Positions 1 through 45,098 are shown, counted from the stretch's first letter. The stretch is 45,098 bases of DNA from a virus (IMGVR_UViG_3300028920_000012:1-45098); one strand, 5' to 3'. Program-made: numbers and translations. The notes: generated by a model not told the origin, from the sequence alone.

Positions 1-127
1 GTTGCAACACATTTTCGTGCCGTCAGCAAATGTCGGATTATAGTTTGTGCCATCGCGTTTAGTGTCACCCTGCGTTGTGGTCAGGGTTTTTGAGTTCACG
101 GCCCCGGATGATTGCACCGGGCTTGCG
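1..127. repeat. Terminal overlap of a circular contig (copy 1)
   Basis: These 127 bases are identical to 44972-45098. The same minus-strand reading frame runs through both copies and joins into one 199-residue protein when the ends are closed. The genome is therefore circular at 44,971 bp. The overlap length equals a common maximal assembler k-mer. Confidence 0.95.
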
Positions 128-420
128 CTATCACCGTTTGAAAGCTGTTCCATCCAGTCAAGCAGATACACACACTGTGTATCGTCTGCCACCGATCCGG
201 TAAATGACACCGCGAGCGGTTCCATGACTTTTTCTGCACTGCCCTCCTTGTAATGCGAGTCGGCGGTTATGTTTCCCCGGTCCAGCACCAGGATTTCTTC
301 GGTTTTCGGAATCCCCATCGGCCCGGTAAAATCCCCGGCATCAAAATCAACTTCCAGATAGTACGGGGTAGCCGCGCCGTCATAGAGTCTGATTTTCCCC
401 TGTTTATTCGTAAATTTCAT
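1..420 (-). CDS. Tail tube-like protein, N-terminal 140 residues (gene crosses the contig break)
   Basis: ATG at 420 is preceded by AAGGAG. The frame stays open to base 1 and continues at 44971, ending at 44792; the full product is 199 residues. It starts MKFTNKQGKIRLYDG and contains DFTGPMGIPK near residue 30. It is a paralogue of the next gene upstream (1526-498): they share the MKFT start, the DFTGPMG-PK block, FNPTFAD or YNPTFAD, and a C-terminal SEAEDGVT block. The position directly upstream of the assembly-chaperone and tape-measure genes is that of a siphovirus major tail (tube) protein. Function is inferred from gene order, not from a recognised family signature. Confidence 0.7.
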   Translation of the reverse strand, partial: MKFTNKQGKIRLYDGAATPYYLEVDFDAGDFTGPMGIPKTEEILVLDRGNITADSHYKEGSAEKVMEPLAVSFTGSVADDTQCVYLLDWMEQLSNGDSASPVQSSGAVNSKTLTTTQGDTKRDGTNYNPTFADGTKMCCN

Positions 421-497
421 GTTTGCTCCTTCTTTTTAGCAGATTTTACCGAATTTCGGTAGAGTCTGAATAAAAAAATAGTGTTTATGTTTTTCGT

Positions 498-1526
498 TTA
501 ATACCTTACCCCGAAATGTTTGATTCGTTCGATCACCCCGTAACACCCGCCGTTTGTTGCAAGCGTTACCCCGTCCTCCGCCTCTGATACACTTTGTTCA
601 TCCGGGGGGTAAAAACATTCATAATACGCCCACCCCTCGGTGTTTGAGTCCACGTTTTCAAATAGCATTTGTATCGCCACTGCTTTTTTTGTCGCATCAG
701 CGAAAGTCGGATTAAATACCACGCCATCGTTTTTTGTTCGCCCCTTTATCGTCACTCCTGTTGATGTCCAGTTTGTTGATCCCGGATTGCCGCATTCAAG
801 CGCCGCTTGAACCGCGTCCGTGTTTGCCGTGTCGTCAATACTGCATCCAAACGATATGGCAAGCGGATCATGTGCTTTGCTTTCAACACCGTTGATGTAA
901 TGTGCATAGGCATCTATCACACCCCGGTTTAATATTAGTTGTTCATCGACTTTGGGTCTACCCATCGGCCCGGTAAAATCCATAGAGGCAAAAACTACTT
1001 CGAAATACTGCGCGACGATAGGCGCGAGAATATCCGCGTCCGGATCTGTTGATGCCGCGCTTGTCACCATAGGCACTACATAATACTTATTTGAGTCAAG
1101 ATTCGCGTTATAAGCGTTTGCCCCTGTCGCCCAATCAGCCGGAATTTTAAACCCGATATAGCCGTCTTGCGCGAAACAATCCCCGCCGGACGCCGTGTAA
1201 TCATTGATATCGGTAATTGTGCTGTCAAAGTTCGTACCGTCAAAATATTTAAGGATAAGCGCCCCGGTCCCTACCCCGTAGTTTGTGCCGTTGCCTTTTA
1301 AGTATTGGAGCATGGCAAACCGGGAGGTAAACCCGATAAACACCATGTCGTTTGTGTCGGCCAGGAACGCGGATTGATAACTGGCGTCATCGGCAATCAC
1401 CGCGCTTTTGATATCGGTCCATGTGCTAACGCCGTCAAAATGCCAAATGTCCACGCTAGATGATGTCGCGATATCTCGCGTCCCGTCATAGATTCGTAAA
1501 ATGCCATTTTTGCCTGTAAATTTCAT
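498..1526 (-). CDS. Tail tube-like paralogue with an inserted domain (342 aa)
   Basis: ATG at 1526 with AGGTGA upstream, 3 bp after the preceding gene. The first 15 and last about 180 residues match the shorter tail tube-like protein encoded just downstream (same MKFT start, DFTGPMG-PK, FNPTFAD, SEAEDGVT landmarks). Residues of about 17-165 are an insertion absent from that paralogue. The insert has the pattern of a beta-sandwich module found in phage structural proteins (FIGF..F, then YFDGTNF, then a G-Y-GFKIPADWA segment and an N-YYVVP end). The extra module is probably displayed on the virion surface. Either copy could be the real tube protein; the longer one may be a minor decorated variant. 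Confidence 0.6.
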   Translation of the reverse strand: MKFTGKNGILRIYDGTRDIATSSSVDIWHFDGVSTWTDIKSAVIADDASYQSAFLADTNDMVFIGFTSRFAMLQYLKGNGTNYGVGTGALILKYFDGTNFDSTITDINDYTASGGDCFAQDGYIGFKIPADWATGANAYNANLDSNKYYVVPMVTSAASTDPDADILAPIVAQYFEVVFASMDFTGPMGRPKVDEQLILNRGVIDAYAHYINGVESKAHDPLAISFGCSIDDTANTDAVQAALECGNPGSTNWTSTGVTIKGRTKNDGVVFNPTFADATKKAVAIQMLFENVDSNTEGWAYYECFYPPDEQSVSEAEDGVTLATNGGCYGVIERIKHFGVRY

Positions 1527-1529
1527 ACG

Positions 1530-2114
1530 TCACCTGTTATGAGGATTGTTTTTGCTAAAAAACTTCTGAAAAAACCGCTTTTCCAAATACTTTGGAATTT
1601 CCTTTTTCTTTTGCCGCCATAGGGCCTCAACCATTTTACGCTGAGGGGTTTTCAGCCGCTTCGTTTTTTTCTCAAGCGGCATTCCCAGTGCCGCCATTTT
1701 CCCCCTCATAGGATCGGACACTTTTTGCGATCTACCGTATTCGTGAATTCGCGCCAGTTGCGCGGGGGTCATATTGTACGACCGCCGGAAACGTTCCTTC
1801 CGCTTGGCGTAGGCGGTTTTTGAAGTGCCCCGCGCTTTTTTCCAGAAAAAGCCGATTTGAATTTTAAACTTTTTTTGACTTGTCCGGCTGCTTCGGAAAT
1901 GCACTAGCCGAGACATAAACAACAGCGGGGAGTGTTTGTTTTTAATGAGCTTTTTCCACGTTCCCCGGCCGCCAGATTCGATCCACGCGCGCAACCAGTT
2001 CCGGTAATGCCCCCCGGCCATTGATGATGCCTCTTTCATCGCCCAGTCCGCTTGAAGCGGGGATTTTTCAATAAACTTTTTGATCTGTTTATCATCAATC
2101 TCAATGTTAAACAT
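1530..2114 (-). CDS. Tail completion / virion morphogenesis-like protein (194 aa)
   Basis: A very basic protein (many Lys and Arg) carrying ARIHEYGRSQ near residues 120-130. The I-HEYG element is typical of phage virion morphogenesis (gpS) and HK97 gp10-like neck proteins. It lies between the neck genes and the tail tube genes, which is where a tail completion or head-tail closure protein is expected. The start ATG overlaps the end of the upstream gene by 8 bp. Family assignment rests on this motif, size, charge and position. Confidence 0.6.
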   Translation of the reverse strand: MFNIEIDDKQIKKFIEKSPLQADWAMKEASSMAGGHYRNWLRAWIESGGRGTWKKLIKNKHSPLLFMSRLVHFRSSRTSQKKFKIQIGFFWKKARGTSKTAYAKRKERFRRSYNMTPAQLARIHEYGRSQKVSDPMRGKMAALGMPLEKKTKRLKTPQRKMVEALWRQKKKEIPKYLEKRFFQKFFSKNNPHNR

Positions 2115-2445
2115 TTACCGGCGCTCCCCCGCTGTTTAAAATAAGCGAGTACGTTTTATCCGCATCAAAACCTGACGGGGTAATCCGGATGGATTCGACA
2201 TACCCGGTAAACTCGTAAATCGGGGGTGCCGCCGTCATGTTAAGTCCACTTGAAAACGTGGCGTATCCCGAAGCGCCGACCGATTTTACTGCTACCGCAA
2301 GTGAGCCGCCCGTGGGCGTTGCGCTCACCTCCAGTTGAAGTTGATGGTGTCTCAGGCATTGCAGATGTGTCGGCATTGCGAATGCAAACGCCCCGTTTGC
2401 CTGTGTTTTGCCCGTTACTGATTGTGTATGTAGTTGTCGTGGCAT
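2107..2445 (-). CDS. Hypothetical small structural protein (112 aa)
   Basis: Translationally linked to both neighbours: it starts 2 bp after the stop of the 456-residue repeat protein and overlaps the next gene by 8 bp. The sequence is rich in Gly, Ser, Ala and short beta-prone stretches, with one TPTGGSLAVAVKSVGASGY segment resembling an immunoglobulin-like or small beta-sandwich fold. No family is recognised. Its place in the neck block suggests a virion or assembly role. Confidence 0.6.
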   Translation of the reverse strand: MPRQLHTQSVTGKTQANGAFAFAMPTHLQCLRHHQLQLEVSATPTGGSLAVAVKSVGASGYATFSSGLNMTAAPPIYEFTGYVESIRITPSGFDADKTYSLILNSGGAPVNV

Positions 2446-2446
2446 T

Positions 2447-3817
2447 TTAATCTATCCTTATTAAATTTATTGTGATTAAATATCCGTCTTTTTGCACGAT
2501 GCCGGTCGTGTCAAATTTCCACGTTGCCCCGGCAATTAAAAATAGATCGCCGTGCTGAAGATCCGGCACATCGTTTGCCGATACCGTCAGGGTTCCCGTC
2601 GCGGTCCACCATCCGGATACATACGGCTCCTGATTCGGTTCCCCCTGCTCAAACACCCCGGTTATCTCTGCCTGTTCTCCCATCACAGGAATATAGGTTA
2701 ATTGTGTGCCGTATATCGCAAGTAAGCTTTGCGCCGCCGCCGAAAGCCCCGCGCTTGCTGCCGCTTCTGCTTCGGTTGGTTCCCGGGCGATTGAATACAA
2801 ACCCGTGACATCTGAGCTTATCCTGCCGATGCCGTCATACCGGCCCGTAATGTCGGATTGCACCAATCCCCGGATATCAAAGAGCATTATCAAATCAGAT
2901 TGCACCAACCCCAGCACATCAAACTTGCCCGTGATATCGGATAAAATGATGCCCAGCACTTTATACCGGCCGGTTATATCTGATTGAAAAATATTGCAGA
3001 GAGAAAACAGGCCGGTAACATCGCTTTGCACCAAATTAAACACATCGAACTTGCCGATGCTGTCGGATTGCACTGAATTAAACACATCATATTTGCCTGT
3101 GAAGTCTGAACAGATCTCATTAAATGCGTTGTATTTCCCGGTTATATCGGATATCAAAAGCCCGGCACTGTCATATTTGCCCGTGATATCGGATATGACA
3201 CACCCGATGCCGTTATACCGGCCGGTAATGTCGGAAAAAACCATATTAAACACGTCATATTTGCCGATGCTATCGGATTGTACCAGCCCTGCGGTATTAA
3301 ATACGCCCGTAATGTCGGATTGCACCAATCCCCGGATATCAAAGAGCATTATCGTGTCAGCCAATACCAGCCCCCGGGCATCGTATTTGCCCGTGATATC
3401 GGATTGCATGATGCCGGCCGCATCAAACAACCCCTTGATGTCTGAGTTTATGATCTGCCGGGAACTATACCTGCCCGTGATATCAGATATCAAAAGCCCG
3501 GCACTGTCATATTTCCCGGTAACATCGGATTGAATAATGTCAAGAATGTCAAACTTGCCGATTGAGTCGGAGTTAATAATGCTAAAAATGTCATATTTAC
3601 CAACCGAATCAGAGTATGTGATATTCCGGATATCGGCCCGGCCCGTGATGTCGGAACTTACCGTATTAAGAGCATCGTACCGGCCGGTAATGTCAGAATA
3701 TACCGTGGTGCCGCCAGACTCCTCGTTTACAATCCCGCCGCCGGGAACCAGGGGCTCAAATCCGGAACCGGAATCCTGGTGGATTCCCTGCCCCGGTATG
3801 ATATAATCTTTTGTCAA
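2447..3817 (-). CDS. Repeat-array neck protein with C-terminal head-tail-joining-like domain (456 aa)
   Basis: Residues 41-348 are 22 tandem copies of a 14-residue unit, consensus SDITGKYD-xx-G-x-hydrophobic-V-Q. The C-terminal 108 residues are a separate domain (LLAIYGTQLTYIPVMG, then ITGVFEQGEPNQE, then TLTVSANDVPDLQHGDLFLI) that resembles lambda gpFII-type head-tail joining proteins in length and beta pattern. The same C-terminal domain ends the 792-residue protein upstream; the two share DEPNQE/GEPNQE, TATGTLT and a final L-RID. The start is TTG at 3817, overlapping the preceding TGA (TTGA), so translation is probably coupled. The repeats may form a fibrous neck appendage. The repeat family itself is not one I can name. 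Confidence 0.65.
   Translation of the reverse strand: MTKDYIIPGQGIHQDSGSGFEPLVPGGGIVNEESGGTTVYSDITGRYDALNTVSSDITGRADIRNITYSDSVGKYDIFSIINSDSIGKFDILDIIQSDVTGKYDSAGLLISDITGRYSSRQIINSDIKGLFDAAGIMQSDITGKYDARGLVLADTIMLFDIRGLVQSDITGVFNTAGLVQSDSIGKYDVFNMVFSDITGRYNGIGCVISDITGKYDSAGLLISDITGKYNAFNEICSDFTGKYDVFNSVQSDSIGKFDVFNLVQSDVTGLFSLCNIFQSDITGRYKVLGIILSDITGKFDVLGLVQSDLIMLFDIRGLVQSDITGRYDGIGRISSDVTGLYSIAREPTEAEAAASAGLSAAAQSLLAIYGTQLTYIPVMGEQAEITGVFEQGEPNQEPYVSGWWTATGTLTVSANDVPDLQHGDLFLIAGATWKFDTTGIVQKDGYLITINLIRID
2774..3697 (-). repeat. Coding 42-bp tandem repeat array (22 units)
   Basis: Twenty-two degenerate 42-bp units encoding 14-residue repeats in the 456-residue protein. Some units are copied exactly within the array: the segment around 2844-2891 recurs around 3305-3353. 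Because the period is a multiple of three, antisense frames also stay open. Long antisense open frames here are therefore artefacts. Confidence 0.9.
3524..3603 (-). repeat. 80-bp exact direct repeat (copy 1, shared with 9642-9721)
   Basis: All 80 bases are identical to 9642-9721, in the same orientation and the same phase of the 14-residue repeat. The copies lie in different genes 6118 bp apart. Confidence 0.92.
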
Positions 3818-6800
3818 TGGCTGATCCCTATCTTAGGACACACATAAACGGTTGTTGATGGTTTCGCCAAGCACGCCCACACCGTATAGACCCCGGCGCT
3901 TCCGGTAATTGCCACCTCTATTTTCTGCGCCACTTCATTTGAAAGCGTTTCGGTCCATGCGGTCAGATCCGAGGTGTGGTCCGCAGGTGTGGTCCGGATG
4001 TCCGCCGCCCGTGTCCGGGTAATGTTTCCCAGTGCGCGAGTTGTGCCGTCCGGCGACTCCACTTCGATCCAGAACTCATCGTTTTGAAGCGTCACGCCGT
4101 CGGTCAGGGTATGCACGGTAAGCGTCGGATTTGCCGCCGTCCACAGATTTGCCAGTCGAAACCGCAAGGGCTTAATCCATTCGGACACACCGGATGCGGC
4201 CGTCATTCTCGCCGAATAATGGTTGTTGCCGTCATAACTGGCCCCACCGGTCCGGTAATTTGTCGTCGACTGCTCGACACTACCCTCCGGATAAACGTGA
4301 TGTAGGTGAAAAAATCCGTCGGCATCATCGCAGGATTCCATTGCAACGCGCCCGGCCGACAGTGTGCCGAGGACAGGCCCGGTTGCCGCCCCGGTTTTGC
4401 ACCGGGCAAACATAGCATTGACCAGCCCGGAACTATCGGGTTTTATTAAATAATCGGTTTGCACGGACAAATCACAATCGGTTACATCAACGTCAATCGT
4501 CCCGGCCCCGGCCTCAAGCAACTGGTCATTCATTGCCGCTAAAAGAGATCCCCCGGCCCACAGAAACGACCCCCCGGCAACATTGATTTTACAAACCGTT
4601 GAAGCCCCCCGGTCAATGTCGGTGTCAAACAACTCGACAACGGTCGCCACGCCGCCCAGCGTATTAACCGCCTCTGCCCCGGCGATGCCTAAATCAAGGG
4701 TGCAGTCATCAAACACCAGATGCCCGGTTACAGGTGAATACATCAGGTCATCGCCCACGGACAGGTACGTCCCCAAAAATTCAAACGACCCGGAAAGTGT
4801 GATATCGTCTGTTATCCCGGTATTTCCGATTTGCGCGGATGCCGCCGCCGTATAATTGCCGGTTGTCCTGTCAACGCTGATAACGTGTAGCGGGTTTGTT
4901 AACGTACCGCTACCGGCCCACGTTAACGCCCCGGTTGTCGCGGTTTCATCATGATCGGAGGCTATATAAATCGTGTCTCCGGCCGCCGCGCCGCTGATAG
5001 CGCTTGAAAGCGCCGTGAACGCGTTTGACCAGTTGTCCGCTGATGCCGGATTTGCCTGATCGGTTGTGCCGTATCCGGGGGAGTTATCGCCACCGGAATA
5101 TACATACCAGTACGGCAGGGGGATGTATGCGGACGGTTCCGTAACATTGATGTCATCAAAATATGCTGAATCGTTATAGGTGCCGACCCCGATTTGACCG
5201 ACCCCAAGCGTGGAATCGGTTACCGATAGTCGCTCAATGTCATCGAGATAAACAGTAATCAAATCATCAACGCGCGTCACCTTTAAATCGTGGTATCCGT
5301 CGTCAGGTATATAGTAGTCATAGGTAATGCTTATGATCTCGCCATCTGTGCCGGACACGCATTTTCTGACAAATATATCCGTGTAGGAGTAAAACGCATA
5401 GTAATAATCTGCCGGACCCTGATACCCGAACACGATACATTCGTCTGCATACGGGTTTGTGCCGGAATCCTCATTTAATTTTGCCGTGCACGTAAATTCA
5501 AAATCACCATATGTCCGGTTGTTTACAAGAGTGTATTCTCCGATCCGGTTTTGACCCGGCCCCGTATGCGTTGTGCTGTTTAAAAAATATCTGTCCCCCC
5601 CATCGGCCTTAATTTCCCATCGACTCGAATTTAGTTCTGTGTAGTTGTCCCTGTCGCCAAAATACTCAATGTCGCTAAACACCGTCTCTGCTTGCGGGGG
5701 GGTTGATCCCTCCCCCTCAACAGCATCAGAATAATCCCACAACCACTCCTCCCAGTTTAGATATCCGTCATAATCATCATCGTCATTCGGGTTTGTCGGA
5801 ATGTCCGTAAGCGCCCGGTAATTTTGCGCTAAAATCGGATACCCGTTTGAGTCATATCCGGACTGCCCGGCAAACGCAGATGGAGAGTCAATATGTCCGC
5901 CGGTCCCAGCAGTAACGTCCGCTATTACCCGCGTGTCTGCCACATCGCGATCCGCAGGCCGCGCCCCGGCGCTGTTTAACACCGAACTTTCAACCGTTGA
6001 GCTTGCCGCCGCCGTAAACCCGGACGGGCACAGCGGTGCAGTTTCAACCCGTGTCGCCGCTTCAATCGCCGCCGCGTCCGGGGTGTGAGAATACGCGCGA
6101 ATGCTTACCGTGTCCCATGCGTCGGACCCGGACTGAGGACTATCATTATCTGACATGTAAACATGCGTCCCGGTTCCCGCGTGGTCAAAATCTTCCCACA
6201 TGGTAAGCGCGTAACTTGCGTACGATCCGGAATCCAATCCCGGAATAATGACATTTCCCACGTGCGATAGCTCTATCGGATTTTCAATGTCCTGCATCAT
6301 CAGGCCGTAAAGCCCCGCGTCGTAAACCACGTTATTTGAAAATACAACGCCAGATCCGCGAATGTACGGGTTACGGAAATAATTATGTGCAAATAAATTG
6401 CCGGTAAGAGAAATGTTATCGATGCCGGGACCTACAATAAGCCCCGCCCCGTGGACACCCTCCGGATGGATCGAATTTTTAAGCGCTTCGGAAATTATGC
6501 AGTTTGACACCGTGCAAGAATCGGTCGTGTCGTACCAGAATTCAAGAATCTCATCGACAGCCCACGACAGTGTGCAATGGTCAATCACTATATTATAGAC
6601 AGATGATGAGCTTGATCCGACGGACATACAATCACGTAGTTGAGGTACATACCAACTCGCGTTATCGCCGTTACGAATACGGATATGCTGCATCAGTACG
6701 TCGTGGGTGCGGATATCAAGTGTTGCCCCCCGGAGAGTAATGCCCGGCGATGGTGCTGTTTGCCCCGCAATGGTGATATAGGGGTTTACGATGGACAGAT

Positions 6801-8625
6801 ATCCGTCAATGGGTATCGTGCCGGACACCTCAAATACTACCAGCCGCGGCCCGGAGGCTTTGACCGCCGCATAAAACGACCCTGTCCCGGAAGTGTTTAG
6901 GTTTGTGACCTTGTAAATCGTGGTGTTATTGGTTCCACGCCCTGCCACCGTATTGGTTCCATACCCCACCGCACCGGGAAATACTGGTAAGGCGTCATTT
7001 TCTGAACCCCATATCACGCCGCCCGTTTGAGCGGGGGTATTTGTCTGTAGCATGAAGTTATCGTTTGCCGGATCTATAAACAACGGATCTTGAAATATCC
7101 CGCCGGTATGCCCGGCTGACTGCCAGGCCGCCTCCTGTGAGCTTTCGTAGGTGGTGCCGCCCCATTGCGTCAGAGTGTTTTCGGTTCCGGCATTGTACCA
7201 GCAGTTATACGTGACAACGGGTGAACCGGAGTCAAACTTTAGGCACCTGTCGCCTGTTCCATCCTCAGTAAGATACACAACGTTATTTTTTACGACAGTT
7301 CCGACCGCTGATTTTAAATAAATCCCGTAGGTAATGTTTTTTGTCGCATCGTCATAAATGGTGTTATTTGTAATTGTGGTGTAATCTGTAGCGCTATTCG
7401 TTTCATATATGGCGTAAATCATGCAGTTTTTGAACAGGTTGCCCGTAACAGTGGTTCCCTCGCACAGGTTCCAGACGCCTATTCCGCATTTTGCTGTGCC
7501 GGAAGGCGATGACACACTGGTATTAATCGGGCAGTTTTCAAAAACGTTGTCTTGAATCACAAAATCACGGGTTGGGTATGACTCTCCAATCTGCGAATAT
7601 GGCAAATAATTCCCGGAGGTGTGTGTGGTTGCACACAGTATGATTCCGGCCTCCCTTGCGTCGTGGAGGTAGTTGTCCCGGATGGTGCAGTTGTACGCCC
7701 AACCGCACGGTTCAGGCTGACTCGGCCTGTCAAACACCGGATCACCGTGAGCGACAATCAGCGGCCCCCCGCTACCGCCGCCCCACCCAAACCCGGCCTC
7801 ACAGTACATTTCATTATCCCTCACGGTAATATTCTGCGTCGCCTTAAGATCCAGACTGTTCTCACCGCCGTTGTATAATGTATTGTCATATATATCCGTT
7901 GCGACTGTTACTCCGCCGAGGTACAGATTATCTGACTCTGTGTCGTGTATTACATTGTCATGGATAGACAGCGTGCCGGAATTTTTCCATGATATAGCAA
8001 GCCCGGCGATGTCCTTACCTTCGTTGCTGTCTGCGATATTTGACGGACCGCAGTTGAATATGGTGCAGTTTTTAATTTCCACTGCGCCCCGCGACCAGTA
8101 CACATTCATTGCACATGCGCCGTATTCGTTTTGATTTGTTGCGCCCCCGTGTCCATTAAAATAAAGGCCATCGAGTGTTATGCCATCAAGATAACGCAGA
8201 TACCCTTGTGTAATTTTGCCGCCTGTGTATACATTCTGGCCCGAATAATCTATATTTTTTAAGGTCAGGTTCTTGATGCTGTACTGGTTTGACTCGCAAT
8301 CAATACGTATGGGAAATATCACATCCCCGTTAATCCACGGTTTATCCCCGGTCCCGTAATCTTGAACCGTGATACCAGTGATACCGGGAGACACACAGGC
8401 AGAAAGAGTGAGTCGTGCATCCGTAAACGTGCTGCCCCTCTTTAAACAAATGGTATCGCCGTCTGAAAATGCGACCGAGTTGACTTTACTTATCGTTGCC
8501 CATGCATTTGCATCGGATGTCCCGGAAAGGCCGTCGTTCCCACCGTTTTTGATATAATATGTCGTTGCATTTGCCGTTACGATGGGTAACAGAAGAAAAA
8601 AAAGTAAAAAAACAAACCGTTTCAT
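3814..8625 (-). CDS. Secreted polysaccharide-lyase / parallel beta-helix chimera (1603 aa)
   Basis: A classic Sec signal peptide covers residues 1-20 (KRF, a hydrophobic core, then ANA before TTYY). Domain order: parallel beta-helix with repeated N-x-I-x-D-N rungs (about 25-540); a pectate-lyase-like beta-helix beginning at FPGAVGYGTNTVAGRG, with HCTLSWAVDEI and AHNYFRNP motifs (about 548-830); an acidic Ca-binding-like loop NPNDDDDYDGYLNWEEW; a LamG-like jelly roll (about 940-1140); and a C-terminal beta-helix of about 420 residues. That last domain starts YVYSGGDNSPG and continues GDTIYIASDHDE, a style common in phage structural proteins. ATG at 8625 overlaps the upstream TGA (ATGA). The enzyme part could cut host polysaccharide. 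A secretion signal on a virion protein is odd, and secretion from the lysogen is an alternative. Confidence 0.7.
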   Translation of the reverse strand: MKRFVFLLFFLLLPIVTANATTYYIKNGGNDGLSGTSDANAWATISKVNSVAFSDGDTICLKRGSTFTDARLTLSACVSPGITGITVQDYGTGDKPWINGDVIFPIRIDCESNQYSIKNLTLKNIDYSGQNVYTGGKITQGYLRYLDGITLDGLYFNGHGGATNQNEYGACAMNVYWSRGAVEIKNCTIFNCGPSNIADSNEGKDIAGLAISWKNSGTLSIHDNVIHDTESDNLYLGGVTVATDIYDNTLYNGGENSLDLKATQNITVRDNEMYCEAGFGWGGGSGGPLIVAHGDPVFDRPSQPEPCGWAYNCTIRDNYLHDAREAGIILCATTHTSGNYLPYSQIGESYPTRDFVIQDNVFENCPINTSVSSPSGTAKCGIGVWNLCEGTTVTGNLFKNCMIYAIYETNSATDYTTITNNTIYDDATKNITYGIYLKSAVGTVVKNNVVYLTEDGTGDRCLKFDSGSPVVTYNCWYNAGTENTLTQWGGTTYESSQEAAWQSAGHTGGIFQDPLFIDPANDNFMLQTNTPAQTGGVIWGSENDALPVFPGAVGYGTNTVAGRGTNNTTIYKVTNLNTSGTGSFYAAVKASGPRLVVFEVSGTIPIDGYLSIVNPYITIAGQTAPSPGITLRGATLDIRTHDVLMQHIRIRNGDNASWYVPQLRDCMSVGSSSSSVYNIVIDHCTLSWAVDEILEFWYDTTDSCTVSNCIISEALKNSIHPEGVHGAGLIVGPGIDNISLTGNLFAHNYFRNPYIRGSGVVFSNNVVYDAGLYGLMMQDIENPIELSHVGNVIIPGLDSGSYASYALTMWEDFDHAGTGTHVYMSDNDSPQSGSDAWDTVSIRAYSHTPDAAAIEAATRVETAPLCPSGFTAAASSTVESSVLNSAGARPADRDVADTRVIADVTAGTGGHIDSPSAFAGQSGYDSNGYPILAQNYRALTDIPTNPNDDDDYDGYLNWEEWLWDYSDAVEGEGSTPPQAETVFSDIEYFGDRDNYTELNSSRWEIKADGGDRYFLNSTTHTGPGQNRIGEYTLVNNRTYGDFEFTCTAKLNEDSGTNPYADECIVFGYQGPADYYYAFYSYTDIFVRKCVSGTDGEIISITYDYYIPDDGYHDLKVTRVDDLITVYLDDIERLSVTDSTLGVGQIGVGTYNDSAYFDDINVTEPSAYIPLPYWYVYSGGDNSPGYGTTDQANPASADNWSNAFTALSSAISGAAAGDTIYIASDHDETATTGALTWAGSGTLTNPLHVISVDRTTGNYTAAASAQIGNTGITDDITLSGSFEFLGTYLSVGDDLMYSPVTGHLVFDDCTLDLGIAGAEAVNTLGGVATVVELFDTDIDRGASTVCKINVAGGSFLWAGGSLLAAMNDQLLEAGAGTIDVDVTDCDLSVQTDYLIKPDSSGLVNAMFARCKTGAATGPVLGTLSAGRVAMESCDDADGFFHLHHVYPEGSVEQSTTNYRTGGASYDGNNHYSARMTAASGVSEWIKPLRFRLANLWTAANPTLTVHTLTDGVTLQNDEFWIEVESPDGTTRALGNITRTRAADIRTTPADHTSDLTAWTETLSNEVAQKIEVAITGSAGVYTVWACLAKPSTTVYVCPKIGISH

Positions 8626-11000
8626 GAATCAATCCTTACCAGTGAGATATCCACTAAATATAAGTTTTTTTCAATTATGCCGTCAGCATCCAGCATCCAC
8701 CACTCATCGTCGATTATAAACCTGTCGCCATACACCACGTTTCCGAGGTCCGTGGCAAGTCCGGTAAGCGTCCCGGTTGCGGTATCAAGCCCCCGAACAT
8801 ACGCTTCCTGATTCGGCTCATCACGCTGAAACGCCCCCTGTATCGTCGTGTTTATTCCGCTTGCCGGTCTGTAAAACACATCGCCGCCCAGCACGGAAAG
8901 CATGTCAAACACGGCTTGTCGCAACTTATCATCTAATTCTGACAAGATACTGAATTTACCAATACCGTCGGAAAACACTTCCGTTGTCAGATCGTACCGG
9001 CCGGTAACGTCAGACATTAAAAATTCGGCACTGTCGTATTTCCCGGTAATGTCTGATTGCACAAACTCCCGCATATTATACCGGCCGGTAATGTCGGAAA
9101 AAACCATGTTTGACAAAATGTCGTACAACCCGGTAACGTCACTTTGCATGATGCCCAGCACATCAAACCTGCCGACCAGATTTGACAGACAAATATTCCG
9201 AGCATCAAATTTTCCGGTAACATCGCTTTGCACCAAATTAAACACATCGAACTTGCCGATTGAGTCGGATGACACAATATCAAGAATGCCGAACTTGGCG
9301 GTTGAATCGGAACTGACGACACTCAGCACGCCAAATTTGCCGATTGAGTCAGATAAAATAACTCCTGCGGTGTCGTACCTGCCCGTCAGGTTTGATAAGA
9401 TTATATTCAACAGGCCGTATTTCCCGGTAATGTCTGATTGCACAATGTCAAGGATGCCAAACTTGCCGATGCTGTCGGATGACACAATATCAAGAATGCC
9501 GAACTTGGCGGTTGAATCAGAGGCTATAATACCCAGCACGTCAAATTTTCCCGTGCTGTCGGATGATATGCGCCCTATCGTATCGTATTTGCCGGTAATA
9601 TTTGACAGGGCGATATTCCGGGCATCAAATTTGCCCGTGATATCGGATTGAATAATGTCAAGAATGTCAAACTTGCCGATTGAGTCGGAGTTAATAATGC
9701 TAAAAATGTCATATTTACCAATTGTGTCAGCCTGTACCAACTCGCGCGAATCAAATTTGCCCGTGATATCGCCCTGTACCAGCCCCCGCGAATCGTATTT
9801 ACCGATGGCGTCGCTTTGCACCAGCCCCCGGACATCGTACTTTCCGACACTGCTTGAATACACCGTGTTAAAAATATCATATTTACCGATTACGTCGGAA
9901 CTGACAGCAGACAGCCCCACGTTTACCGGGGTGCCCGGTACCGCAAACGTTGACGGGCTTGACTGATTATTATACTCGGTTGAAATCCACCCGGAGGCAA
10001 GGGCTGCGGACAGCACCCGCACCTCGTCAAGCTTGCCCTCAAATCGCCTTGTGTCGGTTGTAAACCGTGCGCCGATACATAAGTGCTGATCGGTAGACTC
10101 AAATCCGGAATAACTGCCCGAAGCCGTCTGTTGCGCCCCGTCCACGTACAAATATTGGTTTGACCCATCGTTTGTGGCGTGGAGCATGTACCATTGACTG
10201 GCTGTTACTGTGGCATTTGAATAGACAGCCGACGATCTGAGCGTGTCTGTGTTATCTCTAAACCAGAAGTGCCATTTATCATCCCCGGCCCGGTAGTGGT
10301 GTATGTAATGGTCATGCCCAATCGTGCACCCCATCACTGGGCCGTACGAGTCAGCCGGGTCAGTCGAATAGGCCCATGCCTGAAGCGTATAGGCCGAAAT
10401 GCCGGTATTGATCGTATCCCCGCCGATTGGAGTACCCTTTAAAAAACAGTCGCCCGTACCGTCAAAATCAATGCCTTTGCCGAGTTTGGCGTCCACTAGA
10501 TCTCCGGAGGCCATCGACCCGTAAGAGGTCATATCAAAATCGTTTGAGGTCGAATCGGTAAGCTGCGGAGCCGACCCGGACGGGTCTTGATTCATGTGGA
10601 ATACGGCGAGATAGTTGCTGTTCCAGACGTTTTCCGAACCATACGTGTCATTTGCCGCCGGTTGAGTTTCTCCGGATTTGTGGTACCAGACGTAGATCGA
10701 GGTGTTACTCGAAGATGACAAAGAGCGTTTTACATGGATTTCCGCTTTGCCGTTTGCCGGGTTGTTGTCGGTCGTAAATGTTACAATCTCGCACGGGAGA
10801 CGGTTGGTACCGGCCTCGTCAGACGAAAAACGGATATCGCCCCCGCCGTTTAACGCCGGAAACGATCCGTCCGCATCAAATATCTCTGAATCGAAATTAT
10901 CCTTATTTAAAAAAATCGGAAAATCGGCACAGTTTGTATCGACTTTTGACGCGGGAATTTCGATTTCATGCCTGCGGCCCCAACCGTCCGGGAATGCCAT
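8622..11000 (-). CDS. LamG/DUF2341-bearing repeat-array neck protein (792 aa)
   Basis: Residues of about 10-105 match the DUF2341 style (IEIPASKVDTNCADFPIFLN, later IYVWYHKSG). Residues of about 120-355 form a LamG/concanavalin-like domain (AVFHMNQDPSG-S--LTDSTSNDFD, then GKLDEVRVLSAALASGWI and TEYNNQSSPSTF). Residues 368-690 are 23 copies of the 14-residue SDxxGKYD repeat. The last 102 residues are the same head-tail-joining-like domain that ends the 456-residue protein. ATG at 11000 overlaps the preceding stop by one base. The domains point to a neck component carrying a carbohydrate-binding fibre or whisker. Duplication with its shorter sister is evident. Confidence 0.65.
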   Translation of the reverse strand: MAFPDGWGRRHEIEIPASKVDTNCADFPIFLNKDNFDSEIFDADGSFPALNGGGDIRFSSDEAGTNRLPCEIVTFTTDNNPANGKAEIHVKRSLSSSSNTSIYVWYHKSGETQPAANDTYGSENVWNSNYLAVFHMNQDPSGSAPQLTDSTSNDFDMTSYGSMASGDLVDAKLGKGIDFDGTGDCFLKGTPIGGDTINTGISAYTLQAWAYSTDPADSYGPVMGCTIGHDHYIHHYRAGDDKWHFWFRDNTDTLRSSAVYSNATVTASQWYMLHATNDGSNQYLYVDGAQQTASGSYSGFESTDQHLCIGARFTTDTRRFEGKLDEVRVLSAALASGWISTEYNNQSSPSTFAVPGTPVNVGLSAVSSDVIGKYDIFNTVYSSSVGKYDVRGLVQSDAIGKYDSRGLVQGDITGKFDSRELVQADTIGKYDIFSIINSDSIGKFDILDIIQSDITGKFDARNIALSNITGKYDTIGRISSDSTGKFDVLGIIASDSTAKFGILDIVSSDSIGKFGILDIVQSDITGKYGLLNIILSNLTGRYDTAGVILSDSIGKFGVLSVVSSDSTAKFGILDIVSSDSIGKFDVFNLVQSDVTGKFDARNICLSNLVGRFDVLGIMQSDVTGLYDILSNMVFSDITGRYNMREFVQSDITGKYDSAEFLMSDVTGRYDLTTEVFSDGIGKFSILSELDDKLRQAVFDMLSVLGGDVFYRPASGINTTIQGAFQRDEPNQEAYVRGLDTATGTLTGLATDLGNVVYGDRFIIDDEWWMLDADGIIEKNLYLVDISLVRIDS
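8931..9899 (-). repeat. Coding 42-bp tandem repeat array (23 units)
   Basis: Twenty-three 14-residue units; unit 19 has one extra residue. Several units are near identical to each other (the block SDSTAKFGILDIVSSDSIGK occurs twice), and one 80-bp block is identical to the array in the 456-residue gene. Confidence 0.9.
9642..9721 (-). repeat. 80-bp exact direct repeat (copy 2, shared with 3524-3603)
   Basis: Identical to 3524-3603. Recombination between the copies would delete 6118 bp, including the whole lyase gene, and fuse the LamG half of this gene in frame to the C-terminal domain of the 456-residue gene. Confidence 0.92.
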
Positions 11001-11566
11001 TACGCCGCCGTGTCTCCCTGAATCCGGATGGTGAAATTAATAGCGTTTGCCGCAGGAGCGGAGGTCCCGATCACGCGCTTAATCCAGACAAAGATGATTT
11101 CACCCACGCCCAAATTCGCGTCATGAGCGTTAATGTTGACCGCTACGCCCCCCGAATACGTTGTTGCGGTCGACCAATCCGACACATTACCGGAGTTGAC
11201 CGTGGGAGCTGTTGACTCGTTTGCAATGGTCTGCGCCGCACCGTTGGTTTCCGACCCGGCCCCCGGCACTTCAACCGCGAATGACAGTGTGTTCCCCGCG
11301 CCGATGTCGGAATCTGCCATAAACACTTTTGCGCTCTGTAACTCTAGGGACCCGTGCTCGTTTTTCAATGCAATGCACCGGTACTCGGTGTCTCCGGCCG
11401 ATGCCTCGGCCCCCGACACATCATCAAACATATTGTTGTCGCTATCGTCGGTGATTGTCGTTGCTGATCTGTAGTTTCCCAGCGCCGCATCCGGATCTGT
11501 CTGTGTGCCGCCGTCAGAGGTTGCGCCGGTCAGGTATTTTTTTATATCTGTCGCTGTTATCGCCAT
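11000..11566 (-). CDS. Hypothetical phage structural protein (188 aa)
   Basis: Begins MAITATDIKKYLTGATSDGG and contains MFDDVSGAEASAGDTEYRC, a centre rich in beta strands and an ending INFTIRIQGDTAA. I recognise this layout from uncharacterised proteins sitting after the capsid genes of related phages, but no function is known to me. It may be a capsid or neck accessory protein. ATG at 11566 is preceded by AAAGGAC. A strong terminator hairpin lies between it and the upstream decoration gene, so its expression may be partly uncoupled from the capsid genes. Confidence 0.6.
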   Translation of the reverse strand: MAITATDIKKYLTGATSDGGTQTDPDAALGNYRSATTITDDSDNNMFDDVSGAEASAGDTEYRCIALKNEHGSLELQSAKVFMADSDIGAGNTLSFAVEVPGAGSETNGAAQTIANESTAPTVNSGNVSDWSTATTYSGGVAVNINAHDANLGVGEIIFVWIKRVIGTSAPAANAINFTIRIQGDTAA

Positions 11567-11583
11567 AGGGTTTTGTCCTTTTT

Positions 11584-11614
11584 AAAAACCGGGAGGCAGT
11601 CGCCCGCCCCCCGG
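11584..11614 (-). terminator. Intrinsic terminator between decoration and neck genes
   Basis: On the minus strand a 9-bp stem (CCGGGGGGC with GCCTCCCGG, one G-T pair) with an 8-nt loop is followed by TTTTT. It would reduce transcription of the neck genes relative to the capsid genes. Confidence 0.75.
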
Positions 11615-11631
11615 ATAATTAGGGAAATGGT

Positions 11632-13062
11632 TTACTGGAGTCCTGCTTCCCATTCTTGAAGCGCTATCACTCCGGCCTGAGAAGAGTTCGCGTTAAGCAT
11701 GAAGAAAAACGGGACAACCACTTCACCGTCATCAAACGTAAACGCTGCGGTTGTGGTGGGTGCCGTCCCATCGATTTTGTAGGTCACCACCCCGGCCGCC
11801 GATACGTAGATTTCCAGCGTGTGGGTTTCTGCGTCTGCCCAATCGTCGGTGGTATCGGTTGCCGTGGTTTCACCACCGTTAAGGATGGTTTCAATCGTGA
11901 TGTTCCCGGAAATTGCGTTCAGACAAGCCATCTCGTCATAATCGTCGATATTCGCCTGATACGCCTCGGCTTTTCTAAACCCAAATGCACAATCATCGGT
12001 CCCGGCCACCGTCTCGATTGAAAATTTGCACTTGGCGTAAAATGCCGCGTCCGTGCCAACCACAAACGCCCCTCGGCTCCTGGACGTGATGCCCTGTGAC
12101 ACCTCAACGCCGTCATTATCGGTCTGATCCATGCCGACATTGAGTCCTGCGGAAGTAAGAGACGGTGCTGTAATGGTCTGAGTGCCTTTGACGTGGTACT
12201 CAAAAATATTATCTTCGAGTGCCAGTACGTTCGTGTCTCCTGCCGTTCCACCGGCCGCACCGCCACCGACTTTTGCAGTTAGAGGATTAGTTTCAAACTC
12301 CTCAAACGTAAACCGGCGGTTAAGCATAGTCTGTTTGATGTAGTCGCTTGAAACAGTCAGGGTTCCGTCATTTGCCAGGGTTGCACCGCCGCTCATCGTC
12401 ACTTTTGCGTTGTTGGCCGCCGTGCCATCAACACCAATAATAAACTCACCGTCTGAAAGCGCCTCGATCATGGAGTCCTCAACGGCTCCTGTCGCAATAG
12501 TCACGGTCCCGTCATTTGCCAGAGTTGCATCTCCGGACACAGCCACAGAGTTTATGTCCGTGCCGTCGCCGACCAGAATTTGTCCGTCGGTCTCAGCGAC
12601 CAGCGCCGTCGGTCGGTTGTTGGCGGTTTGGCCGGAAATGAGAGACCCCCGGGCAAGGTCCGCCATTTTCGCCAGCGTCACATCCTCAGCCGGAATATCG
12701 GTCGTGCCAATCCCCACGTTGCCTTTCAGCCACACGTTAATAGTTGAAGTGGACCCGGAAACGATTGCTTCCAGAGCAAACCCGTAAAAAACGCCCGAAC
12801 GTTTTTTGCTGATCAGCGGTGTGTCACCGATCACGTAATAAAGCCGGTCACCGATTGCCACCGCACTATTGCCGTCATCGTCAATCGCCTTTACGGACAG
12901 GTCATAAACCCCCTGCGTGTCAACGGACACGTTGCCGTCACTATCGGTATCAATCAAACACACGCCCGTCATTGACCCGTTGATAACCGGATCTCCGGAA
13001 GATTTCCCAGCTACCGCCCATTCAAACTTTCGGGCGTCATTTTGTACTAAATTGTCAGCCAT
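11632..13062 (-). CDS. Capsid decoration protein with fibre-like extension (476 aa)
   Basis: The N-terminal 115 residues fit DUF2190-type capsid stabilising proteins (AIGDRLYYVIGDTPLI, then GFALEAIVSGSTSTINVWL). A linker with two related segments, GDATLANDGTVTIATGAV and GGATLANDGTLTVSSDYI, resembles phage fibre spacers. The C-terminal 220 residues form a beta-rich domain (FYAKCKFSIETVAGTDDCAF, ETHTLEIYVSAAGVVTYKID) of concanavalin-like pattern, likely exposed on the head. ATG at 13062 follows AAGGA. The gene comes directly after the capsid gene, as expected for a decoration protein. Confidence 0.65.
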   Translation of the reverse strand: MADNLVQNDARKFEWAVAGKSSGDPVINGSMTGVCLIDTDSDGNVSVDTQGVYDLSVKAIDDDGNSAVAIGDRLYYVIGDTPLISKKRSGVFYGFALEAIVSGSTSTINVWLKGNVGIGTTDIPAEDVTLAKMADLARGSLISGQTANNRPTALVAETDGQILVGDGTDINSVAVSGDATLANDGTVTIATGAVEDSMIEALSDGEFIIGVDGTAANNAKVTMSGGATLANDGTLTVSSDYIKQTMLNRRFTFEEFETNPLTAKVGGGAAGGTAGDTNVLALEDNIFEYHVKGTQTITAPSLTSAGLNVGMDQTDNDGVEVSQGITSRSRGAFVVGTDAAFYAKCKFSIETVAGTDDCAFGFRKAEAYQANIDDYDEMACLNAISGNITIETILNGGETTATDTTDDWADAETHTLEIYVSAAGVVTYKIDGTAPTTTAAFTFDDGEVVVPFFFMLNANSSQAGVIALQEWEAGLQ

Positions 13063-13119
13063 ATCGTCTTATCCTTTTTTTGTAATGATTTTAAAAATTC
13101 GGTAGAATCCGGGTAAAAA

Positions 13120-15141
13120 TTAGGTGCCAGCATTGTAATACAGCGCCGCCCAGTGCACGGCTTTTGCCCCAGCGTCAATCCTGACCTTGCTTTCAAACCC
13201 ATCAACGGTGAATCCGGGCCGGTTTTCCATGTACGGGGTTTGCTTGCCGTCGAGGAAAAACATTTTAACGGTTTTCCCCTTCGGCCCGGCCAGATACCAC
13301 GCGGTTGAGGAGGTGTCATCAAGACGCGGTTCGTACACCTGTGTAAAATAGCCCCCGGAATACGGGTTTGCCCGGGTTGCCGCAAGACTTGAATCCGTTG
13401 CCACCGTGTCCGAATCCGCGTATTTTTCAGATTTGAAAAACACCCGCATAACGCCCTCAAGCGCTTTCGGTGCAATGAAAAACTCAGGGCTGATGTTCAG
13501 CCGCCGCAGACCCTGTAGGTCTTTTTGTGTGCCCATTGCCAAAATCGCCGCCGCCAGGGTAGCAATTCCCGGCGCGCCCACGTCACCGCCGGACGCAATG
13601 TTTCCATGATCGGAGACAAACAGCGCGGCCCCATCGCCCATATCGGCATTAGCTGTCAAAACGGCATAGGCGATATCGCCCAGTTTTCGCTGAACCGCTT
13701 CACCGTGCGCCGCCGCTATCGTGGTCAGGGCATTCAGGTCATCGTTAATTACGCACTGACGAGAAATCGGGAAAATTTTTCCATACGTAAGGACAGAATA
13801 GGTTTCCTGCGCCTCTGTGCGCTTTCCATATTTGTACTCCACATCTTCCGGCACTTCGTCCAGATCCGAGGACTCGGACACGCGCGGGAGGTAGTTGGTT
13901 TTAAAATCCGAAACAGACCCGATATCACACCACGTTCTCCACGTTTCGGAAGCGGTTTCAAACCCCTTAAAAAGCGATTTATTCGCGACGTTTGCCAGCA
14001 AATACGGAAAATCGGAGGTCGTCATTGCTCGTCCAACCATTTCCAACACCCCGCCGCCAGTCGGAAGGTTTGCGATCCGGAGCGAATGCCGCGCCAGTTC
14101 GCGCAGGGAATACCCGGCCAGGTCATCGGCACCGAGCACCGGTTTTTCAACGGACATTCCCGCCCGGATCAGAACAGCATCCGTTGCCGCCGTCCGGAAC
14201 TTGTCTTTTTCATCTTCTCCGTGGGTCATGGGTGTGCGATGCTTGGTTTCTTTTCTGGCCTCAATCAACTTGTCTTGCACCGTCTTCCTCGCGCTATCAA
14301 GGGTAGCACCCCCGGAAATCAGTTCATCGGCCATGTCGATCTCCAACCCGTCGCACATCGCCCGAATTTCCGTAATTCGTTCACGCTCAATCCGGACAGC
14401 CTCGGCCCGCTCTTTTTCCACGTCCGGCATGTCAACAGCCTTCGGAATTTCGAGTTTCTCGAGATAACTCCACGCTTCGGCTTCCGTGGCATCGGCCCGA
14501 AGCCCTCTGCTCTCTAGGTATTTTCTCAATTTTTCGTCCATATTCTCTTTCTCCTGTTTCGATTTTGGTTCGTTATGCTCAGTCCGTGCTTTTGCCCGTT
14601 CATCTGCTCCAATCGGGCAAATTGAAAGTTCCTTGACCCGCCAACGTGTCACCACGCTGACAGGCCCCTCAAACGTCCGGCCCCCGATCACTTTTTCCTC
14701 ACCATCGGCTACCCATGTTGAATCGATCACCAGATACCCCACGGAAAAATCCGTTAAGTGGCCCTCGCGCATTTTTGTGTAAGGGCTTTCGGCTTCCGGC
14801 GCTGTCGAAAAATAACTCCTACCCACCAGCTGATCACCGTCAACGAGCATGTCGCGGTAAGATCCCAAGACGCTGTAAGAGTCATATCTGCTATGGGTAT
14901 CTAAAAGCGGGACTTGCCGAGATCCCGGCATTTCGCACCCGGACATCAATAATATTTCGTCGATCACCTCCCACCGGGCGTAATCAAATACCTGCACTCG
15001 ATCCTCGGTTGTTCCGACGACCTCAACACTCCGACTGTCCTCGTCAAGCGTTGAGGGGGTGCCGTCCGCCGCCGCCCGGATAGGTAGTGTTCGATAATTC
15101 AGATTGTTTTTTGGATTACTTCTTTTGTTTATCTTCTTCAT
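13120..15141 (-). CDS. Fused prohead protease and Mu gpT-like major capsid protein (673 aa)
   Basis: Residues of about 17-190 are an HK97-type (S78) prohead protease: VPLLDTHSRYDS with His83 and LTDFSVGY with Ser133 fit the catalytic pair. Residues of about 195-300 are charged and helical (MDEKLRKYLESRG, EKERAEAVRIERERITEIRA) and look like a scaffold (delta) domain. Residues of about 340-673 match the Mu gpT-like major head subunit, with YGKIFPISRQCVINDDL, LFVSDHGNIASGG and a C-terminal AVHWAALYYNAG. The fused precursor implies self-processing: the protease and scaffold would be cut away during maturation. The start ATG at 15141 lies 26 bp inside the end of the portal gene, behind GGAGAGGA. 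Confidence 0.85.
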   Translation of the reverse strand: MKKINKRSNPKNNLNYRTLPIRAAADGTPSTLDEDSRSVEVVGTTEDRVQVFDYARWEVIDEILLMSGCEMPGSRQVPLLDTHSRYDSYSVLGSYRDMLVDGDQLVGRSYFSTAPEAESPYTKMREGHLTDFSVGYLVIDSTWVADGEEKVIGGRTFEGPVSVVTRWRVKELSICPIGADERAKARTEHNEPKSKQEKENMDEKLRKYLESRGLRADATEAEAWSYLEKLEIPKAVDMPDVEKERAEAVRIERERITEIRAMCDGLEIDMADELISGGATLDSARKTVQDKLIEARKETKHRTPMTHGEDEKDKFRTAATDAVLIRAGMSVEKPVLGADDLAGYSLRELARHSLRIANLPTGGGVLEMVGRAMTTSDFPYLLANVANKSLFKGFETASETWRTWCDIGSVSDFKTNYLPRVSESSDLDEVPEDVEYKYGKRTEAQETYSVLTYGKIFPISRQCVINDDLNALTTIAAAHGEAVQRKLGDIAYAVLTANADMGDGAALFVSDHGNIASGGDVGAPGIATLAAAILAMGTQKDLQGLRRLNISPEFFIAPKALEGVMRVFFKSEKYADSDTVATDSSLAATRANPYSGGYFTQVYEPRLDDTSSTAWYLAGPKGKTVKMFFLDGKQTPYMENRPGFTVDGFESKVRIDAGAKAVHWAALYYNAGT

Positions 15142-16657
15142 TTTCTTTATCCTCTCCGGTTATCGCCGCCGGGTTGTTCGCCACTGAGGTAGAAATTGGC
15201 TTGTCTTTGATTCCATATTTTTTTTGCAGGTCTTTTGCCGCCTTGATCTCGCGGTAAACGTCCTCCAAATCCCGGCCCCGCGCTTTTGCGTGTTCCTGTG
15301 GGGAAATAAGATTTCTATCCAGTTTGTCCACATTTGCTTTTGTTTCCCGTAGCGGGTCAAGCGACGCCATACCGGGAATCTGCCATTCCGCTTTCAAATA
15401 TTGCGCGGGGTTCGTGAAATAGCGGGGGAAGCTTAGTTTCCCGGACAATACGGCAGAGTCCATAAATCCGCGTAGCGTCGGTTTGCAAAAGTGCCGTATG
15501 TGCCGGGTTTGAAGCGGGACAAGGGATTTTTTGAAATCTTCGCGGACAATTTTACCGTTTGAATACGAAAGCCCTTGGTAATCCCCGGATATGATCTCGT
15601 AGGGAACACCGGTCGTAATAGACAACATAGTCAAAATCAGTTTTACAAACGGGGGGAAATTGGTTCCCGGGTTCGGGTTTGATGCGATTTTCACATCCTC
15701 TCCCGGCCGCAAATACTCAATAATTGCGTTTTCCATTTCCTCGATTTTTTGCCCCGTGTCCGAATCAGTTGTCATTTTTGCGTTTTGGTGTGAAAGCGGG
15801 TCCGGGGTTGTTACGAGCGCAAGGTATTTTGCAGACATTTTTGTGGTGTCAATTGTGGCATCCATGTAGGTCGACAAATCATTTGCCAGCAACACGCCCG
15901 GCGCAAACGGGGTAATCCCCCGGAACTGTCCCGGACGCAGTGTCTCAAACCCGTGGATCACCTGATCTGCCGGAATACGTTCCGTTTTTCCCCATCCGTC
16001 CGGATCTGTGATATGCACCGCCAGCACAATACCTGTACTCGGATCGTATTCTATCCCCTGTGATATCTCCGCACCCGTTCCCGTTTTTTCGGAATTACTG
16101 GATAACCAGTCTGGTTCGATCATTTGGAGGGCATACGGGAGGTATCTGTTTTGTTTGCGCCACCGCTCAATGATTAAAAACTCGCCGCATTCGCTATCCT
16201 GTGATTTGGCGAGCCTCATCATTTCATAGTAGTGGAGCTTTTTCGCGATGTCGGCCTCGTCCGCCCAAAAATTAAACGCATCCTCTGCTTGCTGGGCTTT
16301 TTTTTGATCGAGTTTGCCCGATACATTGGTAATCCGTGCCTGATAAAACAGCCCCGCCCCTACCGTATAATCCGTGATAGACCGTACCGCCCGGGCAAAG
16401 TACGGGAAGTCCCTGACCAGCTGCCGGACCCTGGCCCGGACAGTCGGAGAACTTGCCTCAATGATGTCATTAACGGTTGAATCTGTTGGTGACCATGTGC
16501 CGGTCATGCGGTTTGTTTTTGCGGCCGCGTAGGTTGCGGAGCGGGAGCGGATCGCTTCGCGTTTTTCCCTGTATAACATGCGGTGCAATTCGGCTTTTGG
16601 TGAAAACAGGCCAATAGCGCCATCAATCACCGCCGCAATGGATTTATAAAAACTCAA
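15116..16657 (-). CDS. Portal protein, lambda family (513 aa)
   Basis: A full-length lambda gpB-type portal: an N-terminal SATYAAAKTNRMTGTWSPT segment, RARVRQLVRDFPYFARAVRSI, IEPDWLSS, GFETLRPGQFRGITPFAPGV, and SYSNGKIVREDFKKSL before a charged C-terminus. It forms the dodecameric DNA entry ring at the capsid vertex. The start is TTG at 16657 overlapping the gpW-like TGA (TTGA), so it is probably translationally coupled. It is followed by the protease-capsid fusion, as in lambdoid head operons. Confidence 0.9.
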   Translation of the reverse strand: MSFYKSIAAVIDGAIGLFSPKAELHRMLYREKREAIRSRSATYAAAKTNRMTGTWSPTDSTVNDIIEASSPTVRARVRQLVRDFPYFARAVRSITDYTVGAGLFYQARITNVSGKLDQKKAQQAEDAFNFWADEADIAKKLHYYEMMRLAKSQDSECGEFLIIERWRKQNRYLPYALQMIEPDWLSSNSEKTGTGAEISQGIEYDPSTGIVLAVHITDPDGWGKTERIPADQVIHGFETLRPGQFRGITPFAPGVLLANDLSTYMDATIDTTKMSAKYLALVTTPDPLSHQNAKMTTDSDTGQKIEEMENAIIEYLRPGEDVKIASNPNPGTNFPPFVKLILTMLSITTGVPYEIISGDYQGLSYSNGKIVREDFKKSLVPLQTRHIRHFCKPTLRGFMDSAVLSGKLSFPRYFTNPAQYLKAEWQIPGMASLDPLRETKANVDKLDRNLISPQEHAKARGRDLEDVYREIKAAKDLQKKYGIKDKPISTSVANNPAAITGEDKENEEDKQKK

Positions 16658-16869
16658 CTCGACCGCCCCCCGTTTTTTGCGTAAACCCGGCGATATGCGA
16701 GGCCAAGCGCTAACTGCATTTCGGCCCGAAGCGCCAGCATATCCGACAACGGCACATCGCTGTATTCGACGTATTTTCCCGCGATGGTCGCTTTTATAAT
16801 GCGTTGATCACGGGTTTTAGCGATAATCGCCGCCTCGAGGTTATCAAGATCGGTCTGTGTCCAAGCCAT
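16654..16869 (-). CDS. gpW-like head-to-tail joining protein (71 aa)
   Basis: Small, mostly helical protein starting MAWTQTDLDNLEAAIIAKTRDQ, with a short hairpin AGKYVEYSDVPLSDML and a final helix. This is the size and pattern of lambda gpW, which plugs the portal after packaging. It has a strong ribosome site AGGGGGG ahead of ATG 16869. As in lambda it lies immediately upstream of the portal gene. It is the first late gene downstream of the inserted plus-strand cassette. Confidence 0.85.
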   Translation of the reverse strand: MAWTQTDLDNLEAAIIAKTRDQRIIKATIAGKYVEYSDVPLSDMLALRAEMQLALGLAYRRVYAKNGGRSS

Positions 16870-16930
16870 GCAACCCCCCTATAATATTAATATTTCCTTA
16901 TACCACGGGTTTTTTTGGCTTTTGGTTTTT

Positions 16931-16990
16931 ACCGGAATTTAGGGGTTTTTACCGGAATTTAGGGGTTTTTACCGGAATTTAGGGGTTTTT
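16931..16990. repeat. Three perfect 20-bp direct repeats (iteron-like)
   Basis: The unit ACCGGAATTTAGGGGTTTTT occurs three times head to tail with no mismatch. Iterons of this kind bind replication initiators, terminase small subunits or transcription activators; which applies here cannot be told from sequence. Confidence 0.9.
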
Positions 16991-17174
16991 GGGCTTGACA
17001 TGGGGTATAAATGTCTAATTTTATTCATAATTTTAGCGACTTCGCCATTTGCCCTACATTGAACGATCTTATAGGGGTCAATAGGGTAGGATGCGTTAAT
17101 TTTAGACAGTGGCCTTAAAACGCACATAATTTTAGAGGTTTTTGCGGAAGCTACAAAAATTTATATGTTTTTTA

Positions 17175-17203
17175 TTGACATCATGATAATCATGTATTAT
17201 ATT
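17175..17203 (+). promoter_or_regulatory. Sigma-70 promoter with palindromic operator for the plus-strand cassette
   Basis: TTGACA at 17175, 17-bp spacer, TATATT at 17198. The spacer contains the perfect palindrome CATGATAATCATG. The first 16 bases (TTGACATCATGATAAT) are identical to those of the promoter at 24324, so one regulator may control both. Confidence 0.75.
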
Positions 17204-17247
17204 GTAATTAAGAGGAGAGAGAAATTAACTTAAACGGAGGGGAAAAC

Positions 17248-17604
17248 ATGAAAGAGATTAAAACAACAAAAGCAGGAAAAAAGATCGAAGCGAAAAACGG
17301 AACGGTCTATATCGACGGCGAACTCGCCGGAAACGCAATCGAAACGGCCCCTGCATGGATTAAGAAGAAGGTTCCCGCCGCCGCAGGAATCATCATGTTT
17401 AAAAAAATGCCAGTCGTTTTGACGGCAGAAGACATTGAAAAAATCCGCTCAACCTACGCAGACGCAAGACTGAGCGACGCGGCAAAAGATAAGCTTAAAA
17501 AAGCCGCAAGGGACGAGGATATCAATTATTTGAACGCAAACATTCAGTCCGATCCGGGCTTTAATTCAGTTACAGACGGGCAGTTTAAGATTTATAAAGA
17601 CTAA
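17248..17604 (+). CDS. Hypothetical protein of the plus-strand cassette (118 aa)
   Basis: First gene after the 17175 promoter, ATG behind GGAGGGG. Lysine-rich and hydrophilic: an N-terminal beta-like part (GKKIEAKNGTVYIDGELAG) and a helical part (TAEDIEKIRSTYADARLSDA, KDKLKKAARDED). No family is recognised. It reads opposite to the surrounding late genes, which marks the cassette as separately expressed, possibly from the prophage or early in infection. Confidence 0.65.
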   Translation: MKEIKTTKAGKKIEAKNGTVYIDGELAGNAIETAPAWIKKKVPAAAGIIMFKKMPVVLTAEDIEKIRSTYADARLSDAAKDKLKKAARDEDINYLNANIQSDPGFNSVTDGQFKIYKD

Positions 17605-17618
17605 CACCCCAATCCTTC

Positions 17619-17642
17619 GCCCGGTGGACGGTTAAACCGGGC
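17619..17642 (+). terminator. Hairpin after the first cassette gene (weak terminator or processing site)
   Basis: GCCCGGT (17619-17625) pairs with ACCGGGC (17636-17642) around a 10-nt loop, followed by ATTATTTG rather than a clean T-run. It probably attenuates rather than stops transcription. Confidence 0.55.
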
Positions 17643-17668
17643 ATTATTTGACCAAAAGGGAGGTAGAT

Positions 17669-17935
17669 ATGAGAGCATATGACGGTTTTGAAACATCAAT
17701 AGAGATTATTAGAGCTATTGAGGCATTAACAAACAGCTCAATGCTTGCTGAGAATTCACCTGCTTACGCGTTGTGGGTAGATGGATATACAGAGCAAGAC
17801 AGCGCAGATGCAATACAGTTTAAAATGGTGGAATGGATCAACGAAAATTACCCTGGCCCTGAAAAAGACAACGAATTAATATGGGGCATCGAGGTATGGG
17901 CGAAAGAAAAAAATGGTAAATACGAATTGATTTAA
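17669..17935 (+). CDS. Hypothetical protein of the plus-strand cassette (88 aa)
   Basis: ATG at 17669 was chosen because AGGGAGG lies just upstream; an in-frame TTG at 17648 lacks such a site. Acidic, probably helical protein (TSIEIIRAIEALTNSSMLAE, then WVDGYTEQDSADAIQFKMVE). No family is recognised. It sits between two other small cassette genes in the same direction, so it is probably co-transcribed. Confidence 0.6.
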   Translation: MRAYDGFETSIEIIRAIEALTNSSMLAENSPAYALWVDGYTEQDSADAIQFKMVEWINENYPGPEKDNELIWGIEVWAKEKNGKYELI

Positions 17936-17952
17936 AACAAGGAGGAGAGAAC

Positions 17953-18264
17953 ATGAAAAAGGTTGTCGAAGGGAAAGTTTACAATACAGAAACAGCGGAA
18001 TTAATTCACAGTTGGGATAACGGATGTTATGCCGGAGATTTCCACGCATGTGAGGAAACGCTTTACCAGACCAAAAAAGGTGCGTTCTTCATCCACGGTT
18101 CCGGGGGGGCTCTTTCAAAATACGCCGTTCCGGTTGCTGGTGGCACCGGGGGAAGCGACAATATCAAACCAGTTACCCGACAAGAGGCATCCGATTGGCT
18201 GGAAAAACACGACGGCACGGACGCGATTGAAGAACATTTTTCCGACATAATTGAGGAGGCATGA
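17953..18264 (+). CDS. Hypothetical protein of the plus-strand cassette (103 aa)
   Basis: ATG behind GGAGGAGAGAAC. Starts MKKVVEGKVYNTETAELIHS, and contains CEETLYQTKKGAFFIHGSGG, ALSKYAVPV and a C-terminal EASDWLEKHDGTDAIEEHF. I recognise this arrangement (YNTETAE, EETLYxTKKGxFFxxGxGGxxSxY) as a widespread uncharacterised protein of mobile elements and phages; no function is known to me. The gene end overlaps the ribosome site of the next gene. Confidence 0.7.
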   Translation: MKKVVEGKVYNTETAELIHSWDNGCYAGDFHACEETLYQTKKGAFFIHGSGGALSKYAVPVAGGTGGSDNIKPVTRQEASDWLEKHDGTDAIEEHFSDIIEEA

Positions 18265-18271
18265 TAGAACA

Positions 18272-18520
18272 ATGAGAGACTATGCCGTATACGACGGAAA
18301 ATCAATAGTATCAACACACGGCTCATATGCCGCCGCTATGAATCAAGCGGCTAAAATAAAGAGCGGAAAAGGGGAGGTGCTTTCCGCCGTAAAACACGCG
18401 GGTAAGCATGAGATTTACACGACAACAGACGGGGTTGAATGGCAGGTTTTTCATGCGCCTAAAGAAACGGGTTGTCATTTTATTACGGACGGGGGTAAAC
18501 TCCTTGAAACGATATTTTAA
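18272..18520 (+). CDS. Hypothetical protein of the plus-strand cassette (82 aa)
   Basis: ATG at 18272, 12 bp after GAGGAGG; an upstream in-frame TTG would place the ribosome site inside the gene. Small mixed alpha/beta protein with RDYAVYDGKSIVSTHGSYAA at the start and EIYTTTDGVEWQVFHA in the middle. No family is recognised. Confidence 0.6.
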   Translation: MRDYAVYDGKSIVSTHGSYAAAMNQAAKIKSGKGEVLSAVKHAGKHEIYTTTDGVEWQVFHAPKETGCHFITDGGKLLETIF

Positions 18521-18532
18521 AAAAGAGGATCT

Positions 18533-18700
18533 ATGAATTATACATTACGAGACATTCCGCCGGATCTATGGCACAAATTTAAAGTGCGGTGCGCGATGGA
18601 AGGCGTGCCGATGCGCGGAAAAATTCTGGAACTCATTGACGAGTGGCTTATTGAACAGGACAGAATCCGGCGCGCGTTACAGTGTTCGGAGGAAAAATAG
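18533..18700 (+). CDS. Ribbon-helix-helix (Arc/MetJ-like) protein (55 aa)
   Basis: ATG at 18533 after AAAAGAGGATCT; product 55 residues. A beta strand NYTLRDIPPDLW is followed by two helices (HKFKVRCAMEG and MRGKILELIDEWLIEQD). This is the Arc-type pattern in which paired N-terminal strands from a dimer contact DNA. It is a good candidate for the regulator of the palindromic operator at 17181-17193 and for autoregulation of the cassette. The stop TAG overlaps the next GTG start by one base. Confidence 0.75.
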   Translation: MNYTLRDIPPDLWHKFKVRCAMEGVPMRGKILELIDEWLIEQDRIRRALQCSEEK

Positions 18701-18891
18701 TGGCACGATTAATTGTTAACGACAAAGATTTGACAGACAAGCTATCGGACTTCTCCCTGTCCTGCGGCAAGTGTGGAAACAAGGACGTTTTTCTTGAAAT
18801 CGATACAGGGAGATACGACCTCGATTATTTGATTGTAGAGGTCGTTTGTAAAAACTGTGGTGAGTCGAATGAAATCCTTTTTGAGGATTAA
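18700..18891 (+). CDS. Small zinc-ribbon protein (63 aa)
   Basis: GTG at 18700 chosen because GGAGG ends 7 bp upstream and the start overlaps the previous stop (TAGTG). Two cysteine pairs, CGKCGNKD near residue 23 and CKNCGES near residue 53, make a likely zinc ribbon, with an acidic tail NEILFED. It is the last gene of the cassette, followed directly by a strong terminator. DNA, RNA or protein binding are all possible. Confidence 0.7.
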   Translation: MARLIVNDKDLTDKLSDFSLSCGKCGNKDVFLEIDTGRYDLDYLIVEVVCKNCGESNEILFED

Positions 18892-18892
18892 T

Positions 18893-18937
18893 CCGGGTCC
18901 TGTTACATCGGACCCGGACCCCTCACACTTTTTTTTT
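18893..18937 (+). terminator. Intrinsic terminator of the plus-strand cassette
   Basis: CCGGGTCC (18893-18900) pairs perfectly with GGACCCGG (18910-18917) around a 9-nt loop. A 9-T run starts at 18929, 11 bases beyond the stem, a little far for a textbook terminator. The T-run also encodes the Lys-rich tail of the convergent gene. Confidence 0.65.
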
Positions 18938-19165
18938 GCGCTTTTTGCGCTTTGCTTTCGGCATAACCTTATCCGGCATCATGTCAATGCCTTCGCGGTG
19001 CCGGATAAGGTTCACACGCCACTCATCAATCAATTCAGTATCGCTTTCATAGCTGCCCGGTAATTTTGCCGCCGGAAAATCATAATCACGAATCCATATC
19101 AAAATTGTCGATTCGGATCTGTTGCAATACCGACAAATTTCCTTCATTCCACTTAGTTTTGACAT
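18923..19165 (-). CDS. Small HTH DNA-binding protein next to terminase (80 aa)
   Basis: Residues of about 5-30 (MKEICRYCNRSESTILIWIR) form a MerR/Nu1-like helix-turn-helix, and the C-terminus is strongly basic (KAKRKKRKKKV). ATG at 19165 directly abuts the stop of the terminase large subunit, with AGGTGG upstream inside that gene. It could aid packaging-site recognition or regulate late genes. The basic tail is encoded in the terminator T-run of the opposing cassette. Confidence 0.65.
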   Translation of the reverse strand: MSKLSGMKEICRYCNRSESTILIWIRDYDFPAAKLPGSYESDTELIDEWRVNLIRHREGIDMMPDKVMPKAKRKKRKKKV

Positions 19166-21046
19166 TTACCACCTATTTGCTTTTTCTCGTTTCGGTTTCG
19201 GCCGGTCTTTAACCTCGATTTTTTCTGTTTTTAAAATAATCTTATCAAAATCGATACGTTCCAATCCGGCCCGGATAGCGGCCGCGTAACAGTACACTTC
19301 CGCGTCCAAAAAATCATTACGATTACCCGGCCGCACGTTCACCCACTCCTGCTTTGCATACCCTTTTTTATCAAATTTTGTAACAAGTTTTTCAGCGGTT
19401 AGCTGTTGAAAATATTCGTCATCTGTACCCATCGGCCAATGATACACGCCATAGTTATTTTCGGGTTTTACCGGATCTGGTAGCAACCCCAACCGCGCGT
19501 ATATCACAGATTTTGCCGTGTCCGTACCTATCGGCCACAACTGAACACCATTTTTTATCGTCTGCCCCTGCCATGTCACGTCTTGTAACGACGGCCGCCC
19601 CACTATCGGCCGCCCCGGTTTTGATGCGCCTTGCAGTGCAAACACCACCGGACCCCTCACCCGGCAGTAATTGTATGTCGGTTGTGTCCTGTGTCCCTGG
19701 GTGTCCACACCCATCGAAATTATTCTCAACTCTGCGCCGCATACGTGGCGGTATGTGCGATTCAACAACCCGTCCAGCTGGTTCCAGACATCTTGTTCTA
19801 TCGGGTCACCCATCAGCTCGCATCGATACACAAGCCAGCTTTCTTCTCCCTGGCCCCACGCCCGGATCACTACCACGAGTCGGTTATCCTGTGTGTCAAC
19901 CCCTGCGGTAACCAGTTTCCCGCCAGCAGGGACAGTATTAAATTCGTATGGATCACACCTTGCTTTTAGCTTTGTCCAATCGGGCTGACTTCCCGCTTCA
20001 TCAAATGTTTCGGCCATACGTGTATTTAGCCACCGTTTAAGTTTCTGTTTATTTTTACCTGCTTTCAAAAACTCCTCTGCGACCTGCGCCCATGACACCC
20101 ACCCCGGGGGGCTGTAAAGTGAGTTGATTTTAAAACCGCGTTTTTTTCTATCCGGATATTTATGGATATACTTTGCGGTCTTAAACATTTCAGTTTTTTG
20201 ATGCTCTTCAATCCGGCCTCCACAATGTTCGCATAGATACCAGACCTCGGTAACTTCGTTGGCAGAGTTGTGTTTAAACTTAAGGCCATATTTTGAGTCT
20301 TTACTTCCAAAAACAAGGTATTGATATTCTCCGCAATGGGGGCAGGCGACTGAATAGTGCCCCTGTGATGATTCCTTGAACTCTCGCTCAATATGAGAAA
20401 TCCCCGCAATCGTAGGGGTTGAATTCTTATAGATCTTTTTCCGCTTGCCGAAGGCGTCCGTGCGGTTTTCAAGAAGTGTGTAATCTCCCTCAACTCCCAT
20501 TTCCTGCGCGAATCCGTCAAGGTCATCAAGGATTAAAATCTTGATCGAATCCGACCTTGCAGACACGGGAGAGTTTGTGCCGGTAAACGTCCATGATCCG
20601 CCCGGAAATTCTTTTAATAAAATCGTGTTTCCGGAATCCCGTGATTTATTTTCCGGAATTTTTTCACGCAGACACGGTATTTCCTTTAGTGCTGGTGCTA
20701 CTTTTTTTTTACTGTGCTTTTGCACCATCGCATCTGTCGGCATAGCAAACATACATGGTGCCGGATAAAGATCGGCAGTGCCAAAAAGCACGATATTTCC
20801 AAGAACTGTAAAGCCGAACTGCGTCGGCTTTATTACCACAACCTCTTGTGTCGGAGATTGAGGTGATAGTTCATATAGTATTTCTACTACATACGGGGTC
20901 CTCGACGTTCGATACTGACCGGGTTCAACGCTGCTTTCCCGCTGTAAACGCATTTTCGTGTTAGCCCATTCCACAAAATCGATCTGCGGATCTGGTCTAA
21001 GGCCGTCCGAAAATCCTTTAGAATATATACACTCCGCATCTAACAC
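19166..21046 (-). CDS. Terminase large subunit, lambda gpA family (626 aa)
   Basis: Packages DNA into the prohead using ATP and cuts concatemers at cos-type sites. Walker A-like KPTQFGFT at residues 73-80 and Walker B ILILDD at 170-175 are visible. Two CxxC pairs (CPHCG, CEHCGG) near residues 235-275 form the zinc element typical of this family, and the nuclease half has GVDTQDNRLVV with the expected Asp. GTG at 21046 overlaps the small subunit gene by 7 bp. The gpA type suggests cohesive-end packaging, although no cos site was identified. Confidence 0.92.
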   Translation of the reverse strand: MLDAECIYSKGFSDGLRPDPQIDFVEWANTKMRLQRESSVEPGQYRTSRTPYVVEILYELSPQSPTQEVVVIKPTQFGFTVLGNIVLFGTADLYPAPCMFAMPTDAMVQKHSKKKVAPALKEIPCLREKIPENKSRDSGNTILLKEFPGGSWTFTGTNSPVSARSDSIKILILDDLDGFAQEMGVEGDYTLLENRTDAFGKRKKIYKNSTPTIAGISHIEREFKESSQGHYSVACPHCGEYQYLVFGSKDSKYGLKFKHNSANEVTEVWYLCEHCGGRIEEHQKTEMFKTAKYIHKYPDRKKRGFKINSLYSPPGWVSWAQVAEEFLKAGKNKQKLKRWLNTRMAETFDEAGSQPDWTKLKARCDPYEFNTVPAGGKLVTAGVDTQDNRLVVVIRAWGQGEESWLVYRCELMGDPIEQDVWNQLDGLLNRTYRHVCGAELRIISMGVDTQGHRTQPTYNYCRVRGPVVFALQGASKPGRPIVGRPSLQDVTWQGQTIKNGVQLWPIGTDTAKSVIYARLGLLPDPVKPENNYGVYHWPMGTDDEYFQQLTAEKLVTKFDKKGYAKQEWVNVRPGNRNDFLDAEVYCYAAAIRAGLERIDFDKIILKTEKIEVKDRPKPKREKANRW

Positions 21047-21543
21047 AGTTCCTCGAGAGCTTGAATTAATTCGTTCGTGAGTAGCGCAGACACTTTAAGT
21101 GCGTCGGTTTCAGCCGCTAAAAGATCCGCGACCCTATCCGGTATCATCAACACGGCATCACGGGTTCGACGCGCTGTTTCAAACGCTATTTTTTCTATCG
21201 TTTTTGTGATTTGATCCTCAAGTGAATCAATCTCAAGCTGTGTTTTAATGGCCTTCAGCTCCTCGTTTATTGCACGGGCTTTATTATAGCGATCTTTATA
21301 ATCATCAGTCGTAATTGTTTTTTTTATTTTGCCGCCCAGTGATGTTAAATTAGACTTTGGTTCGCGCGATGGGTCCAGACGTTTTTGCAGATAGACGGCC
21401 GCTTTCTCCGGATCAATTTTTGCAAACCGTCCGGACCCCACCAGGCACTCCGGAGGGATAAGACCGTTCTGTAACATTTTAGTAAGACGCGGTTTACTTA
21501 TCCCGATCATATCGGCAAATTGTGTTTTTGATACGGGTTTCAT
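21040..21543 (-). CDS. Terminase small subunit, Nu1-like (167 aa)
   Basis: N-terminal winged HTH (SKTQFADMIGISKPRLTKML), a basic middle and a helical C-terminus with RTRDAVLMIPDRVADLLAAE, the pattern of Nu1-family small subunits that bind the packaging site and recruit the large subunit. ATG at 21543 behind AGGTGAG. It overlaps the large subunit gene, as usual. Confidence 0.85.
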   Translation of the reverse strand: MKPVSKTQFADMIGISKPRLTKMLQNGLIPPECLVGSGRFAKIDPEKAAVYLQKRLDPSREPKSNLTSLGGKIKKTITTDDYKDRYNKARAINEELKAIKTQLEIDSLEDQITKTIEKIAFETARRTRDAVLMIPDRVADLLAAETDALKVSALLTNELIQALEELC

Positions 21544-21554
21544 TTACTCACCTA

Positions 21555-21743
21555 TTACCCCTCGTTTTGAAATGACACAGAGAACACCGTTTGACCGTTC
21601 AAACACTTGTCCCGTTTGAAAATATATTCCTTGTAGCACCCCTCGCATAAAATGCGCGCATCATGAATAAACTCAGGTAAATTCCGTGGTCTTATTTCGA
21701 CTGTTTCCCCGCAATCACACATCACAGATATTTTTAAAATCAT
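21555..21743 (-). CDS. Small cysteine-rich hypothetical protein (62 aa)
   Basis: Cysteines in CDCGE near the start and LCEGC in the middle make a probable zinc site. ATG at 21743 overlaps the upstream stop (ATGA), so it is coupled to the 92-residue gene before it. No family is recognised; the position before the terminase genes is typical for small accessory genes. Confidence 0.6.
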   Translation of the reverse strand: MILKISVMCDCGETVEIRPRNLPEFIHDARILCEGCYKEYIFKRDKCLNGQTVFSVSFQNEG

Positions 21744-22018
21744 TTGGTCCTCGCGCTTTTTATCGCCTCTGACAATGCTTCACGCCCGTTTATTGTTAAA
21801 AGGATCGCCTCTGCCCTTGTGAATCCGGCATCTTCATACTCTTTAATACTCGCGATTTGATTCCTAACTACCGCCTTTCGCACCGCTTCGGTCAACTTCT
21901 CAAGTTCCGGACCATAGTCCATAATTTTATCAATAATCTCGCTAACCATAGGCCGGAATACGTCCAACGCCTTAATGGCATCCATGATATCTTTTATATT
22001 TTCTGCCGATAATCTCAT
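21740..22018 (-). CDS. Hypothetical helical protein (92 aa)
   Basis: Predicted all-helical and charged, with KLTEAVRKAVVRNQIASIKE and a C-terminal AGFTRAEAILLTINGREALS. The last segment resembles the C-terminal part of small phage proteins that accompany packaging genes, but I cannot name a family. ATG at 22018 behind AAGGATG, first gene after a 109-bp gap. Confidence 0.6.
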   Translation of the reverse strand: MRLSAENIKDIMDAIKALDVFRPMVSEIIDKIMDYGPELEKLTEAVRKAVVRNQIASIKEYEDAGFTRAEAILLTINGREALSEAIKSARTK

Positions 22019-22127
22019 TTATTACATCCTTGTATATTTTTGATTTGTTTTTAATCCGTTAACCGAGATTTGAGCCTTATAACTACAAATATGTCGGGAC
22101 CCCCGTAACCCTAATAAAATCAATAGC

Positions 22128-22370
22128 TTAAAGGACCCATGACAAAATTTTTTTCACTGCACAAATTATTTTCTTTGTCAATCTATTTTTATAAGCACCT
22201 GCTTCAAGGAGGGTGTCGATCACCCCTATAATACCAATGTCCGTGGGCAGTATCCACCATGTGACGTCAACATCAGTAGTATCCTCTGGAATCTCGTTTT
22301 CTATATCTTTATTAATACCTGTCATACCCACGCTTCCATCATCATCCACATACACCACATACATTTTCAT
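22128..22370 (-). CDS. Hypothetical protein (80 aa)
   Basis: Start ATG at 22370 chosen because GGGGGTGAG precedes it; a longer frame upstream runs into the neighbouring gene. Sequence begins MKMYVVYVDDDGSVGMTGIN and has an acidic middle and a basic C-terminal helix. No family is recognised. It lies between the lysis genes and the terminase genes. Confidence 0.55.
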   Translation of the reverse strand: MKMYVVYVDDDGSVGMTGINKDIENEIPEDTTDVDVTWWILPTDIGIIGVIDTLLEAGAYKNRLTKKIICAVKKILSWVL

Positions 22371-22372
22371 AC

Positions 22373-22603
22373 TCACCCCCCGACAAAATTTCCTTGTTTT
22401 ATATACGCCGCGAGACCGCTTCCGTCCATTACCGGTCCTGTGTCGCAATCATATAGCCACCTTCGGTATACAGGATAGCTAACCCCCGTCACGGCAAAGT
22501 CATATGGATAGCGGTTTGGTTCCTCATCACCGCGCAGGACCTCAAAGTCACCATAATGGTCAATAAGTTCGGATAACTCTTTGATTAATTCTGATGCTTT
22601 CAT
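22373..22603 (-). CDS. Hypothetical protein (76 aa)
   Basis: ATG at 22603 behind AAAGGAGTGAGT. Starts MKASELIKELSELIDHYGDFEV and contains VTGVSYPVYRRW. The opening segment (SELIKELSELIDxYGDxEV) is a common small phage protein signature of unknown function, often near lysis or packaging genes. Confidence 0.65.
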   Translation of the reverse strand: MKASELIKELSELIDHYGDFEVLRGDEEPNRYPYDFAVTGVSYPVYRRWLYDCDTGPVMDGSGLAAYIKQGNFVGG

Positions 22604-22605
22604 AC

Positions 22606-22743
22606 TCACTCCTTTACACAAAAATAAAGCCCGATAAACACCATTCCTGCGGTAGTTATGAAATAATTACCGCTGCCGTTAACAAGCACGCCCATGATAA
22701 CCCACGTAATCCCTAACCCCAGCGCTTTTTTCTTATCGACCAA
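22606..22743 (-). CDS. Small two-helix membrane protein in the lysis cassette (45 aa)
   Basis: Read from a TTG at 22743 to TGA at 22606. A short basic N-terminus (VDKKK) is followed by two hydrophobic segments, LGLGITWVIMGVLV and FITTAGMVFIGLYFCV, separated by NGSGNY. It lies right after the XhlA-like holin gene and ends 2 bp before the next start. It might be a holin, antiholin or membrane accessory. The TTG start is uncertain because its ribosome site (GAGGGG) is 10 to 12 bp away. Confidence 0.5.
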   Translation of the reverse strand: MVDKKKALGLGITWVIMGVLVNGSGNYFITTAGMVFIGLYFCVKE

Positions 22744-22747
22744 TCCC

Positions 22748-23023
22748 TTACATCCCCTCTTTAATTTGTTTAAGTGTTGCGGACATCACGGCGATATCCG
22801 TTGTGTTTTGTATAAGTGTTTGCTGAATAATACGCTGAGAATAAATAATGTGACCATAAAGAGAGATCGTAACCATAAAAAGAATTCCAATGATCCACCG
22901 GAAAGTGCTCATAGACACACGGTCTTTTATCGCCTCCCACATACTGGCGTGATGCGATACGCCCTCCTCCAGATGTTTGAGTTTTTCCATTACCTTGCCG
23001 TGGCACTTGCATTCATCAGTCAT
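22748..23023 (-). CDS. XhlA-like holin / membrane protein (91 aa)
   Basis: ATG at 23023 chosen because GGAGGAT lies just upstream. A hydrophilic, probably coiled N-terminal region (VMEKLKHLEEGVSHHASMWE) is followed by one membrane segment (WIIGILFMVTISLYGHI) and a second amphipathic helix. This is the organisation of XhlA family proteins, which help endolysins reach or permeabilise the membrane. It sits two genes downstream of the M15 endolysin. A CxC pair near the N-terminus is unusual. Confidence 0.65.
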   Translation of the reverse strand: MTDECKCHGKVMEKLKHLEEGVSHHASMWEAIKDRVSMSTFRWIIGILFMVTISLYGHIIYSQRIIQQTLIQNTTDIAVMSATLKQIKEGM

Positions 23024-23024
23024 A

Positions 23025-23816
23025 CTATCCTCCAAACAGCTTGAGTTGCCGGGTCTCTGCTTCGATTCGTTTTGCTGCTAATTCGCAATATTGTTCTGAT
23101 ATCTCTATTCCGATCCAACGACGGTTTAGTTTTTCACACGCTAAAATAGTTGAGCCACCGCCAGTAAAAGGGTCTATGACAACATCACCGGATTGTGTAT
23201 GGAGCATAATAAAGTGACTCGGAAGCAAAACCGGCTTAGGGGTTGGATGATCGCTTAAAGATGGGATTATCTTTTTAATACCGCTGCTTGGTCTAATTAT
23301 GTTCTCTATCTTTTTGGACTTGTCAAACCACCTGCACGCCGCACCTGGTTTTTCTGCCACAAGGATAGTTTCATAGCTTCTCCGATAGTGCCAACCCATC
23401 CCCATCGGCCCTTTGTCCCATACGACCATCTGTTTGAAATTCAATATCTCATCTATCCACAATGACCACCGTGCAAATTGCGGGGCTGGCCCACCACCAC
23501 CACAACAACAACAACAACAACAACAACCAGCGGCAAGTAGTCGCGGAAACTCTTTCAGCGCATTTTTGAAAAGTTCGTTTGCCTCGTCCCCGTCGTTTGC
23601 AATCGGCCTATTGTCTCGCTCTGGCACATAATCACCACAGCCCAACGCAGCCTCCCGCCTTGAAATCAAATCACCGTTATTATTATTATGACCATACGGC
23701 GGATCTGTAAAAATCATATCTATACTGCCCGACTCCAACTTCGGCATAACCTCCAAGCAATCCCCACAGTAAAGCTTCCCTAACTTTGTTTCAAAATACG
23801 GTTTTAGTACAGCCAT
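23025..23816 (-). CDS. DNA methyltransferase, DPPY (beta-class) type (263 aa)
   Basis: Site-specific amino-methyltransferase using S-adenosylmethionine. The catalytic DPPY motif is at residues 38-41 and the cofactor motif DPFTGGGST at 215-223, the order of beta-class N6-adenine or N4-cytosine enzymes. GIEISEQYCELAAKRI at the end fits motif II. Residues 98-109 are eight Cys then four Gly, encoded by a trinucleotide microsatellite. It overlaps the endolysin gene by 13 bp and may protect phage DNA from host restriction. ATG at 23816 behind GGAGGTGG. Confidence 0.85.
   Translation of the reverse strand: MAVLKPYFETKLGKLYCGDCLEVMPKLESGSIDMIFTDPPYGHNNNNGDLISRREAALGCGDYVPERDNRPIANDGDEANELFKNALKEFPRLLAAGCCCCCCCCGGGGPAPQFARWSLWIDEILNFKQMVVWDKGPMGMGWHYRRSYETILVAEKPGAACRWFDKSKKIENIIRPSSGIKKIIPSLSDHPTPKPVLLPSHFIMLHTQSGDVVIDPFTGGGSTILACEKLNRRWIGIEISEQYCELAAKRIEAETRQLKLFGG
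23491..23527. repeat. Trinucleotide microsatellite inside the methyltransferase gene
   Basis: CCA units run into CAA units on the plus strand, encoding Gly and then eight Cys on the minus strand. Length changes stay in frame, so this would alter tract length, not switch the gene off. Confidence 0.85.
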
Positions 23817-24175
23817 GCCACCTCCGCCGGTTTGTATGGATCTAAATCAACGTGGATAAAATCCTGTCCTATACCGATGCGGTGAAAACCGGTAAAAATC
23901 AACGCGGATATAATGCGGGACCGATAATGGCTATTTGGACACCGTATATCAGCGGCCAGGCCCTCAAGGTGTGCCGAGGTTGATTTGCCGCCGACTTTTA
24001 CGTTATGGGCCGGACACCGGAACCCGGAATTTATGATGAACTTAACACCGGCCATGATGCGCGCCGAGGTTAAAAGCTCAATAAAAAAAATGTCCATGTC
24101 GCACCCCCCGCAACACGGACACATAAACTCATGCTCGTTGAAATACCGATTATTTTCAAACACGTCTATGCACAT
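23804..24175 (-). CDS. Endolysin, M15 D-Ala-D-Ala peptidase family (123 aa)
   Basis: A single-domain zinc peptidase that would cut peptidoglycan cross-links at lysis. The zinc ligands SAHLEGLAADI (His69, Asp76) and FIHVD (His108) are present, as in Peptidase_M15_3 proteins. NSGFRCPAHN before them is also typical. The N-terminus carries a cluster of cysteines (MCPCCGGC). There is no signal peptide, so release depends on a holin. It is the first gene of the leftward late region. The ribosome site (GGGATACACAAAAC) is weak. Confidence 0.85.
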   Translation of the reverse strand: MCIDVFENNRYFNEHEFMCPCCGGCDMDIFFIELLTSARIMAGVKFIINSGFRCPAHNVKVGGKSTSAHLEGLAADIRCPNSHYRSRIISALIFTGFHRIGIGQDFIHVDLDPYKPAEVAWLY

Positions 24176-24201
24176 GTTTTGTGTATCCCATATTTTTTTA
24201 G

Positions 24202-24225
24202 TTATTACAAGAATTATTACAAAAA
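24202..24225. repeat. 12-bp imperfect tandem repeat upstream of the endolysin gene
   Basis: TTATTACAAGAA followed by TTATTACAAAAA, one mismatch, 27 bp upstream of the endolysin start. It could be an activator site for late transcription. Confidence 0.6.
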
Positions 24226-24254
24226 TTGTGTAATATATCTAAAATTTTGATTGA

Positions 24255-24283
24255 CTTTACCGTAATATGTCATATTATTAGAT
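24255..24283 (+). promoter_or_regulatory. Possible plus-strand promoter
   Basis: TTGACT, about 16 bp, then TATTAT. A reasonable sigma-70 match in AT-rich DNA, upstream of the better promoter at 24324. Confidence 0.45.
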
Positions 24284-24323
24284 AGAGGGGTAAGAGAATT
24301 GCATTTTATTACCATTGACACCC

Positions 24324-24353
24324 TTGACATCATGATAATAATGATTATATTAT
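24324..24353 (+). promoter_or_regulatory. Plus-strand promoter sharing an operator with the 17175 promoter
   Basis: TTGACA at 24324, then TATATT or TATTAT with 16 to 18 bp spacing. TTGACATCATGATAAT is identical to the start of the 17175 promoter, and ATCAT-N7-ATGAT symmetry lies between the boxes. It would drive the structured leader and the genes up to 25334. Confidence 0.7.
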
Positions 24354-24387
24354 AGGTAAGGGGAAAGGAAATGATCTTTTAAAATCC

Positions 24388-24439
24388 GGTCATACCAAAA
24401 ACTCATTGAGCCCGGTCCGATTCGATGAGGGTATGATCC
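24388..24439 (+). ncRNA. Long imperfect hairpin in the transcribed leader
   Basis: GGTCATACC (24388-24396) pairs with GGTATGATCC (24430-24439) with one bulged base. After a 5-nt AAAAA bulge, CTCATTGA (24402-24409) pairs with TCGATGAG (24422-24429). That gives 17 base pairs with a 12-nt GC-rich loop. It lies 35 bp downstream of the -10 box and is not coding. It could be a small RNA or a cis-regulatory leader; no known family is recognised. Confidence 0.5.
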
Positions 24440-24641
24440 GAAACCAATAAAAACAGCCTCACACCGGGCAAGCGGACACGCGGAGGGCGAGTAGACGGGC
24501 AGGGAGTGAGAAAGCCCCATCGCAACAAACTCAAACTCAGGCGTATACCTCAGACATTACAGGGCCAGCACAGGCGCACACCGTGACTATGGTAGTTACG
24601 GACACGGACGGAAGGCAGGAGGCAACTTAAAGGAGGAAAAA

Positions 24642-24908
24642 ATATTCCCTACATTAGCGCAGAGATCAAGCACAAAACAAAGGGTAAAATGGGAGGTATG
24701 GATAAATGACAGAGAGCGGCATTCTGGAGTTATACAACTCTCACCTGGCGCAGGTGATGAGGAGGTTTTTACAGCGCTTATCTCATCATGGCACCTGCAA
24801 ACCCCAAAAGAACGTGCAGGGCTTAAGGTTGACCGAGATAAAAACCAAATAAAGATTAATGGTAATAGGCGCATTTCTTTTGTTCTTAAGCGGGCAGACT
24901 GTCATTAA
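24642..24908 (+). CDS. Possible gene with non-canonical ATA start (88 aa)
   Basis: The frame is open from 24510 to a TAA at 24906 and reads like protein (VKWEVWINDRERHSGVIQLS, then GLKVDRDKNQIKINGNRRIS), yet has no ATG, GTG or TTG. A strong ribosome site AAAGGAGG at 24629-24636 sits 5 bp before an in-frame ATA at 24642. The competing ATG frame at 24706 gives only 48 less convincing residues (MTESGILELYNSHLAQ). Either the gene starts at ATA, or it is a remnant that lost its start, or the 48-residue frame is real. Confidence 0.4.
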   Translation: MFPTLAQRSSTKQRVKWEVWINDRERHSGVIQLSPGAGDEEVFTALISSWHLQTPKERAGLKVDRDKNQIKINGNRRISFVLKRADCH

Positions 24909-24924
24909 AAAAAAGAGGGAGGCC

Positions 24925-25140
24925 ATGACTTACAAAGTATTTTTCTTTTCGGTTGAGGGTAAGATCCCGCACGGCACTGTGACAGTACCGACAAACAGTG
25001 CTGCCGATATTGTACGGGGTCTGCTGGATCGTTATCTGTTGTGTGGCACGAGTCGCGTGACGTTTGAGTACACGGCAGATGCGATCTATGTCATAAGTTG
25101 CGCAACAGGCCGTGCAGTTTATGAGCTTGTGTCAATCTAA
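24925..25140 (+). CDS. Hypothetical protein (71 aa)
   Basis: ATG at 24925 selected because AGAGGGAGG lies immediately upstream. Begins MTYKVFFFSVEGKIPHGTVT and is a small alpha/beta protein with TYKVFFFSVEGK, RGLLDRYLLCG and FEYTADAIYVIS as likely strand-helix-strand units. No family is recognised. Probably co-transcribed from the 24324 promoter with its neighbours. Confidence 0.6.
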   Translation: MTYKVFFFSVEGKIPHGTVTVPTNSAADIVRGLLDRYLLCGTSRVTFEYTADAIYVISCATGRAVYELVSI

Positions 25141-25157
25141 AAAAAAGGGGGAAAACC

Positions 25158-25334
25158 ATGAACTACGAGACCGCCGTATGGACAGCCGTCGCACGACGGT
25201 TTGAGACAGGACAGCACTTTGTGGTTCTGCGACAGTTCCGCGAATATGAGCTCGTCGAAATTCCCCGGCACTACGAGCAGGAGGACATTGAGGAACTGTA
25301 TGGCGAGGATGTGGCCTATGACACGCTTTCTTAA
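25158..25334 (+). CDS. Hypothetical acidic protein (58 aa)
   Basis: ATG at 25158 behind AAAAAAGGGGGAAAACC. Sequence MNYETAVWTAVARRFETGQH ends in an acidic stretch (EQEDIEELYGEDVAYD). No family is recognised. It is convergent with, and overlaps by 4 bp, the replication gene on the other strand; no terminator is visible between them. Confidence 0.6.
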   Translation: MNYETAVWTAVARRFETGQHFVVLRQFREYELVEIPRHYEQEDIEELYGEDVAYDTLS

Positions 25335-26191
25335 ACCTTCACACCTACTTTTAGTGCCAACTGCTTCGCCTTCGCGTTTTTCAGCATACGATCAAACCCG
25401 GCCTTAATTTCTGCCGCGTGTTCAAGCACTTCTCTCTCATTCCAATTTTGATTTTTCGTCTTCATGATACTTTCAGCATATCCGGCCGGGTTTTCTATTT
25501 GTGCCCAATATGCCGCCAGCGCTTCAAGGGTCTCATTTATCGCCCCCGGATGCGATTTAGCATTAACACGTTTCTGGACCCATTGATATGGATTATACGT
25601 CCGGCCTTTTTTTTGCGGTAAACTGGATATGGTTTTGCAGTGCGCTTCAATGGATTTAAAATACTCGCCAACACGGACCGAAAAATGCTTATTTTCATTG
25701 CCGGAAAAGTCGGCCGAAGGCCGCCCCGAAGGGGCCGGTTTTTGTGATTTATCTGTTTCTGTTTCTGTTTCTGTTTCTGTTTCTGATGCCGGACACGCGC
25801 CGGACAAACTCCCGACAGTGTCCGGACACTCTCCGGATTTTTCTTTTTTCTTTCTGGAGTATTCATCCCGGAATTTCAATAACTTAGGGTATTTTATGGT
25901 AAGGTAGTTTTCGTTAAATTCCAGAAAAAACTTTTGTGGTTTTTTTAAATTTTGTTCGAAATCTGCCAGAAAACCGGCAATTTTCCGGAACTTTTTGACC
26001 GAAACTCCACAGGTTTTCGACCACTTTTTGATCGAATGACGCGTTTCGCACCTGTCGGATTTGTCCATTGCGTTACCAATCAACTCGACAATTATCCAAT
26101 ACACACCATACCCCTCCGCGCCGTACTCATCCATCAATGCGGACAGCATTTCATCATCGTGTGAATCGGTCATGTGTTTAAACCACCGCAT
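25331..26191 (-). CDS. DUF4373-type replication initiator-like protein (286 aa)
   Basis: The N-terminal domain MRWFKHMTDSHDDEMLSALM ... GAEGYGVYWIIVELIG is the Lin1244/DUF4373 signature found in phage replication proteins. A linker of repeated Thr-Glu (residues of about 137-145) joins a helical C-terminal part (NPYQWVQKRVNAKSHPGAIN, then NPAGYAESIMKTKNQNW) similar to DnaD/O-like helicase-loading regions. It is the last gene of the leftward early operon that starts with the Cro-like gene. With no phage polymerase or helicase in the genome, it most likely recruits the host replisome. Confidence 0.75.
   Translation of the reverse strand: MRWFKHMTDSHDDEMLSALMDEYGAEGYGVYWIIVELIGNAMDKSDRCETRHSIKKWSKTCGVSVKKFRKIAGFLADFEQNLKKPQKFFLEFNENYLTIKYPKLLKFRDEYSRKKKEKSGECPDTVGSLSGACPASETETETETETDKSQKPAPSGRPSADFSGNENKHFSVRVGEYFKSIEAHCKTISSLPQKKGRTYNPYQWVQKRVNAKSHPGAINETLEALAAYWAQIENPAGYAESIMKTKNQNWNEREVLEHAAEIKAGFDRMLKNAKAKQLALKVGVKV
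25756..25785. repeat. Hexanucleotide repeat (TTTCTG x5)
   Basis: Five perfect 6-bp units encode the alternating Glu-Thr linker of the replication protein. Length variation is in frame and would only change linker length. Confidence 0.9.
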
Positions 26192-26197
26192 GTACTA

Positions 26198-26437
26198 CTA
26201 CCCTTTTATCTCATCCCATCCGGCAATATGGACAGCGATACCCGTGTCACATGCCTCGACGCTTATCAGGTCGTACCCGGCCAGCATCGAAATTGCCTGG
26301 GACTCAAACGCATCGAGCGTTCCCCGGTAACACGCACCACCATTATCAGCCTCAAATAGCAGTGCAACATAGTATTTAAACAAGCGGCCGTTTTTGAAAA
26401 CGGGGTTTTCCTGTACTTTCCTGTGTAATTTGATCAT
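26198..26437 (-). CDS. Small replication-associated protein (79 aa)
   Basis: Begins MIKLHRKVQENPVFKNGRLFKYYVALLFEA, in the style of the N-terminal winged-helix start of phage replication initiators (IKLxRKxxENPxFKN), but it ends after 79 residues. It may be a separated initiator fragment or an accessory to the DUF4373 protein that starts 7 bp downstream. ATG at 26437 with AAAGGGAGTGA, inside the last 62 bp of the Cro-like gene. Confidence 0.6.
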   Translation of the reverse strand: MIKLHRKVQENPVFKNGRLFKYYVALLFEADNGGACYRGTLDAFESQAISMLAGYDLISVEACDTGIAVHIAGWDEIKG

Positions 26438-26654
26438 TCGTCACTCCCTTTAAAATTAAATACACTACCGGCCACGGGTTCCCGTATTTGGCCGGGTATA
26501 AAAACTTTCTTTCATCAATGCCGAACACTTTTGACAGTTTTTCGACCCGCGCCAGATTACTGCACCCTATACCCTCACCGGCACGGGTTTTATCACGCTG
26601 TAGCGTAACAGCCGTAACTCCAAGATATTTTGCTAATTCTTGTAAACTTTTCAT
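26376..26654 (-). CDS. Cro/XRE-like HTH regulator (92 aa)
   Basis: N-terminal HTH (SLQELAKYLGVTAVTLQRDK), a middle EKLSKVFGIDERKFLYP typical of XRE proteins, and a short tail. It is divergent from the repressor gene at 26818 across a 163-bp AT-rich gap, the geometry of a lysis-lysogeny switch, and is first in the leftward early operon with the replication genes. A Cro-like role is inferred. ATG at 26654 behind AGGGAGAATAT. Confidence 0.7.
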   Translation of the reverse strand: MKSLQELAKYLGVTAVTLQRDKTRAGEGIGCSNLARVEKLSKVFGIDERKFLYPAKYGNPWPVVYLILKGVTNDQITQESTGKPRFQKRPLV

Positions 26655-26817
26655 ATATTCTCCCTAAATTTGGTAATTAGTTAAAAACTTTTGTATTTTT
26701 TATCCATATATAGTTTTCCAATAAAAAGCAACATTTTTTTATACTTTATTGACAATATATAAAATAATTATTATTATAGTGTAGTAACAACCATAATTAC
26801 CGTAAAAGGAGGAACAA
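26655..26817. promoter_or_regulatory. Lysis-lysogeny switch region
   Basis: Divergent intergenic region. The repressor promoter is TTGACA at 26749, 17 bp, TATTAT at 26772. Two inverted half-sites, GGTAATTA near 26671 and TAATTACC near 26794, flank the region and are candidate operators. A leftward promoter for the Cro-like gene is not clear. Confidence 0.65.
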
Positions 26818-27291
26818 GTGAACAGGTTTTCAATTATTGTGCGCGAGTACATGGAAGAACAAGGCGTTTCTGTACCAAAACTCGCGCAGGCGTTAGAGGT
26901 CGGCGACAACACAATTTATACGTGGTTACATGGAAACACAATGCCCCAAAAACGACATCGTGAACGGATTGCCAAACTTTTTAACTTACCCGCTGCCGCA
27001 CTGTTTTCCGATGAAAAAGAGCTTGCAGTACCGATTGAAACGGCAATGCTGTTTCAAATATTTTTAAAGAAGCCCCCACGGGAACGCCCTGTAGCAATTA
27101 TCCGCCAGGCGTGTAAAGACCAGCAAATGGTCCAGTTCGGGGAGGTAATCATCGAGCACATGGAAAAAACCGGGGAATACCCCGAGGGTGTGCAGGAGTA
27201 TTTAGACGGTAAGATCACAGAGCTTGAGCTTTACGAACGCTGTAAAAACCTTGCCAATACATCGTTACAGCACATAAAGACACTCATTTAA
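26818..27291 (+). CDS. CI-like repressor, XRE family (157 aa)
   Basis: GTG start behind AAAGGAGGAACAA. N-terminal HTH (SVPKLAQALEVGDNTIYTWL) followed by a C-terminal helical part without the LexA/CI serine-lysine autocleavage signature. If it is the repressor, induction may not be by RecA-assisted self-cleavage. Position and orientation, divergent from a second HTH gene, support the repressor role. Confidence 0.7.
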   Translation: MNRFSIIVREYMEEQGVSVPKLAQALEVGDNTIYTWLHGNTMPQKRHRERIAKLFNLPAAALFSDEKELAVPIETAMLFQIFLKKPPRERPVAIIRQACKDQQMVQFGEVIIEHMEKTGEYPEGVQEYLDGKITELELYERCKNLANTSLQHIKTLI

Positions 27292-27373
27292 AAAACCCAA
27301 CCCCATAAAAACGGCTTTTTTGTGCAATTTCTACCGTTTTTTTGGAATATTTTACAAAGTACAAAAAATATGA

Positions 27374-27401
27374 TTGACATTACAATAATATTGAATATAA
27401 T
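27374..27401 (+). promoter_or_regulatory. Promoter of the recombination operon
   Basis: TTGACA at 27374, 16 bp, TATAAT at 27396. The spacer contains the perfect palindrome CAATAATATTG, a likely operator. Genes from 27528 onward follow in one direction. Confidence 0.75.
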
Positions 27402-27477
27402 TAAACATAAGGGGTGAAACTAAAAAAAAATTAAAAGGAGGTGATGCTTAAAGACTGAGCATGAAAGAATAAATATA

Positions 27478-27506
27478 GCCCCCGGTACGCTATCCCTACC
27501 GGGGGC
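27478..27506 (+). other. Strong hairpin in the leader of the recombination operon
   Basis: GCCCCCGGTA (27478-27487) pairs perfectly with TACCGGGGGC (27497-27506) around a 9-nt loop. No T-run follows on either strand, so it is not a simple terminator. It may protect the messenger end, or act with the short leader frames at 27444 and 27461. Confidence 0.65.
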
Positions 27507-27527
27507 AAACACTTTAAAGGAGAAAGT

Positions 27528-27605
27528 ATGACAAGAGAAGAAGCGATTGAAAAATTTCGTGAACACTGGCGATGGTTGGCCGAACTGCCGGAGAGGTCCG
27601 TATGA
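27528..27605 (+). CDS. Small leader protein coupled to the exonuclease gene (25 aa)
   Basis: MTREEAIEKFREHWRWLAEL and five more residues, behind AAAGGAGAAAG, stopping at a TGA that overlaps the next ATG (ATGA). Such short TREEAIEKxRxxWRW proteins occur before recombination genes in other phages, function unknown. Its main role may be translational coupling. Confidence 0.55.
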   Translation: MTREEAIEKFREHWRWLAELPERSV

Positions 27606-28417
27606 AGGGCTTATACAGAAACCTGCCGATGTCCCGGTACCTGGGGCACCCAAGCCTTGCCCGATCCGGCCTGATCCAGTTTCAGGAGCGCCTGGGTGAG
27701 CGCAAAAAGAGAAAGAAAAAAGACACGGATGCCAAAACGCTCGGCACCCTGTGCCACACGGCAAGTCTCGAACCCGAACTACTTGATCGGGTAGTCGCCA
27801 TGCCTGAAACAAAACCGAAAACCGGCAAGAAATTTATCAAACGTGGTAAAGACTGGGATGAATTCAAAGCCGAAAACAAGGGCAAGGAAATCATCACCGC
27901 CCATCAATACGAGACGATGCACCGGGTATACGACTCGGTATTTAACGACCCGGATCACCGTGAGGCCGCCGAATTTTTAACCGGCGGTGATAATGAGGTC
28001 AGTGGTTTTTACGAGTACGAGCTGGAAACCGGGCAGATTGTAAAGCTCAAATGTCGCCCGGACGTTTTAAAACCCGGAGTCGTGGTCAACCTGAAAACCA
28101 CCGCAGATGCTACCAAGGCCTTCCAACAGCGCCACTTTTATGATCTATGTTACCACTGGTCCCTATTCTTTGAACTCGAAGGGCTGACTGCGATTACCGG
28201 CAAGAGGCACAACACTTATAAATTCGTATGTGTCGAAACAACCGATCCCTATGAGGTCGCGGTATATGAATTAGCACACGAATACCGCAAAATCGCAAGA
28301 CGAGAAATCCTGCCGGCACTTGAAACGTATGTCGAAATGAAAGAGCGGGGGGAAGCACCCTGTTACCCACGGGGTACGCAAATACTGTACCCTCCGAAAC
28401 ATGCAAGAATAAAATAA
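27602..28417 (+). CDS. RecE/ExoVIII-like PDDEXK exonuclease (271 aa)
   Basis: Start ATG at 27602 chosen for the ATGA overlap with the 25-residue leader gene. Resembles the PDDEXK-type phage exonuclease family (DUF3799): an N-terminal YLGHPSLARSGLIQF, LGTLCHTASLEPE, then the catalytic region KLKCRPDVLKPGVVVNLKTT with Asp and a Lys after a beta strand, and FYDLCYHWSLFFELEG. It would resect double-strand ends to 3' single strands for the annealing protein encoded next. Confidence 0.8.
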   Translation: MKGLYRNLPMSRYLGHPSLARSGLIQFQERLGERKKRKKKDTDAKTLGTLCHTASLEPELLDRVVAMPETKPKTGKKFIKRGKDWDEFKAENKGKEIITAHQYETMHRVYDSVFNDPDHREAAEFLTGGDNEVSGFYEYELETGQIVKLKCRPDVLKPGVVVNLKTTADATKAFQQRHFYDLCYHWSLFFELEGLTAITGKRHNTYKFVCVETTDPYEVAVYELAHEYRKIARREILPALETYVEMKERGEAPCYPRGTQILYPPKHARIK

Positions 28418-28437
28418 ACCCGAAGGAGATATAATTT

Positions 28438-29781
28438 ATGGAGAATTTACCGGCTACAGCTACGTCTGCACCTGCGCCAGCACTACCGAAAGGGACAGAC
28501 TCATTTTACTTTAACGTACAGCTTTTTGAACATGCCCAGCGGGTAGCGAAAATGTTTGCGGCGTCAACAATGGTACCGGACACGTACCGAGATAATACCG
28601 GCAACTGCATGATTGCTTTTAACTTGGCAAACCGTATGAACATGGACCCGTTTATGCTTATGAAGCATACATACATTGTCCACGGCAAACCCGGTTTTGA
28701 AGGTAAGTTCATTATTGCGCTGGTCAACCAGAGCGGACGGTTTGCACCTCTTAAGTTCCGCATGGACGGCGAGGGTGACGATTACGGTTGCACAGCTTAC
28801 ACCACGGAAAAAACTACCGGTGATGAGATCGAGGGGCCGAAAGTAACCCGAAAGATGGTGAAAGAAGAAGGCTGGACCAAAAACTCAAAATGGCGAACGA
28901 TGGAAGACCTGATGTTTCGCTATCGTGCCGCCTCATTTTTCGGAAACCTTTACTGCCCGGATCTTTTAATGGGGATGCAGTCAAGAGAAGAACTTGAAGA
29001 TATCAATCCGAAACAGCTTACAGGAGTTACGGTAACCGAACCCGAAACACCCCCGGTAACATATGAGATCCAGACACCGCCGCCGGAGGTTGAGGCTCCT
29101 GTAACAAATCCGGAATGGACACCGCCGACACCGCCAAAAGCACAGACGAAAAATGAGCCATTGGCAGAGGCACCGCCCCCGCATAAGAATTTTTTCGAAG
29201 ACGAGACCAACTGGCGAAACCTCCGCAAGCCCGGTACATACGCGGCCCTTGTCGATCACAGAGACGAGTACCTGTTGGCCGAGGAACCGGCACAGATCGA
29301 GTTCAAAACAAAGTTTCTCGGTCTGTTTTCAGAAGTCGAGTGGCACCAAGCGATGGGAACCGCTCCCCCGGTCGATGAATCCACACCTGCACCGGATGAG
29401 GAGTATGCAGAAAACCCCATGCCCCACGCCCCGGATTTTTTCCAAGATCCGGCCCCGGCCCCGGTAGACGAATCCACGTTATCAGAGCTAACCGATAACA
29501 TCGGAGGGTACGCAAAGGAATTTATCGAGCAAGGGCAGTTTAGCCTCGGCATCAAACCCGGGACAATACCGGCAACCGTTGAGGAGGCTCGAGACCTTCT
29601 CGCCGCCGTTCACACCCGTGCCAAAGCCGCGATGCCGTCTATTGACGTATTGCGGGGGTATCGGCACACGAAAACAGCTCACTACAACAGTGTAATCAAA
29701 CGAGCCGGTAAGCCGACCACAGAAGAAGCGTGTCAAATTCTCATTCGGCGGCTGAAAGCAATAGAAGGAGACAAATTTTAA
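28438..29781 (+). CDS. RecT-family single-strand annealing protein (447 aa)
   Basis: Residues of about 20-190 carry RecT-like features: a helix with AQRVAKMFAAS, NMDPFMLMKHTYIVHGKPGF, KFIIALVNQSGRF, a GDDYGCTAY strand and WRTMEDLMFRYRAASFFGN. Residues of about 200-350 are a long Pro- and Glu-rich linker, followed by a helical C-terminus. It pairs with the exonuclease just upstream as a RecE-RecT type recombination system used for phage DNA repair, concatemer formation and exchange. ATG at 28438 behind GAAGGAGATATAATTT. Longer than typical RecT because of the linker. Confidence 0.85.
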   Translation: MENLPATATSAPAPALPKGTDSFYFNVQLFEHAQRVAKMFAASTMVPDTYRDNTGNCMIAFNLANRMNMDPFMLMKHTYIVHGKPGFEGKFIIALVNQSGRFAPLKFRMDGEGDDYGCTAYTTEKTTGDEIEGPKVTRKMVKEEGWTKNSKWRTMEDLMFRYRAASFFGNLYCPDLLMGMQSREELEDINPKQLTGVTVTEPETPPVTYEIQTPPPEVEAPVTNPEWTPPTPPKAQTKNEPLAEAPPPHKNFFEDETNWRNLRKPGTYAALVDHRDEYLLAEEPAQIEFKTKFLGLFSEVEWHQAMGTAPPVDESTPAPDEEYAENPMPHAPDFFQDPAPAPVDESTLSELTDNIGGYAKEFIEQGQFSLGIKPGTIPATVEEARDLLAAVHTRAKAAMPSIDVLRGYRHTKTAHYNSVIKRAGKPTTEEACQILIRRLKAIEGDKF

Positions 29782-30113
29782 TGGCAATCGAAATAGACAT
29801 CACCAAAATCTACGAGGGCAAAAAACTTGTCGGCGTGCATGTAGATCGAGTAAAAGCGTTAACATACAGTGAATTGCCGAAAGAATATAAAAACCCTCCA
29901 AATGTTTGTGTATGGCTAAGTATAAACGGCTTTTTGACGTGTGAGAGTCTCTCTGAGTCCCTTTACCCCGGCCAAACATACTCCCCCGAGTTTTTTTACA
30001 AACGCCACGCCTACATCAAAAAAGCCGGGAACCGCCTGAAAGAGATCAACGACAAGATCCGGAAAGAAGAAAAGGCCGGACGCCGGGAGGTAAAAGAGGA
30101 AATCAGAATATGA
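29781..30113 (+). CDS. Hypothetical early protein (110 aa)
   Basis: ATG at 29781 overlaps the RecT stop (TAATG), with GAAGGAG upstream. Basic C-terminal helix (RLKEINDKIRKEEKAGRREV); the front half is beta-like (DITKIYEGKKLVGVHVDRVK). No family is recognised. Coupling to RecT suggests a recombination accessory role, but that is inference. Confidence 0.6.
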   Translation: MAIEIDITKIYEGKKLVGVHVDRVKALTYSELPKEYKNPPNVCVWLSINGFLTCESLSESLYPGQTYSPEFFYKRHAYIKKAGNRLKEINDKIRKEEKAGRREVKEEIRI

Positions 30114-30123
30114 AAGACACAGC

Positions 30124-30294
30124 ATGAAAAAACCCATTGAAAAAAAATGCTGGTCCTGTGGTGACTACATATTCAGGCGGAGAGACGGCCCCGGATGGGC
30201 TTATTGTAAATTGTGGAAAAAGTGGTTTGACATAAACAAAATCCGTCCGGGTGATACACGCTGCCCGGAATGGAAAAGAAAGGATAAAAAATGA
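30124..30294 (+). CDS. Small zinc-ribbon-like protein (56 aa)
   Basis: ATG at 30124. Cysteines in CWSCGDY, YCKLW and RCPEW give a probable metal site in a very basic protein (KKPIEKKCWSC, then PEWKRKDKK). Its end overlaps the next start (ATGA). The ribosome site is weak. No family is recognised. Confidence 0.6.
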   Translation: MKKPIEKKCWSCGDYIFRRRDGPGWAYCKLWKKWFDINKIRPGDTRCPEWKRKDKK

Positions 30295-30563
30295 CCCCCC
30301 CCGTAAATAAAGCGTTTATCGAGGGTGAGACAACCGGAAAATACATGGACCTACCGGAGGGAATGATTGCCTTTATTGTCCGGCGGCCGGACGGTGACAG
30401 GTTTTGTTGTGTGACAACTATACAGGAGGTAAAAAATTGCAAGCCCGGACGTATAAAAGTTTTCGTCGGCGAACTCCAGCAGTGGGGCGATAAAACCGTA
30501 ATTTTTGTAACCTCTATAAGGACTCAGCGATGCAAAAAAAAGGATGCTTATACCTCGGCATAG
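30291..30563 (+). CDS. Hypothetical early protein (90 aa)
   Basis: ATG overlaps the preceding stop. Small beta-rich protein (TTGKYMDLPEGMIAFIVRRP, IKVFVGELQQWGDKTVIFV) with a basic tail that overlaps the resolvase start by 34 bp. No family is recognised. Probably co-expressed with the recombination genes. Confidence 0.55.
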   Translation: MTPPVNKAFIEGETTGKYMDLPEGMIAFIVRRPDGDRFCCVTTIQEVKNCKPGRIKVFVGELQQWGDKTVIFVTSIRTQRCKKKDAYTSA

Positions 30564-31057
30564 ATCCGGGAATTACAAAAACCGCTCCCGGTTTTATGGC
30601 CGGGTTGCATGTTGCGCCGTGGCTGATACGTCCGGAAATTATTGCGGTCGTGCAGTGGCAAGGAGTTGAGGAAGCGGCCGAGTTTTTGCGAATAGTAAGA
30701 ATGGGATGGTATCCAAAAATCATTGTCGCTATCGAAAAGCAGTGGTGGTGGGGGTCGGATAAAAACAGGGGCTACGCAATATCCTCACTGGTAGCAAATT
30801 ACCATTGTTATTTAGGTATTTGCGCGGCACTTGAATTGCAGGTAAAACCAATAACGGCAAAGACATGGCAATCCATAATGATACCTAAAACGCTTTTTGC
30901 CGGAAACACAAAAGCGCGGAGTTTGTCTCGGGCTAGGCGACGATGGGGTAAGGACATCGAACAATATATCAAGGCAAAAAAAAATCATGGTGCCGCAGAT
31001 GCGTTAAATATAGCGGATTTTGCGGCCCGGATCTACAAACCGAGGAGGGGTAAATGA
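30530..31057 (+). CDS. RuvC-like Holliday junction resolvase (175 aa)
   Basis: RNase H-fold nuclease: the first acidic residue is Asp12 in YLGIDPG, the second Glu69 in IIVAIEKQ, and the C-terminal NHGAADALNIADFA supplies His153 and Asp157. This matches RuvC-type junction resolvases that debranch recombination intermediates before packaging. ATG at 30530 behind AAGGA. It follows the RecE/RecT genes, completing a recombination set. Confidence 0.8.
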   Translation: MQKKGCLYLGIDPGITKTAPGFMAGLHVAPWLIRPEIIAVVQWQGVEEAAEFLRIVRMGWYPKIIVAIEKQWWWGSDKNRGYAISSLVANYHCYLGICAALELQVKPITAKTWQSIMIPKTLFAGNTKARSLSRARRRWGKDIEQYIKAKKNHGAADALNIADFAARIYKPRRGK

Positions 31058-32076
31058 GCTTCCACTTTAAAAATCTCGTTTTCGAGGGAGGGGGAGTAAA
31101 AGCAGTTGCGTATCCCGGCGCTTTAAAAGCGTTATTTGATGCCGGAATATATGATCACATCGAGCGGGTTGCAGGAGTGTCCGCAGGTGCGATAGTCGCC
31201 GCACTGGTTGCCGTGGGATACACACCTGTGCAGATTGAAAAAATCATGCTGGCCGCCCCGTTCAATGCGTTTCTAGATGAATCGTTTGGTGTAATCCGTG
31301 ATGTCCGGCGGTTTATGTATAAATTCGGATGGTTCGAGGGTGAGAACCTGCAAAACTGGATACAATCGTTGATCGAGGCAAAAACAGGCATTCATGATCC
31401 ATCTTTTGGCCGTCTGTCAAAAATGGGATATCGAAATCTATATGTGCTTACAACGGATTTATCAACACGGACTCAACGGATACACTCGCACGAGACCACT
31501 CCGCTACACTGTGTTGCAAAAACCGTGGCAAACAGCTGTAGGATTCCATTCGTTTTTGCGGCCCAGCAATCCATTTACGGGCACTGCATTGTAGATGGGG
31601 GCCTGGTCAACAACTACCCGGTTAAAATATTCGATCAACGCAGGTACGCGGAAAGCAGGGAACGCCGCGCAACAAAATATTACCGACATGCCAATAAATC
31701 TATTCTTACCCGGAAAAAACAGCACGTCTATAATAAATCGACCCTCGGATTCCGGTTGGATTCCGGTACACAAATTGCCGCTATGATGATGGGCAATGTC
31801 AAGCCGTGTCGAAAAATTGACAGTATCGTGGATTTTACCGTCGCGGTTATCGGCGCGATGATGGACGCGCAGGACAACCGGCACCTGCATTCCGACGATT
31901 GGCAGCGGACCGTGTATATTAACACCGGGGGGGTCAGTGCAATGGATTTTAACATTCCGGACACGCGCAAGACAGCGTTGTGTGAAACGGGGTATAAATC
32001 CACGGCAAAATATTTATCATGGTATAAGCGGAGTCATCCGGTCAATAAGATCCGGACAACAAAAAATTTACCCTGA
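31054..32076 (+). CDS. Patatin-like phospholipase (340 aa)
   Basis: All patatin landmarks are present: an oxyanion loop FEGGGVKA (residues 10-17), the nucleophile elbow GVSAG with Ser43, and the second catalytic element DGG with Asp181. Patatins hydrolyse acyl chains of membrane phospholipids. The C-terminal half (about 200-340) is basic and not recognised. ATG overlaps the resolvase stop (ATGA). The next gene encodes a small membrane protein. Roles could include membrane remodelling, superinfection exclusion or host lipid use. Confidence 0.85.
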   Translation: MSFHFKNLVFEGGGVKAVAYPGALKALFDAGIYDHIERVAGVSAGAIVAALVAVGYTPVQIEKIMLAAPFNAFLDESFGVIRDVRRFMYKFGWFEGENLQNWIQSLIEAKTGIHDPSFGRLSKMGYRNLYVLTTDLSTRTQRIHSHETTPLHCVAKTVANSCRIPFVFAAQQSIYGHCIVDGGLVNNYPVKIFDQRRYAESRERRATKYYRHANKSILTRKKQHVYNKSTLGFRLDSGTQIAAMMMGNVKPCRKIDSIVDFTVAVIGAMMDAQDNRHLHSDDWQRTVYINTGGVSAMDFNIPDTRKTALCETGYKSTAKYLSWYKRSHPVNKIRTTKNLP

Positions 32077-32125
32077 CGCTACCGAAATTATGTAATTTTT
32101 TTAAAAATTGTGTAAGGAGACCAAA

Positions 32126-32374
32126 TTGAAAACTGTTTTTTATTTTATTTTTTTGAAAATTACGGAGATATCAGCCATCGTTTTTATTCCCCACTACACC
32201 GGCGCTTTGATCAAAAAGTTTCCGTGGCTTATAAATGCGCTTGAATTGCCGTACTGCTTCCCGTGCTGGCCTTTGGGCTTGCTAGCAATTATCGTATTTT
32301 GCGTTTGCGTCTTTTTGGGATGGGTTTTCATTGCCGCTAATTTAGAGTGGGCTAAATCACTTTCACAAAGGTAA
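32126..32374 (+). CDS. Small membrane protein (82 aa)
   Basis: TTG start at 32126 selected because AAGGAGA lies 6 bp upstream; an earlier in-frame TTG is before that site. Two or three hydrophobic segments (VFYFIFLKITEISAIVFI, LGLLAIIVFCVCVFLGWVFI) with a short basic N-terminus. It follows the patatin gene with a 49-bp gap and may act with it at the membrane. No family is recognised. Confidence 0.6.
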   Translation: MKTVFYFIFLKITEISAIVFIPHYTGALIKKFPWLINALELPYCFPCWPLGLLAIIVFCVCVFLGWVFIAANLEWAKSLSQR

Positions 32375-32377
32375 GCT

Positions 32378-32719
32378 ATGACAAAACTCCAAAAAATAGA
32401 GGTAGAAATTACGCCCGGTAAAAAGCCTTCAAAACAAGAGGTTCACTCCTCTATATTTGGTGAACTGGCCGTGCATAGGGCATATAATGAATCGGGCTGG
32501 ACAATCACCCACGTTGCCACGGGCTATAGTATTCTTAAAAGAATTGCCTATAAAAAACAAGCCGTGGCATTGGTCGAGATTATAAATGAATTTCCGTGGG
32601 AACGTCTCAGGGGTAGTACGCATAAAGAGATCATGGCATCAAGAAAAAAATTCCCCACTATAAAATTTTATAACGCGGTACGGAACGCAAAAAGAGAAGG
32701 GGTTTTTTCACAAATATAA
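32378..32719 (+). CDS. Hypothetical protein (113 aa)
   Basis: ATG 3 bp after the membrane protein stop, with AAAGGTAAGCT. Basic protein with GWTITHVATGYSILKRIAYK, KQAVALVEIINEFPW and a C-terminal helix. The middle (VATGYSI, KxxAxALVxIInEFPWExL) resembles small phage proteins of unknown function. Not otherwise recognised. Confidence 0.6.
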   Translation: MTKLQKIEVEITPGKKPSKQEVHSSIFGELAVHRAYNESGWTITHVATGYSILKRIAYKKQAVALVEIINEFPWERLRGSTHKEIMASRKKFPTIKFYNAVRNAKREGVFSQI

Positions 32720-32786
32720 CGAAGGTAGGTTTCCCGTACCGATTTAAGGCCACATAACAAACACTCTTTACCGAATTTATGGTATT

Positions 32787-33116
32787 ATGACCGATAACAA
32801 AAAACCAATGAAACCCGAAGAAGTCGCCAATTTTTTTGGTATGAACATCCACTGGATTTATCGCAACTGGTCAGCGATAGGCGGCATCAAAATAGCGGGG
32901 TCATTGTTTTTTCCGGCAAAGGAGGAAATGTATGAGCGTTTATTCGGTAAAGGGCAAGGGTTGGAGGTACGAGTTTCAGGTAAAGGGCCAGCGATTTACA
33001 AAATCGGGGTACAAAACGAAAAAAGCGGCTCGAGCCGCAGAAAGCGAACGAAGAAAGATCGAAGCGGCCCGGCAGTCGACCCCGACCCGCATGGGCTTTT
33101 TAGAACTGGTAAATAA
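32787..33116 (+). CDS. Excisionase-like HTH protein with a C-terminus overlapping integrase (109 aa)
   Basis: Residues 8-47 (MKPEEVANFFGMNIHWIYRN, then IAGSLFFPAKEEMYERL) are an AlpA/MerR-like HTH of the kind that acts as recombination directionality factor next to integrase genes. Past residue 48 the frame runs 185 bp through the integrase gene in another frame, with a low-complexity composition, so only the first 50 or so residues look selected. ATG at 32787. A ribosome site is not obvious. Confidence 0.6.
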   Translation: MTDNKKPMKPEEVANFFGMNIHWIYRNWSAIGGIKIAGSLFFPAKEEMYERLFGKGQGLEVRVSGKGPAIYKIGVQNEKSGSSRRKRTKKDRSGPAVDPDPHGLFRTGK

Positions 33117-34026
33117 GAGGCTTAGTTACGTGCAGGAATACCATTCGGAGAGACACTACACTGACCATATTTACATGGCCCGACGCTGGGTCCGGCAGTG
33201 GGACGGGAAGGCCTGTGACGAGATTGCGCCGACCGACATCGAGGAGTATCTTATCAGCAGAAAGCGGCAGACATCAGCCGAAACAGCGAACAAGGAGCTT
33301 CGGTATCTTCGGGCTTTGTTTAATTTCGGTACAGCCAAGAAAAGAAAATGGATCACCGATAATCCAACTGACGGAGTTGACTTTTTCCCGGAATCTCGCC
33401 GGGTCAAATACATTCCGCCGAAAGAGGACGTGCTGAGGGTGATTATGGCCGCAGATCCGGATACCCAGGATTATTTGTGGACGATGGCGCTCACCCTGGG
33501 GCGCATGTCTGAGATCAACCGTCTGGCGTGGGAGGACATAGATTTTGCGGACGGGTCTCTGGTCCTCTACACCCGGAAGAAAAAAGGCGGTCACGAAACG
33601 CCCCGTAAGGTTGTGATGCCCCGGCGCCTTGTTGGTATCCTGCAAGCCCGGCACAAGACAAGGGATAAGCGCATTCCGTGGGTATTCTGGCACCGGTACT
33701 GGAGTCGAAAGGCGGGTGAATGGATTACCGGCCCGTATAAGGAGCGCAAGCGGATCATGGGAACGCTGTGTAAAAAAGCAGGGGTCCAGCATTTCCGGTT
33801 TCATGCCCTACGTCATTTTGGCGCGATGATGCTCGAGCAAAGCGGTGTACCGATAACGTCAATTCAGGCGATACTCGGACACGAAGCCCGGAAAACAACT
33901 GAAATCTACCTGCACTCACTGGCACAGTCTGAAGAAGCCGCTATGGAGGTTTTGGATGATGTGTATGGTGCAAGGGAAATGGAAAGGAAAAAAATAAGTG
34001 AAGCTAAAGGAAACTCCAATAGTTAA
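32932..34026 (+). CDS. int: Tyrosine integrase (364 aa)
   Basis: Integrates and excises the prophage. The C-terminal catalytic domain has Arg191 in TLGRMSEINRLAW, HALRH (His291, Arg294), His317 in LGHEARKTT and the nucleophile Tyr326 in EIYLHS. The N-terminal 50 residues form an AP2-like arm-binding domain (GWRYEFQVKGQRFTKSGYKT), followed by a SAM-like core-binding domain. ATG at 32932 behind GGAGGAA. The attP core lies 1.5 kb downstream, with two genes in between. The gene overlaps the nucleotidyltransferase start by 29 bp. Confidence 0.92.
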   Translation: MSVYSVKGKGWRYEFQVKGQRFTKSGYKTKKAARAAESERRKIEAARQSTPTRMGFLELVNKRLSYVQEYHSERHYTDHIYMARRWVRQWDGKACDEIAPTDIEEYLISRKRQTSAETANKELRYLRALFNFGTAKKRKWITDNPTDGVDFFPESRRVKYIPPKEDVLRVIMAADPDTQDYLWTMALTLGRMSEINRLAWEDIDFADGSLVLYTRKKKGGHETPRKVVMPRRLVGILQARHKTRDKRIPWVFWHRYWSRKAGEWITGPYKERKRIMGTLCKKAGVQHFRFHALRHFGAMMLEQSGVPITSIQAILGHEARKTTEIYLHSLAQSEEAAMEVLDDVYGAREMERKKISEAKGNSNS

Positions 34027-34948
34027 GACGGTTTTTGGCTCTCAGTTGTATGGCACTGCCACTGCGCAGTCGGATACGGACTATAAAGGTGTTTTTTTAC
34101 CAAGACGGTCTGATATTATCTTAGGGCGTGTGCCTAAAAGCTATAATGATATGACCAAGAAAAACAACGGTCTGAAAAACTCATCTTCAGATATCGACAC
34201 CGAGTTTTATTCCCTGCATTACTTCATTAAACTGGCGCTTGAAGGGCAGACTGTTGCGATTGACATGCTGCACGCAGCCCCCCAGCATCTTCTTGAAACG
34301 TCCGAGATATGGGAGCAAATAGTATCTGAACGGCATCGTTTTTACACTAAAAGCCTCAAAGCATTTATCGGATATGCCAGGCGCCAAGCCTCCAAGTATG
34401 GGATTAAAGGCTCAAGGCTTGATGCGGCAAAAAGCATAATTGATATGCTGATCTCAATCCCAAGCCAAACACGCCTTGAAATGCTGTGGGATAAATTGCC
34501 GAACGGGGAGCATTTACACCATATTGAGCCGAGTCCAAACAGTGTAAGGCAGTATCAAGTATGCGGTAAAAAGTTTCAGGAAACACAGACGGCTGAATAC
34601 GCTTTATCCATTCTCACAAAATTCTACACTGACTATGGGAAAAGAGCGCAACAAGCGGCAGAAAACAAGGGGATTGATTGGAAGGCCGTATCTCACGCAA
34701 TAAGAGCGGCCTTTCAGGTAAAAGACCTCCTGACAAAAAAAACCATCACGTTCCCGCTTGAATATGCCGGATTGCTTTTGGATATTAAGGCCGGAAAAAT
34801 GGATTACACAACAGAGGCTGCGCCCTTGCTTGATACACTGATGGATGAAGTTGAGGCATTGGCGGCAGAAAGCAGCTTGCCGGAAAAGGCTGACCATAAA
34901 TTTTGGGAAAACTTTATAATAAGAACTGTTGAAAATTATGTTTTATGA
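33998..34948 (+). CDS. RlaP-like nucleotidyltransferase (316 aa)
   Basis: GTG start inside the integrase end, behind GGAAAGG. The polymerase-beta type nucleotidyltransferase core is clear: FGSQLYGTATAQSDTDYKGV, with Gly14-Ser15 and metal-binding Asp26 and Asp28. The spacing fits the RlaP family of predicted nucleotidyltransferases (PF10127), linked in the literature to RNA repair. The remaining 220 residues are helical (FIGYARRQASKYGIKGSRLD). The next gene, an HD hydrolase, overlaps by 11 bp, suggesting a two-subunit enzyme. Both lie between integrase and attP, at one end of the prophage. Confidence 0.8.
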   Translation: MKLKETPIVKTVFGSQLYGTATAQSDTDYKGVFLPRRSDIILGRVPKSYNDMTKKNNGLKNSSSDIDTEFYSLHYFIKLALEGQTVAIDMLHAAPQHLLETSEIWEQIVSERHRFYTKSLKAFIGYARRQASKYGIKGSRLDAAKSIIDMLISIPSQTRLEMLWDKLPNGEHLHHIEPSPNSVRQYQVCGKKFQETQTAEYALSILTKFYTDYGKRAQQAAENKGIDWKAVSHAIRAAFQVKDLLTKKTITFPLEYAGLLLDIKAGKMDYTTEAAPLLDTLMDEVEALAAESSLPEKADHKFWENFIIRTVENYVL

Positions 34949-35477
34949 TCTTGAGAAAATAGCCAGCGTTGGCCCCCTGTTTAATATATTGGAGTCATGT
35001 CGTAGGGTTAAACAGGATGTGAAACATCATCCTGAAGGTGATGTTTTTACCCATTCCGTTCAAGCCCTTATGCTTGCGATGAGAGAAACTACAGACATTG
35101 ACCTCATCTTCGCTGCCATGCTCCATGATGTCGGAAAAAAGGTCGAAAGTCACGGGCATGAAAAATTTTCCGTGGAAATCCTTCAGGGGTTAATCAGCGA
35201 CAAGACAGCGTGGTTGATTGAAAATCATATGCGGTTCTGGACCTTCGTTCTTGGCGATATGAAAAAACTATCCAAAGTGACCCTTCTAACAGAAAATCCG
35301 TGGTTCAGCGATTTAGCGCTGCTTTGCCGATGGGACAAAATGGCAAGAAACCCAAACAGCGTGATTGATTACGACCGGATCGTAATAATTGAAAGGCTTA
35401 AAACTTACCAACAAAATCAAAAACCCCACATCGAGCCCCACACCAACGAAAAAGGGGTCACAGAAAATGATCTGTAA
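34938..35477 (+). CDS. HD-domain phosphohydrolase (179 aa)
   Basis: HHPEGDVFTHSVQALM (His31, His39) and FAAMLHDVGK (His63-Asp64) are HD-superfamily metal ligands; the wording is close to the HD domain of bacterial CCA-adding tRNA nucleotidyltransferases. ATG at 34938 overlaps the nucleotidyltransferase gene by 11 bp (an in-frame TTG at 34929 is an alternative). Its last codons run into a direct repeat (35418-35448) and a terminator hairpin. Together with the upstream gene it looks like a split nucleotidyltransferase-HD enzyme acting on RNA ends. The actual substrate is unknown. Confidence 0.75.
   Translation: MFYDLEKIASVGPLFNILESCRRVKQDVKHHPEGDVFTHSVQALMLAMRETTDIDLIFAAMLHDVGKKVESHGHEKFSVEILQGLISDKTAWLIENHMRFWTFVLGDMKKLSKVTLLTENPWFSDLALLCRWDKMARNPNSVIDYDRIVIIERLKTYQQNQKPHIEPHTNEKGVTENDL
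35418..35448. repeat. 31-bp direct repeat flanking attP (left copy; candidate integrase arm site)
   Basis: Matches 35648-35678 with one mismatch. Each copy contains CCCCACA twice, 12 bp apart, the form of paired arm-type integrase sites. The attP core is between the two copies. Confidence 0.75.
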
Positions 35478-35483
35478 CCCCTT
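35452..35483 (-). terminator. Intrinsic terminator beside attP
   Basis: AAGGGGT-C-ACAG pairs with CTGT-A-ACCCCTT (one mismatch, 8-nt loop). On the minus strand it is followed by a T-run and lies just past the tRNA 3' end, so after integration it could terminate the restored host tRNA transcript. On the plus strand it ends the HD gene. Confidence 0.75.
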
Positions 35484-35491
35484 GATTTTAT

Positions 35492-35540
<49 letters not shown>

Positions 35541-35647
35541 GTCACAGGGTTTTGAGTATGTTCAATGTTCATAGTAACTTACCGTATTTATTACGGATTT
35601 GATTATACAATTTTATACGATTTTTGGCAATTTTGGCGATGTTTTCA

Positions 35648-35678
35648 CAAAAACCCCACATCGACCCCCACACCAACG
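35648..35678. repeat. 31-bp direct repeat flanking attP (right copy; candidate integrase arm site)
   Basis: Second copy of 35418-35448, differing at 35665. Same internal CCCCACA pair. Confidence 0.75.
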
Positions 35679-35686
35679 GAGGGATC

Positions 35687-36277
35687 ATGAATATAACGGT
35701 AGTTGTTCCCGACCGTAAAGTAAACGATTGGGAGGTATCTACATTTGAAGTAACTGAAGCCGGAGCAAACCTTCATAATTTAAGAGCGTCCTTTCATCCC
35801 GGCGCAAGAATCATTTATCCGGGAACGTACAAAAAACTAACAAGGAGAGGGGCCATTGTTATGTCAAACACCCCGGCAGAAATAAGAGATCACGCCGGGT
35901 TTATTAACATTGCCCGTCGCAAAAAGTCAATTTTAATTAACGGCCTCGGGCTTGGTGTTGCCCTTGCCGCTATTCTTGAAAGCGATAGTGTGACAGATGT
36001 CACGGTCATTGAAAAATCTGCCGATGTAATAACACTCGTTGCCCCGACATTTTCTGACGACAAGAGGGTAACCATTGTTTGCGCGGACGCTTTTGAGTGG
36101 CAACCCCCGAAAGGTAAGCGGTATAACGTGGTATGGCACGATATATGGGATAATATCTGTGCTGACAATCTGCCCGAAATGGTCCGGTTGCATCGAAAGT
36201 ACGGGCGTCGTACCGATTGGCAGGGGTCATGGTGCAAAGAGCTTTGTCGAAGATATTTAACCAACCGGGAGAAATAA
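35687..36277 (+). CDS. SAM-dependent methyltransferase-like protein (196 aa)
   Basis: ATG at 35687 chosen for GGAGGGATC upstream; a longer frame starts inside the attP repeat. The core ILINGLGLGVALAAILES followed by VTDVTVIEKSADV and ADAFEW is a Rossmann-type class I methyltransferase pattern, close to spermidine-synthase-like proteins (RYNVVWHDIWDN). It lacks a DPPY motif, so DNA amino-methylation is unlikely. The target is unknown. It is the first gene beyond attP and will lie at the opposite prophage end from the integrase. Confidence 0.65.
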   Translation: MNITVVVPDRKVNDWEVSTFEVTEAGANLHNLRASFHPGARIIYPGTYKKLTRRGAIVMSNTPAEIRDHAGFINIARRKKSILINGLGLGVALAAILESDSVTDVTVIEKSADVITLVAPTFSDDKRVTIVCADAFEWQPPKGKRYNVVWHDIWDNICADNLPEMVRLHRKYGRRTDWQGSWCKELCRRYLTNREK

Positions 36278-36278
36278 G

Positions 36279-36464
36279 ATGGATCAAGCAATGTTTGAAG
36301 TCAGAGTGGAGAACGACATCTTGGGGAACTCATCTCATGTAATGACGTTAGCAGAGATTAAACGGTTCAACCTCTGCGCTTTTGAGTGCGCTAAAAAAGT
36401 GATGCGGTGTGGAGGTGAGCAACGATCCGGTATGTGGATCGTAAGACGGGCAACCAACCGGTGA
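36279..36464 (+). CDS. Small hypothetical protein ending at a suspicious TGA (61 aa)
   Basis: ATG at 36279 just after the methyltransferase stop, with GGGAGAAATAAG. Begins MDQAMFEVRVENDILGNSSH, then VMTLAEIKRFNLCAFECAKK. The frame ends at TGA 36462, but the same frame then stays open for 35 protein-like codons to 36572. The intact protein may have been 97 residues. No family is recognised. Confidence 0.6.
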   Translation: MDQAMFEVRVENDILGNSSHVMTLAEIKRFNLCAFECAKKVMRCGGEQRSGMWIVRRATNR

Positions 36465-36572
36465 GACATCGCTCCTTCGGAAGTTTCCGAAGCTGACAAA
36501 CAGGAATTAGAAAAGCTTGGCTTTTTTGTAAACAAAGACTATTTTCAGTCATACAGATTCGGATCGTGCTGA
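36465..36572 (+). pseudogene. In-frame continuation after the TGA of the preceding gene (35 codons)
   Basis: Reads DIAPSEVSEADKQELEKLGF then FVNKDYFQSYRFGSC, which looks like a genuine C-terminus. There is no start codon in this stretch. A 7-bp hairpin (CTTCGGA with TCCGAAG) begins 11 bases after the TGA. A nonsense mutation (TGG to TGA) is the simplest reading; recoding of the TGA is possible. Confidence 0.45.
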
Positions 36573-36595
36573 AAATTTTGGTGAAAGGGACATAA

Positions 36596-36817
36596 ATGAC
36601 TACATTTTTTGTTTTTTACAATGACGGTCCCCGTGAACGGGGAGGAGTGGGTGTGCAAGAATGTGGATTTGCTTCCGAAGCGTGCGAGTTTATTGAATCG
36701 CGCATAGCCGCAGATAAAAACAATCGGCACGCCGGGCAGTACACCGTAATTCATGGGCACCGCCTGAACGTCAAGCCGGTATCTGTCGTAACAAAAATAA
36801 AGCTACTGGAGGATTAG
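36596..36817 (+). CDS. Hypothetical protein (73 aa)
   Basis: ATG at 36596 behind GAAAGGGACATAA. Small alpha/beta protein with TFFVFYNDGPRERGGVGVQE and EACEFIESRIAADKNN. No family is recognised. One of a run of small accessory genes downstream of attP. Confidence 0.6.
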   Translation: MTTFFVFYNDGPRERGGVGVQECGFASEACEFIESRIAADKNNRHAGQYTVIHGHRLNVKPVSVVTKIKLLED

Positions 36818-36821
36818 AAAA

Positions 36822-37028
36822 ATGAGAGCATTTGAAGACCCGACGAACGAGGGCAACAGCCCGAAATATCACACCGGAGGTAAATGCATCACCCCGGGCT
36901 GCAATAACCCGGCAGGTACGGCATGGGGTCCGTGGTGGTGTTATTACTGCAACGCCGCGCGTATGCGGCAGATACTGGACCAGTTAAACAGATTGACGAG
37001 AAAGGAGAAAACCGAATGTCAACTGTAG
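36822..37028 (+). CDS. Small cysteine-rich protein (68 aa)
   Basis: ATG behind GGAGGATTAGAAAA. CITPGCNNPAGTAWGPWWCYYC, about residues 22-43, contains four cysteines spaced like a treble-clef or zinc knuckle, followed by a basic helix (ARMRQILDQLNRLTRKEK). It overlaps the next gene by 13 bp. A nucleic-acid-binding role is plausible but unproven. Confidence 0.65.
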   Translation: MRAFEDPTNEGNSPKYHTGGKCITPGCNNPAGTAWGPWWCYYCNAARMRQILDQLNRLTRKEKTECQL

Positions 37029-37276
37029 GGCCCTGTTTATGCGGAGATCCGTATTGTCCTCGATGCGGAGATCCGGAACGTGGAAAATGCGAAGAAGCGT
37101 TTGACGATTTGCTCGATGCCCTCATGGAAAAAGAATTGACCGTCCCTGAAATTATGATGGTCAAAGCTATTGCTCTTGTGTGTGTTGAGGCCCATCGATG
37201 CGCAGAAGGGGAAACCCTATCAAACATGCGACAGGCAGAGGAACTGGAGAACTTTTATTCGGAGGATGAACCGTGA
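37016..37276 (+). CDS. Hypothetical protein with N-terminal cysteine cluster (86 aa)
   Basis: ATG at 37016 chosen for AAGGAGAAAACCGA. Starts MSTVGPCLCGDPYCPRCGDP, a short metal-binding cluster (CxC, CxxC), then a helical acidic part (EEAFDDLLDALMEKELTVPE). The GPCLCGDPYCPxCG opening is familiar from uncharacterised phage and plasmid proteins. Its stop overlaps the next GTG (GTGA). Confidence 0.65.
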   Translation: MSTVGPCLCGDPYCPRCGDPERGKCEEAFDDLLDALMEKELTVPEIMMVKAIALVCVEAHRCAEGETLSNMRQAEELENFYSEDEP

Positions 37277-37656
37277 AGTTGTATCATTTCACAGCTGCCC
37301 ACCTGATCGAAAAAATTAAACGGGAGGGGCTAACAAAGGGCATGGTGCCGGTAACCACGCATCCGCCACGCTTCTTAACCGGGTTGCAGTGGCTTACAGC
37401 AGACGGCGAGTTTGATCAGGCGTGGTGCGCCCAAAAAATTTTAGTGCCGTATGACAGAAACGCCTACCGAATCACGGTCAAGGTTCCCAAAAAGCACAGA
37501 AAAAATGTACTGCACTGGTTAATGGTGTGTGATGTCAACAAGTTCCCGGCGGCCGTCGAGTTGAACCGATACGGGGACCCTGAGAACTGGCGAATTTATC
37601 GGGGTTTTATCCGGCCAGGATGGTTCCGGGAGATAAAAAGAAAAGAGGGGGGTTAA
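37273..37656 (+). CDS. Hypothetical protein, possible ADP-ribosyltransferase-like fold (127 aa)
   Basis: GTG start overlapping the previous stop. MKLYHFTAAHLIEKIKREGL resembles the opening strand and helix of ART-fold proteins (LYHxT, then L-x-x-I-x-x-x-GL), followed by a GLQWLTADGEFDQAWC strand and a WRIYRGFIRPGW ending. The match is to fold pattern only; catalytic residues cannot be assigned with confidence. If correct it would modify a host target. Otherwise of unknown function. Confidence 0.5.
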   Translation: MKLYHFTAAHLIEKIKREGLTKGMVPVTTHPPRFLTGLQWLTADGEFDQAWCAQKILVPYDRNAYRITVKVPKKHRKNVLHWLMVCDVNKFPAAVELNRYGDPENWRIYRGFIRPGWFREIKRKEGG

Positions 37657-37660
37657 AGTA

Positions 37661-38416
37661 GTGGCAGATAGAATAAACTGGACCACCGTTATTGATCGTG
37701 TCAATGTGCGGCTGGAGCGGTTTTTTCCGGATTTCCCGGCGATGTTTCGCGCGCTTTATTTTGACGAGAACATGTCAATGCGGTCAGTGTCTAACGTCAC
37801 AGGGATCAGCGATGTCACATTGTCTAAAAAGGCGCGAGAACACGGGTTTACATTACGAAGCAACGCGGCCGCACACTTTACACGGGCTGTAAGCACTCGA
37901 TACACGAATGATACTCCTGTTGCCGTGATTACCCCCGGCCTCGGAGCGCCCTGCAATCGATGCAACCTGAAACACCGGAACAAGTTGTCCGAACCGTGCT
38001 ATAGTATGTGTACCGAAAGAAAGGAATGGGCCGATTCTTTATGCTGGACTAATGAAAAAAACATGAATGAAAAAAACATGAATGAAAAAAAACTTATTGC
38101 ATCCGTCCCTCCCCCTGAACACGTAATAGATGCAATCAGGGATAGCAAGATTGTGGACCCGTTTGGAAGGGTTAAAGGGGAGCTTATTAAAGTAAAGTTT
38201 GGCGACAGATGGGATAATAACGAGTTGGAATTTACAATGACTAATGGGGTTGGTGGTATAGTAGTGTTTGGCGTTATAGACGAGCCTGACCGATGCACAG
38301 AGGAGGAAAAGGAGGAGTGCGCCGCGCTTTTGTGGCTGTTTTTACTCCATAATGTTGCCGGGCATTTACGAGAATTAGGTTTTACCGATTTTTCAAGTAT
38401 AGGCTTGGAAAGATAA
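37661..38416 (+). CDS. Putative HTH regulator with zinc-like cysteines (251 aa)
   Basis: GTG at 37661 behind GAGGGGGG. Residues of about 28-65 (MFRALYFDENMSMRSVSNVT, then GISDVTLSKKAREHGFTLRS) form a helix-turn-helix. CNRCNLKHRN then CYSMCTERKEWADS supply four cysteines. A 15-bp tandem repeat encodes NEKNMNEKNMNEK as a linker, and the last 100 residues are an acidic domain (NVAGHLRELGFTDFSS). It is the last plus-strand gene before the terminator and could be a late regulator; that role is inference. Confidence 0.55.
   Translation: MADRINWTTVIDRVNVRLERFFPDFPAMFRALYFDENMSMRSVSNVTGISDVTLSKKAREHGFTLRSNAAAHFTRAVSTRYTNDTPVAVITPGLGAPCNRCNLKHRNKLSEPCYSMCTERKEWADSLCWTNEKNMNEKNMNEKKLIASVPPPEHVIDAIRDSKIVDPFGRVKGELIKVKFGDRWDNNELEFTMTNGVGGIVVFGVIDEPDRCTEEEKEECAALLWLFLLHNVAGHLRELGFTDFSSIGLER
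38051..38094 (+). repeat. 15-bp coding tandem repeat (2 full copies plus a partial)
   Basis: AATGAAAAAAACATG repeated twice and then partially, encoding the NEKNM linker of the HTH protein. In-frame length variation is possible. Confidence 0.85.
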
Positions 38417-38496
38417 TTTTTTTTCGCAATCACCACAATATTTTCGTTGCATTTACAAAACTTTTGCGGTAACGTGTATTTACAACGTTTCCCTCA

Positions 38497-38539
38497 GTCC
38501 CCGGTCCTTTTCCTCCTTTCAGGCCGGGGGCTTTTTTTT
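38497..38539 (+). terminator. Terminator at the end of the plus-strand genes
   Basis: GTCCCCGG (38497-38504) pairs with CCGGGGGC (38524-38531) around a 19-nt loop, followed by eight T. It separates the early genes from the convergent end of the late region. Confidence 0.75.
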
Positions 38540-38975
38540 AGTGCATCAACAGAACCCGCCTCTGGTTCTCAACCCCCTTGAGCATCAGGTTTCGGTCAAA
38601 CTCGCAGATCGGCAGGGTGTAGCAAAAATCAAATACAGCATCAGACAACACAATGATATTGGTTTTGACAATGGCCGGCAGAAGCGACAACTCTTTGTCA
38701 ATCGCAATCACCAGATCCGCATAGGTGGCTATGCCCTGCACCAGGATCTCGATCCGGTCCAGAAACGCGGCCGCATCCTCTGCCGTATACACCCCTTGCA
38801 GAAGCAGATTATTGTTTACAATCTTTAACAATAGATCCGTTTCCTCCGGATACGGAATGTGCTGGCAGATCAGCGAGCATTCCGGCGCGGTTTCGCATAC
38901 GGGGTTTTTCACCTGAAGCATTCCGCACCCGGTCATAAAAAATCCAATAATTAAAATGGTAAAAAATTGTTTCAT
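38538..38975 (-). CDS. Lipoprotein (145 aa)
   Basis: ATG at 38975 chosen because GGAGA precedes it and it gives a clean signal peptide MKQFFTILIIGFFMTGC with a lipobox cysteine at residue 17. The mature part is mostly helical with several cysteines (CETAPECSLICQHIPYPEE). It is the last gene of the late region. It could be an outer-membrane spanin partner, but no inner-membrane partner is seen, or a superinfection-exclusion lipoprotein. Confidence 0.7.
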   Translation of the reverse strand: MKQFFTILIIGFFMTGCGMLQVKNPVCETAPECSLICQHIPYPEETDLLLKIVNNNLLLQGVYTAEDAAAFLDRIEILVQGIATYADLVIAIDKELSLLPAIVKTNIIVLSDAVFDFCYTLPICEFDRNLMLKGVENQRRVLLMH

Positions 38976-38992
38976 GGTTTTTCTCCTTGTTT

Positions 38993-39799
38993 TTACAAAT
39001 TCCAATGCATCGAAAGCCCCTTTAAATCAAAAGCTTTGGCATAGATGGGGTACTTCATTTCAAGTGTGACATACCCCCATCCGGCCGCCAGTGTTGAACA
39101 ATTAATCGAAGTTGTTTGATACGTATAGCTATATGGGTTTATCCCGGATACCTCGACATTTAAAGACGAGGACGCGGAGTCCGTTATGGTAAATTTTGCA
39201 ACGGGCGTTCCATCGCCGTTTCTTTGGCCTAAAAAACCGATTGATAGCGTGGTTTGGTCTACCGGAATGTAAATACCGTACGTTCGATGTACCGTGTATG
39301 ACGACGTCGGTCCGGTTTCTGTTATCAACTCCCCGTCTGATACCACGGTAGTCCGGCCCCGCGCGGGTTTTGACAACGCGGAATCTTCCCCGTCGTGCGT
39401 GTGGCCGCCACCAGTGTTTTTCACGTTATAAAGCACATGGTATGTATCACCGGACCGCACCCCGTCCGCATATAGATTATCGCCCGTGCAAATAATCGTG
39501 GTCGCGGTCGTATCATCAATTTGATACATAGTGCCTTTGGCAAGCCCGGAAGTCATCAAAAGTACCCGGTTATTGTGCTCGTCCGCGTCATAACTGGCCG
39601 CCGTATCAGTCAAAACCCCCGTGGTGTCGTTTGGCGGATTGGAGGTTGCAGAACCCGTGGTGCCGGTCGAAAACGTCAATAAAACCAGCGCCTCGATATT
39701 CTCTCGAAACTGGTCCATTAACTCTTTATTGACGTTCGCGTCTGTATCTGTTTCGGTTTCCAAGACCATCCGGAACGCGGATATATCAAAGGCTGTCAT
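38993..39799 (-). CDS. Tail tip or minor tail protein (268 aa)
   Basis: ATG overlaps the upstream stop by 4 bp. N-terminal helix (MDQFRENIEALVLLTFSTGT), a beta-rich middle, the loop NTGGGHTHDGEDSALS seen in tail tip proteins, and a beta C-terminus (YTYQTTSINCSTLAAGWGYV). It is downstream of the tail hub-like protein in the order expected for a receptor-facing component. No close family is named. Confidence 0.55.
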   Translation of the reverse strand: MTAFDISAFRMVLETETDTDANVNKELMDQFRENIEALVLLTFSTGTTGSATSNPPNDTTGVLTDTAASYDADEHNNRVLLMTSGLAKGTMYQIDDTTATTIICTGDNLYADGVRSGDTYHVLYNVKNTGGGHTHDGEDSALSKPARGRTTVVSDGELITETGPTSSYTVHRTYGIYIPVDQTTLSIGFLGQRNGDGTPVAKFTITDSASSSLNVEVSGINPYSYTYQTTSINCSTLAAGWGYVTLEMKYPIYAKAFDLKGLSMHWNL

Positions 39800-41151
39800 G
39801 ATATTTTCATACTCCCGATTTTTGAGCTTGTTTCCCCGATAAGCCCGTAGTTTGTGGGTTTATCAAACCCCGTGTCTAATAGTTCGAGTGTTACATACCC
39901 TTCTTTCCAATTAACCTGCCGGTTAACTACTTCCATGTTTTGCGCCGCATATCCGCGCGTACCGGCCGCAATGTCCGGCAACAGCGAATTGGTAAACGGC
40001 ACAATGTCGCCCGCTTCGGTCAACCACCGATTAAAAAAACACTTGGCCTTTATTTTGGTGGGAGGTGTTGCAAACCGGCCAAACACTTTTGCCGCCCGGC
40101 TTTCTATAATATGCACCGCCCGACCGTTTACCGATCCGGGGGAATGCGACGAGTGCAGTCCCTTCGATTTAATTTCAAGGGGCTTTTTACCCGGCCCCCG
40201 GTTATCTACAGAGGTACCGTCGATACAATCGGTTTCTGATTCAAAATCCGACCCGTCATAGTCGTAATTAAAAAACACCTCATTGATCAGTGCCGACAGG
40301 TTGGCGTCCCATGATGGAATCCCGATCACGTTCGCCTCTGTAACGCTTTGCGTAGTTCCCTCGGCGATGTTCGGGGTAAACGGTTTAATCGAAAATTTAC
40401 CCTGCCCGTCAATTTTCGGGTACGCGTTAATCACTTTCAAAATTTCGGTGTAAACAAAATCCGAAGCCTTGATTTTATCTGTAATCGAAAATCGCATGTA
40501 ATGAGAGTCACCCGGATAATACCGGTCCCGGATGGATTCGAGGTCCGTGACATTGATATAATCGGAGGACAGGCCTAGTCCATTTTCCGCGTCTAAATAA
40601 TCATGCGTGCCGTTTGTGCCGGGTGTGCCGGTTGACATCAGCACAGACAATAAAATGTTTATCGGGTTTCCCGACACTCGGACCGGCGCGCCCTCGGTCG
40701 CATTCCTAAACACTTTCCGCTGTAGCCATTTCTGCGGATCGGTAATGTCAAATTCATAACTCACGGCATCGGCCGTCAATTTCATCCCGGTAACCCATCC
40801 GGTAAAAATCGTCAGCATGTCGGTTTCGGTCATACCGTGATACCCGGCTTTAATCACGGTTTTGCGCCGATGGAAAAAATATGTGTCAGTGGCCAGAAGC
40901 GCCGTGATATCGTCGCTGTAGTCTTGAATCGTGACTTTTACGCCGCTGATTGACGCTTTTCCCTCCTCCGGGGTCACGGTCTGAGACAATCCCGATATGT
41001 TGACAAGATACTGTTTGAGGGTGTTTGTGGGGCTTACCGGCCGATGGTTGCAGTAATCCGTGGTTTCGCCGTCAAAATGCACCAGATACATCGGAGTTTT
41101 GTAATCAACGTCATGTTTTGCGTCAAAATTGGTGTTAGTTGAAAGCGCCAT
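39796..41151 (-). CDS. Tail hub / tail-associated protein (451 aa)
   Basis: Follows the distal tail gene and shows hub-type features: an N-terminal VDYKTPMYLVHFDGETTDYC, a beta domain with KASISGVKVTIQDYSDDI, TIFTGWVTGMKLTADAVSYE and a C-terminal GDIVPFTNSLLP then NWKEGYVTLELLDTGF. This matches baseplate or tail hub proteins that close the tail tube. No enzymatic domain is evident. Assignment rests on position, length and fold pattern. Confidence 0.65.
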   Translation of the reverse strand: MALSTNTNFDAKHDVDYKTPMYLVHFDGETTDYCNHRPVSPTNTLKQYLVNISGLSQTVTPEEGKASISGVKVTIQDYSDDITALLATDTYFFHRRKTVIKAGYHGMTETDMLTIFTGWVTGMKLTADAVSYEFDITDPQKWLQRKVFRNATEGAPVRVSGNPINILLSVLMSTGTPGTNGTHDYLDAENGLGLSSDYINVTDLESIRDRYYPGDSHYMRFSITDKIKASDFVYTEILKVINAYPKIDGQGKFSIKPFTPNIAEGTTQSVTEANVIGIPSWDANLSALINEVFFNYDYDGSDFESETDCIDGTSVDNRGPGKKPLEIKSKGLHSSHSPGSVNGRAVHIIESRAAKVFGRFATPPTKIKAKCFFNRWLTEAGDIVPFTNSLLPDIAAGTRGYAAQNMEVVNRQVNWKEGYVTLELLDTGFDKPTNYGLIGETSSKIGSMKIS

Positions 41152-41726
41152 TATTTTACCTCTACAAAATTAAAGACGTGTCGCCACCATTGCCCGGATT
41201 TTTTCGGATTGAACTCCTCATCGATTGACACCACGGACGGAAAATATTCCCAGTGTCTAAAGGGGTCACCGGACGCATACGTAAATTTAAGGTTTGAAAC
41301 CGCTGTAATGCTCACCCCGCTACTGACTGACCCTATTTCCACGATTTCAAACGCATTGTCTGCCGCCGTTGCGATCAGGCAAATATCCCCGGCAGATAGA
41401 CCCGTGGTAGCTACAAGCGGCACCACTTTTTGACCGGATGTTGCCCCCGCATCGAGCGTGGTGTTTGCCGTATTGCCCGAATCCATTGCAAAGCTCCACG
41501 TCTTGCCCTGCCTGGCCCACGACCACCATGCAATCAGATCATAATAAATTGTATCCTGAAAATAGGCGTCAAACACGTATTCCTGAATCCCGTACTGGTT
41601 TATTGTCTCGATTTTCCCGGACCCGGAATAATTCTGATTCCGTACCTGCTTCGGGTTGATCACCAGCCCGTCGTCACCAATTTTTAAATCAATCGTTTTA
41701 CTGTCGTATGTAATCCGGATCGCCAT
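41151..41726 (-). CDS. Distal tail-like protein (191 aa)
   Basis: ATG overlaps the tape-measure stop by one base. Contains IDLKIGDDGLVINPKQVRNQ, EYVFDAYFQDTIYYDLIAWW and HVFNFVEVK at the end, a beta-rich protein fitting a distal tail (Dit or gpM-like) subunit. It directly follows the tape measure gene, the standard place. Confidence 0.7.
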   Translation of the reverse strand: MAIRITYDSKTIDLKIGDDGLVINPKQVRNQNYSGSGKIETINQYGIQEYVFDAYFQDTIYYDLIAWWSWARQGKTWSFAMDSGNTANTTLDAGATSGQKVVPLVATTGLSAGDICLIATAADNAFEIVEIGSVSSGVSITAVSNLKFTYASGDPFRHWEYFPSVVSIDEEFNPKKSGQWWRHVFNFVEVK

Positions 41727-43909
41727 CAGCTTAACGCCTCCGCATATTGAGCGTTTGATGCCACAAGCCGCACGTTTTTATCCTCCACGGCTTCTGACAT
41801 TTTCTCGGCCAGCATTTCAAGGTACCCTTCCTCACCGATATAATCCCCGTAAACATTGATGATCAGGGTTCCCGTTTTTTCTGTTTCGGCCGCTGAGACC
41901 ACGGGCGACATGCCTATATCGGATGTATAGGCAATGTTGCCGCCAGACACCGACCCGGTTTTAGTCTGCCCGATTGCGATAGCCGCGATGGATGCCGCAT
42001 TTGCAAGGCCCGTCGCCAACACCGCCGCCGCCAGGGGTATGGTAAACGGAGGCCCGGGGGGGTTGGCAAGCGCAAGATTTGACGCTGAGAATGCCGCCGC
42101 CGTAGCTTTTGCAACCTCGATACCCTTCATCACCAAGAATATTTTTTCACCGAGCTTGCCGCCCCAGTTAATCGCCGCCCGGCCTATGGCCTGAGTTGCG
42201 TCAAACCCGCGTTGCCGGGTCCGGGTTTTCAAATCTTCCATCATCGCTACATGCTCGGCCAGCCGCGTTTCGCTATCGGCCATCCGCGCCATGTGTTCCC
42301 ACATCATGACCTCATGCGCGCCGTATTTTTCCTGAAGGATTTCACCCTCACGGGTTGACGTTTTAATCAGGTTTTCAAGCCGATCCTGCTCGAGTTGTTC
42401 CATCGCATCATATTGACGAGACATAACGTCATAGCGTTCTCTCGCCTGATGCTCCCATAGACCCGCATCCTCATATTCTGACGCCGTTGTCACAAATGCC
42501 TCACGCACTTTTTTTGCAATATTTTTAGCTGATTCCACGCCGGTTTGTGCAATATCCCCGGCTAAACCCGGATTTAGCAGCCATGCCGGTAACGCGGCAG
42601 CATAGGGGTCCTCATTCCGGTTCCCCGCACCCCCCGGGTAATACGCCGCAGGGGTTACGCCAGTTTGACCTGCCGGGGTCCACGATTGCGGGGTTACGGT
42701 CGGGAGCTTGTCTTTTACGGTTTTTGACGCTTCCTTGTTGTATTTCTCCTTTTCTTCTCGTAATATTTTTAGCCGGTCTTTAACCGTTTGTAGTCTCGCG
42801 CGCAAAAGCTCCAGCTTATCTTTATCAAACACCGGATCACGGGTTGCAATTTCCCGTAACAGGTCTTTTTTCGCTTGCTCCAACTCCTCCATAGCAGTCT
42901 TTGTTTTATGCGTAGCTTCGTAAATCACGTTTCCTATAGTCATTCCAATTTTAAACAATACGCCGTACAGCATCCCCTTTGGACCACCAAACAATATGCG
43001 GCCAATAACGCCATATCCGGCCGTACCTACAATACCCTCCGGTAATTTATTAAATAGCCCTATCACCCGATTAATCTGATTTAGCACCCCGTCAATAAAT
43101 TGAGGTATACGCGTAGCGATCAGTTCCCGGTTTTGCGCTACCCATTCCGCAAATCTAAGAGTCACGTCACGCACGGACGGAGCGAGTGCAACGGCCATCA
43201 TCCACGCCGCGCCCCGGACGGCCATGCGTGCCCGAACAAACGCGTCATTTGCCTCCTCAATCTGCTTTGCATCAATCCGGCTGATGGTTATTCCAAACTT
43301 TTCCGCCTCTTTATAGGCTTTAATTAACCCCTCGCGGCCGAGGTTGAGCATATTAACCAGCGCGATACCCTCACGGCCAAATATGGCCGCCGCCGCCGCC
43401 GATTTTTCCGCCTCGGTTCCAAGCCCTTTGATTTTTTCAGCCACCACAATAAAAGTTTGTTCGAGAGGCAGTTTAATGAGATCCTGTGCGCTTAGGCCCA
43501 AACCCGCCAGTTCTCTTTTTGCCGCACCGTACCCCTTCGTCGCTTCCCCCAGTCGCTTGCTCATCCGCATCAACGAACTGTTAAGCGTCATGTTTGATAC
43601 GCCGGACAAATCCGCCGCATACTGAAACGTTGAAAGCGCTTCGGTTGACATTCCAATCGCATCGCCGGTTTTCGCCAATGTGTCAATTGTGGCAAAAGAG
43701 TCTCTAATGAGCGCCGTAAATGTCCCGGCCCCTAAAAGTGCGGTAAGCGCCGTGACTTTACCCATCAGCCCGGTTACGCGCGATTTAATCCCGGTAAAGT
43801 GCCCCTGTATTTTTTTGGACGTGGTTTCAGATACCCGCCGCATATTTCGCATGGAGCGCTCATACCTGGACGTATCACCGTTGACAATGACCTTAACATC
43901 TTTTTTCAT
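41726..43909 (-). CDS. Tape measure protein (727 aa)
   Basis: Long, helical and alanine-rich: an N-terminal VNGDTSRYERSMRNMRRVSE, hydrophobic stretches (VTALTALLGAGTFTALI), coiled segments (KDLLREIATRDPVFDKDKLE) and a hydrophobic region near residues 615-660 (ASNLALANPPGPPFTIPLAA). It sets tail length; at about 1.5 angstrom per residue, 727 residues predict a tail near 110 nm. Order after two assembly-chaperone-like genes is canonical. Confidence 0.88.
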   Translation of the reverse strand: MKKDVKVIVNGDTSRYERSMRNMRRVSETTSKKIQGHFTGIKSRVTGLMGKVTALTALLGAGTFTALIRDSFATIDTLAKTGDAIGMSTEALSTFQYAADLSGVSNMTLNSSLMRMSKRLGEATKGYGAAKRELAGLGLSAQDLIKLPLEQTFIVVAEKIKGLGTEAEKSAAAAAIFGREGIALVNMLNLGREGLIKAYKEAEKFGITISRIDAKQIEEANDAFVRARMAVRGAAWMMAVALAPSVRDVTLRFAEWVAQNRELIATRIPQFIDGVLNQINRVIGLFNKLPEGIVGTAGYGVIGRILFGGPKGMLYGVLFKIGMTIGNVIYEATHKTKTAMEELEQAKKDLLREIATRDPVFDKDKLELLRARLQTVKDRLKILREEKEKYNKEASKTVKDKLPTVTPQSWTPAGQTGVTPAAYYPGGAGNRNEDPYAAALPAWLLNPGLAGDIAQTGVESAKNIAKKVREAFVTTASEYEDAGLWEHQARERYDVMSRQYDAMEQLEQDRLENLIKTSTREGEILQEKYGAHEVMMWEHMARMADSETRLAEHVAMMEDLKTRTRQRGFDATQAIGRAAINWGGKLGEKIFLVMKGIEVAKATAAAFSASNLALANPPGPPFTIPLAAAVLATGLANAASIAAIAIGQTKTGSVSGGNIAYTSDIGMSPVVSAAETEKTGTLIINVYGDYIGEEGYLEMLAEKMSEAVEDKNVRLVASNAQYAEALS

Positions 43910-44202
43910 TACCGACCCCTTACGGCTTGTTTGGGGAGTTTACCCATAAATTCCTGCCGCTTGCGTTCGTTATCCGCCTCACGTCTTGCCCGTTCATGCG
44001 CGTTTTCCGTGAAATAACTTTCCATAATCCGGAAATACCGCAAAAGCTTTTTTTCCCATCGTGCAAGCTGTCGCCATTCGGTCAGCGACAACCCGTATTC
44101 TTTTGCTGTAATTAGATCAATGTAAACACTTGTCGCTTTGTCGCCGCCCCTTTTTGACCGGCCCTCGATGCGCTTTAACACGTCATCGGTAAGGCCGATC
44201 AA
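43909..44202 (-). CDS. Tail assembly chaperone-like protein, second part (97 aa)
   Basis: Basic helical protein (EWRQLARWEKKLLRYFRIME, ARREADNERKRQEFMGKLPK) between the first chaperone and the tape measure. ATG overlaps the upstream stop (ATGA) and its stop overlaps the tape-measure start. In many phages this position encodes a frameshift extension (gpGT); here a separate start is present, so coupling may replace frameshifting. Confidence 0.6.
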   Translation of the reverse strand: MIGLTDDVLKRIEGRSKRGGDKATSVYIDLITAKEYGLSLTEWRQLARWEKKLLRYFRIMESYFTENAHERARREADNERKRQEFMGKLPKQAVRGR

Positions 44203-44768
44203 TCCTCGGATAAAAAATCCTCGCGTTCCTCTGCAAATTCGGTCAATGATTTGACGTCGTGAAATACCTGTTCAATATGCGCCGCCGTTATTTTGTTTGA
44301 CTGGAGGACCCTTTTTTTCTCCTCAAACGTTTCAGCATTTTCTCCACCGCGCGTTTTCCACTGTAGGTCCAAAGCGAATACAGCAACTCGCCAAGCAAAA
44401 TCCGTATTGTGTTTTTCCAGCTCATCGATATACTCCTCATCTGTTGTGTCAAACACCTGCACAATTTGATTGTGCGGTATTCCCAGTGCCTTGCCTTCCG
44501 GCGAATTTTTTTTGATCATTTCGCGTCGGACCGGCGGCCTGGGTGCCTTTGCCGAAAGCTTTTCCATAAAATCCGCGACTCCCGTGGATTTTATCGGAAG
44601 CCGCACCGGAACCGTTATAGCCCGTTTTGTCGTCACCCCGTTTTCGGTATCTTCAACAATCCGGGTGATTTTAACCGTCGAATAACCTCGGCAATCAAAC
44701 GCGTCCCCTCCCTCTATGAGTTCTGATAATGTTTCGACTGCCGCCATTTCCATATTGGTTTCACTCAT
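44199..44768 (-). CDS. Tail assembly chaperone, first part (189 aa)
   Basis: Acidic protein with SYS-like strand pieces (YSTVKITRIVEDTENGVTTK) and a helical C-terminus (ITAAHIEQVFHDVKSLTEFA, EEREDFLSED) between the tail tube and tape measure. This is the gpG position in siphovirus tail operons. ATG at 44768; the end overlaps the next start. Confidence 0.7.
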   Translation of the reverse strand: MSETNMEMAAVETLSELIEGGDAFDCRGYSTVKITRIVEDTENGVTTKRAITVPVRLPIKSTGVADFMEKLSAKAPRPPVRREMIKKNSPEGKALGIPHNQIVQVFDTTDEEYIDELEKHNTDFAWRVAVFALDLQWKTRGGENAETFEEKKRVLQSNKITAAHIEQVFHDVKSLTEFAEEREDFLSED

Positions 44769-44791
44769 TAATTTTTGTCTCCTTATGCAGA

Positions 44792-45098
44792 TTATTCAAC
44801 ACTGGTACCACTGGTGAACGCCGTGTCGCGGGTTATAGTCCCGTAACAAAGCCCGGCAAATGCGATGGTCACCCCGTCCTCCGCTTCCGAAATTGACAAC
44901 TGGTCCAGCGGAAACAGGATTTCGTTGTAATGCCACACGATATCTGTCGAGGAGTCCAACCGATACTCAAGGTTGCAACACATTTTCGTGCCGTCAGCAA
45001 ATGTCGGATTATAGTTTGTGCCATCGCGTTTAGTGTCACCCTGCGTTGTGGTCAGGGTTTTTGAGTTCACGGCCCCGGATGATTGCACCGGGCTTGCG
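44792..45098 (-). CDS. Tail tube-like protein, C-terminal part (continuation of the gene starting at 420)
   Basis: This is the C-terminal end of the 199-residue protein begun at 420; bases above 44971 duplicate the window start. It contains the YNPTFADGTK and SEAEDGVTIAFAG segments shared with its 342-residue paralogue, and ends at a TAA at 44792. It lies 23 bp upstream of the predicted tail assembly chaperone at 44768. Confidence 0.7.
   Translation of the reverse strand, partial: ASPVQSSGAVNSKTLTTTQGDTKRDGTNYNPTFADGTKMCCNLEYRLDSSTDIVWHYNEILFPLDQLSISEAEDGVTIAFAGLCYGTITRDTAFTSGTSVE
44972..45098. repeat. Terminal overlap of a circular contig (copy 2)
   Basis: Exact second copy of bases 1-127. 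It should be removed to obtain the non-redundant genome. Confidence 0.95.

Follow-up and report, generated by a model that had tools for sequence, protein, structure and literature searches.

Two head-tail stopper proteins fused to long 14-residue repeat arrays as candidate neck fibres of a temperate phage

The window, which is the whole stretch of DNA analysed (45,098 bases, IMG/VR virus record IMGVR_UViG_3300028920_000012), encodes two proteins, P0001 (2447-3817, 456 aa, TTG start) and P0002 (8622-11000, 792 aa), in which a predicted stopper of the lambda gpFII type is preceded by a long array of 14-residue units. Considering the sequences, the structural models and the analogy with known phages together, it seems rather probable that these proteins are stopper-anchored, outward-pointing and beta-rich arms, the longer one tipped with a LamG domain, and that they act as neck fibres for contact with the host or with polysaccharide. 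The neck placement of P0001 and P0002 is well supported by sequence and models, and a whisker or collar role is plausible from the analogy; adhesion, the array fold and the stoichiometry of the ring are the parts that we infer.

The ends of the window share 127 identical bases, and the protein encoded at 44792-45097 stays in frame across the end junction. This makes it very likely that the record is an entire circular genome, some 44,971 bp long. Among its genes are those for a lambda-type terminase, a portal, a protease-capsid fusion, a tape-measure protein and an integrase. The virus is classified from its genes as a temperate long-tailed phage infecting bacteria, probably siphovirus-like. 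The structural genes, like all the features located below, are on the minus strand, in the order portal, capsid, decoration, a 188-aa protein, P0002, P0003, P0001, a 112-aa protein, a Neck1-like protein and a 342-aa probable tail tube. Upstream, the synteny is anchored by the portal and protease-capsid genes (13120..16657; PF05136 7.6e-78 and PF25209 1.6e-44), whose products are 62% (portal) and 58% (capsid) identical to their counterparts in the related contig L012. Downstream of the stopper, the anchor is the Neck1-like or tail completion protein (1530..2114; phrog_222 0.0035), with 43% identity to the L012 protein located after a plain stopper. The stopper domains are found between the capsid/decoration and Neck1/tail genes, as expected for the gpFII type.

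The C-terminal domains of both proteins are identified as predicted lambda gpFII-type stoppers by PF05354, by their modelled fold and by gene order. Copy A (P0001 residues 349-456; 2450..2773) matches PF05354 (Phage_attach) over the cut-off (2.2e-7), and copy B (P0002 residues 692-792; 8625..8927) matches at 1.2e-4, with 23 bits against a cut-off of 26. The two copies are homologous (43-44% identity), and copy B scored 7.7e-38 against a stopper profile that was built including copy B itself. P0001 also matched NCBIfam tail_join_FII below its cut-off (7.1e-5). The AlphaFold model of the last P0001 units plus the domain combined a helix with a beta-barrel, the block pLDDT reaching 89. Foldseek on copy A returned gpFII in the lambda virion as the top PDB matches (8xow and 8k37, E 1.9e-5), followed by the neck proteins of Chi, T4 and R4C, and its viral library matches include proteins labelled head-tail attachment and neck protein. 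PDB sequence searches with the stopper and with the array gave nothing significant. A previous sequence-only reading had taken these C-termini for homologous head-tail joining domains of the gpFII type and had proposed structure prediction as a check; Pfam, AlphaFold with Foldseek, and synteny bear this out, lambda gpFII being the best match. What P0001 and P0002 do not share with this family is the usual single-domain size of about 100-120 aa.

At the equivalent place, each of seven related contigs encodes a single plain stopper-like protein, 104-109 aa in length. Clear homologues of the stopper domain are present in L012-L014, where a single 109-aa protein is followed by Neck1 and by the homologue of the 342-aa protein, and in L035 (a single stopper of 108 aa). 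At the same place, L021, L015 and L017 encode proteins of 106, 106 and 104 aa; by BLAST to P0001 that of L015 is a weak match and those of L017 and L021 hardly match, and the L021 record matches PF05354 over the cut-off. Since the relatives have a single plain stopper, this is taken from the gene comparison as the usual state, to which the arms, the duplication and the P0003 insertion appear to have been added. This agrees with the earlier view that duplicating a protein of about 100 residues and fusing it to N-terminal repeats is unusual.

No plain stopper is left in this genome. A stopper profile searched against every open segment of 30 aa or more in all six frames found the two fused domains only, and there is no ATG, GTG or TTG at P0001 residues 341-377 that could start a plain stopper. 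The TTG at residue 340 is not preceded by a ribosome-site-like sequence, and neither are the start candidates by the P0002 boundary; GTG 647 has a weak one, within the array. With no other stopper and no internal start before the P0001 stopper domain, both copies are read as obligate fusions. As no plain stopper is encoded, the ring must bear arms unless these are cleaved. Proteolysis during maturation, which would give the arms an assembly role only and leave a virion with plain stoppers, is very improbable: the genome does have a protease-capsid fusion (PHROG 4523 and 133 matches), but no conserved linker joins array to stopper, and long arms are retained in two paralogues.

It should also be considered that P0001 alone could be the working stopper, with the stopper-like domain of its paralogue P0002 merely docking a LamG adhesin on the neck or tail. 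P0001 is closer to Neck1 and the tail genes and has the higher PF05354 score, with P0002 just below the cut-off. However, both copies keep the conserved positions common to plain stoppers and are almost equally distant from the L012 stopper. Moreover, the plain L012 stopper is itself below the Pfam cut-off, so that PF05354 cannot separate P0001 from P0002 in this way. This arrangement is regarded as possible but rather doubtful.

Ahead of copy A, P0001 consists of a short N-terminal segment seen in the ORF translation (residues 1-40; 3698..3817) and an array of 22 units of 14 residues (residues 41-348; 2774..3697). The P0002 array (residues 368-691; 8928..9899) has 23 units, one of them of 15 residues. 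Unit parsing and self-identity confirmed the two repeat proteins and the unit counts given by the sequence-only reading: the lag-14 self-identity is 0.46 in each array, against at most 0.15 for the best lag of any of 1000 shuffles. The consensus of the 45 units of both arrays is S-D-[ISV]-[TI]-G-[KR]-[YF]-D-[IV]-x-[GN]-[IL]-[VI]-x. The best conserved positions are S1 (42/45), D2 and G5 (41/45 each) and Y/F7 (44/45), followed by D8 (31/45), and position 11 holds G, N, D or S in 39/45. Hydrophobic residues alternate in the segment 3-9, and positions 12-13 form a short hydrophobic segment; positions 10-11 and 14-2, which flank these two segments, look turn-like. An AlphaFold model of eight units was all beta and weak (pLDDT 56), and its middle units show a strand at 3-9, a turn and a strand at 12-13. 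This strand-turn-strand pattern fits a two-strand solenoid coil, in which case 22-23 units would be about 10.5-11 nm long at 0.48 nm per coil. Foldseek gave no trustworthy match to the array model, and the array has no Pfam family membership. A Pfam match of P0001 to 'Holin_BhlA' (1.3e-5) was rejected, as it is a short within-array match that fails as a stand-alone stretch.

Regarding the history of the arrays, the codon at shared residues is the same in 46% of cases versus 41% expected from the array codon usage. This near-chance agreement suggests that synonymous sites are nearly saturated while the key residues are kept, and that the units are old. On the other hand, there are signs of recent exchange. 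Between the genes, units A03-A04 and B05-B06 show 88% and 100% DNA identity (92% across 106 nt), and A16 and B16 show 93%; the B array holds a five-unit duplication, and A08-A09 pairs with A19-A20. The inter-gene exchange, with one unit identical in DNA, and the segmental duplication could mean that the arrays are chiefly a recombination substrate, in which repeat exchange alters the length and surface of the arm and so evades recognition by the host or a competitor. This explanation is thought quite unlikely as the main one, since most units are far diverged, with the near saturation pointing to slow turnover; it is also compatible with the neck-fibre explanation. The conservation of the unit in protein, with codons nearly saturated, counts in favour of the neck-fibre explanation.

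The only array family found to be related in sequence, as judged by profile comparison, is that of the Aeromonas Casjensviridae tail-tip proteins, which end in 14-residue units such as ADLTAPYGLRPGVI. Comparison of the unit profiles gave hhalign E 3e-6 for these repeats, and none of four column-permuted controls scored. The Aeromonas repeats share the 14-residue unit with the window, but they lie C-terminally in a tail-tip protein some 1400 aa long and not in the neck. Scans of IMG/VR and GTDB contigs with P0001 and an artificial SDITGKYD peptide pattern found no relative; such scans miss divergent units. The alignment of the units was too variable for use.

The N-terminal part of P0002 (residues 1-367; 9900..11000) comprises a DUF2341-like region followed by a LamG (concanavalin A-like) domain at residues 201-339 (PF13385 1.9e-18; 67.5 bits versus a cut-off of 27.6). 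The expected combination of DUF2341 and LamG in the longer protein therefore stands for LamG; a profile search gave no match to DUF2341 (PF10102) in P0002 itself, and the assignment comes only via homologous N-terminal modules, that of L043 being over the cut-off (9.4e-6) and that of L041 nearly so. Homologues of the P0002 N-terminus are present in ten viral contigs. Two of these ten (L041 and L043) have arrays of 14-residue period with a different unit, and so does the Desulfofustis phage L011; in these three LamG is present, as in P0002. In L043, the LamG-plus-array gene comes directly after the protease, the capsid and two small genes, and the contig ends within the array.

Using the consensus of the L041/L043-type unit as query, unfused array proteins of 554-607 aa adjoining capsid genes were found in L049/L050, L052 and L053. 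In L052 and L053 the array gene is followed by a head-tail adaptor (phrog_442) and then by a stopper-type protein (phrog_615; PF05521 for L053), and in L049 it is ahead of the protease and the capsid. The unfused arrays of L043, L049, L052 and L053 resemble those of the window in their 14-residue period and in their location beside capsid and connector genes, a parallel that the sequence-only reading had not noted. Unlike those of the window, these arrays consist of ITKSLTYxV and SYDLxLxV unit types, with no profile similarity detected, and they show no stopper fusion where the C-terminus is known. Homology of the window unit to the ITKSLTYxV arrays (L049, L052, L053) was not supported, as the hhalign E of 0.58 did not improve on that of permuted controls, and homology to the L011 array was tested and not supported either. 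From the shared period and gene location, it may be hypothesised that the window arrays and the unfused arrays are of a common kind. By the usual logic of gene fusions, under which the partners joined in one genome are likely to cooperate in others, the fusion hints that the unfused arrays sit at the neck.

The interval 2447-11000, for which two proteins had been described, includes a third gene. P0003 (3814..8625, 1603 aa) overlaps the P0001 and P0002 genes by 4 nt each and has beta-helix and pectate-lyase regions (PF13229 3.2e-11; phrog_27797 pectate lyase 1.6e-42). Its N-terminus, read by eye, is a classical signal-peptide-like stretch, MKRFVFLLFFLLLPIVTANA. P0003 may be a secreted depolymerase; as a neighbour in the same cluster, it possibly belongs to the neck device.

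Putting these data together, a hexameric stopper ring made of P0001, P0002 or both would lie between the adaptor and the tail terminator, each subunit with a beta-rich arm of 22-23 units at its N-terminus. The lambda ring consists of six gpFII, and the N-terminal helix of each, residues 4-24, takes part in encircling the adaptor barrel (PMC10721106); in R4C a stopper helix touches the adaptor (PMC10276861). Since the gpFII N-terminal helices lie outside the adaptor, the N-terminal extension of about 300 residues would emerge from the ring on its outer side, close to the head, and the arms would project outwards at the head-tail junction. The neck whiskers or collar fibres of the sequence-only reading are thus upheld in position, which the stopper identity fixes, and as fibres they are plausible. 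As many as six arms would stand around the neck, the P0002 ones tipped with the lectin-type LamG domain, as short neck fibres touching the host surface or nearby polysaccharide like the neck passage structure (NPS) of lactococcal phages, with a stopper fusion and not a collar protein as the anchor. Among the tail-end proteins, Pfam detected no domain of the lectin type, which would make P0002 the leading candidate for an adhesin.

Adhesion is plausible in the light of known neck devices, as in lactococcal 936 phages, whose neck carbohydrate-binding modules bind host cells (PMC6669499), and these devices also advise caution. In Anabaena phage A-1(L), the neck fibre bears a carbohydrate-binding module that failed to bind the host (PMC10966104), and in Staphylococcus phage 812 neck decorations are thought to reinforce interfaces and the stopper has an external beta-sandwich domain (PMC12886913). 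Hence the arms could be structural and not adhesive, wrapping the neck or the capsid vertex to strengthen the head-tail junction, with LamG as a packing domain; P0001 indeed has no domain recognised as a lectin by Pfam. The distal LamG of P0002 and the related arrays at the host-contacting Aeromonas tail tip nevertheless suit outside contact better, and purely structural arms are considered unlikely. Counting against the neck-fibre reading are also the weak prediction of the array fold and the unfused arrays, which have no detectable sequence similarity to those of the window.

Stoppers are small conserved gate proteins. That the sole stoppers of a phage should both bear long arms would indicate that the gate ring tolerates big extensions and can anchor surface fibres. 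These findings also suggest the neck as the location of unannotated proteins with 14-residue-period arrays encoded beside capsid and connector genes in other phages. A wider proposal, put forward tentatively and with less confidence than the neck fibres themselves, is that many uncultivated phages use beta-array proteins of this period, encoded at the head-neck junction, as adhesin stalks anchored to the neck, and that here two of them became fused to an obligatory stopper, giving every virion a DNA-gating ring with up to six surface arms in which host contact at the neck is possibly coupled to the gate.

Searches of open-access literature turned up no earlier case of a stopper joined to a repeat array. 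By the sequence of the domain, its modelled fold and its place in the gene order, the closest system is that of lambda gpFII and the PF05354 stoppers, which are normally one protein of about 104-120 aa, whereas the window has two copies with N-terminal extensions of about 350-690 aa. The lactococcal NPS (936, TP901-1), like the device proposed for the window, is modular and at the neck, with carbohydrate-binding modules at the distal end, where NPS proteins also swap a pectin-lyase-like domain (PMC6669499, PMC10684548). The NPS is, however, a separate protein with a BppU-type collar domain and a trimeric coiled-coil stalk, whereas in the window the stopper would serve as anchor and the 14-residue repeat as stalk; Pfam found neither a BppU-type N-terminal domain nor a coiled-coil stalk, and the low-confidence AlphaFold model of the array is beta. 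The neck fibres of A-1(L) are also attached at the neck with a distal carbohydrate-binding module (PMC10966104), but they are built of separate gp82-gp81-gp80 on a pentadecameric ring, without stopper fusion. Phage 812 resembles the window in having a stopper that bears an extra external domain (PMC12886913) and differs in having neither repeat array nor LamG, its whisker proteins being separate. Neck fibres are already known, and what is new in this genome is their proposed anchoring by fusion to the stopper.

Between the two genes for gpFII-type stopper fusions of the window lies a gene (3814-8625) for a 1603-residue pectate-lyase or beta-helix protein with a signal-peptide-like start, flanked by both fusions. 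An exported enzyme within the neck gene cluster is odd. In L035, a related viral contig with a single plain stopper, two proteins with signal-peptide-like starts (6246-7067 and 7160-7630) are encoded immediately ahead of the stopper gene, which suggests that exported proteins may recur at this stopper-adjacent place.

The first 127 bases of the window are identical to the last 127 (44972-45098) and a reading frame runs on across the joined ends. Because of this overlap and the continuing frame, the window is probably a genome that is circular and complete. Two mutually related, probable tail-tube proteins are encoded one after the other, by the gene at 498-1526 and by the frame that spans the joined ends (to 44792), and the related contig L012 has the same arrangement.

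Concerning repeats in the DNA itself, a triplet microsatellite (ACA, 8.7 copies, 23502-23527) lies inside a methyltransferase gene (23025-23816), where it encodes a cysteine run in the DNA methylase. Since a triplet repeat stays in frame, a change in its length would leave the gene switched on. Just upstream of the portal gene, a 20-bp repeat (3.3 perfect copies, 16924-16990) is a possible operator or binding site. The early gene region includes a patatin-like phospholipase gene (31054-32076; PF01734, 1e-31).

Array proteins not fused to a stopper were found in three other phage contigs, L049 (5113-6777), L052 (4717-6465) and L053 (5152-6975), adjoining capsid and connector genes. Their ITKSLTYxV units are mostly 14 residues long, and these array proteins matched no Pfam family. 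In L044 (4597-8010), a long low-complexity SPSSSxSxSPS stalk comes after the LamG module, so that a different type of repeat spacer stands behind the same module.
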